DNA from: Cellulomonas sp. JZ18
GTDB taxonomy: Bacteria > Actinomycetota > Actinomycetes > Actinomycetales > Cellulomonadaceae
Assembly: GCF_009720485.1 (NCBI RefSeq)
Contig: NZ_CP045245.1
Coordinates: 3,596,001 to 3,660,000, forward strand
DNA: 64,000 bases
Direction: 5' to 3'
Of this stretch, positions 1 through 64,000 are shown piece by piece. Positions within the stretch are counted from its first letter, which is position 1; each line of letters opens with the position of its first letter. The notes beneath the pieces are model-generated. The model was given only the letters and a program-made list of their open reading frames with translations. It was not told the origin of the DNA and searched no databases. Position numbers and translations under genes: made by a program.

Positions 1-987
1 GGTGCCGCACCCGAGGTCACCGTCGTCGGCGACCTCGTGCTCGACGGGTGGTGGACCGGCACGGTCGACCGCGTCACGCGGGAGGCGCCCGCGCCGGTCG
101 TCGACGTCGCCGAGCGCTGCTACGCGCCCGGTGGGGCCGCGAACACGGCCGCGAACCTCGCGGCCCTCGGCGCGCGGGTGCGGCTCGTCGGCCTCGTCGG
201 CGACGACGCGGACGGGCGCCGCCTGCTCGACCTGCTCGCCGACGCGGGCGTCGACACCGGCGGCGTCGTGGTCAGCGACCGGGTCCGCACCACGGCGAAG
301 AACCGCATCCTCGCGGCCGACCAGGTGCTCGTCCGGGTCGACGAGCAGCAGTCCGAGCCGTACCCCGCCCCGGTCCTGGAGGACGTCGCGGCGGCGGTGC
401 GGCGCGCGGCGCCCGGACCGGGTGACCGGGGGTGCTCGTCGTCTGCGACTACGGGGTCGGGGCGCTCGACGGCCCGGTGCGCGAGGCGCTCCTGTCCCCC
501 GCGGCGCGTCCGGCCCTGACCGTCGTCGACGCGCACGACCTGCGGCGCTGGGCGGACCTGCGGCCCGACCTCGTGACGCCCAACGCCGCCGAGGTCGCGG
601 CCCTCCTCGAGGTCCCGCACCTGGCCGCCCGCGGCCCCGACCGGGCCGCCGCCGTGCTCGCGCAGCGCGACGCCGTCCTCGCCGCGTCCGGCGCGGCGGC
701 GGCGGTGGTCACCCTCGACGCCGCCGGCACCGTGCTCGTCGCGCCCGGTGAGGAGCCGCACCGCACGGTCGCCGAGCCCGCGACGGAGAAGCAGGCGTCG
801 GGCGCGGGTGACACGTTCGTCGCCGCGCTCACGGTCGCGCGCGCCGCCGGCCTGCCGCTGCCGGTGTGCCAGGAGGTCGCGCAGGCCGCCGCGGACGTCG
901 TCGTGCAGCAGTTCGGCACGTCCGTGTGCGGGGTCGCGGACCTCGTCGAGCGCCTCGCCACCCGCACCGGCCGCCCCGGCCGGGGCC
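1..987 (+). pseudogene. PfkB-family sugar kinase, HldE/RfaE1-like N-terminal half, 5' partial and frameshifted
   Basis: Ribokinase-fold kinase resembling the heptose-7-phosphate kinase half of bifunctional HldE. The reading frame enters from outside the window. It shows the substrate-side motif GGAANTAANLAALGA, then the C-terminal catalytic signature SGAGDTFVAAL, whose Asp is the usual base, near nucleotides 800-835. The first part is in frame 1 to about 427 and the second in frame 3 from about 432. Adding one G to the G run at 428-432 joins them as DRGVLVVCDYGVGAL, which matches the family's conserved DYGKG-type stretch. A second break of the same kind, in the G run at 982-985, separates it from the adenylyltransferase half. 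The kinase function is well supported. The heptose specificity is inferred from fusion to the nucleotidyltransferase. The frameshifts are probably sequencing errors rather than decay, because the codon pattern remains normal on both sides. Confidence 0.75.
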
Positions 988-1486
988 CGTCCTGCCGCCC
1001 GACGAGCTGCTCGCGCGCCTCGAGGCCGACCGCCGCGCCGGACGCCGGATCGTGTTCACCAACGGCTGCTTCGACGTGCTGCACCGCGGGCACACCACGT
1101 ACCTGGAGCAGGCCAGGCAGCTCGGTGACGTGCTCGTCGTCGCGCTCAACGACGACGACAGCGTCCGCCGGCTCAAGGGCCCCGAGCGGCCGATCAACGG
1201 CGCCGAGGACCGCGCGGCCGTCATCGGTGCGCTCGCGTGCGTCGACTACGTGACGGTCTTCGGCACGGACACGCCCATCCCGCTCATCGAGCGGATCCGC
1301 CCCGACGTCTACGCGAAGGGCGGGGACTACACGCCCGAGATGCTCGCCGAGGCCGAGGCCGTGCGCGCGTACGGCGGCGAGCTGGCGATGCTCGACTACG
1401 TCGCGCACCACTCGACGACCGCGATGGTCGAGCGCATCCGCTGGGACGCGCCGCAGCCGGCCGAGCGCGGCGCGGGCGCGTCGTGA
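988..1486 (+). CDS. HldE/RfaE2-like sugar-phosphate adenylyltransferase domain
   Basis: Cytidylyltransferase-like fold that would transfer AMP to a sugar 1-phosphate, as in the last kinase-coupled step of ADP-heptose synthesis. The nucleotidyltransferase core is clear: FTNGCFDVLHRGHTTYL carries the HxGH-type motif, followed by NDDDSVRRLKGPERP and a C-terminal YAKGGDYTPE stretch typical of RfaE2. The 3' end is intact and overlaps the next gene's GTG start by GTGA. No convincing separate start with a ribosome site is visible. With one G added to the run at 982-985, the frame is continuous with the kinase (GRGPVLPPDELL), so the natural product is probably a single two-domain protein. In this Gram-positive setting the ADP-heptose would feed a surface glycan or natural product rather than LPS; that is inference, supported by the glycosyltransferase that follows. 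Confidence 0.75.
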
Positions 1487-2379
1487 CGCGCCGCTGGTCC
1501 GGGGACTGGGCGCGGCCGCTGCCGGCCGCGCCACCCGCACCGGCGGTCGACGTGCTCGTCCCCACGTCCGGCCGCGCCAGCGCGCTCGCGGTCACGCTGG
1601 CGGGGCTCGCGGCGCAGGACGGTCCCGGCTTCCGGGTCGTCGTCAGCGACCAGTCCCCCGGCGACCCGGGCACCGACGACCCCGCGGTGCAGGCGATGGT
1701 CCGGGTGCTGCGCGCCCAGGGCCGCCCGGTGGAGGTGCTGCGCCACCTGCCGCGGCGCGGGCTGGCGGAGCACCGGCAGTTCCTGCTCGACCAGGCCCGC
1801 GCGGACACCGTGCTGTTCCTCGACGACGACGTGTGGCTCGAGCCGGGCATGCTCGCGCGGATGCACGACGCCCTGACGACGCTGGGGTGCGGGTTCGTCG
1901 GCGCGGCCGTGCAGGGCCTGAGCTACCTCGACGACGACCGCCCGCACGAGCGCACGCCGTTCGAGCCGTGGCGCGACGGCGTGCGGCCCGAGCGGGTGCG
2001 CCGCGGGGAGCCGGGCTTCGACCGGTGGACCCTGCACAACGCGGCGAACCTCGTGCACCTGGCGGCGGAGGTCGAGGTGCCCGAGGGCGGCTGGCTGCCC
2101 TACAAGGTCGCGTGGGTGGGCGCGTGCGTGCTGTACCGGCGCGCGGCGCTGCTGGACGTGGGCGGGTTCGGGTTCTGGGACCGGCTGCCCGCCGACCACG
2201 CGGGCGAGGACGTCGCCGTGCAGTGGCGCGTCATGGAGCGGTTCGGCGGGGCGGGGCTGCTGCCGAGCGGTGCGGTGCACCTGGAGGCGCCGACGACGGT
2301 CGAGCAGCGGGACGTCGACGCGTTCGACGTCGTGCTGGACGCGGACGCACCGAACGACCGCGCGCGCGCCGACCGCTGA
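1483..2379 (+). CDS. family 2 glycosyltransferase
   Basis: A 298-residue GT-A fold transferase. The N-terminal part has VDVLVPTSGR (nucleotide-sugar binding strand) and the metal-binding DxD motif appears as VLFLDDDVWLEPGM around residue 110. Later motifs, WVGACVLYRRAALLDVGGF and HAGEDVAVQWR (the ED acidic pair), are typical of GT2 enzymes. No membrane segment is evident, so it should act in the cytoplasm. The GTG start is chosen because it overlaps the upstream stop (GTGA), implying translational coupling to the sugar-activating gene. Donor and acceptor cannot be read from sequence; ADP-heptose is a reasonable candidate donor because of the neighbour. Confidence 0.8.
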   Translation: MTRRWSGDWARPLPAAPPAPAVDVLVPTSGRASALAVTLAGLAAQDGPGFRVVVSDQSPGDPGTDDPAVQAMVRVLRAQGRPVEVLRHLPRRGLAEHRQFLLDQARADTVLFLDDDVWLEPGMLARMHDALTTLGCGFVGAAVQGLSYLDDDRPHERTPFEPWRDGVRPERVRRGEPGFDRWTLHNAANLVHLAAEVEVPEGGWLPYKVAWVGACVLYRRAALLDVGGFGFWDRLPADHAGEDVAVQWRVMERFGGAGLLPSGAVHLEAPTTVEQRDVDAFDVVLDADAPNDRARADR

Positions 2380-2404
2380 CGGTCGCGGCCGGCGCGCGGC
2401 AGCG

Positions 2405-3037
2405 TCAGCCGTCCTCGCGGTCCGGGCTCTCCAGCCGGAAGAAGTTGCTCTGCTTCCCGTCCTTGCGCTCCTCCTGGTAGATGAAGTTCAGGCGCCGCGC
2501 GTCGAACGTCTCGAACCACTCGTCCCAGGTCACGGGCGTGAGCCGGTCGTCCTGGTCGCCGAAGTCGAACCGGAGCACGCCCAGGTGGTCGTCGTGCTCG
2601 GTGCCCTCGACCGTCGCCGGGCGCCCGCCGCGGTCCTCGGCCCACTGCTTGATGACCTCGTGGCTCGTGGTCACGAGGCTGCGGCCGGCGCGCTCGGGCT
2701 CGTCGTCGGGCGACGTGACCTCCTGCGAGTACTTCAGGGACTTCGAGGTGTCGGGACCGGTGCGCACGTGCCCGCCGTCCGGGCCGGGGCCGACGTCGTC
2801 CGCGTCCCCGTCCCCGCCTCCGCCACCGCCGCCGACACCACCGCCGCCGTCGCCCGAGGCGAGGCCCTGCAGCGTCCCGGCGAGCGCCTGCACGAGCTCG
2901 TCCTTCTTCATGCCGGAGCTGCCGGAGACCTCGTGCTCCTTCGCGAGCTCGCGCAGCTCGTCGACGCTCTTCTCGCGCAGCTCCGTCTCGCTGACGTCGG
3001 GCGTGTCCGGCGTCTGGTTGCCCGGTTCCTCGCTCAC
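2405..3037 (-). CDS. Rho_N (SAP-like) domain protein with glycine-rich linker
   Basis: About 210 residues. Near the N-terminus SVDELRELAKEHEV and MKKDELVQAL form a Rho termination factor N-terminal helix-extended-loop-helix, a nucleic-acid binding module common in small actinobacterial proteins. A Gly/Asp-rich low-complexity linker follows. The C-terminal domain (SHEVIKQWAEDRGG, then TWDEWFETFDARRLNFIYQE) is a conserved actinobacterial module of unknown function that I recognise only as recurrent in hypothetical proteins. I prefer the GTG start because GGAGGAG lies 6 nt upstream of it; an ATG two codons earlier would have the ribosome site abutting it. Convergent with the glycosyltransferase. 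Specific role unknown. Confidence 0.7.
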   Translation of the reverse strand: MSEEPGNQTPDTPDVSETELREKSVDELRELAKEHEVSGSSGMKKDELVQALAGTLQGLASGDGGGGVGGGGGGGDGDADDVGPGPDGGHVRTGPDTSKSLKYSQEVTSPDDEPERAGRSLVTTSHEVIKQWAEDRGGRPATVEGTEHDDHLGVLRFDFGDQDDRLTPVTWDEWFETFDARRLNFIYQEERKDGKQSNFFRLESPDREDG

Positions 3038-3149
3038 GCGCATCTCCTCCCGCTCGGTGCGGCGGGCGGCGCGCGACGGCACCGCCCGCCAGGGTCGTCC
3101 CCATGCTCGTCGGGGACCTGCGCGCCCGCACGGCGAGGCGGCAGGCGCC

Positions 3150-3551
3150 TCAGCCGGCGGTCCGGCGTCCCACGACCTCGACGTAGTGCGGGTTCTGCAT
3201 GATCCCGAGCAGGTTGCCGAACGGGTCGACGACGACGGCCGTGCGGAAGCCCTCACCGCGCTCGGTGACCGGCTCGCGCGGCGTCGCACCCAGCGCCAGC
3301 AGCCGCTCGTGCGCGGCCTCGAGGTCGTCCACGTGCCACAGCACGACCGCACCGCCGGGTTCGCCCAGCGCGTTCGGGGGCGCGTAGGCGGCGTCGATGA
3401 GCCCGAGCTCGTGCTCGAGGTCGCCGACGCGCCACTCGTGGTACCCCGGCACCCGGTAGTACGGCTCGAGGCCCAGCACCTGCGTGTACCAGGCGGACGC
3501 CGCCGCGTGGTCCTCGGCGTAGATGGAGATGGTCGCGACTCCGCGCAGCAT
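3150..3551 (-). CDS. VOC family (glyoxalase/dioxygenase fold) protein
   Basis: A 133-residue single vicinal-oxygen-chelate protein made of two beta-alpha-beta-beta-beta modules. The first begins VATISIYAEDHAAASAWYTQVLGLEPYYR and the second contains VLWHVDDLEAAHERLLALGA and ends VVDPFGNLLGIMQNP, the usual DPxGN-type closing motif. Metal-ligand positions are plausible but the substrate is not predictable; members include glyoxalases, bleomycin-type binding proteins and many orphans. The ATG start has a GGAGGGAG ribosome site at 7 nt spacing. The gene stands alone, divergent from the downstream ugp operon. Confidence 0.8.
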   Translation of the reverse strand: MLRGVATISIYAEDHAAASAWYTQVLGLEPYYRVPGYHEWRVGDLEHELGLIDAAYAPPNALGEPGGAVVLWHVDDLEAAHERLLALGATPREPVTERGEGFRTAVVVDPFGNLLGIMQNPHYVEVVGRRTAG

Positions 3552-3937
3552 GGCTGCTCCCTCCGTCACCGGCCCTGTGCCGCGCTCCCCACCCTCCTCC
3601 GGGAAGCGGACGGACCGTGTCCTCCTCTCCGCCCGGCGGACGCCCCGGGTGCTGCGGGAACGGCACGGGACCGGCCGGTGAACGCGGGCACCCGGCGCGG
3701 CGTCGGCCCGTCGAACGGCGGCTGACCTGCGTGAACACTCGCCCAACGCGCTCGCAACGGTCGCGGTCGCGTCCGTTTTGCGGTATCCGCGCTCCCTAGC
3801 GTGGTCCGCGGTCCGGCCGAGGTCGGGCCCGGCGCCCCACCCGGGACGTCGCCCCCTGCCGCACCGCGGGCACCGCCGGCCGTCACGCCGCAGCGGGCCG
3901 CGCGTGCGTCGCACCGCCCCCTCGTGCCTGGAGACCC
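3552..3937. promoter_or_regulatory. divergent intergenic region upstream of ugpA
   Basis: About 390 bp with no supportable gene. It separates the VOC gene from the ugp operon and must hold both promoters. A plausible sigma-A type -10, TAGCGT, lies at 3797-3802, with the same hexamer found upstream of two other genes in this window; no good -35 is seen at 17 bp. An inverted pair, GCAACGG at 3754-3760 and CCGTT at 3773-3777, lies just upstream and could be an operator. The ugpA ATG has GGAG five bases upstream. These assignments are by eye only. Confidence 0.35.
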
Positions 3938-4909
3938 ATGGCTGCCGTGCTCGCCCCGCCCGGGGCCGACCGCACCGGACCGGACCCCGCCGGACCCCGC
4001 CCGCCCGCACCGACCGTCCGCCGCACCGGCGCCGCCCGCCGCCGTCGCGCGCTCGCGTGGTTCGCGCTGCTCGCCGGTCCGAACGTCGCGCTGCTCGTCC
4101 TGTTCGTGTACCGCCCGCTCGTCGAGAGCTTCTACCTCTCGACGATGCAGTGGAACCTCGGCTCGCCGGTCGCCCGCTTCGTGGGCCTCGGCAACTACGT
4201 CGAGTTCTTCACCGCGGACTCCACCGCGCGCGTCCTCACCACGACCGCGGTGTTCACGCTCGCGACGGTCGGCGGGGCGCTCGCGCTGGGCCTCGGTCTC
4301 GCGCTGCTGCTGAACCTGCGCCTGCCCGGCCGCGGCCTGGCGCGCACGGTCGCGTTCGCCCCCTACGTGCTGTCCGGCTACGCGGTCGGCATCCTCTGGC
4401 TGTTCATCTTCGACCCCCGGTACGGGCTCATGTCGACCGTGCTCGGCTGGTTCGGCGCCACCTCGCCCCAGTGGTACACGACGCCGCCGTGGCCGCTGGT
4501 CATGGTCGTCGTGGTGTACCTGTGGAAGAACCTCGGGTACGTCGCGCTCATCTACCTGGCCGGTCTGCAGGCGGTGCCGCAGGACCTGCGGGACGCCGCG
4601 GCGCTCGACGGCGCGACGCCCGCGCGCACGCTGCGCTCGATCGTGCTGCCGCTGCTCGCGCCGACCACGTTCTTCCTGCTCGTCACGATGCTGCTGGCCT
4701 CGCTGCAGTCCTTCGACATCATCAAGGCGATGACGCAGGGCGGGCCCCTCGGCAGCACGACGACGCTGATGTACCAGATCTACCAGGAGGGCTTCGTCAA
4801 CGGCCGGGCCGGGTACGCGTCCGCCGGCGCGACGATCCTGTTCCTCCTCCTGCTCGCGGTCACCGCGGTCCAGCTGCGCTACGTCGAGCGGAAGGTCCAC
4901 TACGCATGA
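3938..4909 (+). CDS. ugpA: ABC transporter permease, UgpA type
   Basis: A 323-residue MalF/UgpA-class inner-membrane permease. A proline-rich cytoplasmic tail of about 40 residues precedes six membrane helices. The EAA loop that docks the ATPase is visible as LRDAAALDGATPARTLRSIVLPLL around residues 215-240. It would import glycerol 3-phosphate or glycerophosphodiesters together with the second permease and lipoprotein encoded downstream; the assignment to this substrate rests on the UgpB-like binding protein and the terminal phosphodiesterase gene. No ATPase gene is in the operon, so a shared MsiK-type ATPase elsewhere is likely, as is common in actinobacteria. Its stop overlaps the next ATG (ATGA). 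Confidence 0.85.
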   Translation: MAAVLAPPGADRTGPDPAGPRPPAPTVRRTGAARRRRALAWFALLAGPNVALLVLFVYRPLVESFYLSTMQWNLGSPVARFVGLGNYVEFFTADSTARVLTTTAVFTLATVGGALALGLGLALLLNLRLPGRGLARTVAFAPYVLSGYAVGILWLFIFDPRYGLMSTVLGWFGATSPQWYTTPPWPLVMVVVVYLWKNLGYVALIYLAGLQAVPQDLRDAAALDGATPARTLRSIVLPLLAPTTFFLLVTMLLASLQSFDIIKAMTQGGPLGSTTTLMYQIYQEGFVNGRAGYASAGATILFLLLLAVTAVQLRYVERKVHYA

Positions 4910-5826
4910 GCGTCCAGACTCCCCCACGCCCGGCGGCTGCGGCGCCCGCCTCGCCGCCGCCCGCGGCGTCCCCGCCCGCACCGGCCCACCGCGGCCGCTC
5001 CCCGCGGGCCCTGCTGCTCGACGGCGGCGGCGTGCTGGCCATGGTCGTCGCGGCCGTCGTGCTCGGGATGCCGCTGCTGTGGATGGCGCTCGCCAGCCTC
5101 AAGCGGCCCGACGAGCTCTACCAGGTGCCGCTGCAGTGGCTGCCCGAGCGGTTCGACGTCGCCAACTACGCGCAGGCCGCGGACACCATCCCGCTGGGCA
5201 CGCTCTTCGCGAACAGCGTCGGCCTGACCGTCGCGGGCGCCGGCCTCAAGGTCGTCCTCGGCCTGTGCTGCGCGTACGCGCTCGTCTTCCTCGACGTGCC
5301 GTTCAAGCGGGCCGTGTTCCTCGTCGTCATCGCGGCCCTGATGATCCCGCCGCAGATCACGATCATCCCCAACTACACGTTCGTCGCGAGCCTCGGCTGG
5401 CTCAACACCTACCAGGGCATCCTCGTGCCCGGCCTGGCCAGCGCGTTCGGCACGTTCCTGTTCCGCCAGCACTTCCTCACGCTGCCCCCCTCGGTGCTCG
5501 AGGCGGCACAGCTCGACGGCGCGGGGCACTGGCGGCGGCTGTGGCGGTTCGTCGTCCCGATGTCGCTGCCCACGGTCGCGGCCGTCGGCCTCGTCGCCGT
5601 CGTCACCGAGTGGAACGACTACCTGTGGCCGTTCCTCGTCGTCGACGACCCCGACAAGATGACGCTCCCCGTGGGCCTGACGCTCCTGCAGAACGTCGAG
5701 GGCATGTCGAACTGGGGCGTGCTGCTGGCCGCCACGGTCGTCGTGACGCTCCCCGTGCTGCTCGTCTTCCTGCTCCTGCAGCGCCGGCTCGTCGCCGGCC
5801 TCACCACGGGCGCCGTCACCGGCTGA
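4906..5826 (+). CDS. ugpE: ABC transporter permease, UgpE type
   Basis: A 306-residue MalG/UgpE-class permease. A Pro/Ala-rich N-terminal tail of about 35 residues is followed by six predicted helices. The EAA loop is present as VLEAAQLDGAGHWRRLWRFVVPM, and WNDYLWPFLV is the conserved segment before the last helices. Translation is coupled to ugpA through the ATGA overlap. It pairs with UgpA to form the transmembrane channel. The 127-bp gap to ugpB is larger than the other spacings but contains no obvious terminator. Confidence 0.85.
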   Translation: MSVQTPPRPAAAAPASPPPAASPPAPAHRGRSPRALLLDGGGVLAMVVAAVVLGMPLLWMALASLKRPDELYQVPLQWLPERFDVANYAQAADTIPLGTLFANSVGLTVAGAGLKVVLGLCCAYALVFLDVPFKRAVFLVVIAALMIPPQITIIPNYTFVASLGWLNTYQGILVPGLASAFGTFLFRQHFLTLPPSVLEAAQLDGAGHWRRLWRFVVPMSLPTVAAVGLVAVVTEWNDYLWPFLVVDDPDKMTLPVGLTLLQNVEGMSNWGVLLAATVVVTLPVLLVFLLLQRRLVAGLTTGAVTG

Positions 5827-5953
5827 CCCGTCCGCCGGGGCGCGCACCGCGCCCCGGCACCCGCCCCGACCACCGGACCACCCCCGGTCCGGTCCCCGCG
5901 CGCGCCGTCCGGCCGCGCACAGCACCCCTGCTGCACACCCCCGAGGAGACCCC

Positions 5954-7324
5954 GTGTTCCACCGCACCGCGCGGAACCGTCGTCCGTCCGCCCTCGCCCT
6001 CGGCGCGCTCGCCGCCGTCGGCGCCCTGACCCTCACCGCCTGCACGGCCCCCAGCGTCGCGGGCGACGACCCGTCGGCATCCGGCGGGGCCGCCGCCGAC
6101 GTCGACTGGTCGCAGGTCGAGCCCGCGTCCGAGATCACCTGGTGGAGCAACCACCCGGGCGCCTCGAAGGCGGTCGAGGAGGAGCTCATCGCGCGCTTCG
6201 AGGAGGAGCACCCGGAGATCTCCGTCAAGCTCGTCACCGCGGGCGCCAACTACGACGAGGTCGCCCAGCGCTTCCAGGCCGCGTCGCAGACGGACGAGCT
6301 GCCCGACCTCGTCATCGCCTCCGACGTCTGGTGGTTCCGGTACCACCTGAACGACCAGATCATGCCGCTGGACGACGTGTTCGAGCACCTGGGCTCGGAC
6401 ACCGACGACTTCGTCCCGGCGCTGTACGGCGACTACGAGTACGACGGGCAGCACTGGGCCGCGCCGTACGCCCGCTCGACGCCGCTCTTCTACTACAACA
6501 AGGACATGTGGGCGGCCGCCGGCCTGCCCGACCGCGGCCCGGAGACGTGGGAGGAGTTCGCGTCCTGGACGGGCCAGCTCCAGCCGCAGCTGCCCGCCGA
6601 CTCGGCGCCCCTCGGCATGTCGGTCGGCACCTCGTGGTCCGCGTGGTGGTTCGAGAACATGATCTGGGGCCACGGCGGCCAGTACTCCGACGAGTGGGAG
6701 ACGACCCTCGACACGCCGGAGGCGCTCGAGGCGGGCGAGTTCCTGCGCGGCCTGTTCCACGGTGACGCGCCCCTCGCGACGGTCTCGGAGGACGCGACCG
6801 TCGACTTCGCCTCCGGCACGGTCGCGGCGACGATCGGCTCGACGGGCTCGCTCAAGGGCATCCTCGACTCGGCGACGTTCGAGGTCGGCACGGCGTACCT
6901 GCCCGACGGCCCGGACGGCGGCGGCACCCCGACCGGCGGCACCGGCCTGGCGATCCCGTCCTCGCGCACGCCCGAGCAGCAGCTCGCCGCGGCGATCTTC
7001 CTGGACTTCCTCACGGGCACCGACCAGACGGCGTACTTCTCGCAGAACACCGGCTACATGCCCGTCCGCACGTCCGCCGTCGAGTCCGACACGATGAAGG
7101 CCGTCTACGAGCAGGCGCCGCAGTTCCGCACCGCGGTCGACCAGCTCGCCGACAAGGCGCGCTCGCAGGACTGGATCCGCGTGTTCGTGCCCGGCGCCGA
7201 CGCGATCCTCACCGAGGGCATCGAGCAGATCGTCCTGCAGGGCACCGACCCCGCGGCGGCCTTCGAGTCGATCACGCCGAAGATCGAGACCGCGTACCGC
7301 GAGAACGTGGAGCCCTACCTGTGA
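5954..7324 (+). CDS. ugpB: UgpB-like glycerophosphodiester/glycerol-3-phosphate binding lipoprotein
   Basis: A 456-residue extracellular solute-binding protein (family 1). The signal peptide has twin Arg residues and ends in a lipobox LTAC with Cys30 as the lipidation site. UgpB-like features include ITWWSNHPGASKAVEEELI at the start of the mature fold, LPDLVIASDVWWFRYH, and PLFYYNKDMWAAAGL. The GTG start has GAGGAG about 7 nt upstream. It captures substrate outside the membrane and delivers it to UgpAE. Substrate is inferred from similarity and from the overlapping phosphodiesterase gene (GTGA junction). Confidence 0.85.
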   Translation: MFHRTARNRRPSALALGALAAVGALTLTACTAPSVAGDDPSASGGAAADVDWSQVEPASEITWWSNHPGASKAVEEELIARFEEEHPEISVKLVTAGANYDEVAQRFQAASQTDELPDLVIASDVWWFRYHLNDQIMPLDDVFEHLGSDTDDFVPALYGDYEYDGQHWAAPYARSTPLFYYNKDMWAAAGLPDRGPETWEEFASWTGQLQPQLPADSAPLGMSVGTSWSAWWFENMIWGHGGQYSDEWETTLDTPEALEAGEFLRGLFHGDAPLATVSEDATVDFASGTVAATIGSTGSLKGILDSATFEVGTAYLPDGPDGGGTPTGGTGLAIPSSRTPEQQLAAAIFLDFLTGTDQTAYFSQNTGYMPVRTSAVESDTMKAVYEQAPQFRTAVDQLADKARSQDWIRVFVPGADAILTEGIEQIVLQGTDPAAAFESITPKIETAYRENVEPYL

Positions 7325-8067
7325 CGCTCGTCGTCGCGCACCGCGGCAACTCGTCCGTCGCGCCGCAGAACACCCTCGCGGCGTTCGAGGCGGCGTGGCG
7401 GGCGGGTGCCGGGTCCATCGAGATCGACGTGCAGCGCACGGCCGACGGCCAGGTCGTCGTGATCCACGACGACACGCTGGACGCGACGACGGACGGCACG
7501 GGCGCCGTGGGCGCCACCGAGCTGGCCCGCGTGCGGTCCCTCGACGCGGGCGCCTGGTTCGCGCCCGCGTACGCGGGGCAGCGCGTGCCGACGTTCGCGG
7601 AGGTCGTCGACCTGCTGCTGCGCCGGCCCGGCATCGACCTGCTGCTCGAGGTCAAGGGCGCGTGGACCGTGGACCAGGTGCGGGCGGTCACCGAGCCGGT
7701 GCTCGCCGCCGGGCTCGCCGACCGGGTCGTCGTGCAGAGCTTCTGGCCGGAGACGGTCGCCGCCCTGCGCGACGCCGCCCCCGAGCTGCGCCGGGGCCTG
7801 CTCGTGTTCGAGGTCCGCGACGACCTGCTCGACCTGTGCGCCGAGCTCGGCGTCATGACCTGCAACCCGTACGGGCCGCTGCTCGCGGCCGACCCGGGCC
7901 TGGTGGACCGGCTGCACGCGGCCGGCCTGCAGGTCATGGTGTGGACGCTCGACGAGCCGGAGCACTGGGCGGCCGCGGTCGCCCTGGGCGTCGACGCGAT
8001 CATCACCGACCGGCCCGACCGGCTGGCCGGCTGGCTGGCGGCGCGCACCCCGGTGGCGGTGGCCTGA
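7321..8067 (+). CDS. ugpQ: glycerophosphodiester phosphodiesterase
   Basis: A 248-residue GDPD-family TIM barrel that hydrolyses glycerophosphodiesters to glycerol 3-phosphate and an alcohol. Catalytic signatures are in place: AHRGNSSVAPQNTLAAF (HRG and the downstream acid), SIEIDVQRTADGQVVVIHDD (the EIDV metal ligands and the HD pair), and a C-terminal VWTLDEPEHW with MVWT-type strand. No signal peptide, so it is cytoplasmic and acts on imported substrate. Its GTG overlaps the ugpB stop. It closes the operon, directly followed by a strong hairpin. Confidence 0.9.
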   Translation: MTLVVAHRGNSSVAPQNTLAAFEAAWRAGAGSIEIDVQRTADGQVVVIHDDTLDATTDGTGAVGATELARVRSLDAGAWFAPAYAGQRVPTFAEVVDLLLRRPGIDLLLEVKGAWTVDQVRAVTEPVLAAGLADRVVVQSFWPETVAALRDAAPELRRGLLVFEVRDDLLDLCAELGVMTCNPYGPLLAADPGLVDRLHAAGLQVMVWTLDEPEHWAAAVALGVDAIITDRPDRLAGWLAARTPVAVA

Positions 8068-8093
8068 CCGGCCACGCACCGCACCCGCACGCG

Positions 8094-8129
8094 ACGGCGG
8101 CGCGGACCCCACCGGGTCCGCGCCGCCGT
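8094..8129. terminator. bidirectional hairpin terminator between convergent genes
   Basis: Perfect 16-bp inverted repeat (ACGGCGGCGCGGACCC at 8094-8109 and its complement at 8114-8129) with a CACC loop. It lies between ugpQ and the convergent anti-sigma gene, with TTCG following on the plus strand. Confidence 0.85.
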
Positions 8130-8175
8130 TCGTGCGTCCGCCACCGGGTCCACGGCCCGGGTTCCGGGCCCGGGC

Positions 8176-8622
8176 TCAGGGCCCGGCGACGTCCAGCAGG
8201 GCCCACACGTGCTTCGTGTCCTCGTCGGCGTACCAGCCCACGTCCTGCGAGAGGCGACGGGCGATCTGCAGGCCGAACCCGCCCATGCCGACCGGCCGCT
8301 CGCCCGCGATGGCGGGGGAGCTGCTCACGTCGTGGTCGGCGACGTCGAGCAGCAGCTGGTCGTCCCGGCGCAGCAGCGTCACCTCGGTCGGCGGGATGCC
8401 GTGCACCAGCGCGTTCGTCGCGAGCTCGCTGGCGATGAGCACCATCCGCTCCCCGACCGGGTCGAGGCCGCCGGTCGCGGCGGAGAGCTCGTGCCGCAGG
8501 CGCGAGAGCTCGGCGGTGGTGTCGATCGTCCACGTGCGCACCGGCTCGAACCCCTCCGGCGGGCGGGAGGTGCGCAGCCCCCCGTCGACGTCGGGTGGAC
8601 CGTCGGTGCGCTGCTCGCTCAC
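8176..8622 (-). CDS. RsbW-like ATP-binding anti-sigma/serine kinase regulatory protein
   Basis: A 148-residue HATPase_c_2 (GHKL) protein. The N-box is SELATNALVHGIPPTEV, where the Asn binds Mg-ATP, and the G1 box appears as PVGMGGFGLQIARRLSQDVGW. Proteins of this small type regulate an anti-anti-sigma factor or a sigma factor by phosphorylation and binding. No partner gene (STAS or PP2C) adjoins it, which is common for the many copies in actinobacteria. The GTG start has GGAGGAG 4 nt upstream. Target unknown. Confidence 0.8.
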   Translation of the reverse strand: MSEQRTDGPPDVDGGLRTSRPPEGFEPVRTWTIDTTAELSRLRHELSAATGGLDPVGERMVLIASELATNALVHGIPPTEVTLLRRDDQLLLDVADHDVSSSPAIAGERPVGMGGFGLQIARRLSQDVGWYADEDTKHVWALLDVAGP

Positions 8623-8768
8623 TGGGCTCCTCCGAGGGGGTGTGTGCGTGGGGTCTCACGCGCGCACTCACGTTAGGCGTCGCCGGCTCCGAGCGCCCGT
8701 CGAGCAGGGCCCTGACCTGGACGTGCGACGAAGACGTGGTCGTGCGGTGCCCGCGCGGTGTGCCGGCG

Positions 8769-9676
8769 TCAGGCGGCGGGCGCCGCCGCCGGCCCCGGGG
8801 CGGCCCCGGGGCGGCCGTCGGCTGCCCGGCGAGGAGCCACCGCACGGTCCGCGTCGCCTGCCGCCCGGCCCAGTGCGCGGCCCCCTCGCGGACCGGACCC
8901 ACGGGCCGCAGCCCCAGACCGTCGACCGCCCAGGCGGGCAGGCTCGCCACCGCGGCCTGCGCGAGCGCCCCGTACCCGAGCCGCAGCGCGGCCGGCACGG
9001 GCGGCTCGCGCAGCAGGAAGTGCGCGGCGTCGAGCGCGGCCGGCGTCGCGCGCAGCACCGGCCGGTACCCCTCGAGGGCGGCGGTGAGGTCCGCGACGGT
9101 CTCGGGCAGGTCGACGGCGCCGAGCGCGTACCCGACGCGTGCGGCCTGCGCGACGTACTCGTCGGCCCGCGCGGGGCCCAGCGGGTGCGACCCGTACCGG
9201 CGGTGGGCGTCGAGGAACGACTCGATCTCCGCGACGTGCACCCACCGCAGCAGGTCGGGGTCGTCCGCCGCGTAGGGGACGCCGTCGTCCGTCACGCCGC
9301 GGATGCGCGCGTGGATGGACCGGACCGCGTCGACGGCCGCCTGCGCGTCGTCGGCCGTGCCGAACACCGTGACGGCGAGGAAGGTGCTGGTCCGCGACAG
9401 CCGCCCCCAGGGGTCCGCGCGGTAGCCGGAGTGGTCCGCCACCGCGGCCATCGCCGCCGGGTGCAGCGACTGCAGCAGCAGCGAGCGCAGTCCGCCGACG
9501 AACATCGACGCGTCCCCGTGCACGACGCGGATCGCGGCGTCGGGCGCGAACCAGCGCGGACCGGGCCGGTGGTGGATGCGCTGCCGGCTGCGCTCGCCGT
9601 GCGGGCCGGCCACGCGCAGGAAGAGCGCCGTGCCGGCGCGGGCGCGCCACCGGCGCACCGGGTCGGTGACGCTCAT
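8769..9676 (-). CDS. MpaB-type (DUF2236) oxygenase-like protein, frameshifted near its C-terminus
   Basis: About 302 residues of the DUF2236/MpaB family, which contains latex-clearing and mycophenolate-pathway haem-dependent oxygenases and many uncharacterised actinobacterial members. Family signatures are VRVVHGD-type strand, LLLQSLHPAAMAAVADHSGY with the conserved QxxHP, and WVHVAEIESFLDAHRRYG. The uninterrupted frame would run to 8003 straight through the whole anti-sigma gene, which is implausible. Adding one base in the CCCCGGGG runs at 8793-8811 moves translation into the frame that stops at 8769, ending AAPGPAAAPAA, a normal tail. The ATG start at 9676 has no strong ribosome site. Substrate unknown. 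Confidence 0.7.
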
Positions 9677-9938
9677 GGGTCCCCACGCTGCGGGACGGGA
9701 CCTGAGCAAGGGCTGAGCGCGTACGGACGCGGTGAGCCGCAAGATGGCCTCCAGGTCACACCACCGTCCAGATTGTGGACCATGGCCTGGGGGCCATGGC
9801 ACCCCGAAGCGGTGCCTCGCATCGCGAAGCAATGCTCGCTAGTGCCCTGACCTGCATCTTTCTGCGCGAGCGACGCCACCGAACCAGACAAGCATGCTTA
9901 GGCTGCTGCCTATGCTCGTACCTCGCGCAGCAGCCTAG

Positions 9939-9991
9939 CGGTACGTGTCAAGTACCGCGCGCACCTAGTGGTTGACGGTACTTGGGTACCG
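9939..9991. promoter_or_regulatory. twin CGGTAC/GTACCG operators
   Basis: Two dyads with identical arms: CGGTAC 9939-9944 with GTACCG 9952-9957 (7-nt gap), and CGGTAC 9976-9981 with GTACCG 9986-9991 (4-nt gap). The second lies inside the spacer of the likely promoter at 9972-10001. Their centres are about 36 bp apart. The arrangement fits autorepression by the adjacent ribbon-helix-helix protein; this is inference. Confidence 0.55.
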
Positions 9992-10001
9992 TGCCTAAAG
10001 T
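9972..10001 (+). promoter_or_regulatory. sigma-A-type promoter of the ribbon-helix-helix gene
   Basis: TTGACG (9972-9977) and TAAAGT (9996-10001) with an 18-bp spacer that contains an operator dyad. Start of transcription would fall near 10008, about 26 nt before the ATG. Confidence 0.55.
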
Positions 10002-10033
10002 TGCGCGTACGCCACAGCCAGGAGGGCAGCGCC

Positions 10034-10300
10034 ATGGCAACTCTTGCCGCCCCGATCAAGGTTGACGCTCACACCGATCAGCTCATCAGCCACACAGCAC
10101 ATTTCCTCGGTCGATCGAAGAAGGACATCGTCGACCAGGCGGTGCGCGAGTACATCGACAACCACCGCGATGCGATCCAGGAGGGCGTCAGCAACGCCCT
10201 GAAGCAGCTTGACGGATCGCTCGGCGCATCCGTCTCTGTGCTCACCGGAGTCTCGCAGGAGGAGATCGCCGCCCTCGGCGGCATCGACGAGACTCGCTGA
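10034..10300 (+). CDS. ribbon-helix-helix (CopG/Arc-like) DNA-binding protein
   Basis: An 88-residue protein. IKVDAHTDQLISHTAHFLGR followed by SKKDIVDQAVREYIDNH fits a CopG/Arc fold: an N-terminal beta strand contributing basic or polar residues, then two helices with the SKxxIVxxAVREY pattern. The C-terminal 35 residues are an extension, possibly for partner binding or oligomerisation. Such proteins are commonly antitoxins or autorepressors. The ATG has AGGAGGG at 8 nt spacing. Codon use is less GC3-biased than neighbours, a sign of transfer. No toxin gene adjoins it: the next gene lies beyond a strong terminator. Confidence 0.7.
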   Translation: MATLAAPIKVDAHTDQLISHTAHFLGRSKKDIVDQAVREYIDNHRDAIQEGVSNALKQLDGSLGASVSVLTGVSQEEIAALGGIDETR

Positions 10301-10317
10301 CGACGTCAACACCAAGT

Positions 10318-10360
10318 AGGCGTGCGGCCCGTGGGTATCCCACCTACGGGCCGCACGCCT
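10318..10360 (+). terminator. strong hairpin terminator after the ribbon-helix-helix gene
   Basis: Perfect 15-bp stem (AGGCGTGCGGCCCGT at 10318-10332, complement at 10346-10360), 13-nt loop, followed by the T/A-rich CTATATTT. It isolates the upstream gene from the next one. Confidence 0.85.
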
Positions 10361-10375
10361 CTATATTTGCCGACC

Positions 10376-11160
10376 ATGAGTGACTGCGACGATCCCCCGT
10401 GAGGCCCACGATTCGGTGCCTTCGGGATGATCTCGATCTTCCGCTCCCTCCCATCAACGACCCCCTGCACCTCCTTGACCACCCGGTCATCGCGAAGGCG
10501 CAGAGGACGCCGACTGAGGTCGCCAGCGGGAGCGCGGAGCGCATCAGGTCACTTCATGACTGGGTGTGGTTCAAGCAGCGCGCCGGGCGCTTCCGCGCTG
10601 CAGTGACCGAGCTTCCGGCCGACCATCAGCCGGTCGGCGGCTGGTGGATCGGGGCCGCCGGGTCACGCAGCGCCGGCAACGCTGACGACGTCTACGCCGA
10701 ACTCGAGACGATCGCGAAGCGGGAAGCGAAGGGCACCAAAGCCAAGACAGACTCCTCGTGGATGCTGCCGGACTCCCAGGACGAAACGCGCCTGCGTCTT
10801 GAGGAAGGCGTTGCCGTCGTGCTCGCCATCCGCTTCGTCGTCCGCAGGCTTGTCGCTCGCTCTCTCCGGACGGGCAAGGGGTGGACTGCTGAGTTCTCGA
10901 ACGCGACAGTCAGCGCGCACGTCCGGGCAGACGATGGCGAGGCCTACCTAGTGATCGCCACCGAGGGGTTCATCGACCCGAGTCTTATTGCGAACATACT
11001 CGGGAGCATCCCCGACATCCCCGCCGACGACTGGCTCGCTGAGCCTGGAGGGGCGGCGGGGGTGCAGCCAGCTCCCGGCCAGATCATCTACTCGACCCTG
11101 ATCCCCACGAACGTGCAGGACAAGATCCTCGACGAGTTCCCAGATGAGGGTTCGCTCTAG
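10376..11160 (+). CDS. uncharacterised protein of about 260 residues
   Basis: I do not recognise a family. The open frame begins at a GTG (10399) with no ribosome site. An ATG at 10376 lies in another frame and would join smoothly (MSDCDDPPVRPTIRCLRDDL) if one C were added to the C run at 10394-10398; TATATT at 10362-10367 sits 8 nt before that ATG, which is ideal for a leaderless message. The protein is soluble, with no signal or membrane segment. Its middle (WVWFKQRAGRFRAAVTEL, GGWWIGAAGSR) and C-terminal part (AEFSNATVSAHVRADDGEAY, IPADDWLAEPG) look like a globular alpha/beta protein. Codon use is less GC-rich than the core genome. The start is uncertain. Confidence 0.55.
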
Positions 11161-11294
11161 TCGTCCGAGGGTCCAGGATGTGCCCAGCGGATCACGACCG
11201 GGACGAACGGCCACGTCGCGCGCCCCAACGCCGTGCGGAGGACGCGTCGAGGTTCCACACCAGTCATCAACGCGAAAATGTGCAGGACGCCCGT

Positions 11295-11324
11295 GCCGAG
11301 CACCCGACCGGGACGGTGCTCGGC
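11295..11324. terminator. hairpin terminator
   Basis: Perfect 10-bp inverted repeat GCCGAGCACC (11295-11304) and GGTGCTCGGC (11315-11324) with a 10-nt loop, about 135 bp after the uncharacterised gene. No T tract. Confidence 0.6.
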
Positions 11325-11437
11325 TCCATCACGAGGAGGTCACCGAGTGCCGCCGCGCCGCCGCGACGTCGGACGGTAGCCGCCACGTCCCCGCCGGATG
11401 AGTCGAGCACGGCCGACACGCTGGGTCGAGCCCTACC

Positions 11438-11865
11438 TCACTCGTCCGCTCCCGTCGCAGACGGAGCGACCCGGTCGAGAGCGGCCCGGAAGGTACGCAC
11501 CTCGTCGACGCGCCCCGGCAAGTACGTGCGCGCGGCGGCGATCAGGTCCAGGTCGCCCTGGCCAGCCGGCCCGCTGTCGCGGACGACGTACAGGTCCTCG
11601 CCCCGGTCCCCGGCCCGACCGACCAGGATGACGCTCTCGCCCGCCACGTGGTCCCGGCCCTCGACCATGGGCGGTCCACGGCGGTGGGTCGCACCGGTCC
11701 GAGAGCTGCTGCAGGCGCGTCAGCAGCTCGTCGGTCAGCACCGTCTCGTCTGCCCGCCGCTTGGGTTGCAAACGGCCCACCGGTCCCGGGCCTGTCGGGC
11801 AGCACCCGCCCGCCCTCTCCCTCGGTCAACCCCCACACGGTCCGCAACTCTCGCATGCGAGACAT
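11438..11865 (-). pseudogene. broken small hypothetical gene
   Basis: An ATG at 11865 with a good GGAGGGG ribosome site opens MSRMRELRTVWGLTEGEG. After about 30 codons the coding character moves to another frame (RADETVLTDELLTRLQQLSD) and then to a third that ends VDEVRTFRAALDRVAPSATG before a stop at 11438. Repair needs removal of one base at each break, for example in GGG near 11780 and CCC near 11670, so the sign differs from the other broken genes in this window. It is therefore more likely a genuinely decayed gene at the edge of the accessory patch, although sequence error is possible. I do not recognise the family. Confidence 0.45.
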
Positions 11866-12053
11866 CGTCTGCCCCTCCGCGGGGACGGGCGCGCGGGATG
11901 ACGACCGACCCACCCGGTCTTCGGGCAGGCCGCGGCCGACGATACGGGCGCCCGCCCTCGTCCGGCCGCGAGCCCCTTGGTGTCTCCGCAGGGCGGCGCC
12001 ACTCGCGTGCGACCGCCGGGAAGAGCGCGCACCCAGCCGAGGTTGCCACCGGT

Positions 12054-12977
12054 ATGCGTGCGATCACCTACTCCCGCTACGGCGGCCCCGACGTCCTCGA
12101 GCTCACCGAGCAGCCCACCCCCAAGGTCGGCCCCGACAGCGTGCTGGTGCGCGTGCGCGCCGCGTCGGTCAACCCGGTCGACTGGAAGATGCGCGCGGGG
12201 TACCTCGACCAGGTCATGGACGTGACGTTCCCCGTCGTGCCCGGCTGGGACGTCGCCGGCGTGGTCGAGCGCGTCGGCCTCGACACCCCCGAGCTGCAGG
12301 TTGGCGACGAGGTGTATGGCTACGTGCGCAAGGACTGGGTGCAGGGCGGCACGTTCGCGGAGCTGGTGGCCGCGCCCGTGCGCACGCTGGCCCGCAAGCC
12401 CGCGTCGCTGTCCTTCGAGGAGGCGGCGGCCGTGCCGCTCGCGGGCCTCACCGCGTACCAGAGCATCGAGCGCGCAGGCGTCCGCGCCGGGCAGACCGTG
12501 CTCGTGCACGCGGCCGCCGGCGGGGTCGGGCAGTTCGCGGTCCAGGTCGCGGCCGCGCGCGGAGCCCGCGTGATCGGCACCGCGTCGGAGCGGAACCACG
12601 ACCACCTGCGCGCGCTGGGCGCCGAGCCGGTCGTGTACGGCGAGGGCCTCGTCGACCGCGTGCGGGCGCTCGCGCCGCAGGGCGTGGACGTCGTCCTCGA
12701 CTACGGCTCCGACGACCTCGTGCCCACGACCCGGGCCGTGCTCGCCGAGGGCGGCACGGTCGCGTCCATCGTCGACGCCGCCGCGCGTGACGAGCTCGGC
12801 GGCCACTACGTGTGGGTGCGCCCCAGCACCGCCGACCTGGACGCGCTGAGCGCGCTCGCGGACGCCGGACGGCTGCGCGTCGACGTCGCCGAGGTGTTCG
12901 ACCTCGCCGACGCCGCCGCGGCGCACGAGGCCAGCGCGGGCGGGCACGTGCGCGGCAAGGTGGTCGTGCGGGTCTGA
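12054..12977 (+). CDS. NADP-dependent zinc-less medium-chain reductase (quinone oxidoreductase family)
   Basis: A 307-residue MDR-superfamily enzyme. The N-terminal GroES-like domain starts MRAITYSRYGGPDVLEL and includes VRAASVNPVDWKMRAGYL and PVVPGWDVAGVVERVG. The Rossmann domain has the dinucleotide motif VHAAAGGVGQFAVQVAAARG near residue 150 and ASERNHDHLRALGAEPV, where Ser/Arg after the second strand favours NADPH. No structural-zinc Cys cluster is present, as in quinone reductase/zeta-crystallin types. Cytoplasmic. The ATG is taken as start because the family alignment begins there and GAGG lies upstream. Convergent with the GH3 gene, separated by only about 20 bp. Confidence 0.85.
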   Translation: MRAITYSRYGGPDVLELTEQPTPKVGPDSVLVRVRAASVNPVDWKMRAGYLDQVMDVTFPVVPGWDVAGVVERVGLDTPELQVGDEVYGYVRKDWVQGGTFAELVAAPVRTLARKPASLSFEEAAAVPLAGLTAYQSIERAGVRAGQTVLVHAAAGGVGQFAVQVAAARGARVIGTASERNHDHLRALGAEPVVYGEGLVDRVRALAPQGVDVVLDYGSDDLVPTTRAVLAEGGTVASIVDAAARDELGGHYVWVRPSTADLDALSALADAGRLRVDVAEVFDLADAAAAHEASAGGHVRGKVVVRV

Positions 12978-12998
12978 CCCGTCGGCGCCCCCGGGGCC

Positions 12999-15272
12999 TC
13001 AGCGGTCGAACCGCAGCCAGCTGACGTTGCCCACCTCGGTGCCGTCCGGCGGTCCGACGACCTGCAGGTAGACGCGGTGCACGCCGGTCACGGACGCGGA
13101 CAGCGGGACGGTCCGGGTCTCCCAGCGCTGCCACCCGCCGGTCGGGGACAGCGGGACGCGCGCCAGCAGGGGCCCGAGGTTCTGGTCCCGCCGCACCTCG
13201 AGCCAGCCCGACGCCGTCGAGCCGGAGGCCACCCGCACGCTCACCGAGCGGGGCGACGTGCCGCCGAAGTCGAGGCCGAACCAGCCGAGGTAGTCCCCGT
13301 CCGCCAGGCGGCCCACGGACTGCCCGCAGCCGACGTCGGTGCACGTCTCGACCGCCGTGCCGCGCTGGTCGTCGTAGAACGACGCGCCGATCGTGGCGTA
13401 CGGCGAGGCGGTCGCCGGGTAGCGCAGGCCGTGCCCGAGCGGGAACAGCGCGTTCTTGCCGTCACCGGCGTTGATCGGCTGCTGCACGGCGTCGTACGGC
13501 CAGGTGACGGGTAGCCGCCCGGTCGGCGCGACCGTGCCGAACAGCACGTCGGTGACGCCGTCGCCCTCGGTGCCGGGGAGCCAGGCGGCGACGGCCGCGC
13601 GCACCTGGTGGAGCTCGGCGTTGACGTCGAGCGGGCGGCCCGTGAGCAGCACGAGCGTGATCGGCACCCCCGCGGCGGCGACGCGGTCGATGACGGCCCG
13701 GTCGCGCGCCGACAGGCGCATGTCCCCGTCGTCGTCGCCGTGCCACTCGGCGTACGGGTCCTCGCCCACGACGACGATCGCGCTCTGGTGGCTGCCGTCG
13801 GCGGCGCTGCCGTCGGGCGAGTACGTGACGGTCCCGCGCACGGCCGCGCGCACCCCCTCGAGGATCGTCGTGCCGGGCATCGCGTTGCCCGTCTGCCCCT
13901 GCCAGCGCAGCGTCCACCCGCCGGACTGCCGGCCGACGTCGTCCGCGGCGACCCCGGCCACGAGCACCTTGCTCGCGCTGCGCGGCAGCGGCAGCACGTC
14001 CCACTCGTTCTTCAGGACGACGGTCGACGCGGCGACCGCCCGGCGCGCGAGCGCGCGGTGGTCCGCCGACCCGATCGCGCCCAGGCGCGCCCGGTCGGCG
14101 AACGGGTCCTCGAACAGGCCCTTGCGCAGCTTCGTGATGAGCACGCGCCGCACGGCGTCGTCGACCCGGGACTGCGGCACCCGGCCCGCCCGCACCTCCT
14201 GCACGACCAGCTCGTGGAACCGCCGCCACTCGTCGGGGACCATCACGACGTCGATCCCCGCGTTGAGCGCGGTGCGCACGTCGTACGCCGAGATGTCGCC
14301 CGCGTCGCCGTCGAGGAAGTCGATGCCGCCGTAGTCGGACACGACGAACCCGTCGAAGCCGAGCCGGCCCTTGAGCACGTCGGTCAGCCAGTACCGCGAG
14401 CCGTGCAGCCGCTCGCCGGCGATCGAGGAGAACGACACCATGACGACGCCCGCCCCGGCGTCGACCGCCGCGCGCGCCGGCGGCAGGTGCAGCGCCTCGA
14501 CCTGGGCACGCGTCAGCGGTGCGTCCCCGCGGTCGACGCCCCCGGCGGTCCCGCCGTCCGCGACGAAGTGCTTGGCGCCGGCGACGACGGCGTCGCGGTC
14601 CGCGACCGACCCGCCCTGGAAGCCGCGCACGTACGCGGCGGACAGCGCGGCGACGGCTGCGGGGTCCTCCCCGAAGGACTCGTAGGTGCGCCCCCACCGG
14701 TCGTCGCGTGCGACGGCGGTCACGGGGGACCACGTCGCGTCGACGCCGAGCGCGCTGACCTCGCGCGCGACCATCCGCCCGAGCTGCTGCACGAGCGCCG
14801 GGTCGCCGGTCGCGCCGAGGCCGATCTGGTGGGGCACGACGGTCGCGCCCTGCAGGTTGCCGAACCCGTGCACGGCGTTGACGGCGTACAGCAGCGGGAT
14901 GCCGAGCCGGTTCTGCAGCGCCGCACGCTGGTGCCCGTCGTACAGGTCGGCCCAGCCCGCGGGCGTGTTCGTGGCCGGGCGGGACTCGCCGGAGGAGAAG
15001 CCGACGCCGACCCAGCCGCTCGACAGCGCCTCGGCCGTGAGCCAGCGCCGCTCGACGAGCGTCATCTGGCCGACCTTCTCGTCGAGGGTCATGCGCCCCA
15101 GCAGGTCCTCGGCACGCTCGGTGACGGGCCGGCCGGGGTCCCGGTAGGGCGGTGGGGCGGCGGCACGCGCGGGCCCCGCCGCCGGCACCGCGGCGGGCAC
15201 GGCGAGGGCGGCGACGACGGCGGCGGTGACGAGCAGGCGCGTGCGCAGGGCACGACGGTCGGCGACGGGCAC
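12999..15272 (-). CDS. secreted GH3 beta-glucosidase-type enzyme with C-terminal CBM6-like module
   Basis: A 757-residue exported glycoside hydrolase. The Sec signal peptide (Ala-rich, ending about residue 38) is followed by the GH3 barrel with DEKVGQMTLVERR, the KHFVADGGT acid/base-region motif, and the nucleophile Asp313 in FVVSDYGGIDFL. The second alpha/beta domain follows (LLTGRPLDVNAELHQVRA, WLPGTEGDGVTDVLFG). The last 125 residues form a beta-sandwich resembling CBM6 (ETRTVPLSASVTGVHRVYLQ). It would release glucose from cello-oligosaccharides or beta-glucans outside the cell. The GTG start follows an AGGGGG ribosome site. It is the shorter-diverged duplicate of the next gene upstream, reading the same way. 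Confidence 0.88.
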   Translation of the reverse strand: MPVADRRALRTRLLVTAAVVAALAVPAAVPAAGPARAAAPPPYRDPGRPVTERAEDLLGRMTLDEKVGQMTLVERRWLTAEALSSGWVGVGFSSGESRPATNTPAGWADLYDGHQRAALQNRLGIPLLYAVNAVHGFGNLQGATVVPHQIGLGATGDPALVQQLGRMVAREVSALGVDATWSPVTAVARDDRWGRTYESFGEDPAAVAALSAAYVRGFQGGSVADRDAVVAGAKHFVADGGTAGGVDRGDAPLTRAQVEALHLPPARAAVDAGAGVVMVSFSSIAGERLHGSRYWLTDVLKGRLGFDGFVVSDYGGIDFLDGDAGDISAYDVRTALNAGIDVVMVPDEWRRFHELVVQEVRAGRVPQSRVDDAVRRVLITKLRKGLFEDPFADRARLGAIGSADHRALARRAVAASTVVLKNEWDVLPLPRSASKVLVAGVAADDVGRQSGGWTLRWQGQTGNAMPGTTILEGVRAAVRGTVTYSPDGSAADGSHQSAIVVVGEDPYAEWHGDDDGDMRLSARDRAVIDRVAAAGVPITLVLLTGRPLDVNAELHQVRAAVAAWLPGTEGDGVTDVLFGTVAPTGRLPVTWPYDAVQQPINAGDGKNALFPLGHGLRYPATASPYATIGASFYDDQRGTAVETCTDVGCGQSVGRLADGDYLGWFGLDFGGTSPRSVSVRVASGSTASGWLEVRRDQNLGPLLARVPLSPTGGWQRWETRTVPLSASVTGVHRVYLQVVGPPDGTEVGNVSWLRFDR

Positions 15273-15291
15273 GGTTCCCCCTGGTGACCTG

Positions 15292-15335
15292 GTGACGACG
15301 TGACGTGACGTGGCGTGACGTGGCGTGGCGCGGTG
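15292..15335. repeat. short imperfect tandem repeat between duplicated GH3 genes
   Basis: Iterated GTGACGTGGC-type units, preceded by a doubled CTGGTGAC and followed at about 15360 by a doubled ACGTGCTGGG. Slippage-prone sequence between the two paralogues. Confidence 0.6.
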
Positions 15336-15384
15336 GCGCGGGCGGCGTGCGTGCGCCGGGACGTGCTGGGACGTGCTGCGCCCG

Positions 15385-17673
15385 TCAGCGGGCGAAGCGC
15401 AGCCAGCCGACGTTGCCGACCTCGGCGCCGCTCGCCGGGCCGACCACCTGCAGGTACACCCGGTGCACCCCCGTGACCGCGGCGCTCAGCGGGACCGTCC
15501 GGGTCTCCCAGGCCTGCCACCCGCCGGTCGGCGTGATCGGGACGCGCGCCAGCAGCGGCCCGCGGTTCGTGCCGCGGCGCACCTCGAGCGTCCCGGACGC
15601 GGTGGCGCCCGACGCGACGCGCACGCTCACGGTGCGCGGCGACCGGTCGCCGAAGTCGACGTCGAACCACCCGACGAAGTCCCCGTCGGCGAGGTGCGCG
15701 ACGGCCTGCCCGCAGCCGGTGTCGGTGCACGTCTCGACCTGCGTGCCGCGCTGGTCGTCGTAGAACGAGGCGCCGATCGTGTCGTACGCCGACTGCGACG
15801 CGGGGAACCGCAGCCCGTGCCCGAGCGGGAACAGCGCGTTCTTGCCGTCGCCCGCGTTGATCGGCTGCTGCACGGCGTCGTACGGCCACGTCACCGGCAG
15901 CGTGCCGGTGGGCGGCACGTCGCCGAACAGGACGTCCGTGACGCCCGCGCCCTCGGTGCCGGGCAGCCACGCGGCGACCGCGGCCCGCACCTGGTGCAGC
16001 TCCTCGTTGACGTCGAGGGGACGCCCGGTGAGCAGCACGAGCGTGATCGGCACGCCGGCCGCGGCGACGCGGTCGATGGTCGCGCGGTCGCGTGCGGACA
16101 GGCGCATGTCGCCCGTCGGGTCGTCGCCCTCGTACTCGGCGTAGGGCATCTCCCCCACGACGACGACGGCGCTCTGGTGGCTGCCGTCCGCGGCGCTGCC
16201 GTCCGGTGAGTACGTGACCGTGCCGCGCGCGGTCGCCCGGACCGCCTCGAGGACCGTCGTGCCCGGCATCGCGTTGCCCGTGCGGCCCTGCCAGCCGAGC
16301 GTCCACCCGCCCGACTGCCGGCCCACGTCGTCCGCGGCGTCGCCCGCGACGAGGACGCGGCTGGCGCTCTGGGGCAGGGGCAGCACGCCCCACTCGTTCT
16401 TCAGCACGACGACGGACGCGGCGACCGCGCGGCGCGCGACCGCCCGGTGGGCCGCGGACCCGACCTCGCCGAGCCGCGCCCGGTCCGCGAACGGCGACTC
16501 CACGAGGCCCTTCGCGATCTTCGCCGTGAGCACGCGCCGCACGGCGTCGTCGATCCGGGACAGCGGGATCCGGCCGGCCTGCACCTCCTGCACGACGAGC
16601 CCGCGGAAGTGCTTCCACCGCTCCGGCACCATGACGACGTCGACGCCCGCGTTGATCGCGGTGCGCACGTCGTACGCGGTGGTGTCGCGGCTGTTGCCGT
16701 CGAGGTAGTCGACGGCGCCGAAGTCGGACACGACGAACCCGCGGAAGCCCAGCTCGCCCTTGAGCACGTCGGTCAGCCAGTGCCGCGACCCGTGCACGCG
16801 CTCACCGCGGATCGAGGAGTACGTGACCATCACGGACGCGACCCCGGCGTCGACGGCGGCCCGGAACGGCGGCAGGTGCAGCGCGCGCACCTGCGCGTCG
16901 GTGAGCGCCGCGTCGCCGCGGTCCTCGCCCCCGGTCGTGCCGCCGTCGGCCAGGTAGTGCTTGGCGTTGGCGAGCACCTGGTCGCGGGCCGCGACGGACG
17001 TCCCCTGCAGGCCGGCGACCAGGCCGGCCGAGAGCGCCGAGACGGCCGCCGGGTCCTCGCCGAACGACTCGTAGGTGCGACCCCACCGGTCGTTGCGCAC
17101 CACCGCGACGACCGGCGAGAAGTTCTGCACGATGCCCATCGACGTCAGCTCGCGTGCGACGACGTCGCCGACCTCCCGCACGAGGGCCGGGTCGCCGGTG
17201 GCGCCCAGGCCGATCTGGTGCGGCACGATCGTCGCGCCCGGCAGGTTGCCGAACCCGTGCACCGCGTCGGCGGCGAACACCACCGGCACGCCGAGGCGGG
17301 TCCCGAGCGCCGCGCGCTGGAACCCGTCGTACATGTCGGCCCAGCCGACCGGCGTGTTGGTGGGCGGCAGCGAGCCCCCGCCGGAGAAGACGAACCCGAT
17401 GCCGCCGCCCGCGAGCGCGTCGGCGGTCACGTACCGCCGCTCGACCATGGTCATCTGGCCGACCTTCTCCTCCAGGCTCATGCGGGCGAGGAGGTCGGCG
17501 GCGCGGGTCGCGGCCGGCAGGGCGGGGTCGCGCCAGGGCGGCGGGGCGGCGGCCGGGGCCGCGGACGCCCCGCCGGCGGGCAGCGCCGCCGCGAGGACGC
17601 ACGCGGTCGCGAGGAGCAGGCGCCACCGGTGGCGGGACGGACGACGGGCAGGACGACGTGCGGTGGCGGACAT
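15385..17673 (-). CDS. secreted GH3 beta-glucosidase-type enzyme with C-terminal CBM6-like module, paralogue
   Basis: A 762-residue paralogue of the adjacent gene with the same layout: signal peptide to about residue 42, GH3 N-domain (EEKVGQMTMVERR), KHYLADGGT, nucleophile Asp317 in FVVSDFGAVDYL, GH3 C-domain, and CBM6-like tail (ETRTVPLSAAVTGVHRVYL). Long stretches are identical at protein level, for example VTYSPDGSAADGSHQSA and TGRPLDVN. The ATG is preceded by AGGGGG at about 5 nt, and a -10/-35 pair is visible further upstream, so it is likely the first gene of a two-gene unit, the second copy lying 112 bp downstream. Substrate differences between the copies cannot be read from sequence. 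Confidence 0.88.
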   Translation of the reverse strand: MSATARRPARRPSRHRWRLLLATACVLAAALPAGGASAAPAAAPPPWRDPALPAATRAADLLARMSLEEKVGQMTMVERRYVTADALAGGGIGFVFSGGGSLPPTNTPVGWADMYDGFQRAALGTRLGVPVVFAADAVHGFGNLPGATIVPHQIGLGATGDPALVREVGDVVARELTSMGIVQNFSPVVAVVRNDRWGRTYESFGEDPAAVSALSAGLVAGLQGTSVAARDQVLANAKHYLADGGTTGGEDRGDAALTDAQVRALHLPPFRAAVDAGVASVMVTYSSIRGERVHGSRHWLTDVLKGELGFRGFVVSDFGAVDYLDGNSRDTTAYDVRTAINAGVDVVMVPERWKHFRGLVVQEVQAGRIPLSRIDDAVRRVLTAKIAKGLVESPFADRARLGEVGSAAHRAVARRAVAASVVVLKNEWGVLPLPQSASRVLVAGDAADDVGRQSGGWTLGWQGRTGNAMPGTTVLEAVRATARGTVTYSPDGSAADGSHQSAVVVVGEMPYAEYEGDDPTGDMRLSARDRATIDRVAAAGVPITLVLLTGRPLDVNEELHQVRAAVAAWLPGTEGAGVTDVLFGDVPPTGTLPVTWPYDAVQQPINAGDGKNALFPLGHGLRFPASQSAYDTIGASFYDDQRGTQVETCTDTGCGQAVAHLADGDFVGWFDVDFGDRSPRTVSVRVASGATASGTLEVRRGTNRGPLLARVPITPTGGWQAWETRTVPLSAAVTGVHRVYLQVVGPASGAEVGNVGWLRFAR

Positions 17674-17723
17674 GGCACCCCCCTGGTGCCGGCGGCGCGG
17701 CGCCGCCGGTGCTGCCGCGCCCG

Positions 17724-17752
17724 ACGCTAGGGGGTGGCGGACGTATCCGTAC
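17724..17752 (-). promoter_or_regulatory. likely promoter of the GH3 pair
   Basis: On the minus strand GTACGG (-35 region) and TAGCGT (-10) are separated by exactly 17 bp. TAGCGT recurs upstream of ugpA and of the LAxTG surface protein. Confidence 0.4.
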
Positions 17753-17777
17753 AGAGCGGACGCGGCTCGTGGACGCG

Positions 17778-18500
17778 TCAGGTCCGGCAGCACCCGTCGG
17801 CGCAGCCGTCCGCGGCGGTGCCCGGGGCGCTGCCCCCCGCGGCACCCGGGGCGTCGCGGCGCAGCCCCGCCGGTGCGCAGCAGGCGTCCCCGCGCCACGC
17901 CTCGACGCCCTCCCGCACGGCGACGGCGGCGATGACGAGCGCGGCGACCGGGTCGGCCCACGTCCAGCCCGGACCCGCGGTGAGCAGCAGGCCGACGAGC
18001 AGCACGGCGGACAGCCACGCGCACAGCAGGGTCTGCCGCGAGTCCGCCACCGCGGAGGCGGAGCCGAGCTCACGCCCGGTGCGCCGCTCGAACCACGACA
18101 GGAACGGCATGACGGCGAGGCTCAGCGCGGCGAGCGCGATGCCGACCGGCGACGGGTGCGGCTCGGCGGCGCCCAGCAGGGAGCGCAGCGCGTCCACGGT
18201 GACGAGCACCGCGAGCCCCCAGAAGGACACGGCGATCAGCCGCATCGCGGTCCGCTCGCGGCGGCGGGGGTCGGGTGCGGCGAACTGCCACGCCACCGCG
18301 GCGGCGGACAGGACCTCGACGACCGAGTCCAGGCCGAAGCCGACGAGCGCGCTCGAGGACGCGGCACGGCCGGCGCTGAGGGCGACGACCGCCTCGACGA
18401 CGTTCCAGGTGATGGTCGCGGCCACGACGAGGCGCACGCGCCGCTCGAGGACGGTGCGGCGGGCGGCCGGCAGCCCCGCGCGGACGGGCAGCGTGGTCAT
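17778..18500 (-). CDS. cation diffusion facilitator family metal exporter with Cys-rich tail
   Basis: A 240-residue CDF-type transporter with about five to six membrane helices. The first paired helices carry the metal-site pattern in VGFGLDSVVEVLSAAAV, and the second site is ADSRQTLLCAWLSAVLL (Asp plus nearby Cys), with WADPVAALVIAAVAVREGVEAW following. It lacks the long cytoplasmic domain of classic CDFs and instead ends with a Cys cluster, GDACCAPAG and DGCADGCCRT, which could bind soft metals such as Cd, Pb or Hg-like ions. Its ATG overlaps the stop of the CmtR-like sensor gene, so expression is coupled to metal-released repression. Confidence 0.82.
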   Translation of the reverse strand: MTTLPVRAGLPAARRTVLERRVRLVVAATITWNVVEAVVALSAGRAASSSALVGFGLDSVVEVLSAAAVAWQFAAPDPRRRERTAMRLIAVSFWGLAVLVTVDALRSLLGAAEPHPSPVGIALAALSLAVMPFLSWFERRTGRELGSASAVADSRQTLLCAWLSAVLLVGLLLTAGPGWTWADPVAALVIAAVAVREGVEAWRGDACCAPAGLRRDAPGAAGGSAPGTAADGCADGCCRT

Positions 18501-18829
18501 GTGCAGGTGCACCCCTCGGTCGCGCAGCAGGTCGGGTCGACGGCCAGGACGAGGCGCAGCAGGTCGCCGAGGGCGGGCGCCAGGTGCGGGTCGGCGAGGC
18601 GGTACCAGGTGCGGCGGCCGTCCGGCACCGCCTCGACGAGGCCGCAGCCGCGCAGGCAGGCCAGGTGGTTCGACATCGTCTGCCGGGAGACGCCGAGGGC
18701 GTCGGCGAGGTCCGACGGGTAGGCCGGCGCCTCGCGCAGGACGAGCAGGACGCGCGTGCGCGTCTCGTCCGACAGCGCGTGCCCGAGGCGGGCCAGCGCC
18801 GCCGTGTGCGTGAGGGTGACGGTCTCCAC
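18497..18829 (-). CDS. CmtR-like ArsR-family metal sensor repressor
   Basis: A 110-residue winged-helix repressor. The recognition region is LGVSRQTMSNHLACLRGCGL, in which Cys58 and Cys62 coincide with the Cd/Pb ligands of mycobacterial CmtR (LACxxGC), and a C-terminal DPTCCATEGCTC supplies the third thiolate at Cys101 or Cys102. The match to CmtR is what is seen; Cd(II)/Pb(II) response follows from the family. It would repress its own operon until metal binds. The GTG start is chosen because the aligned family begins there and the operator dyad lies immediately upstream. Confidence 0.85.
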   Translation of the reverse strand: METVTLTHTAALARLGHALSDETRTRVLLVLREAPAYPSDLADALGVSRQTMSNHLACLRGCGLVEAVPDGRRTWYRLADPHLAPALGDLLRLVLAVDPTCCATEGCTCT

Positions 18830-18838
18830 GCCACGACA

Positions 18839-18856
18839 GTACAGCCGAATCTGTAC
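18839..18856. promoter_or_regulatory. ArsR/CmtR-type operator
   Basis: Perfect 6-bp dyad GTACAG (18839-18844) and CTGTAC (18851-18856) with a 6-nt spacer, ending 10 bp upstream of the sensor's start codon. Placement would block transcription of the sensor-exporter operon. Confidence 0.6.
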
Positions 18857-18900
18857 CGTCGGCCAGGCCGGGCGCGCCCGCGCCCGGCGGGTGCGGCAGC

Positions 18901-19452
18901 ATGGCGCGCGTGAGCGCCCCCTCCCCCGGACCGTCCGCGCCGGACGTCCGCGTCGTCCCCCTCGAGCCCGCGCACTGGCCGCAGGTGCGCGAGATCTACG
19001 CACGCGGCATCGCCACCGGCGAGGCGACGCTCGAGCCGGAGCCGCCCGACTGGGACCAGTTCGACGCCGCCAAGCTGGCGGACCACCGGTTCGTCGCGGT
19101 CGACGACGACGGGCGCGTGCTCGGCTGGGTCGCCGTCAGCCCGACGTCGAGCCGGGCCGTCTACGCGGGCGTCGTCGAGGTCTCCGTCTACGTGCACCCG
19201 GACGCGCACGGGCGCGGCGTCGGGCGCACGCTGCTCACCGCGCTGCTCGACTCGGCGGACCGCGGTGCGGTCTGGACGGTCCAGGCGGGCGTCTTCCCCG
19301 AGAACACGGCGAGCATCGCCCTGCACACGTCCGTGGGGTTCCGGGTGGTCGGGCGGCGCGAGCGGCTGGGCCGCATGGTGCACGGCCCGCGCGCGGGCGT
19401 CTGGCGCGACGTGCTGCTGCTCGAGCGGCGCCGCCCGGACGACCCCGACTGA
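18901..19452 (+). CDS. GNAT N-acetyltransferase, phosphinothricin-acetyltransferase type
   Basis: A 183-residue GNAT protein. VREIYARGIATGEATLEPEP matches the N-terminal signature of the PAT/YncA group, and the acetyl-CoA pyrophosphate loop is HPDAHGRGVGRTLLTALL (Q/RxxGxG/A). FPENTASIALHTSVGFRVVG is the conserved C-terminal strand region. Members acetylate phosphinothricin, methionine sulfoximine or related amino acids; the true substrate here is unknown. The ATG has no ribosome site and lies close to the divergent ArsR promoter; a GTG three codons later is an alternative start. Confidence 0.82.
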   Translation: MARVSAPSPGPSAPDVRVVPLEPAHWPQVREIYARGIATGEATLEPEPPDWDQFDAAKLADHRFVAVDDDGRVLGWVAVSPTSSRAVYAGVVEVSVYVHPDAHGRGVGRTLLTALLDSADRGAVWTVQAGVFPENTASIALHTSVGFRVVGRRERLGRMVHGPRAGVWRDVLLLERRRPDDPD

Positions 19453-19487
19453 CCCTCCTGCGTGCCCGTCCCGCCCGGGGACGGGAC

Positions 19488-19520
19488 GGGGCCCGGAGGA
19501 TGTGCCGTCCCCCGGGCCCC
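19488..19520. terminator. hairpin between convergent genes
   Basis: GGGGCCCGG (19488-19496) and CCGGGCCCC (19512-19520), 9-bp stem with a 15-nt loop, between the acetyltransferase and the giant surface protein gene. Confidence 0.6.
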
Positions 19521-19536
19521 GCGCGGTGCGCCCGCG

Positions 19537-22500
19537 TCAGCGGGCGACCGCCTCCCGCCGGCGTCGCACGAGGACGAGCCCGGTGCCGAGGAGGGTCAGC
19601 ACGAGCGCGGCCCCGGCGAGCACGGCCGGCTGCGCACCGGTCCGGGCCAGCGGACCGGTGGACGCGGCGACGGGTGCCGCCACGACCTGGACCGTCACGG
19701 TGGACGTGGACGTCGCACCGGTCGCGTCCGCCACCGTGTAGGTGAACGTCACGGTCCCGGTGAAGCCCGGGGCCGGGGTGTGGACGAGCCTGCCGCCGAC
19801 GACCGCGACCGAGCCCGAGGCGGGCTGCGTGACGCCGACGAGGGTCAGCGGACCGCCCTCGGGGTCGGCGTCGTTCGCCAGGACGTCGATCGTCACCGGC
19901 TCGCCGGCCCGGGCCGTCGCCGCGTCGGGCGCGACGACCGGCGCACCGTTGGCCACCGTCACCGACGCCGTGCCCGTGGTCGTGGCGGTGCCGTCCGAGA
20001 CGACGTACCGGAACGTGACCGTGCCCGACCACCCGGCCGGCGGCGCGAACGTCGCGACGCCGCGCACGACCGTGACCGTGCCGCGCGGGGTGCCGTCGGC
20101 GTCCACCGGCTGCCCGACCTCGACGACCTCGAGCGGGTCGCCGTTCGCGTCCGTCGCACCGTCGAGCAGGTCGACGACCGCCGGGGTGCCGTGGGCCGTC
20201 GCGACGCTGTCGCGCACCGGCGGCAGCACGGGCGCGTCGTTCTCGACCGTCACCGTCAGGACGCCCTCGGCGGTGCCGCCGGCGCCGTCCGCGACCGTGT
20301 ACGCCACGGCGACCTCGCCCTTGAACCCCGGTGCCGGCGTGACGGTGAGCGTGCGGCCGTCGGCACCGGTCGTGACCCGCGCGCCCCGGTCGGCGCGCAC
20401 GGCGGTGACCGTGAGCCGCTGGTCGGTCGCCCCGACGTTCGGGTCCGTGTCGTTGGCGACCACGTCCACGACGGCGGTGCCGCCGGCGGGGACGCGCACC
20501 GTGTCCGGCACCGCCACGGGCGGGGCGTTCTCCACGACCACCGTGACGGTCCCCCGCACCGCGTCCGTGCCGTCCGAGACGGCGTAGGTGAACGTCACCG
20601 TGCCGGCGAAGCCGGCGGGCGGCGTGTAGCGCACCGCGCGGCCCTCGACCGCGACCGTGCCCTGCTGCGTGCCGTCGGCGTCGCGCGGCACCCCGAGCGT
20701 GCCGGGCACGACCTCGAGCGTGTCGCGGGTGTTGGCGTCGGTGTCGTTGGCGAGGACGTCGACCAGGACCGGCGCGCCCGTGGGGGTGCTCACCGGGCCG
20801 TCGTCGCCCGCGACGGGCACCGCGTTCTCGACCGTCACGACGAGCGTGCCGGTCGCGGTGCCGCCCGCGCCGTCGGACAGCGTGTACGTCACCGTCACGG
20901 GGCCACGGTGGCCCGGCGCCGGGGTGACCGTGATCCGCCCGTCGGGCTCGACGACGGCCTGCGCCCCGTCGCTCGCCACCGGGTCGGAGGCGGCCAGCCG
21001 CTGCGCCGTGCCCGGGATGTTCGGGTCGGTGTCGTTCGCCAGCACGTCGACGGTCACGGGCGTGCCGGTGGCCGTACGCGCGGTGTCGGACGCGGCGACC
21101 GGCGCCGCGTTGGCGACGTCGACGCGCACCCAGCCCTCGACCTCGTCCTCGTCGTCCGCCACGACGTACCGGAAGGACGCGCGACCGGCGAAGCCGGGGG
21201 CCGGCGTGAACGTGACGAGCCCGTCCGTGCTGCCCTGCACCGTGCCGGCGAGGTCACCGTCCGGACCGGCCGGCAGCGAGTACGTCACCACGTGCACGTC
21301 GTCGCCGTTGGCGTCCGTGACCTGCGCGAGCACGTCGACCGTGACCGCGGTGCCCGTGGGCGTCGCGCGGACGAGCTCCGGGGCCGTGGGCGGTGCGTTG
21401 CGCACCGTGACCGTGACGGTCCCGGTCGCCGTGTCGACGCCGTCGGAGACGGTGTACGTGACCGTGACGGCACCCTTCGCGCCCGGCGCGGGCGTCAGCG
21501 TGAGCGAGCCGTCGGCGTCGCGCACGACCGTCGCCCCGCGGTCCGCGCTCGCACCGGTCACGCTCAGCACCTGGTCGCTGCCGGGGACGTTCGCGTCCCG
21601 GACGTGGTCCAGCACGTCGAGGCGGACGGGGGCGTCCGTGCCGGTCGTCGCCGTGAAGGCCTCCGCGACCGGTGCGCTGTTGCGGACCGTCACGGTGACG
21701 CGCGCCGTCGAGACGGCACGGCCGTCCCCGACCTCGTAGTCGAAGGTGACCGTGCCGGCCCAGCCCGCCGGCGGGGTGTAGCGGACGCCGCCGGCCTCGA
21801 CGACCACCCGGCCGCGCACCGCACCGTCGGCGTCGACGGGATCGGTGACGCCCTCGAGGGTGAGCGTGTCGTCCGTGTTCGCGTCGCTGTCGTTGACGAG
21901 GACGTCGACGAGGACGGCCGCGCCCGTGTCGGTGGCCGCCACGTCGGGCAGCGCCGTCGGGGCGGCGTTCGCGACGTCGACCAGCAGCGTGCCGGTCGCG
22001 GTGCCGCCCGCACCGTCGGCGACGACGTAGCGGACCGTCACCGTGCCCGCGAAGCCCGGGCGCGGGGTCACGTCGAGCGTGCCGTCCGCGTTGCGGGTCA
22101 CGGTGGCGCCGTTGTCCGCGGTCGCGGACGCGACCGTCAGCGCCTGCCCCGGGACGCGTGCGTCCACGTTGACGTCGGAGTCGTTCGCGAGCACGGGGAC
22201 CGCACGGGCCGTCGTGCTCGTCGCGGTGGACGCCACGTCGTCGACCGCGACGGGCGGCGTGTTCGCGGTCGTCACCGTGACCGTGGCGGTCGCCGTGAGG
22301 CCGCCCTCGTCGGTGACGCGGTACGTGAACGTGTCCGCACCCGCCCAGCCCGTGGTCGGCGTGTACCGCACCCGGCCGTCGGGCAGCACGACGGCGTCGC
22401 CGTGCGCGGGCGGCGAGGCCGGCGTGACCGACAGCGGGCGGCCCTCCGGGTCGGTGTCGTTGGCGAGCACCGCGACGACCGCGGAGTCCTCGCCCACCGC

Positions 22501-25017
22501 CACCTGCGCGCTGTCGTCACGGGCGACCGGCGCGCCGTTCACCGTGATCGTCACGGTCGCCGGCGCGGACTGGGCGGCGGGGGTGAAGCCGTCGACCACG
22601 CGGTACGTGAACGTGTCCGTGCCGTGGAAGCCGGCGCGCGGCGTGTACCGGCCGGTGCCGTCCGGGTTCAGCTGGACCGTGCCGTTCGACGGCGTGGTGA
22701 CGAGCACGGCCGAGGTCGCGTCCCCGTCCGGGTCGCGGTCGTTCGCGAGCACGGCCAGGTCCACCGCGGTGCCCGCGTTCGTCGTGTACGCGTCCGCGAC
22801 CGCGACGGGCGCGGCGTTCGTGACCGTCACCGTGACCCTCGCGACGTCCGACCCGCCGCGCGTGTCCTCGACGACGTACGTGAAGGAGTCCTGGCCGCGG
22901 AACCCGGCACGCGGCGTGTAGAGCACCGTGCCGTCGGCCTGGACGGCCGTGGTGCCGCCCGCGGGCGTCGAGGCGGAGCGGACCGCGAGCCGGTCGCCGT
23001 TCGCGTCCCGGTCGTTCGCGAGCACCGGGACGGCCACCGCGCTGCCGCCCGCCGTCGTCGCGGAGTCCGCCGCCGGCACGGGCACGTCGTTGAGCACGGT
23101 GACGCGCACCGCGGCGGTCGAGCGCAGGCCGCTGGGGTCCTCGACCGTGTAGGTGAAGACGTCGCGACCCGCGAAGTCGTCACGCGGCGCGTAGGTCAGG
23201 GTGCCGTCCGGGTTCACCGTGACGGTGCCGCCGGCGGCGTCCGTCACGCCCACGACCCGCAGCGGGTCGCGGTCCGGGTCGCTGTCGTTCGCCAGGACCG
23301 CGACCGTCGTGGTGCGTGCACCCGGCAGCGGCCGGAACGTCACCATGTCCTGCACCGCCTCGGGCGCGGTGGCGCCGGGGACGGGGGTCGCCACCACCGG
23401 GTCGAGCAGGACGTTCGTCGTCGCGGACGCGGCCGCGCGGGTCGTGTGCCCCCGGTACGTCATCGCGGCGGCGTTGACGACGTCGGCACCGTCGGGCACG
23501 TCCGACCCCACGCGCACGCGGAACGTCACGGTGTGCGGGGAGTCCGCACCGGCCGGCGTGATCGGGATGGCACCGCCGCCCGACGCCGTCGCGCCCGCGC
23601 CCAGGTGCGCGACCACGTGCCCCTGGGGGGAGCGGACGAACTCGCCCACGTCGTCGCCCGGCTCGTCCGTGACGGGCACGCCGTCCACCCGCAGCGAGCC
23701 CGGCACGTACGCGGTGCCCGTCGGGATCGCGTCGAAGAACCGGCTGTCGTCGGCGGTGTCGAGGCCGACGTTGCGGACGGGCACGGTGTACTCGAGGACG
23801 TCGCCCGGGCGCACCGGCGCGCCGTTGAGGTCGACCACGGACTTGTTGCCCAGCAGCGTCGGGTCGTACAGCTCGGTCGCGAACGTGACGACGCCCGGGA
23901 AGTACTGGTCGCCCGACGTGGTGAGCGTGATCGTCGCGCTCGTGTCGCCGTTCTTGATGATCGGCTTGCCCACCGAGAAGACGTCGGCGTCGAAGCCGAG
24001 CTGGTTCACGTAGGCCGGGTTGCGGGTCGTGACGTTCGCGCCGTTGCGGCTGATGGACGAGTTGAACGAGTTGCTCAGCGGGTTCGCCGCGTCGGACAGG
24101 TTGCCCTCGGCGCCGAGGGTCGCGCCGTTCAGCCGCAGCTGGTCGCCGGTGATGCCGCGGTCGCCCTCGTACGTCACGACACCGACGGACGTGCGGATGT
24201 CGCCGTTGGGCGGCGTGACGAAGCCGCTCACCGTGAACGTCGGCAGCGGGTCGCCGCTGTTCACCGACCCGAAGCCGTCGAACACCGTGAGGTTGCGCGC
24301 GGGCGCCGCGGGGTCGGCCACCGCGACGACCAGGGACCAGCCCGCGTACTCGTTGCGGTTGGAGCTGCCGACCGACGACTGCACGTCACCCACGGTGTAG
24401 CTGCCGCTGCCGGCCCTCTGCACGACGTCGGTGACGTCGGCGTACGCCTGGTAGGCGGTGCCCCACGAGTCGCGGGTCGCCTCGTCGAGCTGACCGACGG
24501 GCGCCTCCACCCGCCGGTACGCCGTGGCCCCGGGGGTCTGCAGCGACACCTGGCGGCGCAGGGCGGGGTTCGCGGTGGTCGTGTTGGACGTCAGGATGCG
24601 CCCGCCCCAGTACAGGCGCGCCCACAGCACCGTGCCGCCCTCGGGGATCGTCAGGGTCGCCGAGGAGGAGTTGAACGCGCCGCCCGCGCCGTCGACGTCG
24701 ACGTACGTCATGGCCAGGTCGTTGTTGCTCGCGTTGCTCGCGCCGGACCGGGCGTCCGTGCACGCGGTCCCGGTGCCCGAGCACGTCATCAGCGTGTTCG
24801 CCGCGAGGAGGATGTCGCCGTTCGTGTTCGTCGAGAACTGCCGCGCGAACGGCCGGTACTCCGCCGCCGTCGCGGGCGCGGCGAGCCCCACGACCGCGAG
24901 CGGCGCCACGAGCGCCGCCACGACGAGCGCCGCCACGTGCGCGAGCCCCCGCCGGCGCCGTGTGCGCCCGCGTCGTCCTGCGTCCCCCGCGGCCCCCGGC
25001 CGGTCTGCCACCGTCAC
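19537..25017 (-). CDS. giant LAxTG-anchored surface protein with tandem cadherin/Ig-like repeats
   Basis: A 1,826-residue exported protein. The signal peptide follows an Arg-rich start and ends near PATAAE (about residue 50). The next 350 residues form a beta-rich domain with VLWARLYWGGR, YAGWSLVVAVADP and VGVVTYEGDRGITGD, homologous to the C-terminus of the sigma-factor fusion at 52988-57091. A DUF11-like module follows (PVRPGDVLEYTVPVRNVG). Then come about a dozen or more tandem repeats of roughly 90-100 residues with the recurring pattern VLANDxDPxGD and FTYTVxD, typical of bacterial cadherin/Big_9 modules whose Asp clusters bind Ca. The C-terminus is LARTG at about 1790, a hydrophobic span and RRRRE, a sortase E sorting signal. 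GTG start: GGGGGGAG 6 nt upstream. Adhesion or matrix role is inferred. Confidence 0.85.
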   Translation of the reverse strand: MTVADRPGAAGDAGRRGRTRRRRGLAHVAALVVAALVAPLAVVGLAAPATAAEYRPFARQFSTNTNGDILLAANTLMTCSGTGTACTDARSGASNASNNDLAMTYVDVDGAGGAFNSSSATLTIPEGGTVLWARLYWGGRILTSNTTTANPALRRQVSLQTPGATAYRRVEAPVGQLDEATRDSWGTAYQAYADVTDVVQRAGSGSYTVGDVQSSVGSSNRNEYAGWSLVVAVADPAAPARNLTVFDGFGSVNSGDPLPTFTVSGFVTPPNGDIRTSVGVVTYEGDRGITGDQLRLNGATLGAEGNLSDAANPLSNSFNSSISRNGANVTTRNPAYVNQLGFDADVFSVGKPIIKNGDTSATITLTTSGDQYFPGVVTFATELYDPTLLGNKSVVDLNGAPVRPGDVLEYTVPVRNVGLDTADDSRFFDAIPTGTAYVPGSLRVDGVPVTDEPGDDVGEFVRSPQGHVVAHLGAGATASGGGAIPITPAGADSPHTVTFRVRVGSDVPDGADVVNAAAMTYRGHTTRAAASATTNVLLDPVVATPVPGATAPEAVQDMVTFRPLPGARTTTVAVLANDSDPDRDPLRVVGVTDAAGGTVTVNPDGTLTYAPRDDFAGRDVFTYTVEDPSGLRSTAAVRVTVLNDVPVPAADSATTAGGSAVAVPVLANDRDANGDRLAVRSASTPAGGTTAVQADGTVLYTPRAGFRGQDSFTYVVEDTRGGSDVARVTVTVTNAAPVAVADAYTTNAGTAVDLAVLANDRDPDGDATSAVLVTTPSNGTVQLNPDGTGRYTPRAGFHGTDTFTYRVVDGFTPAAQSAPATVTITVNGAPVARDDSAQVAVGEDSAVVAVLANDTDPEGRPLSVTPASPPAHGDAVVLPDGRVRYTPTTGWAGADTFTYRVTDEGGLTATATVTVTTANTPPVAVDDVASTATSTTARAVPVLANDSDVNVDARVPGQALTVASATADNGATVTRNADGTLDVTPRPGFAGTVTVRYVVADGAGGTATGTLLVDVANAAPTALPDVAATDTGAAVLVDVLVNDSDANTDDTLTLEGVTDPVDADGAVRGRVVVEAGGVRYTPPAGWAGTVTFDYEVGDGRAVSTARVTVTVRNSAPVAEAFTATTGTDAPVRLDVLDHVRDANVPGSDQVLSVTGASADRGATVVRDADGSLTLTPAPGAKGAVTVTYTVSDGVDTATGTVTVTVRNAPPTAPELVRATPTGTAVTVDVLAQVTDANGDDVHVVTYSLPAGPDGDLAGTVQGSTDGLVTFTPAPGFAGRASFRYVVADDEDEVEGWVRVDVANAAPVAASDTARTATGTPVTVDVLANDTDPNIPGTAQRLAASDPVASDGAQAVVEPDGRITVTPAPGHRGPVTVTYTLSDGAGGTATGTLVVTVENAVPVAGDDGPVSTPTGAPVLVDVLANDTDANTRDTLEVVPGTLGVPRDADGTQQGTVAVEGRAVRYTPPAGFAGTVTFTYAVSDGTDAVRGTVTVVVENAPPVAVPDTVRVPAGGTAVVDVVANDTDPNVGATDQRLTVTAVRADRGARVTTGADGRTLTVTPAPGFKGEVAVAYTVADGAGGTAEGVLTVTVENDAPVLPPVRDSVATAHGTPAVVDLLDGATDANGDPLEVVEVGQPVDADGTPRGTVTVVRGVATFAPPAGWSGTVTFRYVVSDGTATTTGTASVTVANGAPVVAPDAATARAGEPVTIDVLANDADPEGGPLTLVGVTQPASGSVAVVGGRLVHTPAPGFTGTVTFTYTVADATGATSTSTVTVQVVAAPVAASTGPLARTGAQPAVLAGAALVLTLLGTGLVLVRRRREAVAR

Positions 25018-25079
25018 GACGTTCTCCCCCCGAGGCCCCGGCGGGCCTGTCCACCTGTGCTGGACGTGCGTCCTGCTGG

Positions 25080-25108
25080 ACGCTAGGCCGCGGGTCAACG
25101 CCGCCTAA
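25080..25108 (-). promoter_or_regulatory. likely promoter of the giant surface protein
   Basis: Minus-strand TTAGGC and TAGCGT separated by exactly 17 bp, about 60 bp upstream of the GTG start. Confidence 0.45.
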
Positions 25109-25259
25109 GGGGCACCGGCAGGCAGATCGGGTGGATCGGACCTGTGAGGGGGCTCACCGGCGTCGCGACGGTGGGTGGCAGCACCCACGTCCTCGGGTGG
25201 GCGCGTCGCCCGGACGGCCCAACGCAGGGGTCGGGCGGGGCCGGGCGGGGCCGGGGCCC

Positions 25260-28196
<2,937 letters not shown>

Positions 28197-28365
28197 CTGC
28201 CCCCTGCTGCCGGTCGCGCACGGGTGAGGTCCCGGCCTCCCCAGGGTCAGGGGCGCGCACACGGTCGGCAAACGGAGCGGCGCAGACGGGTGAACGGCCC
28301 CGGGCGAGCGCTGTCCGCGGGCATCGACCGGCGGGGGACGCGGTGGTCCGGACCGGGAGACGACG

Positions 28366-28396
28366 AAGGCCCAGCACCGTCGCGGTGCTGGGCCTT
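28366..28396 (-). terminator. terminator of tRNA-Arg
   Basis: Perfect 13-bp stem AAGGCCCAGCACC (28366-28378) and complement (28384-28396) with a 5-nt loop, immediately downstream of the tRNA on its strand. Confidence 0.85.
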
Positions 28397-28408
28397 GGTC
28401 ACTGCTGC

Positions 28409-28480
28409 GCGCCCGGAGGGACTCGAACCCCCAACCTTCTGATCCGTAGTCAGATGCTCTATCCGTTGAGCTACGGGCGC
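28409..28480 (-). tRNA. tRNA-Arg(ACG)
   Basis: A 72-nt cloverleaf on the minus strand. Acceptor GCGCCCG pairs with CGGGCGC, D arm GCTC/GAGC, anticodon stem TCTGA/TCAGA enclosing loop CTACGGA with anticodon ACG, and T arm GGGGG/CCCTC with TTCGAGT. CCA is not encoded. A34 is expected to be deaminated to inosine by TadA, whose gene is also in this window. Confidence 0.93.
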
Positions 28481-28600
28481 GTGGCCCTTGCGGGCCGCAG
28501 AGAACATTACAGGTCCGGGCCGCTGGTCCCAAACCGGATCCGCCGGTCACCCACCGGATGCGACGGACGTCACGCCGCGGCGCGCCGCCCCGGGGACGAC

Positions 28601-28637
28601 GAAGGCCCCGACGAGCAGGTGCTCGTCGGGGGCCTTC
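28601..28637 (-). terminator. terminator of tRNA-Ser(GCT)
   Basis: Stem of 16-17 bp (GAAGGCCCCGACGAGC at 28601-28616, near-complement at 28621-28637) with AGGT loop and one bulged G, just downstream of the tRNA. Confidence 0.8.
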
Positions 28638-28645
28638 GCGACAGC

Positions 28646-28734
28646 GGAGACGGTGGGATTTGAACCCACGGAAGGGTTGACCCCTTCACGGCCTTAGCAG
28701 GGCCGCGCACTAGACCTGGCTATGCGACGTCTCC
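28646..28734 (-). tRNA. tRNA-Ser(GCT)
   Basis: An 89-nt class II tRNA on the minus strand. Acceptor GGAGACG pairs with CGTCTCC, anticodon stem CGGCC/GGCCG encloses CTGCTAA with anticodon GCT, a long variable arm (GAAGGGGTCAACCCTTC) follows, and the T arm is GTGGG TTCAAAT CCCAC. Decodes AGC/AGU serine. Confidence 0.93.
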
Positions 28735-28813
28735 AAGGACGAGCACAGGCTACCCGCCGGGCGTCCCGGCGCCAAAGCGCCCGCGCGCCGACCCCGCGCC
28801 GGGGCGTGCCGCG

Positions 28814-30082
28814 TCAGTGCTCGAAGCCCCACTCGCGGTCGGTCACCATGCGCGCGACGGCGAGCCCGACCGCGAGCGCGGTGACGACGAGCGCCGCGGG
28901 GACGCCGTGCTCCAGGGCCTGCGTCACCTCGCCGTTGCTCAGGTGGTAGACGGCCCGGTACGCGCCGACGCCCGGGACCATGATCGTCACCGCCGGCACG
29001 TACACCGTCACCCGCGGGATGTTCAGGCGCGGCGCGACCCACGCGGCGAGCAGCCCGACGAGGAAGGCCGCGGCCGCCGCCGCGGCCTGCGGCGGCCAGT
29101 CCAGCTGCTCGACGGCGCCGATCCGCAGGACGTTCGGCACGGCCGCGACGGCGGCGGCGACGAGCGCCATCGACCACGGGCTGTTGAACATGAGCGCGAA
29201 CCCGAGCACGCCCACGAACGACGCGAGCACCCGCAGCCCCTGCAGCGCGACGGGGTCGAGCGCGACGGCCGTCGGCGGGTCTGGCCTCAGGCCGACGACG
29301 ATCGACACGGCCCAGACCGCGAACGCGGCGGACACGAAGATCATCAGGGCCCACGTCAGCCGCGCGACGCCCGCGGACAGGTCGAGGCGGGCGAGGTCCA
29401 GCGCGCCCGTGACGAGCGGGAACCCCGGCACCAGGAACAGCGCGGCCGCGACGTACCCCGACTCGTGCGCGCCGCCCGTGACGCCGGCGGCCTCCAGCAG
29501 CGCGACGAAGCCGAGGTAGCTCGTCGCCGCGAGCGCCGCCGCCAGCATGGTGACGCCGAACTGGTTGTAGCCGCGGTGCAGCATCGTGCGCCGCAGCCCC
29601 TGTCCGAGCCCGGCACCGACGAACGCGCCGACGACCTCGACCGGGCCGCCGTTGTTCAGGAACGCGAACGCCGCGCACGCGACCGCCGCCCACAGCGCGT
29701 TGAGCCACGTCGGGTACAGCGGCGGCTTCGCGGCGATGCGGTCGACCTCGGCCTCCACCTCCTCGACCGCGACGGGGGCGTGCGCCTCCAGCCGCTGCCC
29801 CAGCCGCTCGAGCTCGTCGAGGCGGTCGGTGTTCACGCCGACGCTGCGCACCTCGGTGACCTCGGTGCGGAACGAGCGGCCCCGGTGCGACGTCGTGGTG
29901 ATCTCCGTCAGCGTCACGTGCGCCTGGTGGCGGTCGACGCCGAGGGCCCGCGCCACCCGCGCCATCGACGCCTTGACCCGGTACGAGCCGGTGCCGGCGG
30001 ACAGGCTCAGGCGGCCCACCCGCAGCACGACGCCCGAGCGTCGGATGAGCTCGAGCTCGGCGTCGTCGGGTCCGGTCGGCAC
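28814..30082 (-). CDS. threonine/serine exporter, ThrE/YjjP-YjjB fusion family
   Basis: A 422-residue membrane protein. The N-terminal cytosolic DUF1212 domain (VTLTEITTTSHRGRSFRTEV, AEVDRIAAKPPLYPTWLNAL) precedes about ten hydrophobic helices, with GAGLGQGLRRTMLHRGYNQFG between the first helices. The last part (RVTVYVPAVTIMVPGVGAYR) is the conserved YjjB-like DUF3815 segment. In Corynebacterium ThrE exports threonine and serine; this length corresponds to the fused two-module form. The GTG start is chosen because the frame upstream is Arg-rich and non-conserved, but it lacks a strong ribosome site. Confidence 0.83.
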   Translation of the reverse strand: MPTGPDDAELELIRRSGVVLRVGRLSLSAGTGSYRVKASMARVARALGVDRHQAHVTLTEITTTSHRGRSFRTEVTEVRSVGVNTDRLDELERLGQRLEAHAPVAVEEVEAEVDRIAAKPPLYPTWLNALWAAVACAAFAFLNNGGPVEVVGAFVGAGLGQGLRRTMLHRGYNQFGVTMLAAALAATSYLGFVALLEAAGVTGGAHESGYVAAALFLVPGFPLVTGALDLARLDLSAGVARLTWALMIFVSAAFAVWAVSIVVGLRPDPPTAVALDPVALQGLRVLASFVGVLGFALMFNSPWSMALVAAAVAAVPNVLRIGAVEQLDWPPQAAAAAAAFLVGLLAAWVAPRLNIPRVTVYVPAVTIMVPGVGAYRAVYHLSNGEVTQALEHGVPAALVVTALAVGLAVARMVTDREWGFEH

Positions 30083-30183
30083 GGAGCCATCATGGCCGGA
30101 CCTGCGACGACGAGGCAGGACGAGGGCCCGGGGTCGCACCCCGGGTCGCCCGGCCCGGTGCCCCGCCCGGGGAGCGCCGGCGG

Positions 30184-31545
30184 TCAGTCGGCGGGCGCCG
30201 CGGCGAGGGCGTCGGCGGCGTCCTCCTCGACGGCGTGCGCCCGCTCGGCCGCGCCGCGCGCGCGCTCGAGCTCGCGGTGCACCGCCCGCAGGGCCTTCTC
30301 GCGCTCGTGGGCGGCCGTCCGCGCCGCCATGACCGCCTCGTCGGCGCGGGGCAGCGCCGAGCGCGCCTCGGCGAGACGGCGGCGCACCTCGGCGAGCTGC
30401 CGGACCAGCTCCTCCTCGGTGCGGTACGCCTCGGCGGACGCCTCCTCGGCCTCCTCGAGCGCGCTCGCGGCGTCGTGCTCCGCCCGGGACGCGTCGTCGT
30501 GCCGCTGATGCACGCGTGCGAGCTCCGCCTCCGCCTCCTCGCGCGCCGCGACGGCCTGCTCGTGGCGGCGCCGCAGCCGCTCGCGCTCGCGCCGGGCGCG
30601 CTCCTGCGCGGCCCGCCGCTCCCGTTCGGCGGCCTCCGCGCGCGCCCGCTCCTCCTGCGCGGCGCGCTCGGCCTCGGCGGCGCGAGCCGCCTCGTCGTCG
30701 TCCCCGGACGCCCGCCGCGACGCACCGCGTCCGCGGGTGGGGCGCCCGGCGTCGCCGTCGTCGTGCGCCGCCGACGGGGTGCGTCCCCCGCTCGGGCGCG
30801 TGGTCGTCCCACCGGCACGGGAGCCGCGGCGCGAGCCACGACCTCCCCCGTCACCGTCGGCCCCGTCGTCCGTCCCGCCGTCGTCCGTCCCGCCGTCGTC
30901 CCCCGGGCCCGTGCCCCCGCCCGCGGACCGCCGCGCCCGGTCCCGCCCCGCCCGGCCCCCGACGGGGAACGGCGTCACGACCGCGTCGGGGGTGTCCGCG
31001 TCGGGGGTCTGCGCGTCGGGGGTCTCCGCGTCCGGGGCGTCGGCGCCCGGGGTCTCCTCGTCCCCGTCGGCCGACCCGAAGCCGACGTACTCCTGCCCGT
31101 GCGTGAGCGTCCCGCTGGTGACCGCCTCCGCGACCCGCGGGTCGAGCAGGGCGGCGTTGAGCGTGCGGTCCACCTCCTGGGCCGCCGCCTCGGACACCTT
31201 CTGCCCGGCGGCGGCCGCGATCCGGCGGGCGCGGTGCACGAGCCCCGCGACGAGCTTGCGCCGCTGCGTCGTCAGCTCGCGCAGCGCCGGCCCGTCGAGC
31301 GTCCGCTCCGCCTCCTGCAGCCCCTCGCCGACGGCGCGGATCTGCTCGGCGAGCCCCGGGTCGTCGCGCACCAGCAGGTTGACGGCCCACGCGGCGAGGG
31401 TCGGCTTGCGCAGCGCCGCGATCTCGCGCGCGAGGTCGCGGTCCTTCGCGGCGCGGGCCTCGCGGACGGCGGCGTCCCGACGCGTGACGAAGTCCGCGAG
31501 CGACCCGCCGTACAGGTCGTCGACCACCTCGTCCAGGCTGACCAC
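30184..31545 (-). CDS. actinobacterial coiled-coil protein of unknown function
   Basis: A 453-residue soluble protein. The N-terminal helical region (DDLYGGSLADFVTRRDAAVR, ALRKPTLAAWAVNLLVRDDP, RRKLVAGLVHRARRIAA) is a conserved actinobacterial module seen in uncharacterised proteins. A disordered middle has five near-identical PDAxTPDA units and Gly/Asp/Arg-rich sequence. The last 190 residues form a long Ala/Glu/Arg coiled coil (ERERRAAQERARRERER). No catalytic motif, signal or membrane segment. The GTG start is the first of the conserved region. A structural or scaffold role is possible, but no function is assigned. Confidence 0.7.
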   Translation of the reverse strand: MVSLDEVVDDLYGGSLADFVTRRDAAVREARAAKDRDLAREIAALRKPTLAAWAVNLLVRDDPGLAEQIRAVGEGLQEAERTLDGPALRELTTQRRKLVAGLVHRARRIAAAAGQKVSEAAAQEVDRTLNAALLDPRVAEAVTSGTLTHGQEYVGFGSADGDEETPGADAPDAETPDAQTPDADTPDAVVTPFPVGGRAGRDRARRSAGGGTGPGDDGGTDDGGTDDGADGDGGGRGSRRGSRAGGTTTRPSGGRTPSAAHDDGDAGRPTRGRGASRRASGDDDEAARAAEAERAAQEERARAEAAERERRAAQERARRERERLRRRHEQAVAAREEAEAELARVHQRHDDASRAEHDAASALEEAEEASAEAYRTEEELVRQLAEVRRRLAEARSALPRADEAVMAARTAAHEREKALRAVHRELERARGAAERAHAVEEDAADALAAAPAD

Positions 31546-31637
31546 GGCCCCAGCCTGCCGGACCGCGTCCCGCGCGACACCCCGGCACGCCCCGTGGCCG
31601 GACCGGACGCCCTCGCCCCGCGTGCTGCCAGATGCCG

Positions 31638-31940
31638 TCAGCCCGGCGGGCGGCGGGGCGGGAGCCAGCGGTTGCCGTAGCGGCGGGTCAGGTGGCCGTC
31701 GGACGTCTCCGCGAGCTCGTCGAGACGGCTGAGGACGGCCCAGGCGACGCGGCGGGCCTCGCCGTCACCGGCGGCCTCGAAGCGGACGGTGACGCGTGCC
31801 GCGCCCCGCACGACCCCGACGTCGTGCGCCTCGACCGTCGTCATCGCCCGTGCCACGGCGACCGCCTCGGGGAGCACGTCCTGCGGTGCGGTCCCCGGGC
31901 GCAGCAGCCCGACCGTCGACGTCACGCGGTACGACGGCAC
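31638..31940 (-). CDS. small uncharacterised protein
   Basis: A 100-residue soluble protein, PSYRVTSTVGLLRPG at the N-terminus and TRRYGNRWLPPRRPPG at the C-terminus. The central part (VRGAARVTVRFEAAGDGEAR, AWAVLSRLDELAETSD) suggests an alternating beta-alpha fold. I do not recognise a family. The GTG start is supported by GGAGGAGG 6-7 nt upstream and by normal GC3 codon bias through the reading frame. Confidence 0.6.
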   Translation of the reverse strand: MPSYRVTSTVGLLRPGTAPQDVLPEAVAVARAMTTVEAHDVGVVRGAARVTVRFEAAGDGEARRVAWAVLSRLDELAETSDGHLTRRYGNRWLPPRRPPG

Positions 31941-32047
31941 GCCGCCTCCTCCCACCGGTCCGCCGGCGCGCGGCCGGCACCGGGACATCCTCCCCCGCCG
32001 CACACCCGCGGGGCGCACCGGTGGACCTCAGCCCGGCGGACGCCCCG

Positions 32048-34237
32048 TCACGCCTGGACGCGCAGGGTGACCGCGTCGTCGGCGTGCGCGTGCGAGGCGA
32101 CCTCGAGCTCGACCGCGACGCCGGACGGCAGGCGCAGGCGCTTCGCCCCGGCGTCCCACAGCGACAGCGGGACGAGGCTCACGGGCACCGCCACCTCGAC
32201 GGCCTGCCCGGCGGGCACCTCGGCGACTGCGAAGCCGACGACCACCGTCTCGCCCGCGCGCTCGCCCTCGGCGCGGCGGCCGTAGACCTGCACGACGTGC
32301 CGGCCGTCCCGGTCGCCGCCGTTGCGCACGCGCGCCGTCACGGTGAGCGCTCCGTCGACGAGCTCGCCCGCGCTCGCGTCCTCGACGGTGAACGTCGTGT
32401 AGGACAGCCCGAACCCGTGCGGGTACGCGGCCTGCACGCCCAGCCTGTCGAGCAGCCGCTGGCCGTGGAACCGGTCGTACGTGATCGCCGTGGCGTCGCG
32501 GTCGAAGAACGGCAGGTGCTCCTCGCTCGTCGGCACCGAGAACGGCAGCCGCCCGGACGGGTTGTGCGCACCCGTGAGCACGTCGGCGAGGGCGTGCCCG
32601 CCCTCCATGCCCGCGTACCACATCATGACCAGCGCGGGGACGTCGTGCCGCCACCGCTCCATGAGGACGGCGCCGGCGGCGACGACGCTGACGACCGTGC
32701 GGGGGTTCGCGGCGGCGACGGCGCGGATGAGCTCCTCGTCGACGGGCCGCAGCGTCAGGCTCGTCCGGTCGCCGCCGTACTCGTCGCCTGCGGTCATGAC
32801 GACGTTGCCCTCGCCCGCCGCGGCGGTGATCGCGTCGGACGCCTGCCCGCCGTCCGGCTGCTCCGGGAAGAGCGCCAGCAGCTCGGGCCGGTTCATCGTC
32901 TCGGCACCGACGTACTCGCCCTCGTCCCGCTCGTCGAACCCGGCGACGACGATCGCGACGTCCGCCGCCCGCGCGGCCTCGGCCGCGGCGGCCAAGTCGT
33001 CCTGGTCGACCACCGTGACGGTGGCGCCGGGGAACGCGGCGCGGATGCCGTCGGCGGGCGTGACGTACGACGGGGGCCGGACGTCCGACGAGCCCTTGTC
33101 GCCCATGTTGGGCGCCGTGGCGAGGCGGCCGACGACGGCCACGGACCTGATCGCCGACGGGTCGAGCGGCAGGACGGGCGTGCCGTCCACGGGCTCGTTG
33201 CGCAGCAGCACCATCGCGCGGCGCGCCACCTCGCGGGCGAGGTCGCGGTGCGCCTGGGAGGCCATGAGCTCGACCGGGAAGTCGCCCTGCTCGCGCCGCG
33301 CGTACGAGCGCAGCTGCGCGGCGAGCAGGCGCACGCCCGCGCGCTCGACGAGCTCCCAGGTCGTCTCGCCGGCCTCGAGCTGGCGGGGAAGGTCCCGGGC
33401 GCGCTGCTGCGCGAACGGCTCCTCGAGGTCCAGCCCCGCGTTCAGGGACGCCGCCGCGTCGCGCAGGCCCCAGATGAAGTCGCTGACGGTGATGCCGTCC
33501 CAGCCCCACTGGTCGCGCAGCACGTCGGTGAGCAGGTAGTGGTTCTGGCCGGCCCACTCGCCGTTCACGGAGTTGTAGGCGGACATGATCGCGGCGACGC
33601 CCTCGTCGACCGTCCGCCTGAAGTGCGGCAGGTACACCTCGTGCAGCGTCGCCTCGTCGATCGTCACGTCCACCGTGAAGCGCGCGTTCTCCATCGAGTT
33701 CAGCGCGTAGTGCTTCGCGCACGCCATCGCGTACCGCTGGACGCCGCGCGTGAGCGCCGCCCCGAGCTCGCCCAGGTGGTACGGCTCGTCCCCGTAGGTC
33801 TCCTGCGCCCGGCCCCAGGCGGGGTGCCGCGGCAGGTTGATGCACACGCCGCCGAAGAAGTTGCCGCCGACGGCGCGCAGCTCCGTGCCGATCGCGTCGC
33901 CGACCTGCTCCTCCAGGGCCGTGTCCCACGTGGCGCCCCGCGCCATGGACACCGGGAAGGCGGTGCCGTGCCCGGAGACGACGCCGCGCGGGCCGTCGAC
34001 GAACCGGATGCCCGGGATGCCGAGCCGCTCGACCGCGCCGTGCACGTACGGGCGCACGTTGTAGCCCTGGCTCATCTCGGCCATGCCCTCCCAGAAGGGC
34101 TGGTCGCCGTCGAGCAGCCCGAGGCGCTCGGTCTCGTCGAGCTGCGCGTACAGCGCGGCGGCCTCGTCGGCGGGGGCGGCCCCGGCGCGGACACGCTCGA
34201 CGGCTGCCGCGAACGCGGTGGTGGACGTGTCGGTCAC
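32048..34237 (-). CDS. cytoplasmic GH3 beta-glucosidase/beta-xylosidase-type enzyme
   Basis: A 729-residue GH3 enzyme without a signal peptide, hence probably intracellular and acting on imported oligosaccharides. VDGPRGVVSGHGTAFPVSM, the KHYALNSMENARF substrate-binding motif and the nucleophile Asp253 in GITVSDFIWGLRD mark the barrel. The second domain has VVAGFDERDEGEYVG and LMMWYAGMEGGHALADVL-like stretches, and a fibronectin-III-like C-terminal domain (VTARVRNGGDRDGRHVVQVY) is present. GTG start: GAGG five bases upstream; the longer frame from 34273 would run into the operator. It differs strongly from the two secreted GH3 proteins and belongs to a different GH3 clade. Control by the dyad immediately upstream is likely. 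Confidence 0.87.
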   Translation of the reverse strand: MTDTSTTAFAAAVERVRAGAAPADEAAALYAQLDETERLGLLDGDQPFWEGMAEMSQGYNVRPYVHGAVERLGIPGIRFVDGPRGVVSGHGTAFPVSMARGATWDTALEEQVGDAIGTELRAVGGNFFGGVCINLPRHPAWGRAQETYGDEPYHLGELGAALTRGVQRYAMACAKHYALNSMENARFTVDVTIDEATLHEVYLPHFRRTVDEGVAAIMSAYNSVNGEWAGQNHYLLTDVLRDQWGWDGITVSDFIWGLRDAAASLNAGLDLEEPFAQQRARDLPRQLEAGETTWELVERAGVRLLAAQLRSYARREQGDFPVELMASQAHRDLAREVARRAMVLLRNEPVDGTPVLPLDPSAIRSVAVVGRLATAPNMGDKGSSDVRPPSYVTPADGIRAAFPGATVTVVDQDDLAAAAEAARAADVAIVVAGFDERDEGEYVGAETMNRPELLALFPEQPDGGQASDAITAAAGEGNVVMTAGDEYGGDRTSLTLRPVDEELIRAVAAANPRTVVSVVAAGAVLMERWRHDVPALVMMWYAGMEGGHALADVLTGAHNPSGRLPFSVPTSEEHLPFFDRDATAITYDRFHGQRLLDRLGVQAAYPHGFGLSYTTFTVEDASAGELVDGALTVTARVRNGGDRDGRHVVQVYGRRAEGERAGETVVVGFAVAEVPAGQAVEVAVPVSLVPLSLWDAGAKRLRLPSGVAVELEVASHAHADDAVTLRVQA

Positions 34238-34260
34238 TGCTGCCTCACCTCGTCGTGGGC

Positions 34261-34288
34261 GGTACTTACGCACTAGTAGGCAAGTACC
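34261..34288. promoter_or_regulatory. 28-bp dyad operator upstream of GH3 gene
   Basis: Imperfect palindrome: outer arms GGTACTT (34261-34267) and AAGTACC (34282-34288), inner core ACTAGT. Length and symmetry suit a TetR-family repressor. It lies 23 bp upstream of the GH3 start. No TetR gene is in the window. Confidence 0.6.
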
Positions 34289-34336
34289 GCCACCCTAGGG
34301 CGCACCGATCACCCTCACGCACCTAGGACCCGACCG

Positions 34337-34819
34337 TCAGGCGAGGTCCAGTCCCAACGCCTCACTCACGGCGTCATCGATCGTGCGGTAGCTGTGCAAC
34401 CCGTAGTCGCCGACCGGCTCGATCGGTCCCGGCAGCTCGTTGCCGCGCTCGTCGAAGTACCGTCCACGCGCGGCGCTGAGGAAGCAGTGCTGAGGCAGCA
34501 CGTCCCCGGGCTCGAGTGGCCGATGCGCCACGGTCTCGAAGTATCCCTTCGACCACGGCAGGTGGTTCGTCATCATGGGCGACACCAGCAGGTGGTCCCG
34601 TGACAGAGCCGACCTGTCCGGCACATCCTTCCCGGGGAAGCGCTGCCGATAGACGTAGATGAGCACGGCACCCGGCATGGACGGTCCCGCCTGGGCATCG
34701 GTGCTGATCACCCGGCCGAAGAGATGGCTGCCGTCGGGCAGCTGCATCACGAAGAGGTCGCCGGCGCGAGGCTTCTTGCGCGACGCCTTCAGCACACGCA
34801 GGTTCGTGGTCGGACGCAT
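34337..34819 (-). CDS. Imm26-family immunity protein of the RHS toxin
   Basis: A 160-residue soluble protein. LKASRKKPRAGDLFVMQLPD and HLFGRVIS match the Imm26 pattern (a basic stretch, then GDxFxxxLpdGxxxFGRV), continuing with VLIYVYRQRF. Imm26 proteins neutralise toxins of polymorphic secretion systems. The start codon overlaps the toxin gene stop (TGATG), so toxin and antidote are translationally coupled, the usual arrangement. The Imm26 call is by motif memory and should be checked by profile search; position directly after the toxin tip supports it independently. Confidence 0.72.
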   Translation of the reverse strand: MRPTTNLRVLKASRKKPRAGDLFVMQLPDGSHLFGRVISTDAQAGPSMPGAVLIYVYRQRFPGKDVPDRSALSRDHLLVSPMMTNHLPWSKGYFETVAHRPLEPGDVLPQHCFLSAARGRYFDERGNELPGPIEPVGDYGLHSYRTIDDAVSEALGLDLA

Positions 34820-37800
34820 CACAACCCCTGCCCGTTCAGCCAGTCGTCGCCCCAGCCGAGTGCGTCTTGGTACCAGGGATGACGCGGGCTGATCTCGTGC
34901 CGCGCGTTCTGGAACCCAGGGTTCCGGACGATCAGGGCCTCCTCGATTGCGCGAGCCTGTCCACGGGTCACGCCCCCCGAAGGGGTCAGCTGCTCCAGCA
35001 CGAACCTGCTCCCGTGCTGGGATTGGCGCCGCGCGATGTCGTCGGTGATGCCGGCGTAGACCGGCTTCCCGCGGTCCACACCGTAGTAGACGTGCACCCC
35101 CGACTGAGCGTTCCTGCCGGACGTCAGCTGCGTGGGGAGCGACCGAGGCGCAGCAGCAGGTGCAGTCCTTGCGGCCCCCCGCGCCGTCGCTGTCGCACCC
35201 GCCTTCAAGCCGCTGGCGAGCACACCGCCGCCGACGACACTCAGGGCGAGACCGCCGACCTCCATCTGCAGCGCGCGTGACCACGCCGTCACCCCACGCT
35301 GCCCGGTTCCCTCCCAGCGGCTGAAGTCGCCGGTCCGGAAGGCGCGCGCCGTCTGCTGGGCGAAGCGGACCGTCCCCACGACCGGCGTGGAGTCGAGGAT
35401 CGTCTCCTTGTTCCGCTTGACCCAGGACTGGACGGACCGCGAGCGGCACGCGGTGTTCCCGAAGCACCCGATCGGCGTCATGGGCCGGGCTGCCGGTCTC
35501 GCCTTGCGCGTCGGCGCGGACACCCAGGGCGTGGTGGACTTCCGCGCGGGTGTGGCCGCGGGCCGCCGCGGCCCCCTCGCCCAGTCGGCCACCATGCGCG
35601 GCGCGAGACCCGTGGGGTCCGAGTACGTGACGGGGTTGTTGTTCGCGTACGAGTACGCGGCCCACTGCTGGGGCGTCGCCATCACCATCACCGGGTCGAC
35701 CGAGAGGAACCGGCCGATCGTCGGGTCGTAGTACCGGGCGCCGACCTGCACCAGACCGGTGGCGTCGACGGGCTTGTCCAGGAAGCCCCGGTCGCCGGGC
35801 CACGTCGGCGTCGACCCGCGCGGGCTGCCGAACGGGTCCGTCCAGCGCTGCGTGATCACGTTGGTGCTGTTCGCGATAGAGATCTGGGCCGTGGCCTGGG
35901 TGTCGGCGACGAGCGTGCTGACGCCACCCGCTCCGGTCCCGGTGCGCACGGCGACGACCTGGCCGCCGAACGAGTAGTACCGGAGCGCCTTCACGGTTCC
36001 CGTCGACGAGGTGAGCGTGAGCTCGACGCCGCCGGGCAGGTACGCGGTCACCGTTCCGCCCTGGCGGCGGATCAGCCGCTCGCCGTCCGCGTCGTACAGG
36101 TAGGAGCCGGTGACGGTCGTCCCCTGGCGCACGCGCGCGAGCTCGCCCTCGACGTCCCACTCGAGCGTCTGCGCCGTCGCGCCGGCCGGGGCGCGGGTCA
36201 CCGTGTTGCCGGCGGCGTCGTACGCGTAGGTGCTGGTCGCCGTCCCCCCGGTGCCGGACTGCGTCACGGACTGGACGGCGTGCGGTCGGGGTGCGCCGGC
36301 AGCCGGGTAGGCGTACGTCCGGTTCACCGTGCTGGTCGCGGTGCGCAGCACCTCGGCGCTGCGGTTGCCGATGGCGTCGTACGTGTAGCTCGACCAGTAG
36401 GGCGCCGGTCCGCCGAGCGTGCCCGCGGTCGGCGACGCGGCGCAGTCACCGTTCGCCGGCGTCCAGGCCGCGGAGAGGCGCCGGAGCCCGTCGTACCGGT
36501 AGCACTGCGCGTCCACCGGCCTGCTCGTCGGGCGGTCGACGACCGAGGTCGGGTTGCCGGCGGGGTCGTAGGCGTACGTGACGTTGCGGTCCAGGCCGTT
36601 GCCGTTCGACCGCGCCAGCGCCGTCGACGCGAGCCGCCGCGTCCCCTCCTCGTACGTGTGCGAGAGGGTCGCGTGGTAGTTGCCGCTCGTACCCATGCGG
36701 TACAGCAGCGGCTCCCCGTAGGGCGACCACGTGGTCGAGGTGACGTAGACCCCGTAGCCGAAGCCCCCGCTCAGCGAGTCGGGCTGGTTGGCGGCGTCGT
36801 AGGTCAGCTGGACGGTCTCGGCGCCGAGGCCTCCGGCGGATGGCAAGCGGTAGCTCTTGAGCTGACCGTCGGCCGTGTAGGTGTACGTCGTGGTGTAGGT
36901 GCCCGCCAGGGCGCCCTCGGTGCTCGGCAGGGTCAGGGAGGAGCCGAGCGGCCGGTAGCCGTCGTCGTACCCGGTCGCGGCCCGGACGTACTGCGCGCTG
37001 CCCTCGTGCCGCGTCGACGACGTCAGCTGGCCCTTGGCCAGGGTGTCGTACACCCAGGACGCGCGGAGCGTCCCGGAGGCGCTGCCCTCGCGGACGGCGG
37101 TGCGGCGGCCGAGCGCGTCGTAGCCGTAGGCGAGCGTGACGCCGCGCGCGTCGGTCACGGACGTGACCTGGTCCGCGGCGTCGTACGTGGACGTGTTGGT
37201 GCCGCGGTCGGGGTCGACCGACTGCACCTGCCGACCGAGCAGGTCGTACTGGTACGTCCAGCGGTTGCCGGCGGCGTCGGCGGTCGCCGCGAGCCGGCCC
37301 GCGCGGTCGTAGGCGAACGTGGACGAGACGTACGCGCTGCTCGGGTCGGCACCGGTGTGCTCCCGCAGCTCGACCGTCTGACCGCGCGCGTCGCTGATCG
37401 TCGTGGTCGGGACCGCGCCCTGCGGCGGGTCGACGCTGACGCGGTCGCCGCCGTAGGTGGTGACCGTGCGCCACCGCTCCTGGTGCTTGACGTCGGTGAT
37501 CTCGGCGGTCTGCCGCCCGGCACCGTCGTACTCGAAGCGCGTGCGCAGCGGCACCGCCACGGCGTCCGTCGGCACGACCGGAGTCGTCGACGGCGCCCCG
37601 GTCGTGAACCACTCCGCGTTGACGTAGCCGACCAGGCCGCGCGAGTCGTACACCGTGTTGGTGACCATCCGCCCCGGCGCGGTGCGGTCGGAGGACTCTC
37701 GCTGCGTCTGGTTCTCCCGCAGCAGGCCGTCGTACAGGGTGATGCTGGTCCGGTACGTCTCCGCGGCCGTCAGCGTCTTGGCCGTGACGGAGTTCCGCGC

Positions 37801-40800
37801 GTCGGAGGAGACCGCGTAGGAGTAGGTCATGTGGGCGCTCTTGCTGCCCTGCGCCCGTCCCGGCAGCCACACCTGCGTCACGCGGCCGAGCGCGTCGTAC
37901 GTGGCGGTCGTGACCTTGCCGTTGGCGTCCGTCTCCTTGACGGGGAGCCCGCGCGCCGGGTCGACCTCCGACACGGTGACGTGCGCGGTCAACGGGCCCG
38001 TCCCGTCGGGGTCGGGCGACGTCGTGCGCGTGCTCGTCAGCGGACCGCCGGTCGCCGGTGTGTAGGCCGTCGACGTGGTGCGGCCCAGCGCGTCAGTCGC
38101 CGAGGTCTCGCGCCCGTGCACGTCGTGGGCGTGCCTCGCACGCGTCGTGTAGGTCGGCGTCGCACCGGAGTACCCGCTCACCTCCTCCACCGCGGTGACC
38201 AGGGCGCGCGTCGGCGCCGCGCCGAAGGCGAGCCCGTCGTACAGGGTGCGCGTGTCGCTGACGACGTCCGCGGGCCGCGAAGGGGCAGCGGCGCAGGCGA
38301 CCCCGACGGTCTCGCTCCGCGACGTGGTGTCGACGATGTGCGCGGCGACGTTCCGCGCGTACTCGATCCGGGTGCACCTGTCGTCGGCCGCCGTCGTGAC
38401 GTCCCCGAGGTCGTCCACCTGCGTGGGCATCCCGTAGGTGGCGTCGTAGGTCGTGACGGTCCGCGTCGTGCGGGCGCCGCCGGGCAGCGCGGGCGCGACG
38501 ACCCGCTCCTCGACGACGGCGTCGCCGAGGAGCACCGCCGTCGACCCGTCCGCCGCCGTGGCGGTCGTGGCCGTCCAGGGAGAGGTGGTCGTGCGCGAGA
38601 CCTCGGGGCCGCCGGCGCCGTCGTGGACGATCTCCTCGCGCACGAAGCCCGCGAGCCGCTCGACGTCCGCGATGCCGTCCACCGACTCCGTGCGCGTGCC
38701 CGTCGCCGTCCGGTCGCCGTGCAGGCCCCGGAAGTACCGGTAGCGCGTCTGCGAGCGCGTCCCCGTCGACGCGCCCGTGAGGACGTCGACCGTGCCGTAG
38801 CCGCGGTACTCGCGCCAGGTCCGCTCCTTCTCGGGGAGCAGCGGGCTGTCGTCGTAGGCCCACGCCGGAGTGCCCACGTACGAGTACGCGGTCTCGACCG
38901 GCACGCTCTCGCCGTCGCGTCCGTCCGTGGCCACCGTCGCGACGAGATACTTGTGGAAGTACTCCTGGATGGGCTCGCCGGCACCCTCGGGTGTCCAGCG
39001 CACGGGGAAGCAGCGACGGGTGTTCGTGTCCGGGGATCCGGGCAGGCTGGCGACGGAGCAGTCGGTGGGCGTGTAGGCGACGGTGATCAGGCCGCCTGCC
39101 TCGGTCGTGATGCGGTTGACGCGCCAGCGGTACATCGCCGGGCCCTTGTCGCCGATCGTGTCGACGCGGTTCGCGAGCTGGACGCCCTGGAACGTGACGG
39201 GTGAGAGCGCCACCGGCGTGCCGTTGCGACCGGTCCGCGTGATGGACGCCAGCCACAGCGCGGGGCTGGTCCCGTCGCCGGGATCGGGGAACGTGTGCTG
39301 CAAGGCCCACGAGTCGATGTCCCGGTACCCGGCGCCCACGAGCACCTTCGTCGTCACGCCGGTGAGCCGCTTGCGGCTGAAGAAGGTGGGCACGACCTGC
39401 GAGGAGGTGCAGGTGGCCGAGGAGCAGATCTGGTCGAACGGCACGTCCGGCCAGGACTTCCTGGTCGCAGCGGTCAGCTGCGCCGGGTCGCACGTGGTCG
39501 TGGCCGACGGCAGGCAGCGCTCGGCCACCGTGAACTCCACGCGCTGCGGCGAGCTCGCCGTCTCGGCGCCGGCACGCTGGCCGTAGTCGATGCGGACGAG
39601 GTGGCCGCCGCGGTCGTAGGTCGTGGTCGCCTGGCCGAGGTTGCGGCCGTAGGCGTTGGTCTCGCGGGCGTAGACGTACGTCATGGAGTTGCCGCTGGTG
39701 TCCACGACGTAGTCGAGGTTCCAACGCCACGTCTGGCTGCACGACGACGCGCCGAACGTGGCCGCGTGGCACGGCTCGCCCGGGTGGTTGCCGAAGACGG
39801 GCACCGTCCACGACGAGTTCAGCGCCAACCCGTCCGACGCCGAGCGGCGGTCGCGTCCGAAGAAGTACTGCGTCCCGTCGGTCGTGGTGACCTTCCAGTA
39901 CTCCTTGTCGTCGTCCGCGTTCCACGCGCCCGTGAGCCGCTCGATCCGGGTGCCGTCGTCGCTCTTGAGCTTCCACGCACCCGTGGCGGCGTCCTTGACG
40001 AGCTCGCTCGCGCGCCCGTCGAGGACCAGCGTCGCGTTGTCGGTCTTCCAGCACAGGTCACCGGTCAGCCGGCCGACGTTGTTCGCGCCGGCGGTCGCGT
40101 CCTGCGCGCAGGGCACGTACCGCCGCTCGACGTAGCCCGTCTCCAGGCCCCACCCGTCGCCGACCCACGACGCCTGCGTGTTGGTGCCCGCGACCTTCCC
40201 GTCCAGCGAGCCGGACGAGTACACCAGGGCCAGGTCCGGCTCGGGGCCGCCGACACCGGGCGGCACGTCGAACGGGTAGGACCAGCCGAAGTCACCGGTC
40301 TGCTCGCTGACGTCCCAGGTCGAGGACGGGGACAGCGGGGTCGCCGCCCAGCTGCCGGCCGAGCCCGACGCAGCCGCCGTCACCGCCATGACGGTCGACC
40401 CCGACGCCGGGACGTGTGCCGTCAGCGCCGAGCCGGTCGACACCTCGGCGCCGTCGACGGGCGTGCGGGTGCGGCACTCCGCCTTCTCCGGCGTCGTCAG
40501 CGCGCACGAGGGGAGCTGGACGAGCCGGGCGCGCGACGCCCAGTCACCGCCGAACGCGTCCGCCAGGCGCTCGCGGTCGACGGTCAGCTCGACGGGCTGC
40601 TCCGGCTGCGGGGCGCTCGCCGCCTCGACGCCGGCGGCGCTCGGTGCGGGCGCGGCGGAGCGCGGCCCCGCGGCCGGCGCCCCGGACCCGCGGTCCTCGG
40701 CGACGTCGCCGTCCGCGCCGTCGACCTCGATGACCAGGCCCTCCACGCCGACGTCCTCGGCGACGTCGCGGTCGAGGACCTGCGCGGTGACCTTCGCGTC

Positions 40801-41127
40801 CGCGACGTCGGAGTCCGCCGCACGCTCCAGCGTCACCACGTCCGACGTCGCCGCACCGGCTCCGGGCACCAGCGTCGCCGACCCGTCGGGCCACGCGCCC
40901 GGCTCGTCCGATGCCGCCGGCATCGCCGGCTGCCCGGCGGGAGCCGGCCGCGCCTCCCGGTGCGGGACCGGCGTCTCCACCGGTGCGGAGAGCTGCACCC
41001 GGTTCCGGCTCCACCGTGCGCCCGCCCCGTCCTCGGGCGCAGCTCCGGCCATCGGCCCGGTCGTGACCACGAGTGCACCGACGACCGCACCGACGAGCAC
41101 CGTGCGCGCTGCGTTCCAGAACCTCAT
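34819..41127 (-). CDS. secreted RHS/YD-repeat polymorphic toxin with GIY-YIG nuclease tip
   Basis: A 2,102-residue protein. Signal peptide about 1-29. A low-complexity Ala/Pro region precedes a conserved N-terminal shell domain (TPLSPSSTWDVSEQTGDFGW, PDLALVYSSGSLDGKV). Tens of YD repeats follow (YDALGRVTQV, YDLLGRQVQS, YDALGRRTAV), ending at the RHS core signature GARYYDPTIGRFLSVDP and PVTYSDPTGL near 1840. A linker with a hydrophobic span leads to the toxin at about 2011-2102: HVYYGVDRGKPVYAGIT gives the paired Tyr motif of GIY-YIG nucleases, with Arg in IARRQSQHG and Glu in RAIEEALIV as further catalytic positions. The shell would enclose the nuclease until delivery. The tip (34819-35097) is less GC-rich than the core, as expected for exchangeable toxin ends. 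Confidence 0.85.
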   Translation of the reverse strand: MRFWNAARTVLVGAVVGALVVTTGPMAGAAPEDGAGARWSRNRVQLSAPVETPVPHREARPAPAGQPAMPAASDEPGAWPDGSATLVPGAGAATSDVVTLERAADSDVADAKVTAQVLDRDVAEDVGVEGLVIEVDGADGDVAEDRGSGAPAAGPRSAAPAPSAAGVEAASAPQPEQPVELTVDRERLADAFGGDWASRARLVQLPSCALTTPEKAECRTRTPVDGAEVSTGSALTAHVPASGSTVMAVTAAASGSAGSWAATPLSPSSTWDVSEQTGDFGWSYPFDVPPGVGGPEPDLALVYSSGSLDGKVAGTNTQASWVGDGWGLETGYVERRYVPCAQDATAGANNVGRLTGDLCWKTDNATLVLDGRASELVKDAATGAWKLKSDDGTRIERLTGAWNADDDKEYWKVTTTDGTQYFFGRDRRSASDGLALNSSWTVPVFGNHPGEPCHAATFGASSCSQTWRWNLDYVVDTSGNSMTYVYARETNAYGRNLGQATTTYDRGGHLVRIDYGQRAGAETASSPQRVEFTVAERCLPSATTTCDPAQLTAATRKSWPDVPFDQICSSATCTSSQVVPTFFSRKRLTGVTTKVLVGAGYRDIDSWALQHTFPDPGDGTSPALWLASITRTGRNGTPVALSPVTFQGVQLANRVDTIGDKGPAMYRWRVNRITTEAGGLITVAYTPTDCSVASLPGSPDTNTRRCFPVRWTPEGAGEPIQEYFHKYLVATVATDGRDGESVPVETAYSYVGTPAWAYDDSPLLPEKERTWREYRGYGTVDVLTGASTGTRSQTRYRYFRGLHGDRTATGTRTESVDGIADVERLAGFVREEIVHDGAGGPEVSRTTTSPWTATTATAADGSTAVLLGDAVVEERVVAPALPGGARTTRTVTTYDATYGMPTQVDDLGDVTTAADDRCTRIEYARNVAAHIVDTTSRSETVGVACAAAPSRPADVVSDTRTLYDGLAFGAAPTRALVTAVEEVSGYSGATPTYTTRARHAHDVHGRETSATDALGRTTSTAYTPATGGPLTSTRTTSPDPDGTGPLTAHVTVSEVDPARGLPVKETDANGKVTTATYDALGRVTQVWLPGRAQGSKSAHMTYSYAVSSDARNSVTAKTLTAAETYRTSITLYDGLLRENQTQRESSDRTAPGRMVTNTVYDSRGLVGYVNAEWFTTGAPSTTPVVPTDAVAVPLRTRFEYDGAGRQTAEITDVKHQERWRTVTTYGGDRVSVDPPQGAVPTTTISDARGQTVELREHTGADPSSAYVSSTFAYDRAGRLAATADAAGNRWTYQYDLLGRQVQSVDPDRGTNTSTYDAADQVTSVTDARGVTLAYGYDALGRRTAVREGSASGTLRASWVYDTLAKGQLTSSTRHEGSAQYVRAATGYDDGYRPLGSSLTLPSTEGALAGTYTTTYTYTADGQLKSYRLPSAGGLGAETVQLTYDAANQPDSLSGGFGYGVYVTSTTWSPYGEPLLYRMGTSGNYHATLSHTYEEGTRRLASTALARSNGNGLDRNVTYAYDPAGNPTSVVDRPTSRPVDAQCYRYDGLRRLSAAWTPANGDCAASPTAGTLGGPAPYWSSYTYDAIGNRSAEVLRTATSTVNRTYAYPAAGAPRPHAVQSVTQSGTGGTATSTYAYDAAGNTVTRAPAGATAQTLEWDVEGELARVRQGTTVTGSYLYDADGERLIRRQGGTVTAYLPGGVELTLTSSTGTVKALRYYSFGGQVVAVRTGTGAGGVSTLVADTQATAQISIANSTNVITQRWTDPFGSPRGSTPTWPGDRGFLDKPVDATGLVQVGARYYDPTIGRFLSVDPVMVMATPQQWAAYSYANNNPVTYSDPTGLAPRMVADWARGPRRPAATPARKSTTPWVSAPTRKARPAARPMTPIGCFGNTACRSRSVQSWVKRNKETILDSTPVVGTVRFAQQTARAFRTGDFSRWEGTGQRGVTAWSRALQMEVGGLALSVVGGGVLASGLKAGATATARGAARTAPAAAPRSLPTQLTSGRNAQSGVHVYYGVDRGKPVYAGITDDIARRQSQHGSRFVLEQLTPSGGVTRGQARAIEEALIVRNPGFQNARHEISPRHPWYQDALGWGDDWLNGQGL

Positions 41128-41176
41128 CGAGCCGCCTCTTCCTCGAGCGCTGGGGTGGTGGGACGGAGCGCTGAGG

Positions 41177-44152
41177 TCACTCGGCGCGGGTGCAGTAGCG
41201 GACGAGGTCCTCGCGGGGCACGGCCGTGTCGAGCACGCGCACCTCGTCGACGTCGCCGGGCCAGTGGTTGTACGCCTTGGGGGTCGGTTCGGCCTGGCTG
41301 TTGATCCAGCCGTGGCCCAGCCGGAACTTGCCCGGTGCGTACCAGGACGAGGTGAAGGGAACGGTCACCACGCGCGGGACCGGGTGGGCGATGACGGTGC
41401 CCTTCTCAACCGATCCGACCTTGCAGAACGAGGCGCTCAACGTCCCGGCCTGCGCGTCGCGGACGACTGCGAGATGGACCCAGTCGCCGACCGTCGCCTC
41501 GGTTGGCCACGCCGCGCTTATCCGCTTCTGCGTACCGCCGGCCGCGGTGCGCATGTCGAGCCCCCAGCACCACTGCTGCTTATAGCACGGCCCTTCGCTG
41601 TAGGCCCCGCCAGGAATCAGCCCGAGCTCGAACGCGCTCGTGTTGCCCCCGTCCTGGCTGACCGCCGTCGCAGCGCGGGTCGGCATCGACGTGAGACGGA
41701 CGAACGCCATGACGGTGAAGCTCGACTCGATGCCCACGACCGGTCCGGTGGTCGCTGCCTGGTCCGCGCCACTGTCGAACTTGAGCGCACGGTCGGTGGG
41801 GTCGATCCCCAGCTCCTGGAAGAGCCCGGCAGCACGCGACGTGTAGGGCGACGACGTCATGGGGAACCTGTTGCCGAGCGGGCCAGAGTCGACGTGGGAG
41901 GTACTGAACAAGCTCGACCCGCCACCCTCGTCCAGGCGCCACAGCGCCACGACTCCCGGCGCCTGAACCACGAACGGGTACACGCGCTGCGCGCTGACGT
42001 TCCCCGCGCGGTCCACCGCTTCCACGTACAGGGTGTGCATCCCGTCGCTCGTCGGCGCGAACGTCAGCTTCGACGTCCCAGCGACGGGGACCAGCTCCTT
42101 GTTCTTGGCGTCGCTGATGACGGAGTAGCGGAACTTCGCCACGTCTGTGGAGCTGCCCGCCGAGATGACGAACTCCCCGCGCTTGCCGATGCCCCCTCCC
42201 GTCGCGTTCTCGCGGTACACCGCAGGCAGACCCGTCTCGACGGGCGTGACGACCGGCATGTCAGGTGCCGTCACGTCGACGAGGAACTCGCAGGCGGCGG
42301 TGGGTCCCTGAGCGCCGCTGGGGTCGCGGCCGAAGACGCGCCACTGGTACGCCCGCCCGTCCGCGAGCCCTGACCCCACCCAGACCGCGTGCTCGGCTCC
42401 CGACCCCAGCGCCGCCGTCGTGTAGGGGCCCCAGACCCGGCCCCCGGTGGCCACGTCCACGACCTCGAACGTGGCCTGAACCGAGTCACCGTCGGGGTCG
42501 GCGAGCGAGGCGCGCAGGATCGGGGTCGTCGAGGCGAGGAGGGGCCGGCCGGCGCCGGTCGTGCAGGCGGACGGCGGCGAGCTCGTCCTCGGGCCCGTCG
42601 GCGCCGCCGGGGGGCGGTTGTAGACGACCGACAGCTTTGCGTCGTACCGGTACCGCTTCCAGAACGCCATGCTCGACTCGTCCGTCGCGAGACCGAGCGC
42701 GAGGACCGACGCGTTGGCGTCGGCGACGGCACGCGCAGCCCGGGTGACGTCGAACTCGACCCACGCCGGCCCGGTGCCGCAGGCCTGCTTGTGGTTCACG
42801 TGCGCGGTGTGCTGGGCGTCCCACAGCGCGCTGCCCGGCCAGCCCGTGCCGGAGCCGAAGTCGTCGATGTGGTGAGCCGTGATCGGCCGGACCGAGCAGT
42901 CGTAGGTGTGCGTGCCGTAGGCCGAGAACACGGCGGACCGGACGTGGCCACCGTCCACGGCGCCGACCTGCTCCAGGCCCGCGAAGCGCCAGAGGAGACG
43001 GCTCGCGTACCGGGAGGGGCAGTCGTCACCGCCAGGTGCTCGGGGGTCGCAGAGCCCCACGCCCTGCGTGTCCGCGAAGTTGAAGCGGATGGCAGGCGTG
43101 ACGCCGGTGCGCACGGCCGACCACTGGTGCAGCGAGCCGCTGACGGGCGGGTCGATGTAGACCGGCCACACCGTGTCGGGGTCCGTGAGCATGTCCTGGT
43201 CGACGTCGATCGTGATCGCGTCGTCGGAGACGGTCGCGGGCAGGTGGCTGACGGCCTCCCCGCCGACCGGGGCGACCGCGCGGTCGCCGACGGGCTCCCC
43301 CGCGCCGTCCGCCGCGTCCGCCGCTGGCGAGGCGGACGACCGCTGCGCGGTCCCGCCGAGCGCGAGGAAGGAGTGCGTCGGCAGGGACGACGCCTCGGCG
43401 GAGTCCCACATCGCCGGCGTGGCGCTGTGGAAGACCGGCTCGCCGGCACCGTCCCGGGCGGCGAACCCGCCGGCGTCCTCGACGACGTCCAGGCCCGAGG
43501 ACGTCTCGATCGGGAACGACAGCCGGGCGAGGCGCGGGTCCGCAGCGGCCTCCGGGGTCTCGACCCGCAGGACCTCCGAGAACCCGGTGGCGTCCTCGTT
43601 GACCGTCACGACCAGGTCGACGTCCGGGAGGACGTCCGCGTAGGTGAGCCGAGGACCGTCGACCGTGGGTCGCGGCAGGTCGAACGGCACGTCGAGCCGC
43701 AGCTCGTGGCCCTCCCGGCGCAGGGTGGCGAGCGGAGCACCGTGCCGCCCGTCCGAGAACGTCATGCCGACGACCGGGGCGGCCGGTGCGATCCCGCCGC
43801 GGGTGCGCCGGAGCGAGCTGTCGACGTCGCGCCAGGCCTTGCCCTGCCGCGTCCGGACGGCGGCAGCGGACATCTCGAGCCGCAGCGACCCGTCCGGGCG
43901 GGCGTAGAGCGTCTGCCACTCCGTGCGCGCGCTCAGCACCTCGACGTCCTCGCCGCACTCCTGCGCCACCGCGACCGCGTCGAGCTGGTCGGCGGTCTGC
44001 TCGACGCACTCGACGGGGGGCTCGGCTCCGGGCGCCGGGGGCTCGGGCGCTGCGCTCGCCCCGGCCGGCGCAGCGACGCCTCCGACCAGTGCCGCCACCA
44101 GGCAGGCCGCCAGCGTCGTCCTCGTGCGGGCCACGGCCCGGTGTCGCTCCAC
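41177..44152 (-). CDS. secreted DNRLRE/LamG-domain protein, RHS partner
   Basis: A 991-residue exported protein directly upstream of the RHS gene (49-bp gap), same direction. Signal peptide about 1-33. The N-terminal half resembles the region that precedes RHS repeats in wall-associated proteins (RLEMSAAAVRTRQGKAWRDV, FSEVLRVETPEAAADP) and contains a DNRLRE-type beta domain (RLLWRFAGLEQ, WVEFDVTRAARAVAD). Two fibronectin-III-like segments follow. The last 230 residues are a LamG/concanavalin-like jelly roll (VVALWRLDEGGGSS, SSFTVMAFVRLT, NHWPGDVDEVRVLDT). GTG start with GGAGGAG five bases upstream. Likely a delivery or surface-binding component; this is inference from operon position. Confidence 0.75.
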   Translation of the reverse strand: MERHRAVARTRTTLAACLVAALVGGVAAPAGASAAPEPPAPGAEPPVECVEQTADQLDAVAVAQECGEDVEVLSARTEWQTLYARPDGSLRLEMSAAAVRTRQGKAWRDVDSSLRRTRGGIAPAAPVVGMTFSDGRHGAPLATLRREGHELRLDVPFDLPRPTVDGPRLTYADVLPDVDLVVTVNEDATGFSEVLRVETPEAAADPRLARLSFPIETSSGLDVVEDAGGFAARDGAGEPVFHSATPAMWDSAEASSLPTHSFLALGGTAQRSSASPAADAADGAGEPVGDRAVAPVGGEAVSHLPATVSDDAITIDVDQDMLTDPDTVWPVYIDPPVSGSLHQWSAVRTGVTPAIRFNFADTQGVGLCDPRAPGGDDCPSRYASRLLWRFAGLEQVGAVDGGHVRSAVFSAYGTHTYDCSVRPITAHHIDDFGSGTGWPGSALWDAQHTAHVNHKQACGTGPAWVEFDVTRAARAVADANASVLALGLATDESSMAFWKRYRYDAKLSVVYNRPPAAPTGPRTSSPPSACTTGAGRPLLASTTPILRASLADPDGDSVQATFEVVDVATGGRVWGPYTTAALGSGAEHAVWVGSGLADGRAYQWRVFGRDPSGAQGPTAACEFLVDVTAPDMPVVTPVETGLPAVYRENATGGGIGKRGEFVISAGSSTDVAKFRYSVISDAKNKELVPVAGTSKLTFAPTSDGMHTLYVEAVDRAGNVSAQRVYPFVVQAPGVVALWRLDEGGGSSLFSTSHVDSGPLGNRFPMTSSPYTSRAAGLFQELGIDPTDRALKFDSGADQAATTGPVVGIESSFTVMAFVRLTSMPTRAATAVSQDGGNTSAFELGLIPGGAYSEGPCYKQQWCWGLDMRTAAGGTQKRISAAWPTEATVGDWVHLAVVRDAQAGTLSASFCKVGSVEKGTVIAHPVPRVVTVPFTSSWYAPGKFRLGHGWINSQAEPTPKAYNHWPGDVDEVRVLDTAVPREDLVRYCTRAE

Positions 44153-44334
44153 GTGCGCTCCTCCCCGGGACGCGCACACCGTCGTGCCGTCGCCGCCCAC
44201 CGGCCGGCGGCACGGGAGGCCGACGGCGAGTCACGACGCACCGTCGCCGTCGTGACCGTCGGGCGTGAACGTAGCGGAACGGGCAGAAGACGCGGGATGG
44301 ACCGAACGGGTGAAACCCACCGTGCGTGTCGCGC

Positions 44335-45968
44335 TCACGCCGCCGGCGCCACCGACACCACCGCCCACGGCGGCAGGTCCAGGTCGATCTCCAGCACGCC
44401 GTCCGCGTCGACCACGAGCTCGGTGCGCCACAGGTCGTCCGCGGCCTCCCGCAGCCGCGCGGTCTGCTCCCGCGTGAGGTTGAGCGGCTCCCCCATCGCG
44501 TGCCACGCCTCGGCGACGTTGCCGTGCTCCCAGTCGACCCGCTCGACCGCGAAGCGCGCGCCGGGCGGCAGGCCCTCGACGACGTGCCGCACCCGGCGGG
44601 CCGGGCCCACCTCCGCGAGCGCGCGCGTCTCGGCGTACGAGTCGGCCGACCCGACCGGGCGCCGCCCCATGTCCGCGGGGTAGTTGACGAACACCGCGGA
44701 CACGGCGCCGGTCGCGCTGTCCCGCGTGAGCACACCGTGCTCGGCGTCGAGCAGGCGCACGTCCCCAGGCGCGCGAGCATCGCGAATGCGTGGAACGTCG
44801 GCTTGTGCAGCCCCTGCTCGTTGACGAGGCCGAACCCGCCGTGGAAGGGCCCGAGCCCCGCGCCGCCCTCCTCGAAGACGTCGGTGAACGTCCAGTACGC
44901 GAGGGAGTCGGTCAGGTCGGCGCAGCGCAGGAACGCGCGCGTCACGTACGTGGCGGCGAACAGCGTGTCGTGCATGCGGTCGCGGCTCGAGGGCGACGTC
45001 GACCACTCGGTGATGTGCAGCTCGGCGTCCGGGTAGGGGCTCGCGACGATGATCTCCTGCATCCGGGTCAGGTCGTCCGACGTGGCGTCGACGTGCCGGC
45101 GGATGTGCCGCACCTCGCCGTTCGCGCCGAACGCGAAGTCGGTCGGGTACAGGTGCGTGGTGAGGAAGTCGACGGGCAGCTCGCGCTCGGCGCACCACGC
45201 GATGAACTCCTCGACCCACACGGGCCGCCAGTCGAGCGCGTCGACGTCCTCGGCGGCGGCCGTGGCGTGGGTGCGGGTGGGGTCCTCGACCTCGCCCGCG
45301 TAGCGGTCGTCGGGGACGAAGACGCTGGTGGAGGGGCCACCGACGAGCAGCCCGGGATCGACCGACTTCACCGCGCGGGCCGTCGCCTCGTAGAGCTCGA
45401 AGTACTGCGTGCGGGTGCCGGTCCAGAAGTGCGGCACGAGGTTCGGCTCGTTCCACACCTCGAAGCGCCACTGCCGCACCTCGTCGAGGCCGTAGCGGTC
45501 CACCCAGTGCTGCACGGTCCCCCGCACGAGGTCGGCCCACGCGCCCATGTCGGTGGGCGGGCTGCAGTGCGCCTTCCACCAGAACAGCGTCTCGGTCTGC
45601 GTCGCGAGCGCGCGCGGCATGAAGCCGAGCTCGACGAACGGCCGGGCGCCCACGTCGACGACGAAGTCCATGACCTTGTCGACGTAGGAGAACGTGAGCA
45701 CCGGCTCGGCCAGCACCTCGTCCGGCCCGAAGCCGCCGCCGTACGTCGCGCGGTACACGAACATGTCGTCGTGGAAGAGGCCGTGGAAGCGCACGCTGCG
45801 GGCGCCGAGGACGTCGACGGCCTCCCGGAAGTGCTGCTGCCAGTCCGCACGCAGCGCCTCGTTCGCGCGGCCGGCACCGAGGCACGCGTTCCACACGTGC
45901 CGCAGCGGGCGCTCCCGGGGCGTCGCGCCGTCGATGCGGAGGGTGGGGCCGGGGTGCGTCTCGCTCAT
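44335..45968 (-). CDS. GH39 beta-xylosidase-type glycoside hydrolase, frameshifted
   Basis: About 544 residues once repaired. Clan A barrel with the acid/base Glu174 in WRFEVWNEPNLVPHFW and nucleophile Glu321 in DAELHITEWSTSP, both in the positions expected for GH39; a beta-sandwich C-terminal domain follows. No signal peptide, so cytoplasmic, acting on imported xylo-oligosaccharides or related glycosides. At the C run 44763-44766 (G run on the coding strand) the frame breaks: one added G gives MLARLGDVRLLDAEHGVLTR and continues to the stop at 44335. ATG at 45968 with AAGGCGAG upstream. A LacI-type operator lies 12 bp upstream and the LacI gene is divergent, so it is almost certainly the regulator's target. 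Confidence 0.8.
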
Positions 45969-45980
45969 GCGTCTCGCCTT

Positions 45981-45993
45981 CGAAACAGTTTCG
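45981..45993. promoter_or_regulatory. LacI-type operator at GH39 gene
   Basis: CGAAAC-A-GTTTCG, perfect 6-bp arms around one base, 12 bp before the GH39 start codon. Confidence 0.7.
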
Positions 45994-46110
45994 TGCACAA
46001 CGACGGAACAGCGACGGTAGCGAGGCCGGTCGCAGTCGGTCAACGGCCCGCTCATCCACGTGGGCTGCGCGGCCGAACCCCCTTGCGGCACCCGCCGCCC
46101 GCCTCCTAGG

Positions 46111-46127
46111 CTCGAAAACGTTTCGAG
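46111..46127. promoter_or_regulatory. LacI-type operator at lacI-family gene
   Basis: CTCGAAA-ACG-TTTCGAG, 7-bp arms, 19 bp before the regulator's GTG. Same half-site as the dyad at 45981, indicating autoregulation and a shared regulon. Confidence 0.72.
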
Positions 46128-46146
46128 CAACGGGGAGGGTCGAGCG

Positions 46147-47178
46147 GTGGTGAACAGACCGTCGGGACGGGTGACGCTCGCGGACGTCGCCGCACACGCC
46201 GGCGTCTCCACGGGGACCGTCTCCAAGGCCCTCAACCACCGCAGCGACGTGGCCGAGGGCACGCGCCGGCGCGTCCTCGACGCGGTCGCCGCGCTCGGCT
46301 ACCGCCCCGCCACCGAGGCTCCGCCGACGCGTGGGCGCGCACTCGCCGCCGTCTTCGACGGGCTGGAGTCGCCGTACATCTCGAGCGTGCTGCAGGGCGT
46401 CCTCGCGGCCGCGACCGCCGCCGGCTGCGACCTCCTGCTCCGCCTGGCGCCCGACCGCGCGGTGCGCAGCACGACGACCGTCGCACGCGCGTGGGTCGCG
46501 GAGCAGCGGGCCGCGGGCGTCGTCGGCCTGATCGGCCTGACGCTCGGCGAGCCGAACGCCCTCCTCGGCGCCGCCGCCCAGGCCGGCCTGCCGTTCGTCG
46601 TCGTCGACCCCGTCGACGTCCGCTACCCCGGCGTCGTCAGCATCGGCTCGACCAACTGGGCCGGCGGCCGCACCGCCACCGAGCACCTGCTCGAGCTGGG
46701 GCACCGGCGCGTCGCGTGGGTGGGCGGACCGCCGACGTCGACCGCGTCCACCGAGCGCTTCCACGGCTACAGCGCCGCACTCGCCTCCGCCGGGCTGCCC
46801 CTCGACCCCCGGCTCGTGCGCGAGGGCCCGTTCTCCCTCGAGGCGGGGCGCGACCACGGCCGCGCGCTCCTGCGGCTCGCCGACCCGCCGACCGGCGTCG
46901 TGTGCGGCGACGACGAGATCGCGGTCGGCGTCCTCGCGGCCGCGCGCGAGTCCGGCGTCCCGGTGCCCGAGCGGCTGAGCGTCGTGGGCTTCGACGACAC
47001 CCCGCAGGCGGCGTGGACGACGCCGGGCCTGACGTCGGTGCACCAGCCGCTGTCCGGCATGGGCCGCATGGCAGTCGAGACCGTGCTGGCGATGGCCGAC
47101 GGTGCCGAGCCGGCGTCGCGCCAGGTGCAGCTCGTCACGACCCTCACGGTCCGGGAGTCGACGGCGCCCGCCCCCTGA
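46147..47178 (+). CDS. LacI/GalR-family transcriptional repressor
   Basis: A 343-residue repressor. The N-terminal helix-turn-helix is textbook: VTLADVAAHAGVSTGTVSKA, then the hinge LNHRSDVAEGTRRRVLDAV and LGYRP. The periplasmic-binding-protein-like effector domain follows, with PFVVVDPVDVRYPGVVSIG, GHRRVAWVGGPP and GVVCGDDEIAVGVLAAA, ending LSVVGFDDTPQAAWTTPGLT. The ligand is probably a xylo- or gluco-oligosaccharide given the divergent GH39 gene. GTG start with GGGGAGGG about 7 nt upstream; an adjacent in-frame GTG is an alternative. Confidence 0.9.
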   Translation: MVNRPSGRVTLADVAAHAGVSTGTVSKALNHRSDVAEGTRRRVLDAVAALGYRPATEAPPTRGRALAAVFDGLESPYISSVLQGVLAAATAAGCDLLLRLAPDRAVRSTTTVARAWVAEQRAAGVVGLIGLTLGEPNALLGAAAQAGLPFVVVDPVDVRYPGVVSIGSTNWAGGRTATEHLLELGHRRVAWVGGPPTSTASTERFHGYSAALASAGLPLDPRLVREGPFSLEAGRDHGRALLRLADPPTGVVCGDDEIAVGVLAAARESGVPVPERLSVVGFDDTPQAAWTTPGLTSVHQPLSGMGRMAVETVLAMADGAEPASRQVQLVTTLTVRESTAPAP

Positions 47179-47203
47179 GGCGCAGGCCCCCCACCGACGC
47201 CGA

Positions 47204-47232
47204 CAGCCCGGACCCTGGTCGGGTCCGGGCTG
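47204..47232. terminator. bidirectional hairpin between convergent lacI-family and LPMO genes
   Basis: Perfect 12-bp stem CAGCCCGGACCC (47204-47215) and complement (47221-47232), TGGTC loop. Confidence 0.85.
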
Positions 47233-47251
47233 CCGGTCGGTGCAGCGTCGG

Positions 47252-48160
47252 TCAGCTGGCGGTGCAGGTGGCGCTCAGGCCGCTCGCGCTGCCGCTGGCG
47301 ATGAAGCCCGCGGTCGTCGAGGCACCTGCGCCGAGACTGCCGTTCCAGCCCGCGTTGGCGAGCGTGTTGCCGTTGCTGAGCGTGGAGCTCCACGCCTGCG
47401 TGATGGTCGCGCCGTTCACGGTGACCTTCCAGCCCTTGATCGCCGTGCTGCCCGCCTTCACCGTGACCTCACCCTGGAAGCCGTTGCTCCAGGAGTTGGC
47501 GGCACGGACCGTGGCGGTGCAGGAGCCGGTGCCCGGCTGCGGCGCCGGGGTCGTCGACGTCGGCTGCGGCGCCGGCGTGGTCGGGGTGGGCTGCGGCGCG
47601 GGGTTGCCGCCGGGCGTGATGTACGCGTCGATGCACTGGTAGAACGCGTTCACCGTGTCGGCGATGTTCCACCGGACGAAGATCTTGTGGTTGCCCTCGG
47701 GCAGGTTGTTGATCTGGTGCGTGAACCGCTTGGGCGGCAGTGCCCCGTTGTCGTTGATCGTGGTGTGCAGCCGGCCGTCCACGAAGTACTCCCACGTCGA
47801 CGTGGAGTGGTTCGCGACGATGTCCCAGGTGAACGTCTGGTTGGTCTTCAGCGCCTGGCGCGGCCAGGCGATCGACTCGTTGTCGAGCTCGGTGAAGCGG
47901 CCGCCGCCGGAGCACAGCATCGAGCCCTTGCGGGCCTCCACGCTCCACGGCTCGTACTGGACCGGACCACAGTTCTTGACCGCGCCGGTGTAGCAGAGGT
48001 CCTGCCGGCTGGGCGGGTCGGAGATCCACCCGTGCGCCTGGGCGGACGGTGCGGGCAGGGCGGCCAGCAGCGCGACGGTCAGCCCGAGCACCGTCAGGGC
48101 GGACAGGACCAGCCGCGCAGCGGCTGATCGGGGGGCACGGGGAACAGCGTGTGAACTCAT
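47252..48160 (-). CDS. secreted AA10 lytic polysaccharide monooxygenase with C-terminal CBM2
   Basis: A 302-residue copper enzyme that oxidatively cleaves crystalline cellulose or chitin. Signal peptide 1-42 ends SAQA so that His43 of HGWISDPPSRQ becomes the N-terminal residue of the mature protein; with His118 in IVANHSTSTWEYF it forms the copper histidine brace. Cys pairs (DLCYTGAVKNC, MLCSGG) fit the AA10 fold. A Pro/Thr linker with repeated APQPTxTTP leads to a family 2 carbohydrate-binding module (TATVRAANSWSNGFQGEV, IKGWKVTVNGATITQAW, NAGWNGSLGAG) with exposed Trp residues. ATG with GAGGTGA at 7 nt. The monocistronic gene is convergent with the lacI-family gene. Confidence 0.92.
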   Translation of the reverse strand: MSSHAVPRAPRSAAARLVLSALTVLGLTVALLAALPAPSAQAHGWISDPPSRQDLCYTGAVKNCGPVQYEPWSVEARKGSMLCSGGGRFTELDNESIAWPRQALKTNQTFTWDIVANHSTSTWEYFVDGRLHTTINDNGALPPKRFTHQINNLPEGNHKIFVRWNIADTVNAFYQCIDAYITPGGNPAPQPTPTTPAPQPTSTTPAPQPGTGSCTATVRAANSWSNGFQGEVTVKAGSTAIKGWKVTVNGATITQAWSSTLSNGNTLANAGWNGSLGAGASTTAGFIASGSASGLSATCTAS

Positions 48161-48253
48161 GGCGGGGTCACCTCGACCGGGAGCGGATCGGACAAGCACG
48201 GGTCCGACCGAACGTACGGACCGACGGCCGCGGCAGACAGGTCCAGAACCGTT

Positions 48254-48580
48254 TCAGCCGCCCGTCACGGGTGGCTCCGCGCAGCACCGGGGGCCGTGAC
48301 CACCGGCATGTCGCCGGGACGACCGGTCCTCGTAGGTCCTGGCGTCCGCGCATGCCCTGCCGACCGCTCGCGCCAGGACGTCGGTGGGCACGGCACCACC
48401 TGCGTCCGGAACCTCGCCGAGCTCTTCCGCGAGGCACTGGAAGAACGTCTCCGCGGTGAACGCGTCCCACTCCTCGGGGTGGTCGTAGGCCGAGTCGCGA
48501 AGGTCCCAGAGCGCGTCGACGAGCTGCTCCCTCGTCTCCGCAGCGGCGAGCCGTTGCCGCGCGGTCGCAGCGTCGTCCAC
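48254..48580 (-). CDS. small DUF7660-like protein
   Basis: A 108-residue acidic soluble protein. TREQLVDALWDLRDSAYDHP followed by EEWDAFTAETFFQCLAEELG resembles the DUF7660 pattern (a two-helix segment with PxxWxNxTLxxFLxAL), with Ala replacing the usual Asn. The C-terminal tail is basic and probably disordered. The GTG start is the first before the conserved region. Function unknown; members occur in many actinobacterial immunity and accessory settings. Confidence 0.55.
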   Translation of the reverse strand: MDDAATARQRLAAAETREQLVDALWDLRDSAYDHPEEWDAFTAETFFQCLAEELGEVPDAGGAVPTDVLARAVGRACADARTYEDRSSRRHAGGHGPRCCAEPPVTGG

Positions 48581-48719
48581 GCCGGCGACCGTACGCCAGG
48601 GGCGACGACGTCGGTGCGGACCGGCGGAGGTCGCGGGGTGTCGGGCCGTCGCGCGGACGCGGGACGGCCCGCCGACCCGCTCGTGCACCTGGTCGCCCGC
48701 TGACTGCCAGGATGCGCGG

Positions 48720-49043
48720 GTGCGCTCGGCCCTCCCCGCCCTGACGATCGCCGCGACGGTTCTCCTCGCAGGCTGCTCGGTCCATGTCGACACCCGGTTC
48801 GTCGGCACCGACGAGATCGAGGAGAAGGTCGCAGCGGCACTCACCGAGAAGGCAGGCCGCGTGCCCGACAGCATCGAGTGCCCCGAGCAGGTCCCGGCGC
48901 GGGAGGGTGCCGACGTCCGGTGCACCATCACGGACGGCGAGCAGCGCATCGGGGTGACGGTCAGCGTCACCGGCGTCCGTGACGGCTTCGACGTCTCCGT
49001 CCAGATCGACGTGGACGACGAGCCGCTCCCGGCGGGTTCGTGA
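48720..49043 (+). CDS. DUF4333-domain lipoprotein
   Basis: A 107-residue lipoprotein. Signal peptide with lipobox LLAGC (Cys19), then a DUF4333 fold: EIEEKVAAALTEKAG, PDSIECPEQVPAREGADVRC with the two conserved Cys, and VTVSVTGVRDGFDVSVQID. DUF4333 proteins are small surface lipoproteins of actinobacteria without known role. The GTG start immediately precedes the hydrophobic signal; no clear ribosome site. Its TGA overlaps the GTG of the next gene. Confidence 0.75.
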   Translation: MRSALPALTIAATVLLAGCSVHVDTRFVGTDEIEEKVAAALTEKAGRVPDSIECPEQVPAREGADVRCTITDGEQRIGVTVSVTGVRDGFDVSVQIDVDDEPLPAGS

Positions 49044-49571
49044 GCACGGCCGCCGACGAGCTGCGCGCGGCGGTCGAGAGGGCCACCGAGGGCACCCCGT
49101 ACCGGGTCGAGCAGACGGCTGAGGGTCTCGACCTGCGGATCGCCGTGGACGACGCACGCTGGCACGGTCTGCTCGCCTCGGCCGGGCGCAGGCGGGTCGT
49201 CGAGTGCCAGGTCCGCCTGGACGGAGATGCACGCACCCTGCAGACCACCGACGCGCAGTTCACGTGCGATGGGCCGTCGGCGTCACAGGGCGCACACCAC
49301 GTCTGGTCGCCGCCCGGGCCGGCGCCGTGCGCGGCCGCACCTGGTCCACCTCTCGCGAGTGGACGTGGCGCCCAGGCCGGCGCCCGCACGAGAGGCCCGT
49401 GGTCGAGGGGCGGCTCTGCACGGCCGAGGCTCGCCGACTGATCCGCGAGGCCACCACTGCCCTGGGGTGGCCGAGCGGATGGGCCCGTACGAGCGCGTCG
49501 GGCTCATCGCCGCCGGCGTCGGCGTCCTGACGCTTCTCGCGGTCGCGCTCCTGCTGCTCGTCGGGCGGTAG
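49040..49571 (+). CDS. uncharacterised protein with C-terminal membrane anchor, two frameshifts
   Basis: As read, three frames each hold part of one protein. Frame 2 gives STAADELRAAVERATEGTPY to DAQFTCDG. Adding one G to the run at 49271-49273 enters frame 1 (VTGRTPRLVAARAG, then SREWTWRPGRRPHERPVVEG, EARRLIREATTALG). Adding one G to the run at 49464-49467 enters frame 3 (VAERMGPYERVGLIAAGVGV), a hydrophobic helix ending LLLLVGR at the stop. The repaired product of about 177 residues has a cytosolic or external N-terminal domain and one C-terminal transmembrane helix. It is translationally coupled to the DUF4333 lipoprotein (GTGA). Family not recognised. Confidence 0.5.
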
Positions 49572-49671
49572 CGACCAGCAGACGTGTCAGGCGGCGGTGA
49601 ACCGACCAGCCGAGCGCGGCGAGCCGCCCGGTCCCCGTCCACGCCGGAGGGGAGTGAAAGCGCGGGGATGA

Positions 49672-49715
49672 CGAAGGGCCCCGGATCCGCAGGTGGCTGC
49701 GGGCGGGGCCCTTCG
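49672..49715 (-). terminator. terminator of tRNA-Ser(CGA)
   Basis: CGAAGGGCCCC (49672-49682) and its exact complement (49705-49715), enclosing a 22-nt loop that is itself partly paired, directly downstream of the tRNA. Confidence 0.8.
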
Positions 49716-49721
49716 GTGAGC

Positions 49722-49807
49722 GGTAGCGGTGGGATTTGAACCCACGGTGGACTTTCACCCACACACGCTTTCGAGGCGTGCTCCTTAGGCCGCTCGGACA
49801 CGCTACC
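49722..49807 (-). tRNA. tRNA-Ser(CGA)
   Basis: An 86-nt class II tRNA on the minus strand. Acceptor GGTAGCG/CGCTACC, anticodon stem CACGC/GCGTG enclosing CTCGAAA with anticodon CGA, variable arm GGTGGAC-type, T arm GTGGG TTCAAAT CCCAC. Decodes UCG serine, a favoured codon in this GC-rich genome. Confidence 0.93.
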
Positions 49808-49925
49808 TCGGCGGGTAACCCTACCCGCTCCCCCGCCCGGTCACCCAATCCGCTGCTCCGTGACGTGCCGCACGCGCGGTCGCCGGCCGCCGTGCCGCAC
49901 CGGGACCGCGACGTACCGTGGAGCG

Positions 49926-50816
49926 GTGAGCACGTCCCCGGCCCGTCCCGTCGCCGCCCGCGGCACCCTCGACGACGTCGTCGACCTGCTCAGCGGCCGC
50001 CGGCTCACGGTGCTGACGGGTGCGGGCGTCTCCACCGACTCCGGCATCCCCGACTACCGGGGCCCCGACTCCCCGCCGCGCACCCCGATGACGTTCCAGC
50101 AGTTCGTGGGCGACGAGGCGTTCCGCCGGCACTACTGGGCCCGCAACCACGTCGGCTGGCGGCACGTGCACGAGACGCACCCGAACGCCGGGCACCGCGC
50201 GCTCGCGGCGCTGGAGCAGCGGGGCGTCGTCCTCGGCCTGATCACGCAGAACGTCGACCTGCTGCACGAGGCGGCGGGCTCGCGGAACGTCATCGACCTG
50301 CACGGCCGGTACGACCGCGTCGTGTGCCTGCGCTGCGGCACGGTGGTGCCGCGCGCGGCGCTCGCGGACCGGCTCGAGGCGCTCAACCCCGGGTTCGTGG
50401 AGCGGGTGGGCGGCGAGGTCGGCGACGTGGAGATCGCGCCGGACGCCGACGCGGTCATCGAGCAGACGCAGGACTTCCGCGTCCAGGCCTGCTGGGCGCC
50501 CGACCCCGACGACGCGTCGCGCCCGTGCGGCGGCGTCCTGAAGCCGGAGATCGTCTACTTCGGCGAGAACGTGCCCCGCGAGCGCGTGGACCGGGCGTAC
50601 GCGATGGTCGACGCCGGGGACGCGCTGCTCGTCGCGGGCTCGTCCCTCTCGGTGCAGTCGGGGCTGCGGTTCGTGCGACACGCCGCGCAGGCGGACAAGC
50701 CCGTGGTCGTCGTCAACCGCGGCGAGACCCGCGGCGACCGCTTCGCGACCCTGACCCTGCACGCCGGCACGTCGGAGACCCTCGCGGCCCTGGTCACCCT
50801 CCTCCCCACCCCCTGA
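49926..50816 (+). CDS. sirtuin-family NAD-dependent protein deacylase
   Basis: A 296-residue Sir2 protein. NAD-binding TGAGVSTDSGIPDYRGP (residues 31-47), ITQNVDLLHEAAGS, catalytic His126 in VIDLHGRYD, Zn ligands CLRC (134-137) and a second Cys pair in ACWAPDPDDASRPC, then LKPEIVYFGENVP and the GSSLSVQSG strand. The pattern is nearest to class II (SIRT4-like) bacterial sirtuins. Removes acyl groups from lysines in the cytoplasm. The GTG start has no strong ribosome site. It follows the tRNA-Ser divergently and faces the tadA gene. Confidence 0.88.
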   Translation: MSTSPARPVAARGTLDDVVDLLSGRRLTVLTGAGVSTDSGIPDYRGPDSPPRTPMTFQQFVGDEAFRRHYWARNHVGWRHVHETHPNAGHRALAALEQRGVVLGLITQNVDLLHEAAGSRNVIDLHGRYDRVVCLRCGTVVPRAALADRLEALNPGFVERVGGEVGDVEIAPDADAVIEQTQDFRVQACWAPDPDDASRPCGGVLKPEIVYFGENVPRERVDRAYAMVDAGDALLVAGSSLSVQSGLRFVRHAAQADKPVVVVNRGETRGDRFATLTLHAGTSETLAALVTLLPTP

Positions 50817-50834
50817 CCCCCGCGCCCGCGACCC

Positions 50835-50908
50835 GTCGAGCGCGGTAGGTGCGCGTCGAGCGCGGTAGTCGTATCGGGTGCGCTCGTGCCGCATCTACCG
50901 CGCTCGAC
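50835..50908. repeat. three-copy 14-bp intergenic repeat, two direct and one inverted
   Basis: GTCGAGCGCGGTAG at 50835-50848 and 50855-50868 (20-bp period), and its exact complement at 50895-50908. Either direct copy can pair with the inverted copy to form a long hairpin, so it could act as a terminator between the convergent sirtuin and tadA genes, or as a dispersed palindromic element. Confidence 0.75.
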
Positions 50909-50951
50909 GCGGGCGGCGGGCGCGGGCGCGGGCGCGGGCCGGCGCACGGGG

Positions 50952-51460
50952 TCAGCGGTGGGGGCGAAGAACGTGCGCAGCAGGGTCGCGGACTCCTCGG
51001 CGCGCACGCCCGCGACCACCTCGACGCGGTGGTTGGACCGGCGGTCGCGCACGACGTCCCACTGCGACCCGCACGCGCCGGCCTTCGGGTCCCACGCCCC
51101 GAGCACGAGGCGCGGCACGCGCGCGAGCAGCGTGGCCCCGGCGCACATGAGGCACGGCTCGAGCGTGACGACGAGCGTGCAGCCGTCCAGGCGCCAGCGG
51201 CCCAGGGCGGCGGCGGCCGCCCGCAGCGCGACGACCTCGGCGTGCCCGGTGGGGTCGCCGTCGGCCTCGCGCGTGTTGCGGCCGCGCCCGACCACGTCGC
51301 CGTGCGGCCCGAGCACCACCGCGCCGACCGGCACGTCCCCGGTCGCGAGGGCGGCGCGCGCCTCGTCGAGCGCGTGCCCCATGGCGGCGTCGTCCGCGGC
51401 CGTCGCCCAGGGCGAGCGCGCGCCGACGACGACGTCGCCGTCCGTGCTCGTGCCGTCCAC
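50952..51460 (-). CDS. tadA: tRNA adenosine(34) deaminase, frameshifted at its last codons
   Basis: About 169 residues. Zinc deaminase motifs are [12 protein letters not shown] (His73, catalytic Glu75) and [14 protein letters not shown] (Cys103, Cys106), with the family tail [20 protein letters not shown]. It converts A34 of tRNA-Arg(ACG) to inosine; that tRNA gene is in this window. The open frame as given runs 400 bp on into the sirtuin gene. One added C at the G run 50960-50964 gives the ending [10 protein letters not shown] and the stop at 50952, a normal TadA length. The GTG start has GGAGGCG upstream. Divergent from upp. Confidence 0.82.
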
Positions 51461-51599
51461 ACCGCCTCCGCGTCCCGTCGCCCGGCCCGCCCGGCGTGCG
51501 GGCGGCGCGCGTGTCGTGTGCGTCACGACGGGGCGCCGTCCCCGCGGGCGGGACGCACCACCGTGCCCGTCGTCCCGGTGGTGCGCCGCATCCTCGCAC

Positions 51600-51612
51600 T
51601 ACCCTGGCCCCC
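51600..51612 (+). promoter_or_regulatory. leaderless promoter -10 of upp
   Basis: TACCCT (51600-51605) is followed by 7 nt to the ATG, and no ribosome site is present, the arrangement of leaderless actinobacterial mRNAs. Confidence 0.45.
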
Positions 51613-52248
51613 ATGCGCCTGCACGTCGCCGACCACCCGCTCGTCGCCCACAAGCTCGCCGTCCTGCGGGACGAGCGGACGCCGAGCCCGACGTTCCGGC
51701 AGCTCGTCGACGAGCTCGTCACCCTGCTCGCGTACGAGGCGACGCGCGACGTGCGGACGGACGAGGTCGAGATCCGCACGCCGGTCGCGACGACCACGGG
51801 CGTCAAGATCGCCGACCCGAACCCGATCGTCGTGCCGATCCTGCGCGCCGGTCTCGGCATGCTCGACGGCATGACGCGGCTGCTGCCGACCGCCGAGGTC
51901 GGCTTCCTGGGCCTGCAGCGCGACGAGGAGACGCTCGAGGCCATCACGTACGCCAACCGCCTGCCGGACGACCTCACCGGGCGGCAGTGCTTCCTGCTCG
52001 ACCCGATGCTCGCGACGGGCGGCACCCTCGTCGCGTCGATCGACTACCTGCTCCAGCGCGGCGCCCGCGACGTGACGGCCGTCTGCCTCATCGCCGCCCC
52101 CGAGGGGCTGAAGGTCGTCGAGGAGTTCGTCGGGGACCGGGCGGACGTGCAGGTCGTCGTCGCCGCCGTCGACGAGCGGCTCGACGAGCACGCGTACATC
52201 GTCCCGGGCCTGGGCGACGCGGGCGACCGCCTCTACGGCATCGTCTGA
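51613..52248 (+). CDS. upp: uracil phosphoribosyltransferase
   Basis: A 211-residue pyrimidine-salvage enzyme forming UMP from uracil and PRPP. Family hallmarks: [20 protein letters not shown] at the N-terminus, [14 protein letters not shown], the PRPP loop [12 protein letters not shown], and the uracil-binding end [17 protein letters not shown]. Length and start fit the family exactly. Cytoplasmic. Divergent from tadA and followed by a short hairpin. Confidence 0.97.
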
Positions 52249-52253
52249 CACCG

Positions 52254-52269
52254 GCGGCCCTCGGGCCGC
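52254..52269 (+). terminator. short hairpin after upp
   Basis: GCGGCC-CTCG-GGCCGC, a 6-bp GC stem with a stable tetraloop, 5 nt after the stop. Confidence 0.55.
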
Positions 52270-52518
52270 TCGTCCCGCCCGCGGCGGTCGTCCCATGACC
52301 TGAGACCCCGTCGTCATTCCGTGGACCCCTTCGCCCGGACGTGTCACGATCGTCCGGTGAGCCCCGTCACGCGTCGACCCGTCCATGCCGCCGGCATGCG
52401 CACGTGCGTCGTCGCGTCCGGGTGGTATCCGCGCCGCTGTCGCCCCTGACGCCGCCCCCACCACCCGCCCCGCCGGCCCCGCACCCCGGACGCCGGTCCG
52501 CTCACCCGGAGACCACCC

Positions 52519-52893
52519 ATGACGCCACCCGCGACCGCGCGCGTCCGCCGCACCGCGGCGGCCGTCGCCGCACCGCCCACCGCACCGCCCGACCCGCCCC
52601 GCGCGGCCCTCGTCCTCTACGTGAGCCTGCCCGCCGACGACCGGCCCGCGCCCGGCGCCGGGGAGCTCGCCGAGGCCGCCGAGATGCTGCGCGAGCTCGC
52701 GCAGGACCTCCTGCCGTCGGCGCAGGCGTCGGTGGCCCTCTCGCTCGTGCCCGGCACCAGCGGCGACGTGCGCCGCATCGGTGACCGGATCACCCACCTG
52801 CGGCTGCTCGACCCCCCGGAGGGGGACGAGCCGGGTGCCCCGGCGCCCACGCCGCCCACCGACGTCCTCGGCGGCTCGGGGGACGCCCGCTGA
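52519..52893 (+). CDS. small uncharacterised protein
   Basis: A 124-residue protein. The N-terminal third and the C-terminal tail are Pro/Ala-rich and probably disordered. The middle (AALVLYVSLPADDRPAPGAG, AEAAEMLRELAQDLLPSA, ASVALSLVPGTSGDVRRIGD) looks like a beta-alpha-beta segment. ATG with GGAG seven bases upstream. No family recognised. It is convergent with the transmembrane sigma factor gene, and 270 bp of sequence upstream of it holds no other supportable gene. Confidence 0.55.
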   Translation: MTPPATARVRRTAAAVAAPPTAPPDPPRAALVLYVSLPADDRPAPGAGELAEAAEMLRELAQDLLPSAQASVALSLVPGTSGDVRRIGDRITHLRLLDPPEGDEPGAPAPTPPTDVLGGSGDAR

Positions 52894-52987
52894 GGACACG
52901 CGCTGCCGGGCCGGTGCACGGGATCGGGGGACCCCGACCGGCCCGGCAGCGCACCCTTCCCGCCCGCGCGCGGGCGGGGTCGGCCGC

Positions 52988-55900
52988 TCAGCGCTGCGGC
53001 GGCGCGAGGCTCACCGGTGCGGTCGTGCGGACCGTCACGACGCCGAGGAGGTACTGGTCGGCGGACGTCGTGGGCGTCAGCGTCGCGACGTCGGAGGTGA
53101 GCGCCACCTCGGCGAACCCCTTGGCGTCCACGCCGAGGGAGTTGGGCCAGCGCCAGCCGGTCGCCGTCGAGTCGAACGCGTTCGCGCGCGAGCCGCCGCC
53201 GACCACCTGCGACCCGTCCCAGCGGACCGGCGTGAGCGCCCCGACGCCGGACATCGTCAGCCGGTCGTCGCCGGAGCCGCGGTCGCCCTCCCAGCCCACG
53301 ACGCCGATGCGCGCGCGCGTGCCGGCCTCGGCGACGAACGCGAACGCCGGTGAGGCGACGTCGCGGCCGACCCACGACGGGCCCTCGTGCACCGTCACCG
53401 ACCCGCGACCCGCGCCCTCGACGCCGTGCACCACCACGAGGGACCAGCCCGCGTAGTAGGTGGGCTCGCGGTCGGTGCGACCGTCGCTCACCGCGGCGTC
53501 CGCGAGCGCCCACGTCCCCGCCCCGCCGCGCGCCACGAGGGCCGTGACGTCGACCGCGGACTGGTAGTAGCGCCGGCCGCTGTCGTCCTGGACCTCGTGC
53601 ACGGCGTCCGCCGCCGCCCGGACGTCGGTCCACGTCCCGTCCGGCGCGCGCAGGCGCGCCGTCGCGAGGTCGCCGCTCCACCCGTCGCGCGGGCCGCGCA
53701 CGCCGGACCAGTACAGGCCCGCCCACACCACGGGCCGCCCCTGCGGCAGCGCCAGGCGCGTCTCGGAGGACACGGGGACGCGGGCGCGCGCACCCGGGGG
53801 CGGCGCTTCGTCGAGCGGCTGCATGTCGAGGCCGTTGTTGTCCTGCGCGTGGTGGACCGCGGGGCAGGGCGCGGGCCCCCAGCGGCAGACGAGCAGCGGT
53901 GCGCCCACCTCGGTGACGTCGAGGTCGCCGACGCCGGACCAGACGGGCGTCAGGCCCGCGGACGGCGCGACCAGACGCACGGACGCGCGGACGGGGGTGG
54001 CGCCGGCCGCGGTGGCGACGACCTCCGCGGAGCGGTTCAGCGCGCCCGCGACGTGCACGTTCACCTGCACCGGGACGCGCTGCCCGGCGGCCAGCCGGCC
54101 CAGGCGGCACTCGACGGTGCCGCCGCCCCCGGTGCACCCCGCCGTGCCGGGCAGCACCGACCCGGGGTCGTGCGTGACACCGCGGGGCAGCGTCACGCGG
54201 ACCAGGACGTCGTCGGCGTCCGCGGCCGCGCCGCCGTGCGCGGGGCCGGCGACCGCGACGACGAACGCGAGGACGCCTCCGCCGTCGCCGTCGGCGACGG
54301 CCGTCGCCTCGTCGAGCGTGACGACCGGCGCGGTCCCGCGGACGCCGACGAGGACGGCGGGCGACGGGTCGGCGTCGTCGGCGCGCACGGTGACGCTCGC
54401 GGCCCCGAGCTCGCCGACCGCACCCGGCGCACCCGTGAGCGGGACCAGCACGCGTACGGTCTCCCCCGCGAGGACGGGCTCGGGCAGCCGGCACACGGCG
54501 TCGCTGCCCTCGGGGACGCACGCGCCGCCCGCGACGGCCACGGCCCCGCTGGGCGGCGTCACGCGCACCACGGTGCCGCTCGCCGCCAGGTCGCCGTGGT
54601 TGGTCACGTCGACCGGGAGGTGCGCGACGGGACCGAGGCCGACCTCGACCCGGGCGGGTGCCGTGACGACCGGGGCCGCGGGGCGCACCAGCGTGTACGG
54701 GACGCCCAGGCGCGGCGCCGCACCGGAGGGAGCCGGACCGAGCACGGCCGTGACCGTGCCGTCGCCCGTGCGCGTGCCACCGGGGACGGTCAGCGTCAGC
54801 ACCAGGGTCGTGGCCTCGTGACCGCCGAGCGCCGGCAGGCGGCACCGGGTCCGCCCGTCCTCGCGGGTGCAGGACCACGGCGCGGCGGCCTCGGCGGTGA
54901 CGCCGGGCGGCAGGTCGAGGTCGACGGTGGCGGGCGCCTCGGCGGTGACCGGGGCGCCGCCGGCGTTGACGAGCGGGAGGCTCAGCGTCCGCGCGCGACC
55001 CGCGACGAGCTGGACCGGCGAGGGCTCGGCGGCGGGCACGAGGCGCGCGGGCGACGGGTGGACGCGCACCGGCACCGGCGGCGGCGCCCACGCGTGGTAC
55101 CGGCCCGCGATGCGCAGGCCCAGCTCGTGGTCGCCGACGGGCACGGACTCGTCGACCGCGACGTGCAGCACCAGCCGGGCCGTGGCGCCGGGCGCCAGCT
55201 CGGGCAGGGTGCACGCGGCGCTGTGCGCACCCGTCGTGACGCACAGCCAGCCGTCGGTGACCAGCGGGGAGAAGCCGGCGCCGAACGCGAGGACGCCGCC
55301 GACCTCCTCCAGCCGGACGCCGGCGGGCAGCGCCACCTCCGCCAGCAGGTCGACCGCGGGCGCCGCGCCGCCGTTGTGCACGCTGAGCGCGATCTGCTGC
55401 CCGGTGGCGCCGGCGAGGAGCACGGGCGCGTCGTACCGGACGACCACGGCGGGCGCGGGCGGCACCTCGGGGTCGGGCGGCGGTGTCGGGTCGGGCGGCG
55501 GACCTGCCGACGGGTCGGGGCTGGGGACGTCGGGGCCGGGGGCGGTGAGCACCCGGGTGTCGTCGTCCGGCTCGGCCCGGCCGGGACCCGGCTCGGGCTC
55601 GGGCTCGGGCTCTGGCGCGAGCTCCGGCAGGTCCGTCGGGCTCACCGACGGGACGGGCAGCGGCTCGGGGAGCACCCCGTCGGTCGTGCCCGGCGACGGG
55701 GCGACGGTGCCGACCAGCGCGGTGCCCGAGACGGTCGGCGACGCGGTCGCACCGGCGGTGCCCGCCCCGGGCCCGAGCAGCTGCGTCGCACCGACGACCA
55801 CGGCGGCGACGACCGCCACCGCGCCGACCGTCGCGGCTGCCGCGGTGGCCGTGACCCCGCCCAGGGCGACGACGCCGCCGGTGGCCGCGGCACCGGCGGC

Positions 55901-57091
55901 CGCGCCCGCGGCTCCCCCGACGGCCGCGATCCCGGCCGGGGCGCTCGCGACGCCGGCGACGGCGCCGACGAGGCCGCCGGCGGCGGTCCCCGCGACGGCC
56001 GACCCGCCCGCCGCGGCACCCGCCGCACCCCCTGCGGCGCCGGCCGCACCACCGGCGGCACCGCCCGCGGCACCGCCGGCCCCCGCCGCCGTGCCCCCGC
56101 TCGCCGCACCCGCGGCGGCCCCGCTCCCGGCGGCACCGCCCCCGGCCGCACCACTCCCGGCCGCACCACTCCCGGCCGCCGCGCTCCCGGCACCCCCGGC
56201 GGTACCCGCGGCACCGCCGCCGACGGCGCCGGCCGACGGCGCGGCCGCGAGCGCGGCGGTGCCCGCACCGAGCCCGCCGCCCAGGGGCAGCGGGTGCCGC
56301 AGCGCACCGAGCCCGAGCAGCCCGAGCACGAGCGGCGCCACGACGGCCCGCATGCCGTGGTTGACGTCGCCCAGCTCGAGGACGAGCGCGCGGCAGTCGC
56401 CGCAGTCCTCCAGGTGCCGCTCGACGTGCCCGGTGTCACGCGTGCCGAGCCCGCCGCGCACGTACGACCCGAGCTTGCCGGCGACTCCGCGGCACCCCTC
56501 CTCGAGCGGGTCGTGCAGGTGCTGCTGCAGGTACGCCTGACGCAGCCCCTCGCGGGCCCGGTAGGCGAGGGCCGCGGCGCTGTTGGCGCTGAGCCCCAGC
56601 ACGGGGGCGATCTCGGCGGGCGTGAGGCCCTCGACCTCCGCGTGCCACAGGACGGCCTGCCAGCGCTCCGGCAGCGAGCGGAACGCGCGGGCGACGACGC
56701 TGCGCTCGAAGCCGGCGAGCGCGGGCGCCTCCGCGGCCTCGACGGGCCGCGCCGCGGTCTCCAGGGTGGCGACGTCGTCGGTCGGCTCGACGCGCCGGCC
56801 GGCGGTCCGGTGCACCGCGGCCGTCCGGCGCACCGCCGTGAACAGGTAGGCGCGGAACGCGACCTCGGGCCCGGCCCCGCCCCGGATCGCGCGGTGCACG
56901 GCGGCGAACGCGTCGGCGACGACGTCCTCGGCGTCGGCCGTCGAGTCGCAGTACTGGCGCGCGACGACGAGCGCGGCACCCGCGTGCCGCTCGTACAGCC
57001 GGCCGAACGCGTCGCCGTCCCCGCCCCGCGTCGCACGCAGCAGCGCGGCGTCATCCTCGATGCCGCCGTCCGCGCCCCCGTCACGCACCAC
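52988..57091 (-). CDS. ECF sigma factor fused to zinc-finger, transmembrane helix and large extracellular domain
   Basis: A 1,367-residue single chain. Region 2 (about 12-90) has FGRLYERHAGAALVVARQYC and DAEDVVADAFAAV; region 4 (about 130-185) has RSLPERWQAVLWHAEVEGLT and PAEIAPVLGLSANSAAALAY. A zinc-finger-like anti-sigma segment follows (HVERHLEDCGDCRALVLELG). A long Ala/Gly-rich tract with hydrophobic spans, the last being TVGAVAVVAAVVVGATQ, crosses the membrane near 430-450. A Pro-rich linker leads to several DUF11-like beta modules (about 560-1130). The last 230 residues (VVWAGLYWSGVRG, YYAGWSLVVVHGVEGAG, IGVVGWEGDRGSGDD) are homologous to the N-terminal domain of the LAxTG giant. It should act as a one-protein outside-in regulator, probably needing proteolysis to free the sigma part. 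GTG start with AGGGG 8 nt upstream. Confidence 0.85.
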   Translation of the reverse strand: MVRDGGADGGIEDDAALLRATRGGDGDAFGRLYERHAGAALVVARQYCDSTADAEDVVADAFAAVHRAIRGGAGPEVAFRAYLFTAVRRTAAVHRTAGRRVEPTDDVATLETAARPVEAAEAPALAGFERSVVARAFRSLPERWQAVLWHAEVEGLTPAEIAPVLGLSANSAAALAYRAREGLRQAYLQQHLHDPLEEGCRGVAGKLGSYVRGGLGTRDTGHVERHLEDCGDCRALVLELGDVNHGMRAVVAPLVLGLLGLGALRHPLPLGGGLGAGTAALAAAPSAGAVGGGAAGTAGGAGSAAAGSGAAGSGAAGGGAAGSGAAAGAASGGTAAGAGGAAGGAAGGAAGAAGGAAGAAAGGSAVAGTAAGGLVGAVAGVASAPAGIAAVGGAAGAAAGAAATGGVVALGGVTATAAAATVGAVAVVAAVVVGATQLLGPGAGTAGATASPTVSGTALVGTVAPSPGTTDGVLPEPLPVPSVSPTDLPELAPEPEPEPEPGPGRAEPDDDTRVLTAPGPDVPSPDPSAGPPPDPTPPPDPEVPPAPAVVVRYDAPVLLAGATGQQIALSVHNGGAAPAVDLLAEVALPAGVRLEEVGGVLAFGAGFSPLVTDGWLCVTTGAHSAACTLPELAPGATARLVLHVAVDESVPVGDHELGLRIAGRYHAWAPPPVPVRVHPSPARLVPAAEPSPVQLVAGRARTLSLPLVNAGGAPVTAEAPATVDLDLPPGVTAEAAAPWSCTREDGRTRCRLPALGGHEATTLVLTLTVPGGTRTGDGTVTAVLGPAPSGAAPRLGVPYTLVRPAAPVVTAPARVEVGLGPVAHLPVDVTNHGDLAASGTVVRVTPPSGAVAVAGGACVPEGSDAVCRLPEPVLAGETVRVLVPLTGAPGAVGELGAASVTVRADDADPSPAVLVGVRGTAPVVTLDEATAVADGDGGGVLAFVVAVAGPAHGGAAADADDVLVRVTLPRGVTHDPGSVLPGTAGCTGGGGTVECRLGRLAAGQRVPVQVNVHVAGALNRSAEVVATAAGATPVRASVRLVAPSAGLTPVWSGVGDLDVTEVGAPLLVCRWGPAPCPAVHHAQDNNGLDMQPLDEAPPPGARARVPVSSETRLALPQGRPVVWAGLYWSGVRGPRDGWSGDLATARLRAPDGTWTDVRAAADAVHEVQDDSGRRYYQSAVDVTALVARGGAGTWALADAAVSDGRTDREPTYYAGWSLVVVHGVEGAGRGSVTVHEGPSWVGRDVASPAFAFVAEAGTRARIGVVGWEGDRGSGDDRLTMSGVGALTPVRWDGSQVVGGGSRANAFDSTATGWRWPNSLGVDAKGFAEVALTSDVATLTPTTSADQYLLGVVTVRTTAPVSLAPPQR

Positions 57092-57321
57092 GTCCGGACC
57101 CCTGTCGCCGTCGGTCCCGAGCGCAAGGGTGCCATATGCGACCGAACGGAAGAACCCGGCGAACGGGTGGCGAGCGGACGGTACGAGGTGGGGCGACCGG
57201 GCCCGCACGGGGGTGGCAGGGACGACCTGCGCGGACGCCTCCCGTCCACCCGCACGGGTGAAAAGCGCGCGGGTGGGGCGAAGCCGCGTCATGGAGTGCC
57301 GGCAGCGCCCTCTCATCCGGC

Positions 57322-58173
57322 GTGACGACCCACATCGGCAAGGACGGTCACGCCCCGGGCGAGGCCCTGCGCGAGCGCTGGCGCCGTCGCAGCGTCGGCT
57401 CCGTGTGGCGACGGCCGTCCGACTGGTACCACCCGGCGGTCGACGCGCTCGCCGGTGCGGTGCTCGAGGACGAGGACCCGGCGGCGGCCGCCTGGGAGCT
57501 GGGGCGCGCCCGCGGCGAGCACGGCGTCGGGATCGGCGAGGCGATCGACGACCTCGTCTGCCTGTACCGCACCACCGGGCGCGACACCCCGCCCATGGAC
57601 GCGGTCCGCGCGCTGAACGAGGGCTGGGCCGACGCACAGGCCGAGCTGGTCGTCACGGGGTCGTGCGTGGACGCCGAGACGGGGCTGCCGACGCAGCAGT
57701 ACCTGGGCGTGCGGCTCGCGGAGACCTACCTGCAGGCCGACGAGCAGGACGTGCACCCGGCGGCCCTGCACGGGCTCGCGGTGGTCGACGTCGCGGCGGG
57801 GCACGCCTCCGGGTTCCTGCGGGCGGCACGGTCGGCGGCCGTCGGCGCCGCGCTGCGCTCGGTGTTCGGGACGGGGCACCCGATGGCGACCCTCGGCGGC
57901 GGGGTGTTCGTCGTCCTCACGCGCACGCAGGACGACCTCGACGGGCAGATCGACGCGCTGCGTCGGCAGGTCGCCGAGCGGTGCGCCGACCACGACGTGC
58001 GGGGCGCGACCCGCCAGCCCGTGCGGGTCTGGCACGAGGCGCTGCCCGGCACGCACGCGGGCGCGCTGCACCGCCTGGCGTCCCTCGCCCGGCCGGAGCC
58101 CTGGACGGGCGTGCCGCGTCCGGCGGTCCCGCCGACGCTCGGCGACCCCTCCGCGGGCGACCTGCCGGGCTGA
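57322..58173 (+). CDS. degenerate GGDEF-like protein
   Basis: A 283-residue soluble protein. DAETGLPTQQYLGVRLAETY matches the start of a GGDEF domain (D-LTGL-NR pattern), and LGGGVFVVLTRTQDDLD sits where RxGGDEF is expected but reads GGGVF, lacking the catalytic acids; it is therefore unlikely to make c-di-GMP. The N-terminal 120 residues are helical (IGEAIDDLVCLYRTTGRDTP), a likely partner or sensing domain. GTG start with no ribosome site. It is divergent from the transmembrane sigma factor across a 230-bp shared intergenic region, suggesting co-regulation. Confidence 0.65.
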   Translation: MTTHIGKDGHAPGEALRERWRRRSVGSVWRRPSDWYHPAVDALAGAVLEDEDPAAAAWELGRARGEHGVGIGEAIDDLVCLYRTTGRDTPPMDAVRALNEGWADAQAELVVTGSCVDAETGLPTQQYLGVRLAETYLQADEQDVHPAALHGLAVVDVAAGHASGFLRAARSAAVGAALRSVFGTGHPMATLGGGVFVVLTRTQDDLDGQIDALRRQVAERCADHDVRGATRQPVRVWHEALPGTHAGALHRLASLARPEPWTGVPRPAVPPTLGDPSAGDLPG

Positions 58174-58181
58174 GCGCCCCG

Positions 58182-58210
58182 TCGCACCGTGTCCGCTCGC
58201 ACCGTGTCCG
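58182..58210. repeat. direct repeat, two 14-bp copies
   Basis: TCGCACCGTGTCCG at 58182-58195 and 58197-58210 (15-bp period), in the gap between the GGDEF-like gene and the phosphotransferase gene. Possible binding-site pair; role unknown. Confidence 0.6.
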
Positions 58211-58301
58211 GTCGCGCCGCAGGTTGGCGCGCCGCGGGTCGTCCCCTGACCTCCTCGTGACCAGATGCCGACCCCCGGGAGACACGACGGGACCGGCGGG
58301 T

Positions 58302-58313
58302 TACCGTCGACGC
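58302..58313 (+). promoter_or_regulatory. leaderless promoter -10 of phosphotransferase gene
   Basis: TACCGT (58302-58307) lies 6 nt before the ATG and no ribosome site is present. Confidence 0.45.
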
Positions 58314-59078
58314 ATGTCCCCGGCCGACGTCGCCCCGACGGACCCGGCGCGCACTGCCGACTCGGCTGACGCCGCCGACGTCCCGGGACGGCTCCTGACC
58401 TCCGGCAGCTCGGCGGACCTGTACGCGCTCGACGACGACCGGGTGCTGCGCCGCTACCGCGACGGGCGGGACGTCGGACCGGAGCGGGCGCTGCTGGACC
58501 ACCTGGCCGCGCACGGGTTCCCCGCACCGCGCGTGCACGGTGACGCCGGTCCGGGTCTGGTCATGGACTGGTTGCACGGGCCGACGATGCTCCAGGCGCT
58601 CGGCGCCGGCGAGATGTCCCTGCACGACGCCGGCGACCTGCTGGCGGACCTGCACCGCCGCCTCCACGCGGTCCCCCCGCCCCTCGGCTGGCACGCCGCC
58701 GGCCTCCCCGCGGGAGCGCCGTCGGGCCCGGTGGTCGTCCACCTGGACCTGCACCCCGGCACGGTCGTGCTCAGCGAGCGCGGCCCGCACGTCGTCGACT
58801 GGTCGCACGCCCGCCTCGGCACGCCCGAGCTGGACGTCGCCGTGACGTCCCTGGTCGTCGCGGAGGTCGTCGTCGACGCGGGCGGCGACTACTCGCAGGC
58901 GGCGCGGGCCCTGCTCGCCTCGTTCCTGCACGCGAGCGGCACGAACCCGCTGCCCGCCCTGGACGAGGCCGCGGCGCTGCGTGCGGCCGACCCGCAGCTC
59001 GTGCCCGGCGAGCGTGAGCTCGTGCACGACGCCGCCGCGCTGGTGCGCACGCTCGTCGAGCTCACCACGCACCCCTGA
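58314..59078 (+). CDS. aminoglycoside phosphotransferase-fold kinase
   Basis: A 254-residue small kinase of the APH/choline-kinase fold. N-lobe: RLLTSGSSADLYALDDDRVL, where the Gly/Ser loop resembles a P-loop, and RRYRDGR may supply the lysine-equivalent position. C-lobe: catalytic VVHLDLHPGTVVLS (Brenner HxDxxPxN-type loop with Gly in place of Asn) and HVVDWSHARLGTPELD with the metal-binding Asp. Members phosphorylate antibiotics or metabolites; the substrate here is unknown and resistance should not be assumed. ATG chosen for its position after a leaderless -10. Confidence 0.78.
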   Translation: MSPADVAPTDPARTADSADAADVPGRLLTSGSSADLYALDDDRVLRRYRDGRDVGPERALLDHLAAHGFPAPRVHGDAGPGLVMDWLHGPTMLQALGAGEMSLHDAGDLLADLHRRLHAVPPPLGWHAAGLPAGAPSGPVVVHLDLHPGTVVLSERGPHVVDWSHARLGTPELDVAVTSLVVAEVVVDAGGDYSQAARALLASFLHASGTNPLPALDEAAALRAADPQLVPGERELVHDAAALVRTLVELTTHP

Positions 59079-59192
59079 CCCCCGCCCCGGACGCGTGCGG
59101 CGCTGCACGTCGACCGGGGCCGGGGCCGCGCGGCGCGGTCCCGAGGACGAGGCGGACGCCCGCTACCCGGACGCCGCGCCGGCTCCGCACGC

Positions 59193-59232
59193 GCGACGGC
59201 CGCCTCCCGGCGAGTCGGGAGGCGGCCGTCGC
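59193..59232. terminator. bidirectional hairpin terminator
   Basis: Perfect 17-bp stem (GCGACGGCCGCCTCCCG at 59193-59209, complement at 59216-59232) with a 6-nt loop, between the convergent kinase and DUF1540 genes. Confidence 0.88.
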
Positions 59233-59284
59233 GCGTCCGGGCCGGGCCGCGGCCCGGACGGGGTGACGCCGCAGCGGGCGCCGG

Positions 59285-59581
59285 TCAGCGCGGGGCGAAC
59301 GTGAGGCAGTCGGCCAGGTCGTGCCCGGCGCCCACGCGGATCGACTCCGCGTGGCACTCCAGGTGGTCGTTGTGCAGGCAGTCCTGCCGCTGGCAGGCTC
59401 CGACGTGGCTGACGACCTTGTCGAGGCCGCCCTTGGCGCTCAGCGGGATGAACGTGGCGCACTGCGCGTCGCCCGTGCCGCCGACCGTGATGGCGGCCGC
59501 GTGGCAGGAGTGGTGCTCGTTGTACGAACAGCCGTCGACCGAGCACTCGGCGACGGGAGGAAGCTCTGCGAGGGTGCTCAT
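59285..59581 (-). CDS. DUF1540 protein, two Cys/His-rich metal-binding repeats
   Basis: A 98-residue protein with two DUF1540 units: VAECSVDGCSYNEHHSCHAA and GACQRQDCLHNDHLECHAES, each followed by a Cys in a hydrophobic strand (AQCATFIPL, ADCLTFAPR). The CxxxxC-x5-CHA pattern suggests bound zinc or iron, metallothionein-like. Cytoplasmic, function unknown. ATG with GGAGG eight bases upstream. A sequence resembling a DtxR/IdeR iron box lies about 120 bp upstream, which may connect it to iron state. Confidence 0.82.
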   Translation of the reverse strand: MSTLAELPPVAECSVDGCSYNEHHSCHAAAITVGGTGDAQCATFIPLSAKGGLDKVVSHVGACQRQDCLHNDHLECHAESIRVGAGHDLADCLTFAPR

Positions 59582-59700
59582 GCTGACCTCCGAGTCGGAT
59601 CGCGGTCGTGCCGTGGCACGTCGTCCTCCTCGACGGTAGACCCGTGACGCGCGTCACGCCACCACGGAAGGAGGGCTAAACCGCAGGTCAGGGGCGCATT

Positions 59701-59719
59701 TCAGGTGAGGCTAGCCTTC
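59701..59719. promoter_or_regulatory. DtxR/IdeR-like iron box
   Basis: TCAGGTGAGGCTAGCCTTC agrees at 14 of 19 positions with the canonical 19-bp box as I recall it (centre AGGCTA-CCT). It sits in the gap upstream of the DUF1540 gene; no other promoter-proximal gene is available on either strand. Confidence 0.5.
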
Positions 59720-59783
59720 CTCCCAGTGACGTCGGCGCAGGTGGGCGCGGTGCGCTGCCGCGCGCGGCGGCCTGCGGCGCCCC

Positions 59784-60899
59784 TCATCCGCTCGCCGGCT
59801 CGTCCTCGTCCTCGGGTGCCGCGGCGGGGCTCGTCGACAGCCGGAAGCGGTCCGCGGGCGTGAGCGCCGACAGCGACCGTCGCAGCGTCGTGACGACGGT
59901 CGAGACGACGAGCGCGACCGCCTCCGACCCGCCGTCGGCGCGGTACCGGCGCAGGGCCGTGGCCAGGGCGGCGACCGCACGGTCGGCGGCCCGGCGGCGG
60001 CCCGGCTCCGTGTCGCCGGTCCCGGCCTCCGCGGTCGTCGCGGCGAGCTCGCGCAGCGCCTCCGCCATGGGGCGGCGCAGCTCCTCGGGCAGCCGCCGCA
60101 CGCTCGTGCCCCAGGGCTCGTCCGCGCCCATGGCCTGGATGTCGTCGACGAGCAGCACGGCGCGCTGCAGGGCACCGAAGTCGTCGGTCCGGCGGGTGAC
60201 GTCGGCGGTGTGGCGGCGTGCGCGCGGGTTGGCGCGCGCCGCCTGGCGCAGCTCGTCCACCTCCGTGCGGGCGCGCGCGAGCGGCTCGCTCAACCGCTCG
60301 CGCGGGGGCGCCTCGACGTCACCCTCGGCGTCGGGGTCGATCACCGCCGCGAGCAGCCGCAGGTGCTGCACCGACGCGTCGCGCAGGGCGTCGAGCGCGC
60401 GGTCCGTGCGCTCCAGCGGCAGCGCGGGCCGGATCGCGCTGACCACGACGGTGCACGCCGCGCCGAGCAGGAACAGTCCCGCGTAGGAGGCCGCGTACCC
60501 GAGCTCCTGCCCGTGCCCGACGAGCAGGACGAACATGCCCGCCACCGGCACGTAGGAGCGGCTGTCGCCGAGCCACGGCAGACCGGCGACCAGCATGCCG
60601 AGGCCCACGACCAGGGCGATGGCGGCGACGCCGGGTCCGAGCAGGGCGTCGGCCAGCACCCCGAGCGCCGCGCCGAGCAGGATCGCGGCGACCGTGCGCA
60701 GCGTCGCCGAGACCGACTGGACGACCGCCGAGTACGTCGTCGCGACGGCCCCGAACGGCGCGTAGAAGGCGTACTCCCGCGCACCCGGCACCTGCAGCGC
60801 GAGCAGCCACGCGACGGTCGCGGCGATCGCCGCCTTGACGGCCATGTCGAGGCGCGGGTGGCGCAGGAGGCGGCGCACGGCCGGGCGGTCGACGTGCAT
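59784..60899 (-). CDS. FUSC-family (aromatic acid exporter-like) membrane protein
   Basis: A 371-residue membrane protein. After a short basic start (RPAVRRLLRHPRLDMAVKAA) come about six helices, including TVAWLLALQVPGAREYAFYA, TYSAVVQSVSATLRTVAAIL and SYVPVAGMFVLLVGHGQELG, which match the FUSC pattern. The C-terminal 190 residues are a cytosolic helical domain (LARARTEVDELRQAARANPR). Related proteins export p-hydroxybenzoate-type acids or other lipophilic anions, but substrate is unknown here. ATG at the first conserved position; an upstream in-frame start would add 17 residues. Confidence 0.78.
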   Translation of the reverse strand: MHVDRPAVRRLLRHPRLDMAVKAAIAATVAWLLALQVPGAREYAFYAPFGAVATTYSAVVQSVSATLRTVAAILLGAALGVLADALLGPGVAAIALVVGLGMLVAGLPWLGDSRSYVPVAGMFVLLVGHGQELGYAASYAGLFLLGAACTVVVSAIRPALPLERTDRALDALRDASVQHLRLLAAVIDPDAEGDVEAPPRERLSEPLARARTEVDELRQAARANPRARRHTADVTRRTDDFGALQRAVLLVDDIQAMGADEPWGTSVRRLPEELRRPMAEALRELAATTAEAGTGDTEPGRRRAADRAVAALATALRRYRADGGSEAVALVVSTVVTTLRRSLSALTPADRFRLSTSPAAAPEDEDEPASG

Positions 60900-60995
60900 C
60901 GCCCCAGTCGAACCGAGGTCCGCGGTGCCCGCAAGACGGTGCCGGTGCACGGCGGGGTGGCGACGGTCGTCCCTGGAGGGACGTGGGGCCCGGCG

Positions 60996-61874
60996 TCAGC
61001 GAGGACCGGCGGGCGAGCCGTGCGCGTCGAGGAACCCGCCCACCGCCGCGACGAAGGCGGCCGGGTCGTCGAGCCAGGGGTAGTGGCCCGCGCCCGGCTG
61101 CACCGCGAGCGAGGCCTGCGGCACCAGCGCGGCGTAGTCGGCGGCACGGTCCGGCGGCAGGGCGACGTCGAGCTCGCCGGCGACGACGAGCACGGGCGCG
61201 TGCAGGGCCGCGAGGGCGGTGCGGGTGCCCTGCGGGTCGAGGTCGTCCGGGTAGTAGGCCGCGGCGGCCGCGCCGTCGCGCCCCGCGTCGAGCACCGGCA
61301 GCAGTGCGCGACGCTCGTCGTCCCACCGGCCGTGCAGGAACGGGGTGATCGCCGCGACGTCCTCCGCCGTCGCGGCACCGGACCAGATGCGCTCGAAGCC
61401 CGCCCACGCCGCCGGGAACCACGGTGCGCCGCGGCGCCGCTCGGCGACCGCGCGCCGGTCCGCGTCGGCGACCTCGATCCCCACCACGCGCGGGCTCGGG
61501 GTCACCAGGACGAGCGAGCGGACCCGCTCGGGGTGCCGTGCCGCGTAGAGGACGGCGACGGCCGCACCGGCCGAGTGCGCGAGCAGGTCGAGGCGGTCGA
61601 CGCGCAGGTGCCGGCGCAGCGCCTCGAGGTCGTCGACCTGCCGGTCGCAGCGGTAGGCCGCGGGGTCGGCAGGCGCAGGCGACCCGCCGGTGCCGCGCAG
61701 GTCGAGCAGGAGCAGCGGACGTCGTGCCGCGAGGCCGCCGAGGTCGCCCAGGTAGGCCGAGGCCTGCATCGGACCGCCCGGGACGCACACGAGCGGCTCG
61801 CCCGCTCCCGTGACGTGGGCGACGAGCTCCGTGCCGTCCGCGGCGGGGACGCGGACGTCGTGCGGCGCGCTCAC
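60996..61874 (-). CDS. alpha/beta hydrolase, proline iminopeptidase-like
   Basis: A 292-residue alpha/beta hydrolase. Oxyanion region LVCVPGGPMQASAYLGDLGG, then LLLDLRGTGGSPAP, and the nucleophile elbow LLAHSAGAAVAVLYAARHPE with Ser as GxSxG-like HSAGA. The acid is in VAGELDVALPPDRA and the catalytic His in PGAGHYPWLDDP. The GGPG-like start and DLRGTGGS resemble prolyl iminopeptidases, but many family members have other substrates. No signal peptide, so cytoplasmic. GTG start; 96 bp upstream of the FUSC gene in the same direction. Confidence 0.82.
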   Translation of the reverse strand: MSAPHDVRVPAADGTELVAHVTGAGEPLVCVPGGPMQASAYLGDLGGLAARRPLLLLDLRGTGGSPAPADPAAYRCDRQVDDLEALRRHLRVDRLDLLAHSAGAAVAVLYAARHPERVRSLVLVTPSPRVVGIEVADADRRAVAERRRGAPWFPAAWAGFERIWSGAATAEDVAAITPFLHGRWDDERRALLPVLDAGRDGAAAAAYYPDDLDPQGTRTALAALHAPVLVVAGELDVALPPDRAADYAALVPQASLAVQPGAGHYPWLDDPAAFVAAVGGFLDAHGSPAGPR

Positions 61875-62019
61875 GCGGGCACCCGCCCACGGACGCGTCG
61901 GGACCGTCGGCCGGCGGGAGGCGGAGGTGCGGGTGACGTCAGCACGCCGTCAGCATCGCGTCCGGACGCGGCCGCGACCAGGGGTTTCCCGCCGGAGCGC
62001 CGACGCGCGGGCCGGGCAC

Positions 62020-62062
62020 GCCGCGGCCCCCGTGCCCAGGTGGGTCACGGGGGCCGCGGCGG
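62020..62062 (-). terminator. terminator of the nrd operon
   Basis: Sixteen-bp perfect stem (core CCGCGGCCCCCGTG at 62022-62035, complement at 62047-62060) with an 11-nt loop, 15 bp after the nrdF stop. Confidence 0.88.
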
Positions 62063-62076
62063 CGTTCAGGCCGGGA

Positions 62077-64000
<1,924 letters not shown>

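Follow-up and report, generated by a model that had tools for sequence, protein, structure and literature searches.

The transmembrane ECF sigma factor of Cellulomonas sp. JZ18 studied here is probably a one-protein outside-in switch, the released sigma part of which would read promoters of the form CGTCAY-N17-STCTCAY ahead of a few genes. The gene lies in the window, by which we mean the whole 64,000-nucleotide stretch of contig NZ_CP045245.1 that was analysed. The sections below describe the protein, the candidate promoter, and the genes behind that promoter.

Architecture of the fused sigma factor

The sigma gene occupies 52988..57091 on the minus strand. As an earlier note on this DNA had held, it is a single open frame with one start, running from a GTG at 57091 to the stop at 52988 with zero internal stops, and its 1367 codons encode a protein of 1367 aa. 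The GC content of the three codon positions is coding-like at either end of the protein, with 0.83/0.54/0.97 for the sigma part and 0.81/0.61/0.97 for the part outside. The host of the gene is a soil bacterium.

Pfam profiles bear out the proposed sigma regions and zinc-finger-like anti-sigma segment, with matches to all three. Region 2 covers residues 32-95 (56807..56998, minus strand, as are all parts of the protein; PF04542 Sigma70_r2, 5.6e-10) and is modelled by AlphaFold as confident helices, which superpose on 5or5, the engineered E. coli sigmaE region 2, at 1.6 A over 92 columns. Region 4 covers residues 133-181 (56549..56695; PF08281 Sigma70_r4_2, 4.2e-07), and sequence matches to 1or7 and 6jbq extend over it. 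Like other ECF sigma factors, the protein has regions 2 and 4 but lacks region 3, and it matches the ECF family in NCBIfam (TIGR02937, 2.6e-17). The anti-sigma segment, residues 200-234 (56390..56494; PF13490 zf-HC2, 2.4e-05), contains C200, H226, C230 and C233, each at least 90% conserved among 68 sequences. These residues make up the class-I zinc anti-sigma ligand set, a Cys plus His-X3-Cys-X2-Cys after the sigma domain, and the segment is likely to be a class-I zinc anti-sigma domain, as predicted from sequence. Its family profile matches structure 3hug_B (4.3e-04), which we take to be the anti-sigma factor RslA. Comparison of the whole chain with sigmaE chains gave rmsd values of 15-18 A and did not confirm the packing of sigma against anti-sigma.

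A helix with a conserved APLVLG stretch follows in the AlphaFold model (residues 231-265, 56297..56401), and then an Ala/Gly linker (266-410, 55862..56296), a membrane helix (about 411-436, 55784..55861), and a stretch whose sequence is that of a Pro-rich stalk (437-550, 55442..55783). The stalk leads to four Ig-like/DUF11 modules (53993..55441; DUF11 Pfam match 5.4e-11) with an all-beta model of mean pLDDT 91.6. Module bounds, drawn by eye from the strands, are about 549-662, 673-785, 794-903 and 913-1027. The protein ends in an all-beta, DUF3344-like domain (about residues 1034-1357, 52988..53992). In the window protein this domain has zero Pfam matches; relatives P0072, P0088 and P0128 score 23.1, 22.2 and 20.3 bits against DUF3344, below the Pfam cut-off of 27.2 bits, and by that cut-off neither they nor the window's end domain belong to DUF3344. 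A profile of the end domain picks it up in 27 of 80 loci and also in P0128, a sigma-free protein. Fold comparison of the outside region returned only generic tandem Ig-like domains (among them ciliary, complement and integrin chains), so a ligand guess made on that basis was dropped.

Conservation of the fusion

Is the fusion real? The earlier note named two findings that would speak against it: a missed frameshift or stop in a corrected assembly, and orthologues existing as two separate genes. Neither holds. The complete fused frame is present in 73 of the 80 named loci, and the gene is therefore no frameshift. The second point needs a qualification, in that stand-alone sigma-zinc proteins occur among more distant relatives (P0194, P0199 and P0205; 249-250 aa, 54-56% identity), on contigs of 295-538 kb. 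These short proteins, and relatives that seem in draft assemblies to be broken at the Ala/Gly tract, are what could be cited for a frameshift or assembly fusion between a sigma gene and a surface-protein gene. Conservation in 73 loci refutes this, and chance fusion with it, and we attach practically no weight to the idea. Many of the other short copies are marked partial, and P0139 and P0161 depart after the anti-sigma helix. Residues 1-250 match 975 proteins of 752-2392 aa at E<=1e-3 among 8000 candidates scored, with the best 120 of the 975 matches listed.

Topology

The Ala/Gly-rich tract had been read as the membrane crossing. The tract itself is present, with zero K, R, D or E over about residues 266-410, but AlphaFold gives it no confident structure (pLDDT about 35) and places a separate helix, at low confidence, at residues 419-435 after it. 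The tract was rejected as the crossing, which is probably the helix at 411-436; the hydropathy peak starts at residues 407-425. An additional hydrophobic stretch lies at about residues 246-264, and the spacing between the two hydrophobic segments ranges from 8 to 365 residues in 74 members, the minimum coming from L013, a locus cut short by the end of its contig. Outside Cellulomonas and Demequina, many members have a K/R-containing linker after the helix at 231-265.

Were both 246-264 and 411-436 to span the membrane, the beta modules would be cytoplasmic. The hydrophobicity of the first segment (19-residue KD mean 1.84, and up to 2.35 in relatives) fits this arrangement, as does a tied K+R count around the last helix in 33 of the 74 members. 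However, the charges summed around that helix over all 74 members point to inside before it and outside after it, with K+R at 66 before versus 11 after and D+E at 8 versus 96, and two crossings were set aside on these sums. In addition, the first stretch is modelled as the end of helix 231-265, which starts inside the zinc domain and is probably not membrane crossing, and DUF11 modules with paired cysteines are usually located outside the cell. We regard the double crossing as very improbable. With the single crossing, about 930 residues lie outside the membrane, in agreement with the large extracellular sensor region of beta modules (~900 residues) proposed earlier.

A candidate promoter facing the divergent gene

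The predicted target promoter lies on the plus strand at 57287..57316, with a -35 element CGTCAT (57287-57292), 18 bp, and a -10 element TCTCAT (57311-57316). It faces a divergent degenerate-GGDEF gene (57322..58173, plus strand, 283 aa), present in 72 of the 80 loci, whose GTG begins 5 nt after the -10. In general form the motif is CGTCAY-N17-STCTCAY, and the DNA between the sigma and GGDEF genes contains it in 29 of the 80 loci and in the window. Among the 31 matches in the 1.16 Mb of loci plus window, 30 face the divergent gene and one lies elsewhere. For the 51 loci without an exact motif, a profile score of at least 10 is reached in 22; shuffled sequences reach it in 2.7% of cases, and the opposite strand in 1 of the 51 loci. 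The motif faces the sigma gene's divergent neighbour in several families.

The earlier note advised looking between 57092 and 57321 for a motif shared by the sigma gene's own promoter and its targets. The region does contain the motif, but directed at the divergent gene; none of the 31 matches in the 80 loci and the window is a copy at the sigma gene's own promoter, and the idea that this motif also precedes the sigma gene itself was rejected. A different block around TATGGCACCCT lies upstream of the sigma gene (57121..57139, minus strand) and is possibly that gene's own promoter; judged by eye, variants of it recur in about 13 of the 17 loci set beside the window. As for the divergent protein, a profile of 30 members matches GGDEF structures (7e6g, 1.1e-06), so its relation to the GGDEF fold is one of profile. 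The window's protein lacks an intact GGDEF signature, its site reading GGGVF.

The regulon in Cellulomonas and beyond

Across 60 Cellulomonas genomes the motif occurs 131 times, versus 3 for a reversed control. These sites divide into 45 ahead of LuxR-type genes, 27 ahead of EAL-like genes, 32 ahead of GGDEF genes and 27 others without a shared target, so that 104 precede three families. For this count 104 of the 131 sites were fetched and compared and 27 GGDEF sites were assigned by coordinates; L194 is counted among the others for its 38% match, and L083 and L084, which came from a looser pattern, were left out.

The motif co-occurs with the sigma gene. Ahead of a small LuxR-type HTH gene it is exact in 43 of 46 sigma-bearing genomes and one base off in the remaining three (G004, G025 and G058). 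It is absent from that promoter in the 12 genomes that surely lack a sigma orthologue (10 with no match; only a 46-47% relative in G001 and G048). Of these 12, 11 still have the LuxR-type gene beside gcvH. These 11 genomes form one clade, with support 0.991 in a GcvH+LuxR tree of 27 of 28 chosen genomes (G038, with no gcvH beside its LuxR-type copy, was dropped), so the promoter swap is a single event; Fisher values computed for the co-occurrence presuppose independent genomes and were set aside on that account. The divergent GGDEF gene is present in 45 of the 46 sigma-bearing genomes versus 0 of 14 others; 32 of its promoters have the exact motif, 9 have a drifted -10, and 4 are without GCGTCAY. 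The EAL-like gene (at least 52% identity) is found in 40 of 46 sigma-bearing genomes and, among the 14 others, in G013 alone, with an exact promoter in only 27 of these 41. It would be a target in most sigma-bearing Cellulomonas, though not in Cellulomonas sp. JZ18. At both the GGDEF and EAL-like genes the start codon lies 3-5 nt after the -10. Two assemblies, G007 (280 contigs) and G013 (920 contigs), have the motif with no sigma detected.

Family f9, which includes Demequina, has 55 sites in 13 genomes (control 2), and the fetched Demequina sites precede other genes than the Cellulomonas targets. A survey took in 198 genomes from the same order, for which the reversed pattern gives too low an estimate of chance. 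Genomes in which no sigma passes E 1e-30 average 1.04 copies of the pattern, versus 2.82 in the 33 genomes with a sigma of at least 50% identity, 6 of which have none. Co-occurrence across the order was thus weak, and so is the pattern alone outside Cellulomonas. On balance, we lean slightly towards an ancient actinobacterial unit made of a transmembrane ECF sigma, an exchangeable surface fibre and a divergent, catalytically degenerate GGDEF protein. Through an unusual -35, GCGTCAT, such a unit would drive a very small regulon (degenerate GGDEF, EAL-like and LuxR-type HTH genes, and in Demequina what is presumably a BldC-like HTH gene), linking cell-surface state to c-di-GMP-type and developmental regulators.

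Proposed mechanism and alternatives

How might such a protein work? The zinc anti-sigma domain, which the floppy Ala/Gly linker would join to the single membrane helix, would keep the ECF sigma of the same chain inactive in cis. On the Pro-rich stalk and the four Ig-like modules, the end domain may reach into the wall or past it. A signal acting on this outside fibre would trigger a cut close to the membrane that sets the sigma part free, which would direct RNA polymerase to CGTCAY-N17-STCTCAY promoters: those of the divergent degenerate-GGDEF gene, the small LuxR-type gene next to gcvH and, for most Cellulomonas that have the sigma, the EAL-like gene. Inhibition in cis and release by cleavage are proposed by analogy only. 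That the fused sigma reads the motif is well supported, although we infer it from comparative data.

It is unlikely, though conceivable, that another sigma factor or an activator, for instance the LuxR-type protein, reads the motif and was lost or rewired together with the sigma in one clade, the fused protein simply adjoining it. Loss of the motif as one event on the tree, the two motif-bearing assemblies with no detected sigma, and the different targets in Demequina would all suit such a reader. They stand against the core-promoter shape of the motif, with two boxes 18 bp apart and a start codon just past the -10, its orientation towards the sigma gene's neighbour in several families, and the persistence of the LuxR-type gene without the motif in the sigma-less clade. 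A somewhat less doubtful alternative, at perhaps a minority chance, concerns the means of activation: a conformational change, or contact with a protein at the membrane, could switch on a transcription factor that stays in the membrane uncleaved. For ECF52 proteins, cleavage is indeed only proposed (PMC5826349). However, the fused sigma/anti-sigma protein IutY is described as released by Prc and RseP (PMC8999054), and from a truncated SCO4117 its authors concluded that the sigma domain is able to modulate development by itself (PMC5826349). Both favour release of the sigma part.

Comparison with known systems

SigL-RslA and SigW-RsiW share the sigma fold and the zinc anti-sigma domain (the 3hug_B profile match), but there sigma and anti-sigma are separate genes. 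IutY of Pseudomonas putida acts in iron-starvation cell-surface signalling and, to our knowledge, has no long Ig-like fibre. Like the window protein, it (ECF243) fuses a sigma to a membrane anti-sigma, and its release by Prc and RseP is reported as shown (PMC8999054). ECF sigma factors with C-terminal extensions are known, as the earlier note said: ECF48, ECF52 and ECF53 (PMC8999054, PMC5826349). Thus, the architecture is not new. In ECF48 and ECF53 proteins the C-terminal fusion comprises a zinc finger plus one or two membrane helices, with proteolytic release expected; their extensions are described as up to 400 residues (PMC8999054), whereas the window protein continues for about 1130 residues past its zinc finger.

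A further likeness is to ECF52, reported only from Actinobacteria, with its sigma, zinc finger, membrane region, Pro-rich stretch and outside domain (PMC5826349). Set beside that published description, the window protein has the same layout, and the suggestion of an unusual domain order is not supported. With regard to the terminal region, the outside modules alone differ from ECF52, and the end domain is shared with a sigma-free protein. The ECF52 carbohydrate-binding module smart00776 had no match in Pfam or NCBIfam searches of the protein and its end domain, one of which covered the best 25 of 54 matches. SCO4117 of Streptomyces coelicolor, an ECF52 protein described as the best understood actinobacterial member of these reviewed fused factors (PMC8999054, PMC5826349), carries that kind of module, in contrast to DUF11 and a DUF3344-like domain here (PMC5826349). 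Its proposed motif, CSGYN-17-SRHA, called theoretical by its authors, is not the same as CGTCAY-N17-STCTCAY. It recurs in one SCO4117 promoter, whereas the promoter of the window sigma gene contains no copy of the motif described here; and the neighbour of SCO4117 is atrA (PMC5826349) rather than a divergent degenerate-GGDEF gene.

What is new here is the target set, not the architecture; among the papers listed from open-licence PMC, with 10 of 69 matches listed in one case, none describes this regulon. Comparative genomics yields a sharply defined candidate promoter and no fewer than two to three families of targets, together with a promoter swap that has occurred naturally in a sigma-less clade. 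These make the target genes of one-protein switches directly testable by reporter, and the same reporter would be a read-out for finding the signal of such a switch.

A single-frame sigma factor with an outside fibre

The sigma gene (52988..57091, minus strand) is one uninterrupted coding sequence from 57091 to 52988, with 1367 codons, a GTG start and coding-like GC per codon position at either end. Pfam recognizes sigma regions 2 and 4, a zf-HC2 zinc finger and DUF11 in its product, and a family profile of the zinc part matches chain 3hug_B (4.3e-04). An AlphaFold model of residues 1-445 (68 sequences, mean pLDDT 67.1) is confident for the sigma and zinc domains and most of a helix at 231-265, gives no confidence to the Ala/Gly tract, and includes a low-confidence helix at 419-435. 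The model of the outside region (57 sequences, mean pLDDT 91.6) shows Ig-like modules together with an end domain of beta structure. Fold comparison leads from the first model to sigma factors and from the second to generic Ig-like tandems. The window also carries, on the minus strand, genes for tRNA-Arg(acg) at 28407-28480, tRNA-Ser(gct) at 28644-28734 and tRNA-Ser(cga) at 49720-49807.

How is the protein placed in the membrane? Summed over 74 family members, the flanks of the last hydrophobic helix hold 66 Lys and Arg residues before it and 11 after, and 8 Asp and Glu residues before it and 96 after; these sums point to a single crossing, with sigma inside and the fibre outside. Member by member, Lys and Arg are in excess before the helix in 38/74 and after it in 3/74; the 33 ties come chiefly from Cellulomonas, Demequina and their relatives, whose linkers are uncharged. 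The gap between the two hydrophobic segments spans 8-365 residues, the minimum of 8 belonging to a locus that runs off its contig (L013).

Residues 1-250 gave 975 matches among 8000 scored candidate proteins of 752-2392 aa, the best 120 being listed. A scan of named genomes supplied 80 loci, the best 80 of 475, from genera that include Cellulomonas, Actinotalea, Cellulosimicrobium, Isoptericola, Demequina, Amycolatopsis, Lentzea, Streptosporangium, Nocardiopsis and Kribbella. The frame is complete at 430-2149 aa in 73, runs off the contig end in five, and is complete but short in two (L008, 317 aa; L026, 323 aa). The fusion may not be universal, because some relatives (database proteins P0194, P0199 and P0205) are stand-alone sigma and zinc-finger proteins of 249-250 aa, encoded on long contigs, with no membrane part. 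The outside part seems exchangeable: the end domain is shared by 27 of the 80 loci and by P0128, a protein that has an apparent signal peptide and no sigma. Database copies of the sigma gene are often split or partial near the Ala/Gly tract (55862-56296 in the window; for example, P0129, P0122, P0139 and P0161). These splits are probably assembly breaks, and fused copies would thus be undercounted in draft genomes.

A candidate target promoter and the divergent gene

A repeated pair of boxes was first spotted by reading the intergenic regions between the sigma gene and its divergent neighbor. The pattern CGTCAY-N13to19-STCTCAY matches 31 times in the loci and the window, 1.16 Mb in all, and 30 of the matches lie between these two genes, face the divergent gene and have a 17 nt spacer. 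Where no exact copy exists (51 loci), the motif profile still reaches a score of at least 10 in 22 loci, compared with 2.7% of dinucleotide shuffles and 1/51 on the opposite strand. Several more distant loci keep a -35 of CGCGTCAY and have an altered -10, such as the CCGTC of L038, L044 and L056, which resembles the classical ECF -10. The motif lies 3-5 nt ahead of the start codon at two of three target families and a TANNNT box is absent; together with the spacing, this suggests an ECF-type core promoter. Upstream of the sigma gene (57121-57139, minus strand) lies a block around TATGGCACCCT, recognizable by eye in ~13/17 loci. It differs from the target motif and is a possible promoter of the sigma gene itself.

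Relatives of the divergent gene (57322-58173, plus strand) occupy the same position in 72/80 loci. Pfam names no domain in the window protein and, in 30 family members, finds GGDEF_2 in one (0.0035) and a phosphoribosyltransferase domain in one, probably L056, the locus whose automatic frame exceeds the others in length. The 30-member profile matches GGDEF structures (7e6g, 1.1e-06; FimX, 1.3e-04). The GGDEF signature is lost, reading GGGVF in the window protein, so a catalytic role is unlikely.

Co-occurrence of sigma, motif and predicted targets

A looser pattern has four matches in the genome of JZ18 (4.04 Mb). Two match exactly: one at the divergent gene, the other in front of a ~78 aa LuxR-type gene adjoining gcvH. 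Sixty Cellulomonas genomes hold 131 exact sites, compared with three for the reversed pattern. The exact sites divide into LuxR-type (45), GGDEF-like (32), EAL-like (27) and other (27); 104 of them were compared with the three target proteins and the remaining 27 were given to the divergent gene by coordinates. Pfam finds GerE and EAL in one representative each of the LuxR-type and EAL-like families.

The sigma factor is present at ≥65% identity in 46/60 genomes; G001 and G048 have nothing closer than a 46-47% relative, and 12 genomes have none at E≤1e-20. The LuxR-type gene is found in 60/60 (E≤1e-18), next to gcvH in 27/28 genomes examined (the exception is G038). Its promoter carries the exact motif in 43/46 sigma-bearing genomes and differs by one -10 base in the others (G004, G025 and G058). 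Two fragmented genomes of the 14 without a ≥65% sigma, G007 and G013, have this motif and also lack the divergent gene, so the whole sigma locus may be lost from these assemblies. The LuxR-type promoters of the other 12 have no match, even to the looser pattern. Eleven of these 12 have the gene beside gcvH and form one clade in a GcvH and LuxR tree (support 0.991), so absence of the motif counts as one event. In this sigma-less clade, a different conserved sequence, around TTGCCGATCA, lies upstream of the LuxR-type gene (L238-L243, L245-L249); it is reminiscent of a FliA/WhiG -10.

The divergent gene is present in 45/46 sigma-bearing genomes (missing from G045, an assembly of 520 contigs) and 0/14 others. 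Its promoter is exact in 32/45; in nine the -35 is kept and the -10 has drifted, and four have no GCGTCAY. EAL-like relatives at ≥52% identity occur in 41 genomes (40/46 sigma-bearing, plus G013), with none in JZ18's own species.

Beyond the genus, 198 genomes of the order were compared. Exact sites number 93 in 33 genomes with a ≥50% sigma (2.82 per genome; six have none), 43 in 30 with only a weaker sigma (1.43) and 140 in 135 with no sigma passing E 1e-30 (1.04); the reversed pattern gives 0.09, 0.33 and 0.22 per genome, respectively. The 13 genomes of f9, the family that includes Demequina, hold 55 sites between them, against two for the reversed pattern. Frames were picked by script in 20 regions chosen among the f9 sites listed. 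A BldC-like MerR-type HTH of 65-69 aa follows the motif in five regions from five genomes (L220, L224, L228, L230, L236), suggesting that this sigma controls a developmental regulator there. Six regions have an LRV-repeat protein behind the motif (L218, L222, L223, L226, L234, L235). Two (L219, L225) have a sensor-like membrane protein there, two others (L227, L237) a secreted protein; in the remaining five, the script-picked frames have no common target. No LuxR-type or EAL-like match was found in the fetched f9 regions (L226 is left unclassified).

Proposed mechanism and comparison with known systems

How might the sigma factor be controlled? Most likely, the zinc domain would hold sigma inactive in cis, a signal would act on the outside fibre, and cleavage near the membrane would follow, releasing the sigma part to activate a small set of regulators. 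The link from sigma to its targets is drawn from conservation and co-occurrence, and cis inhibition is proposed from the domain type. Signal, cleavage and release are proposed by analogy with IutY, the fused sigma of Pseudomonas putida (PMC8999054), and with the proposal for ECF52 (PMC5826349).

The fused transmembrane ECF type is already known. A review lists ECF48, ECF52 and ECF53 as C-terminal fusions with extensions of up to 400 residues (PMC8999054). The window protein has ~1130 residues after the zinc finger. By its published description, ECF52 has the same domain order (PMC5826349). What sets the window protein apart from SCO4117, the ECF52 sigma of Streptomyces coelicolor, as reported, is its outside modules, neighbor, motif and targets (PMC5826349).
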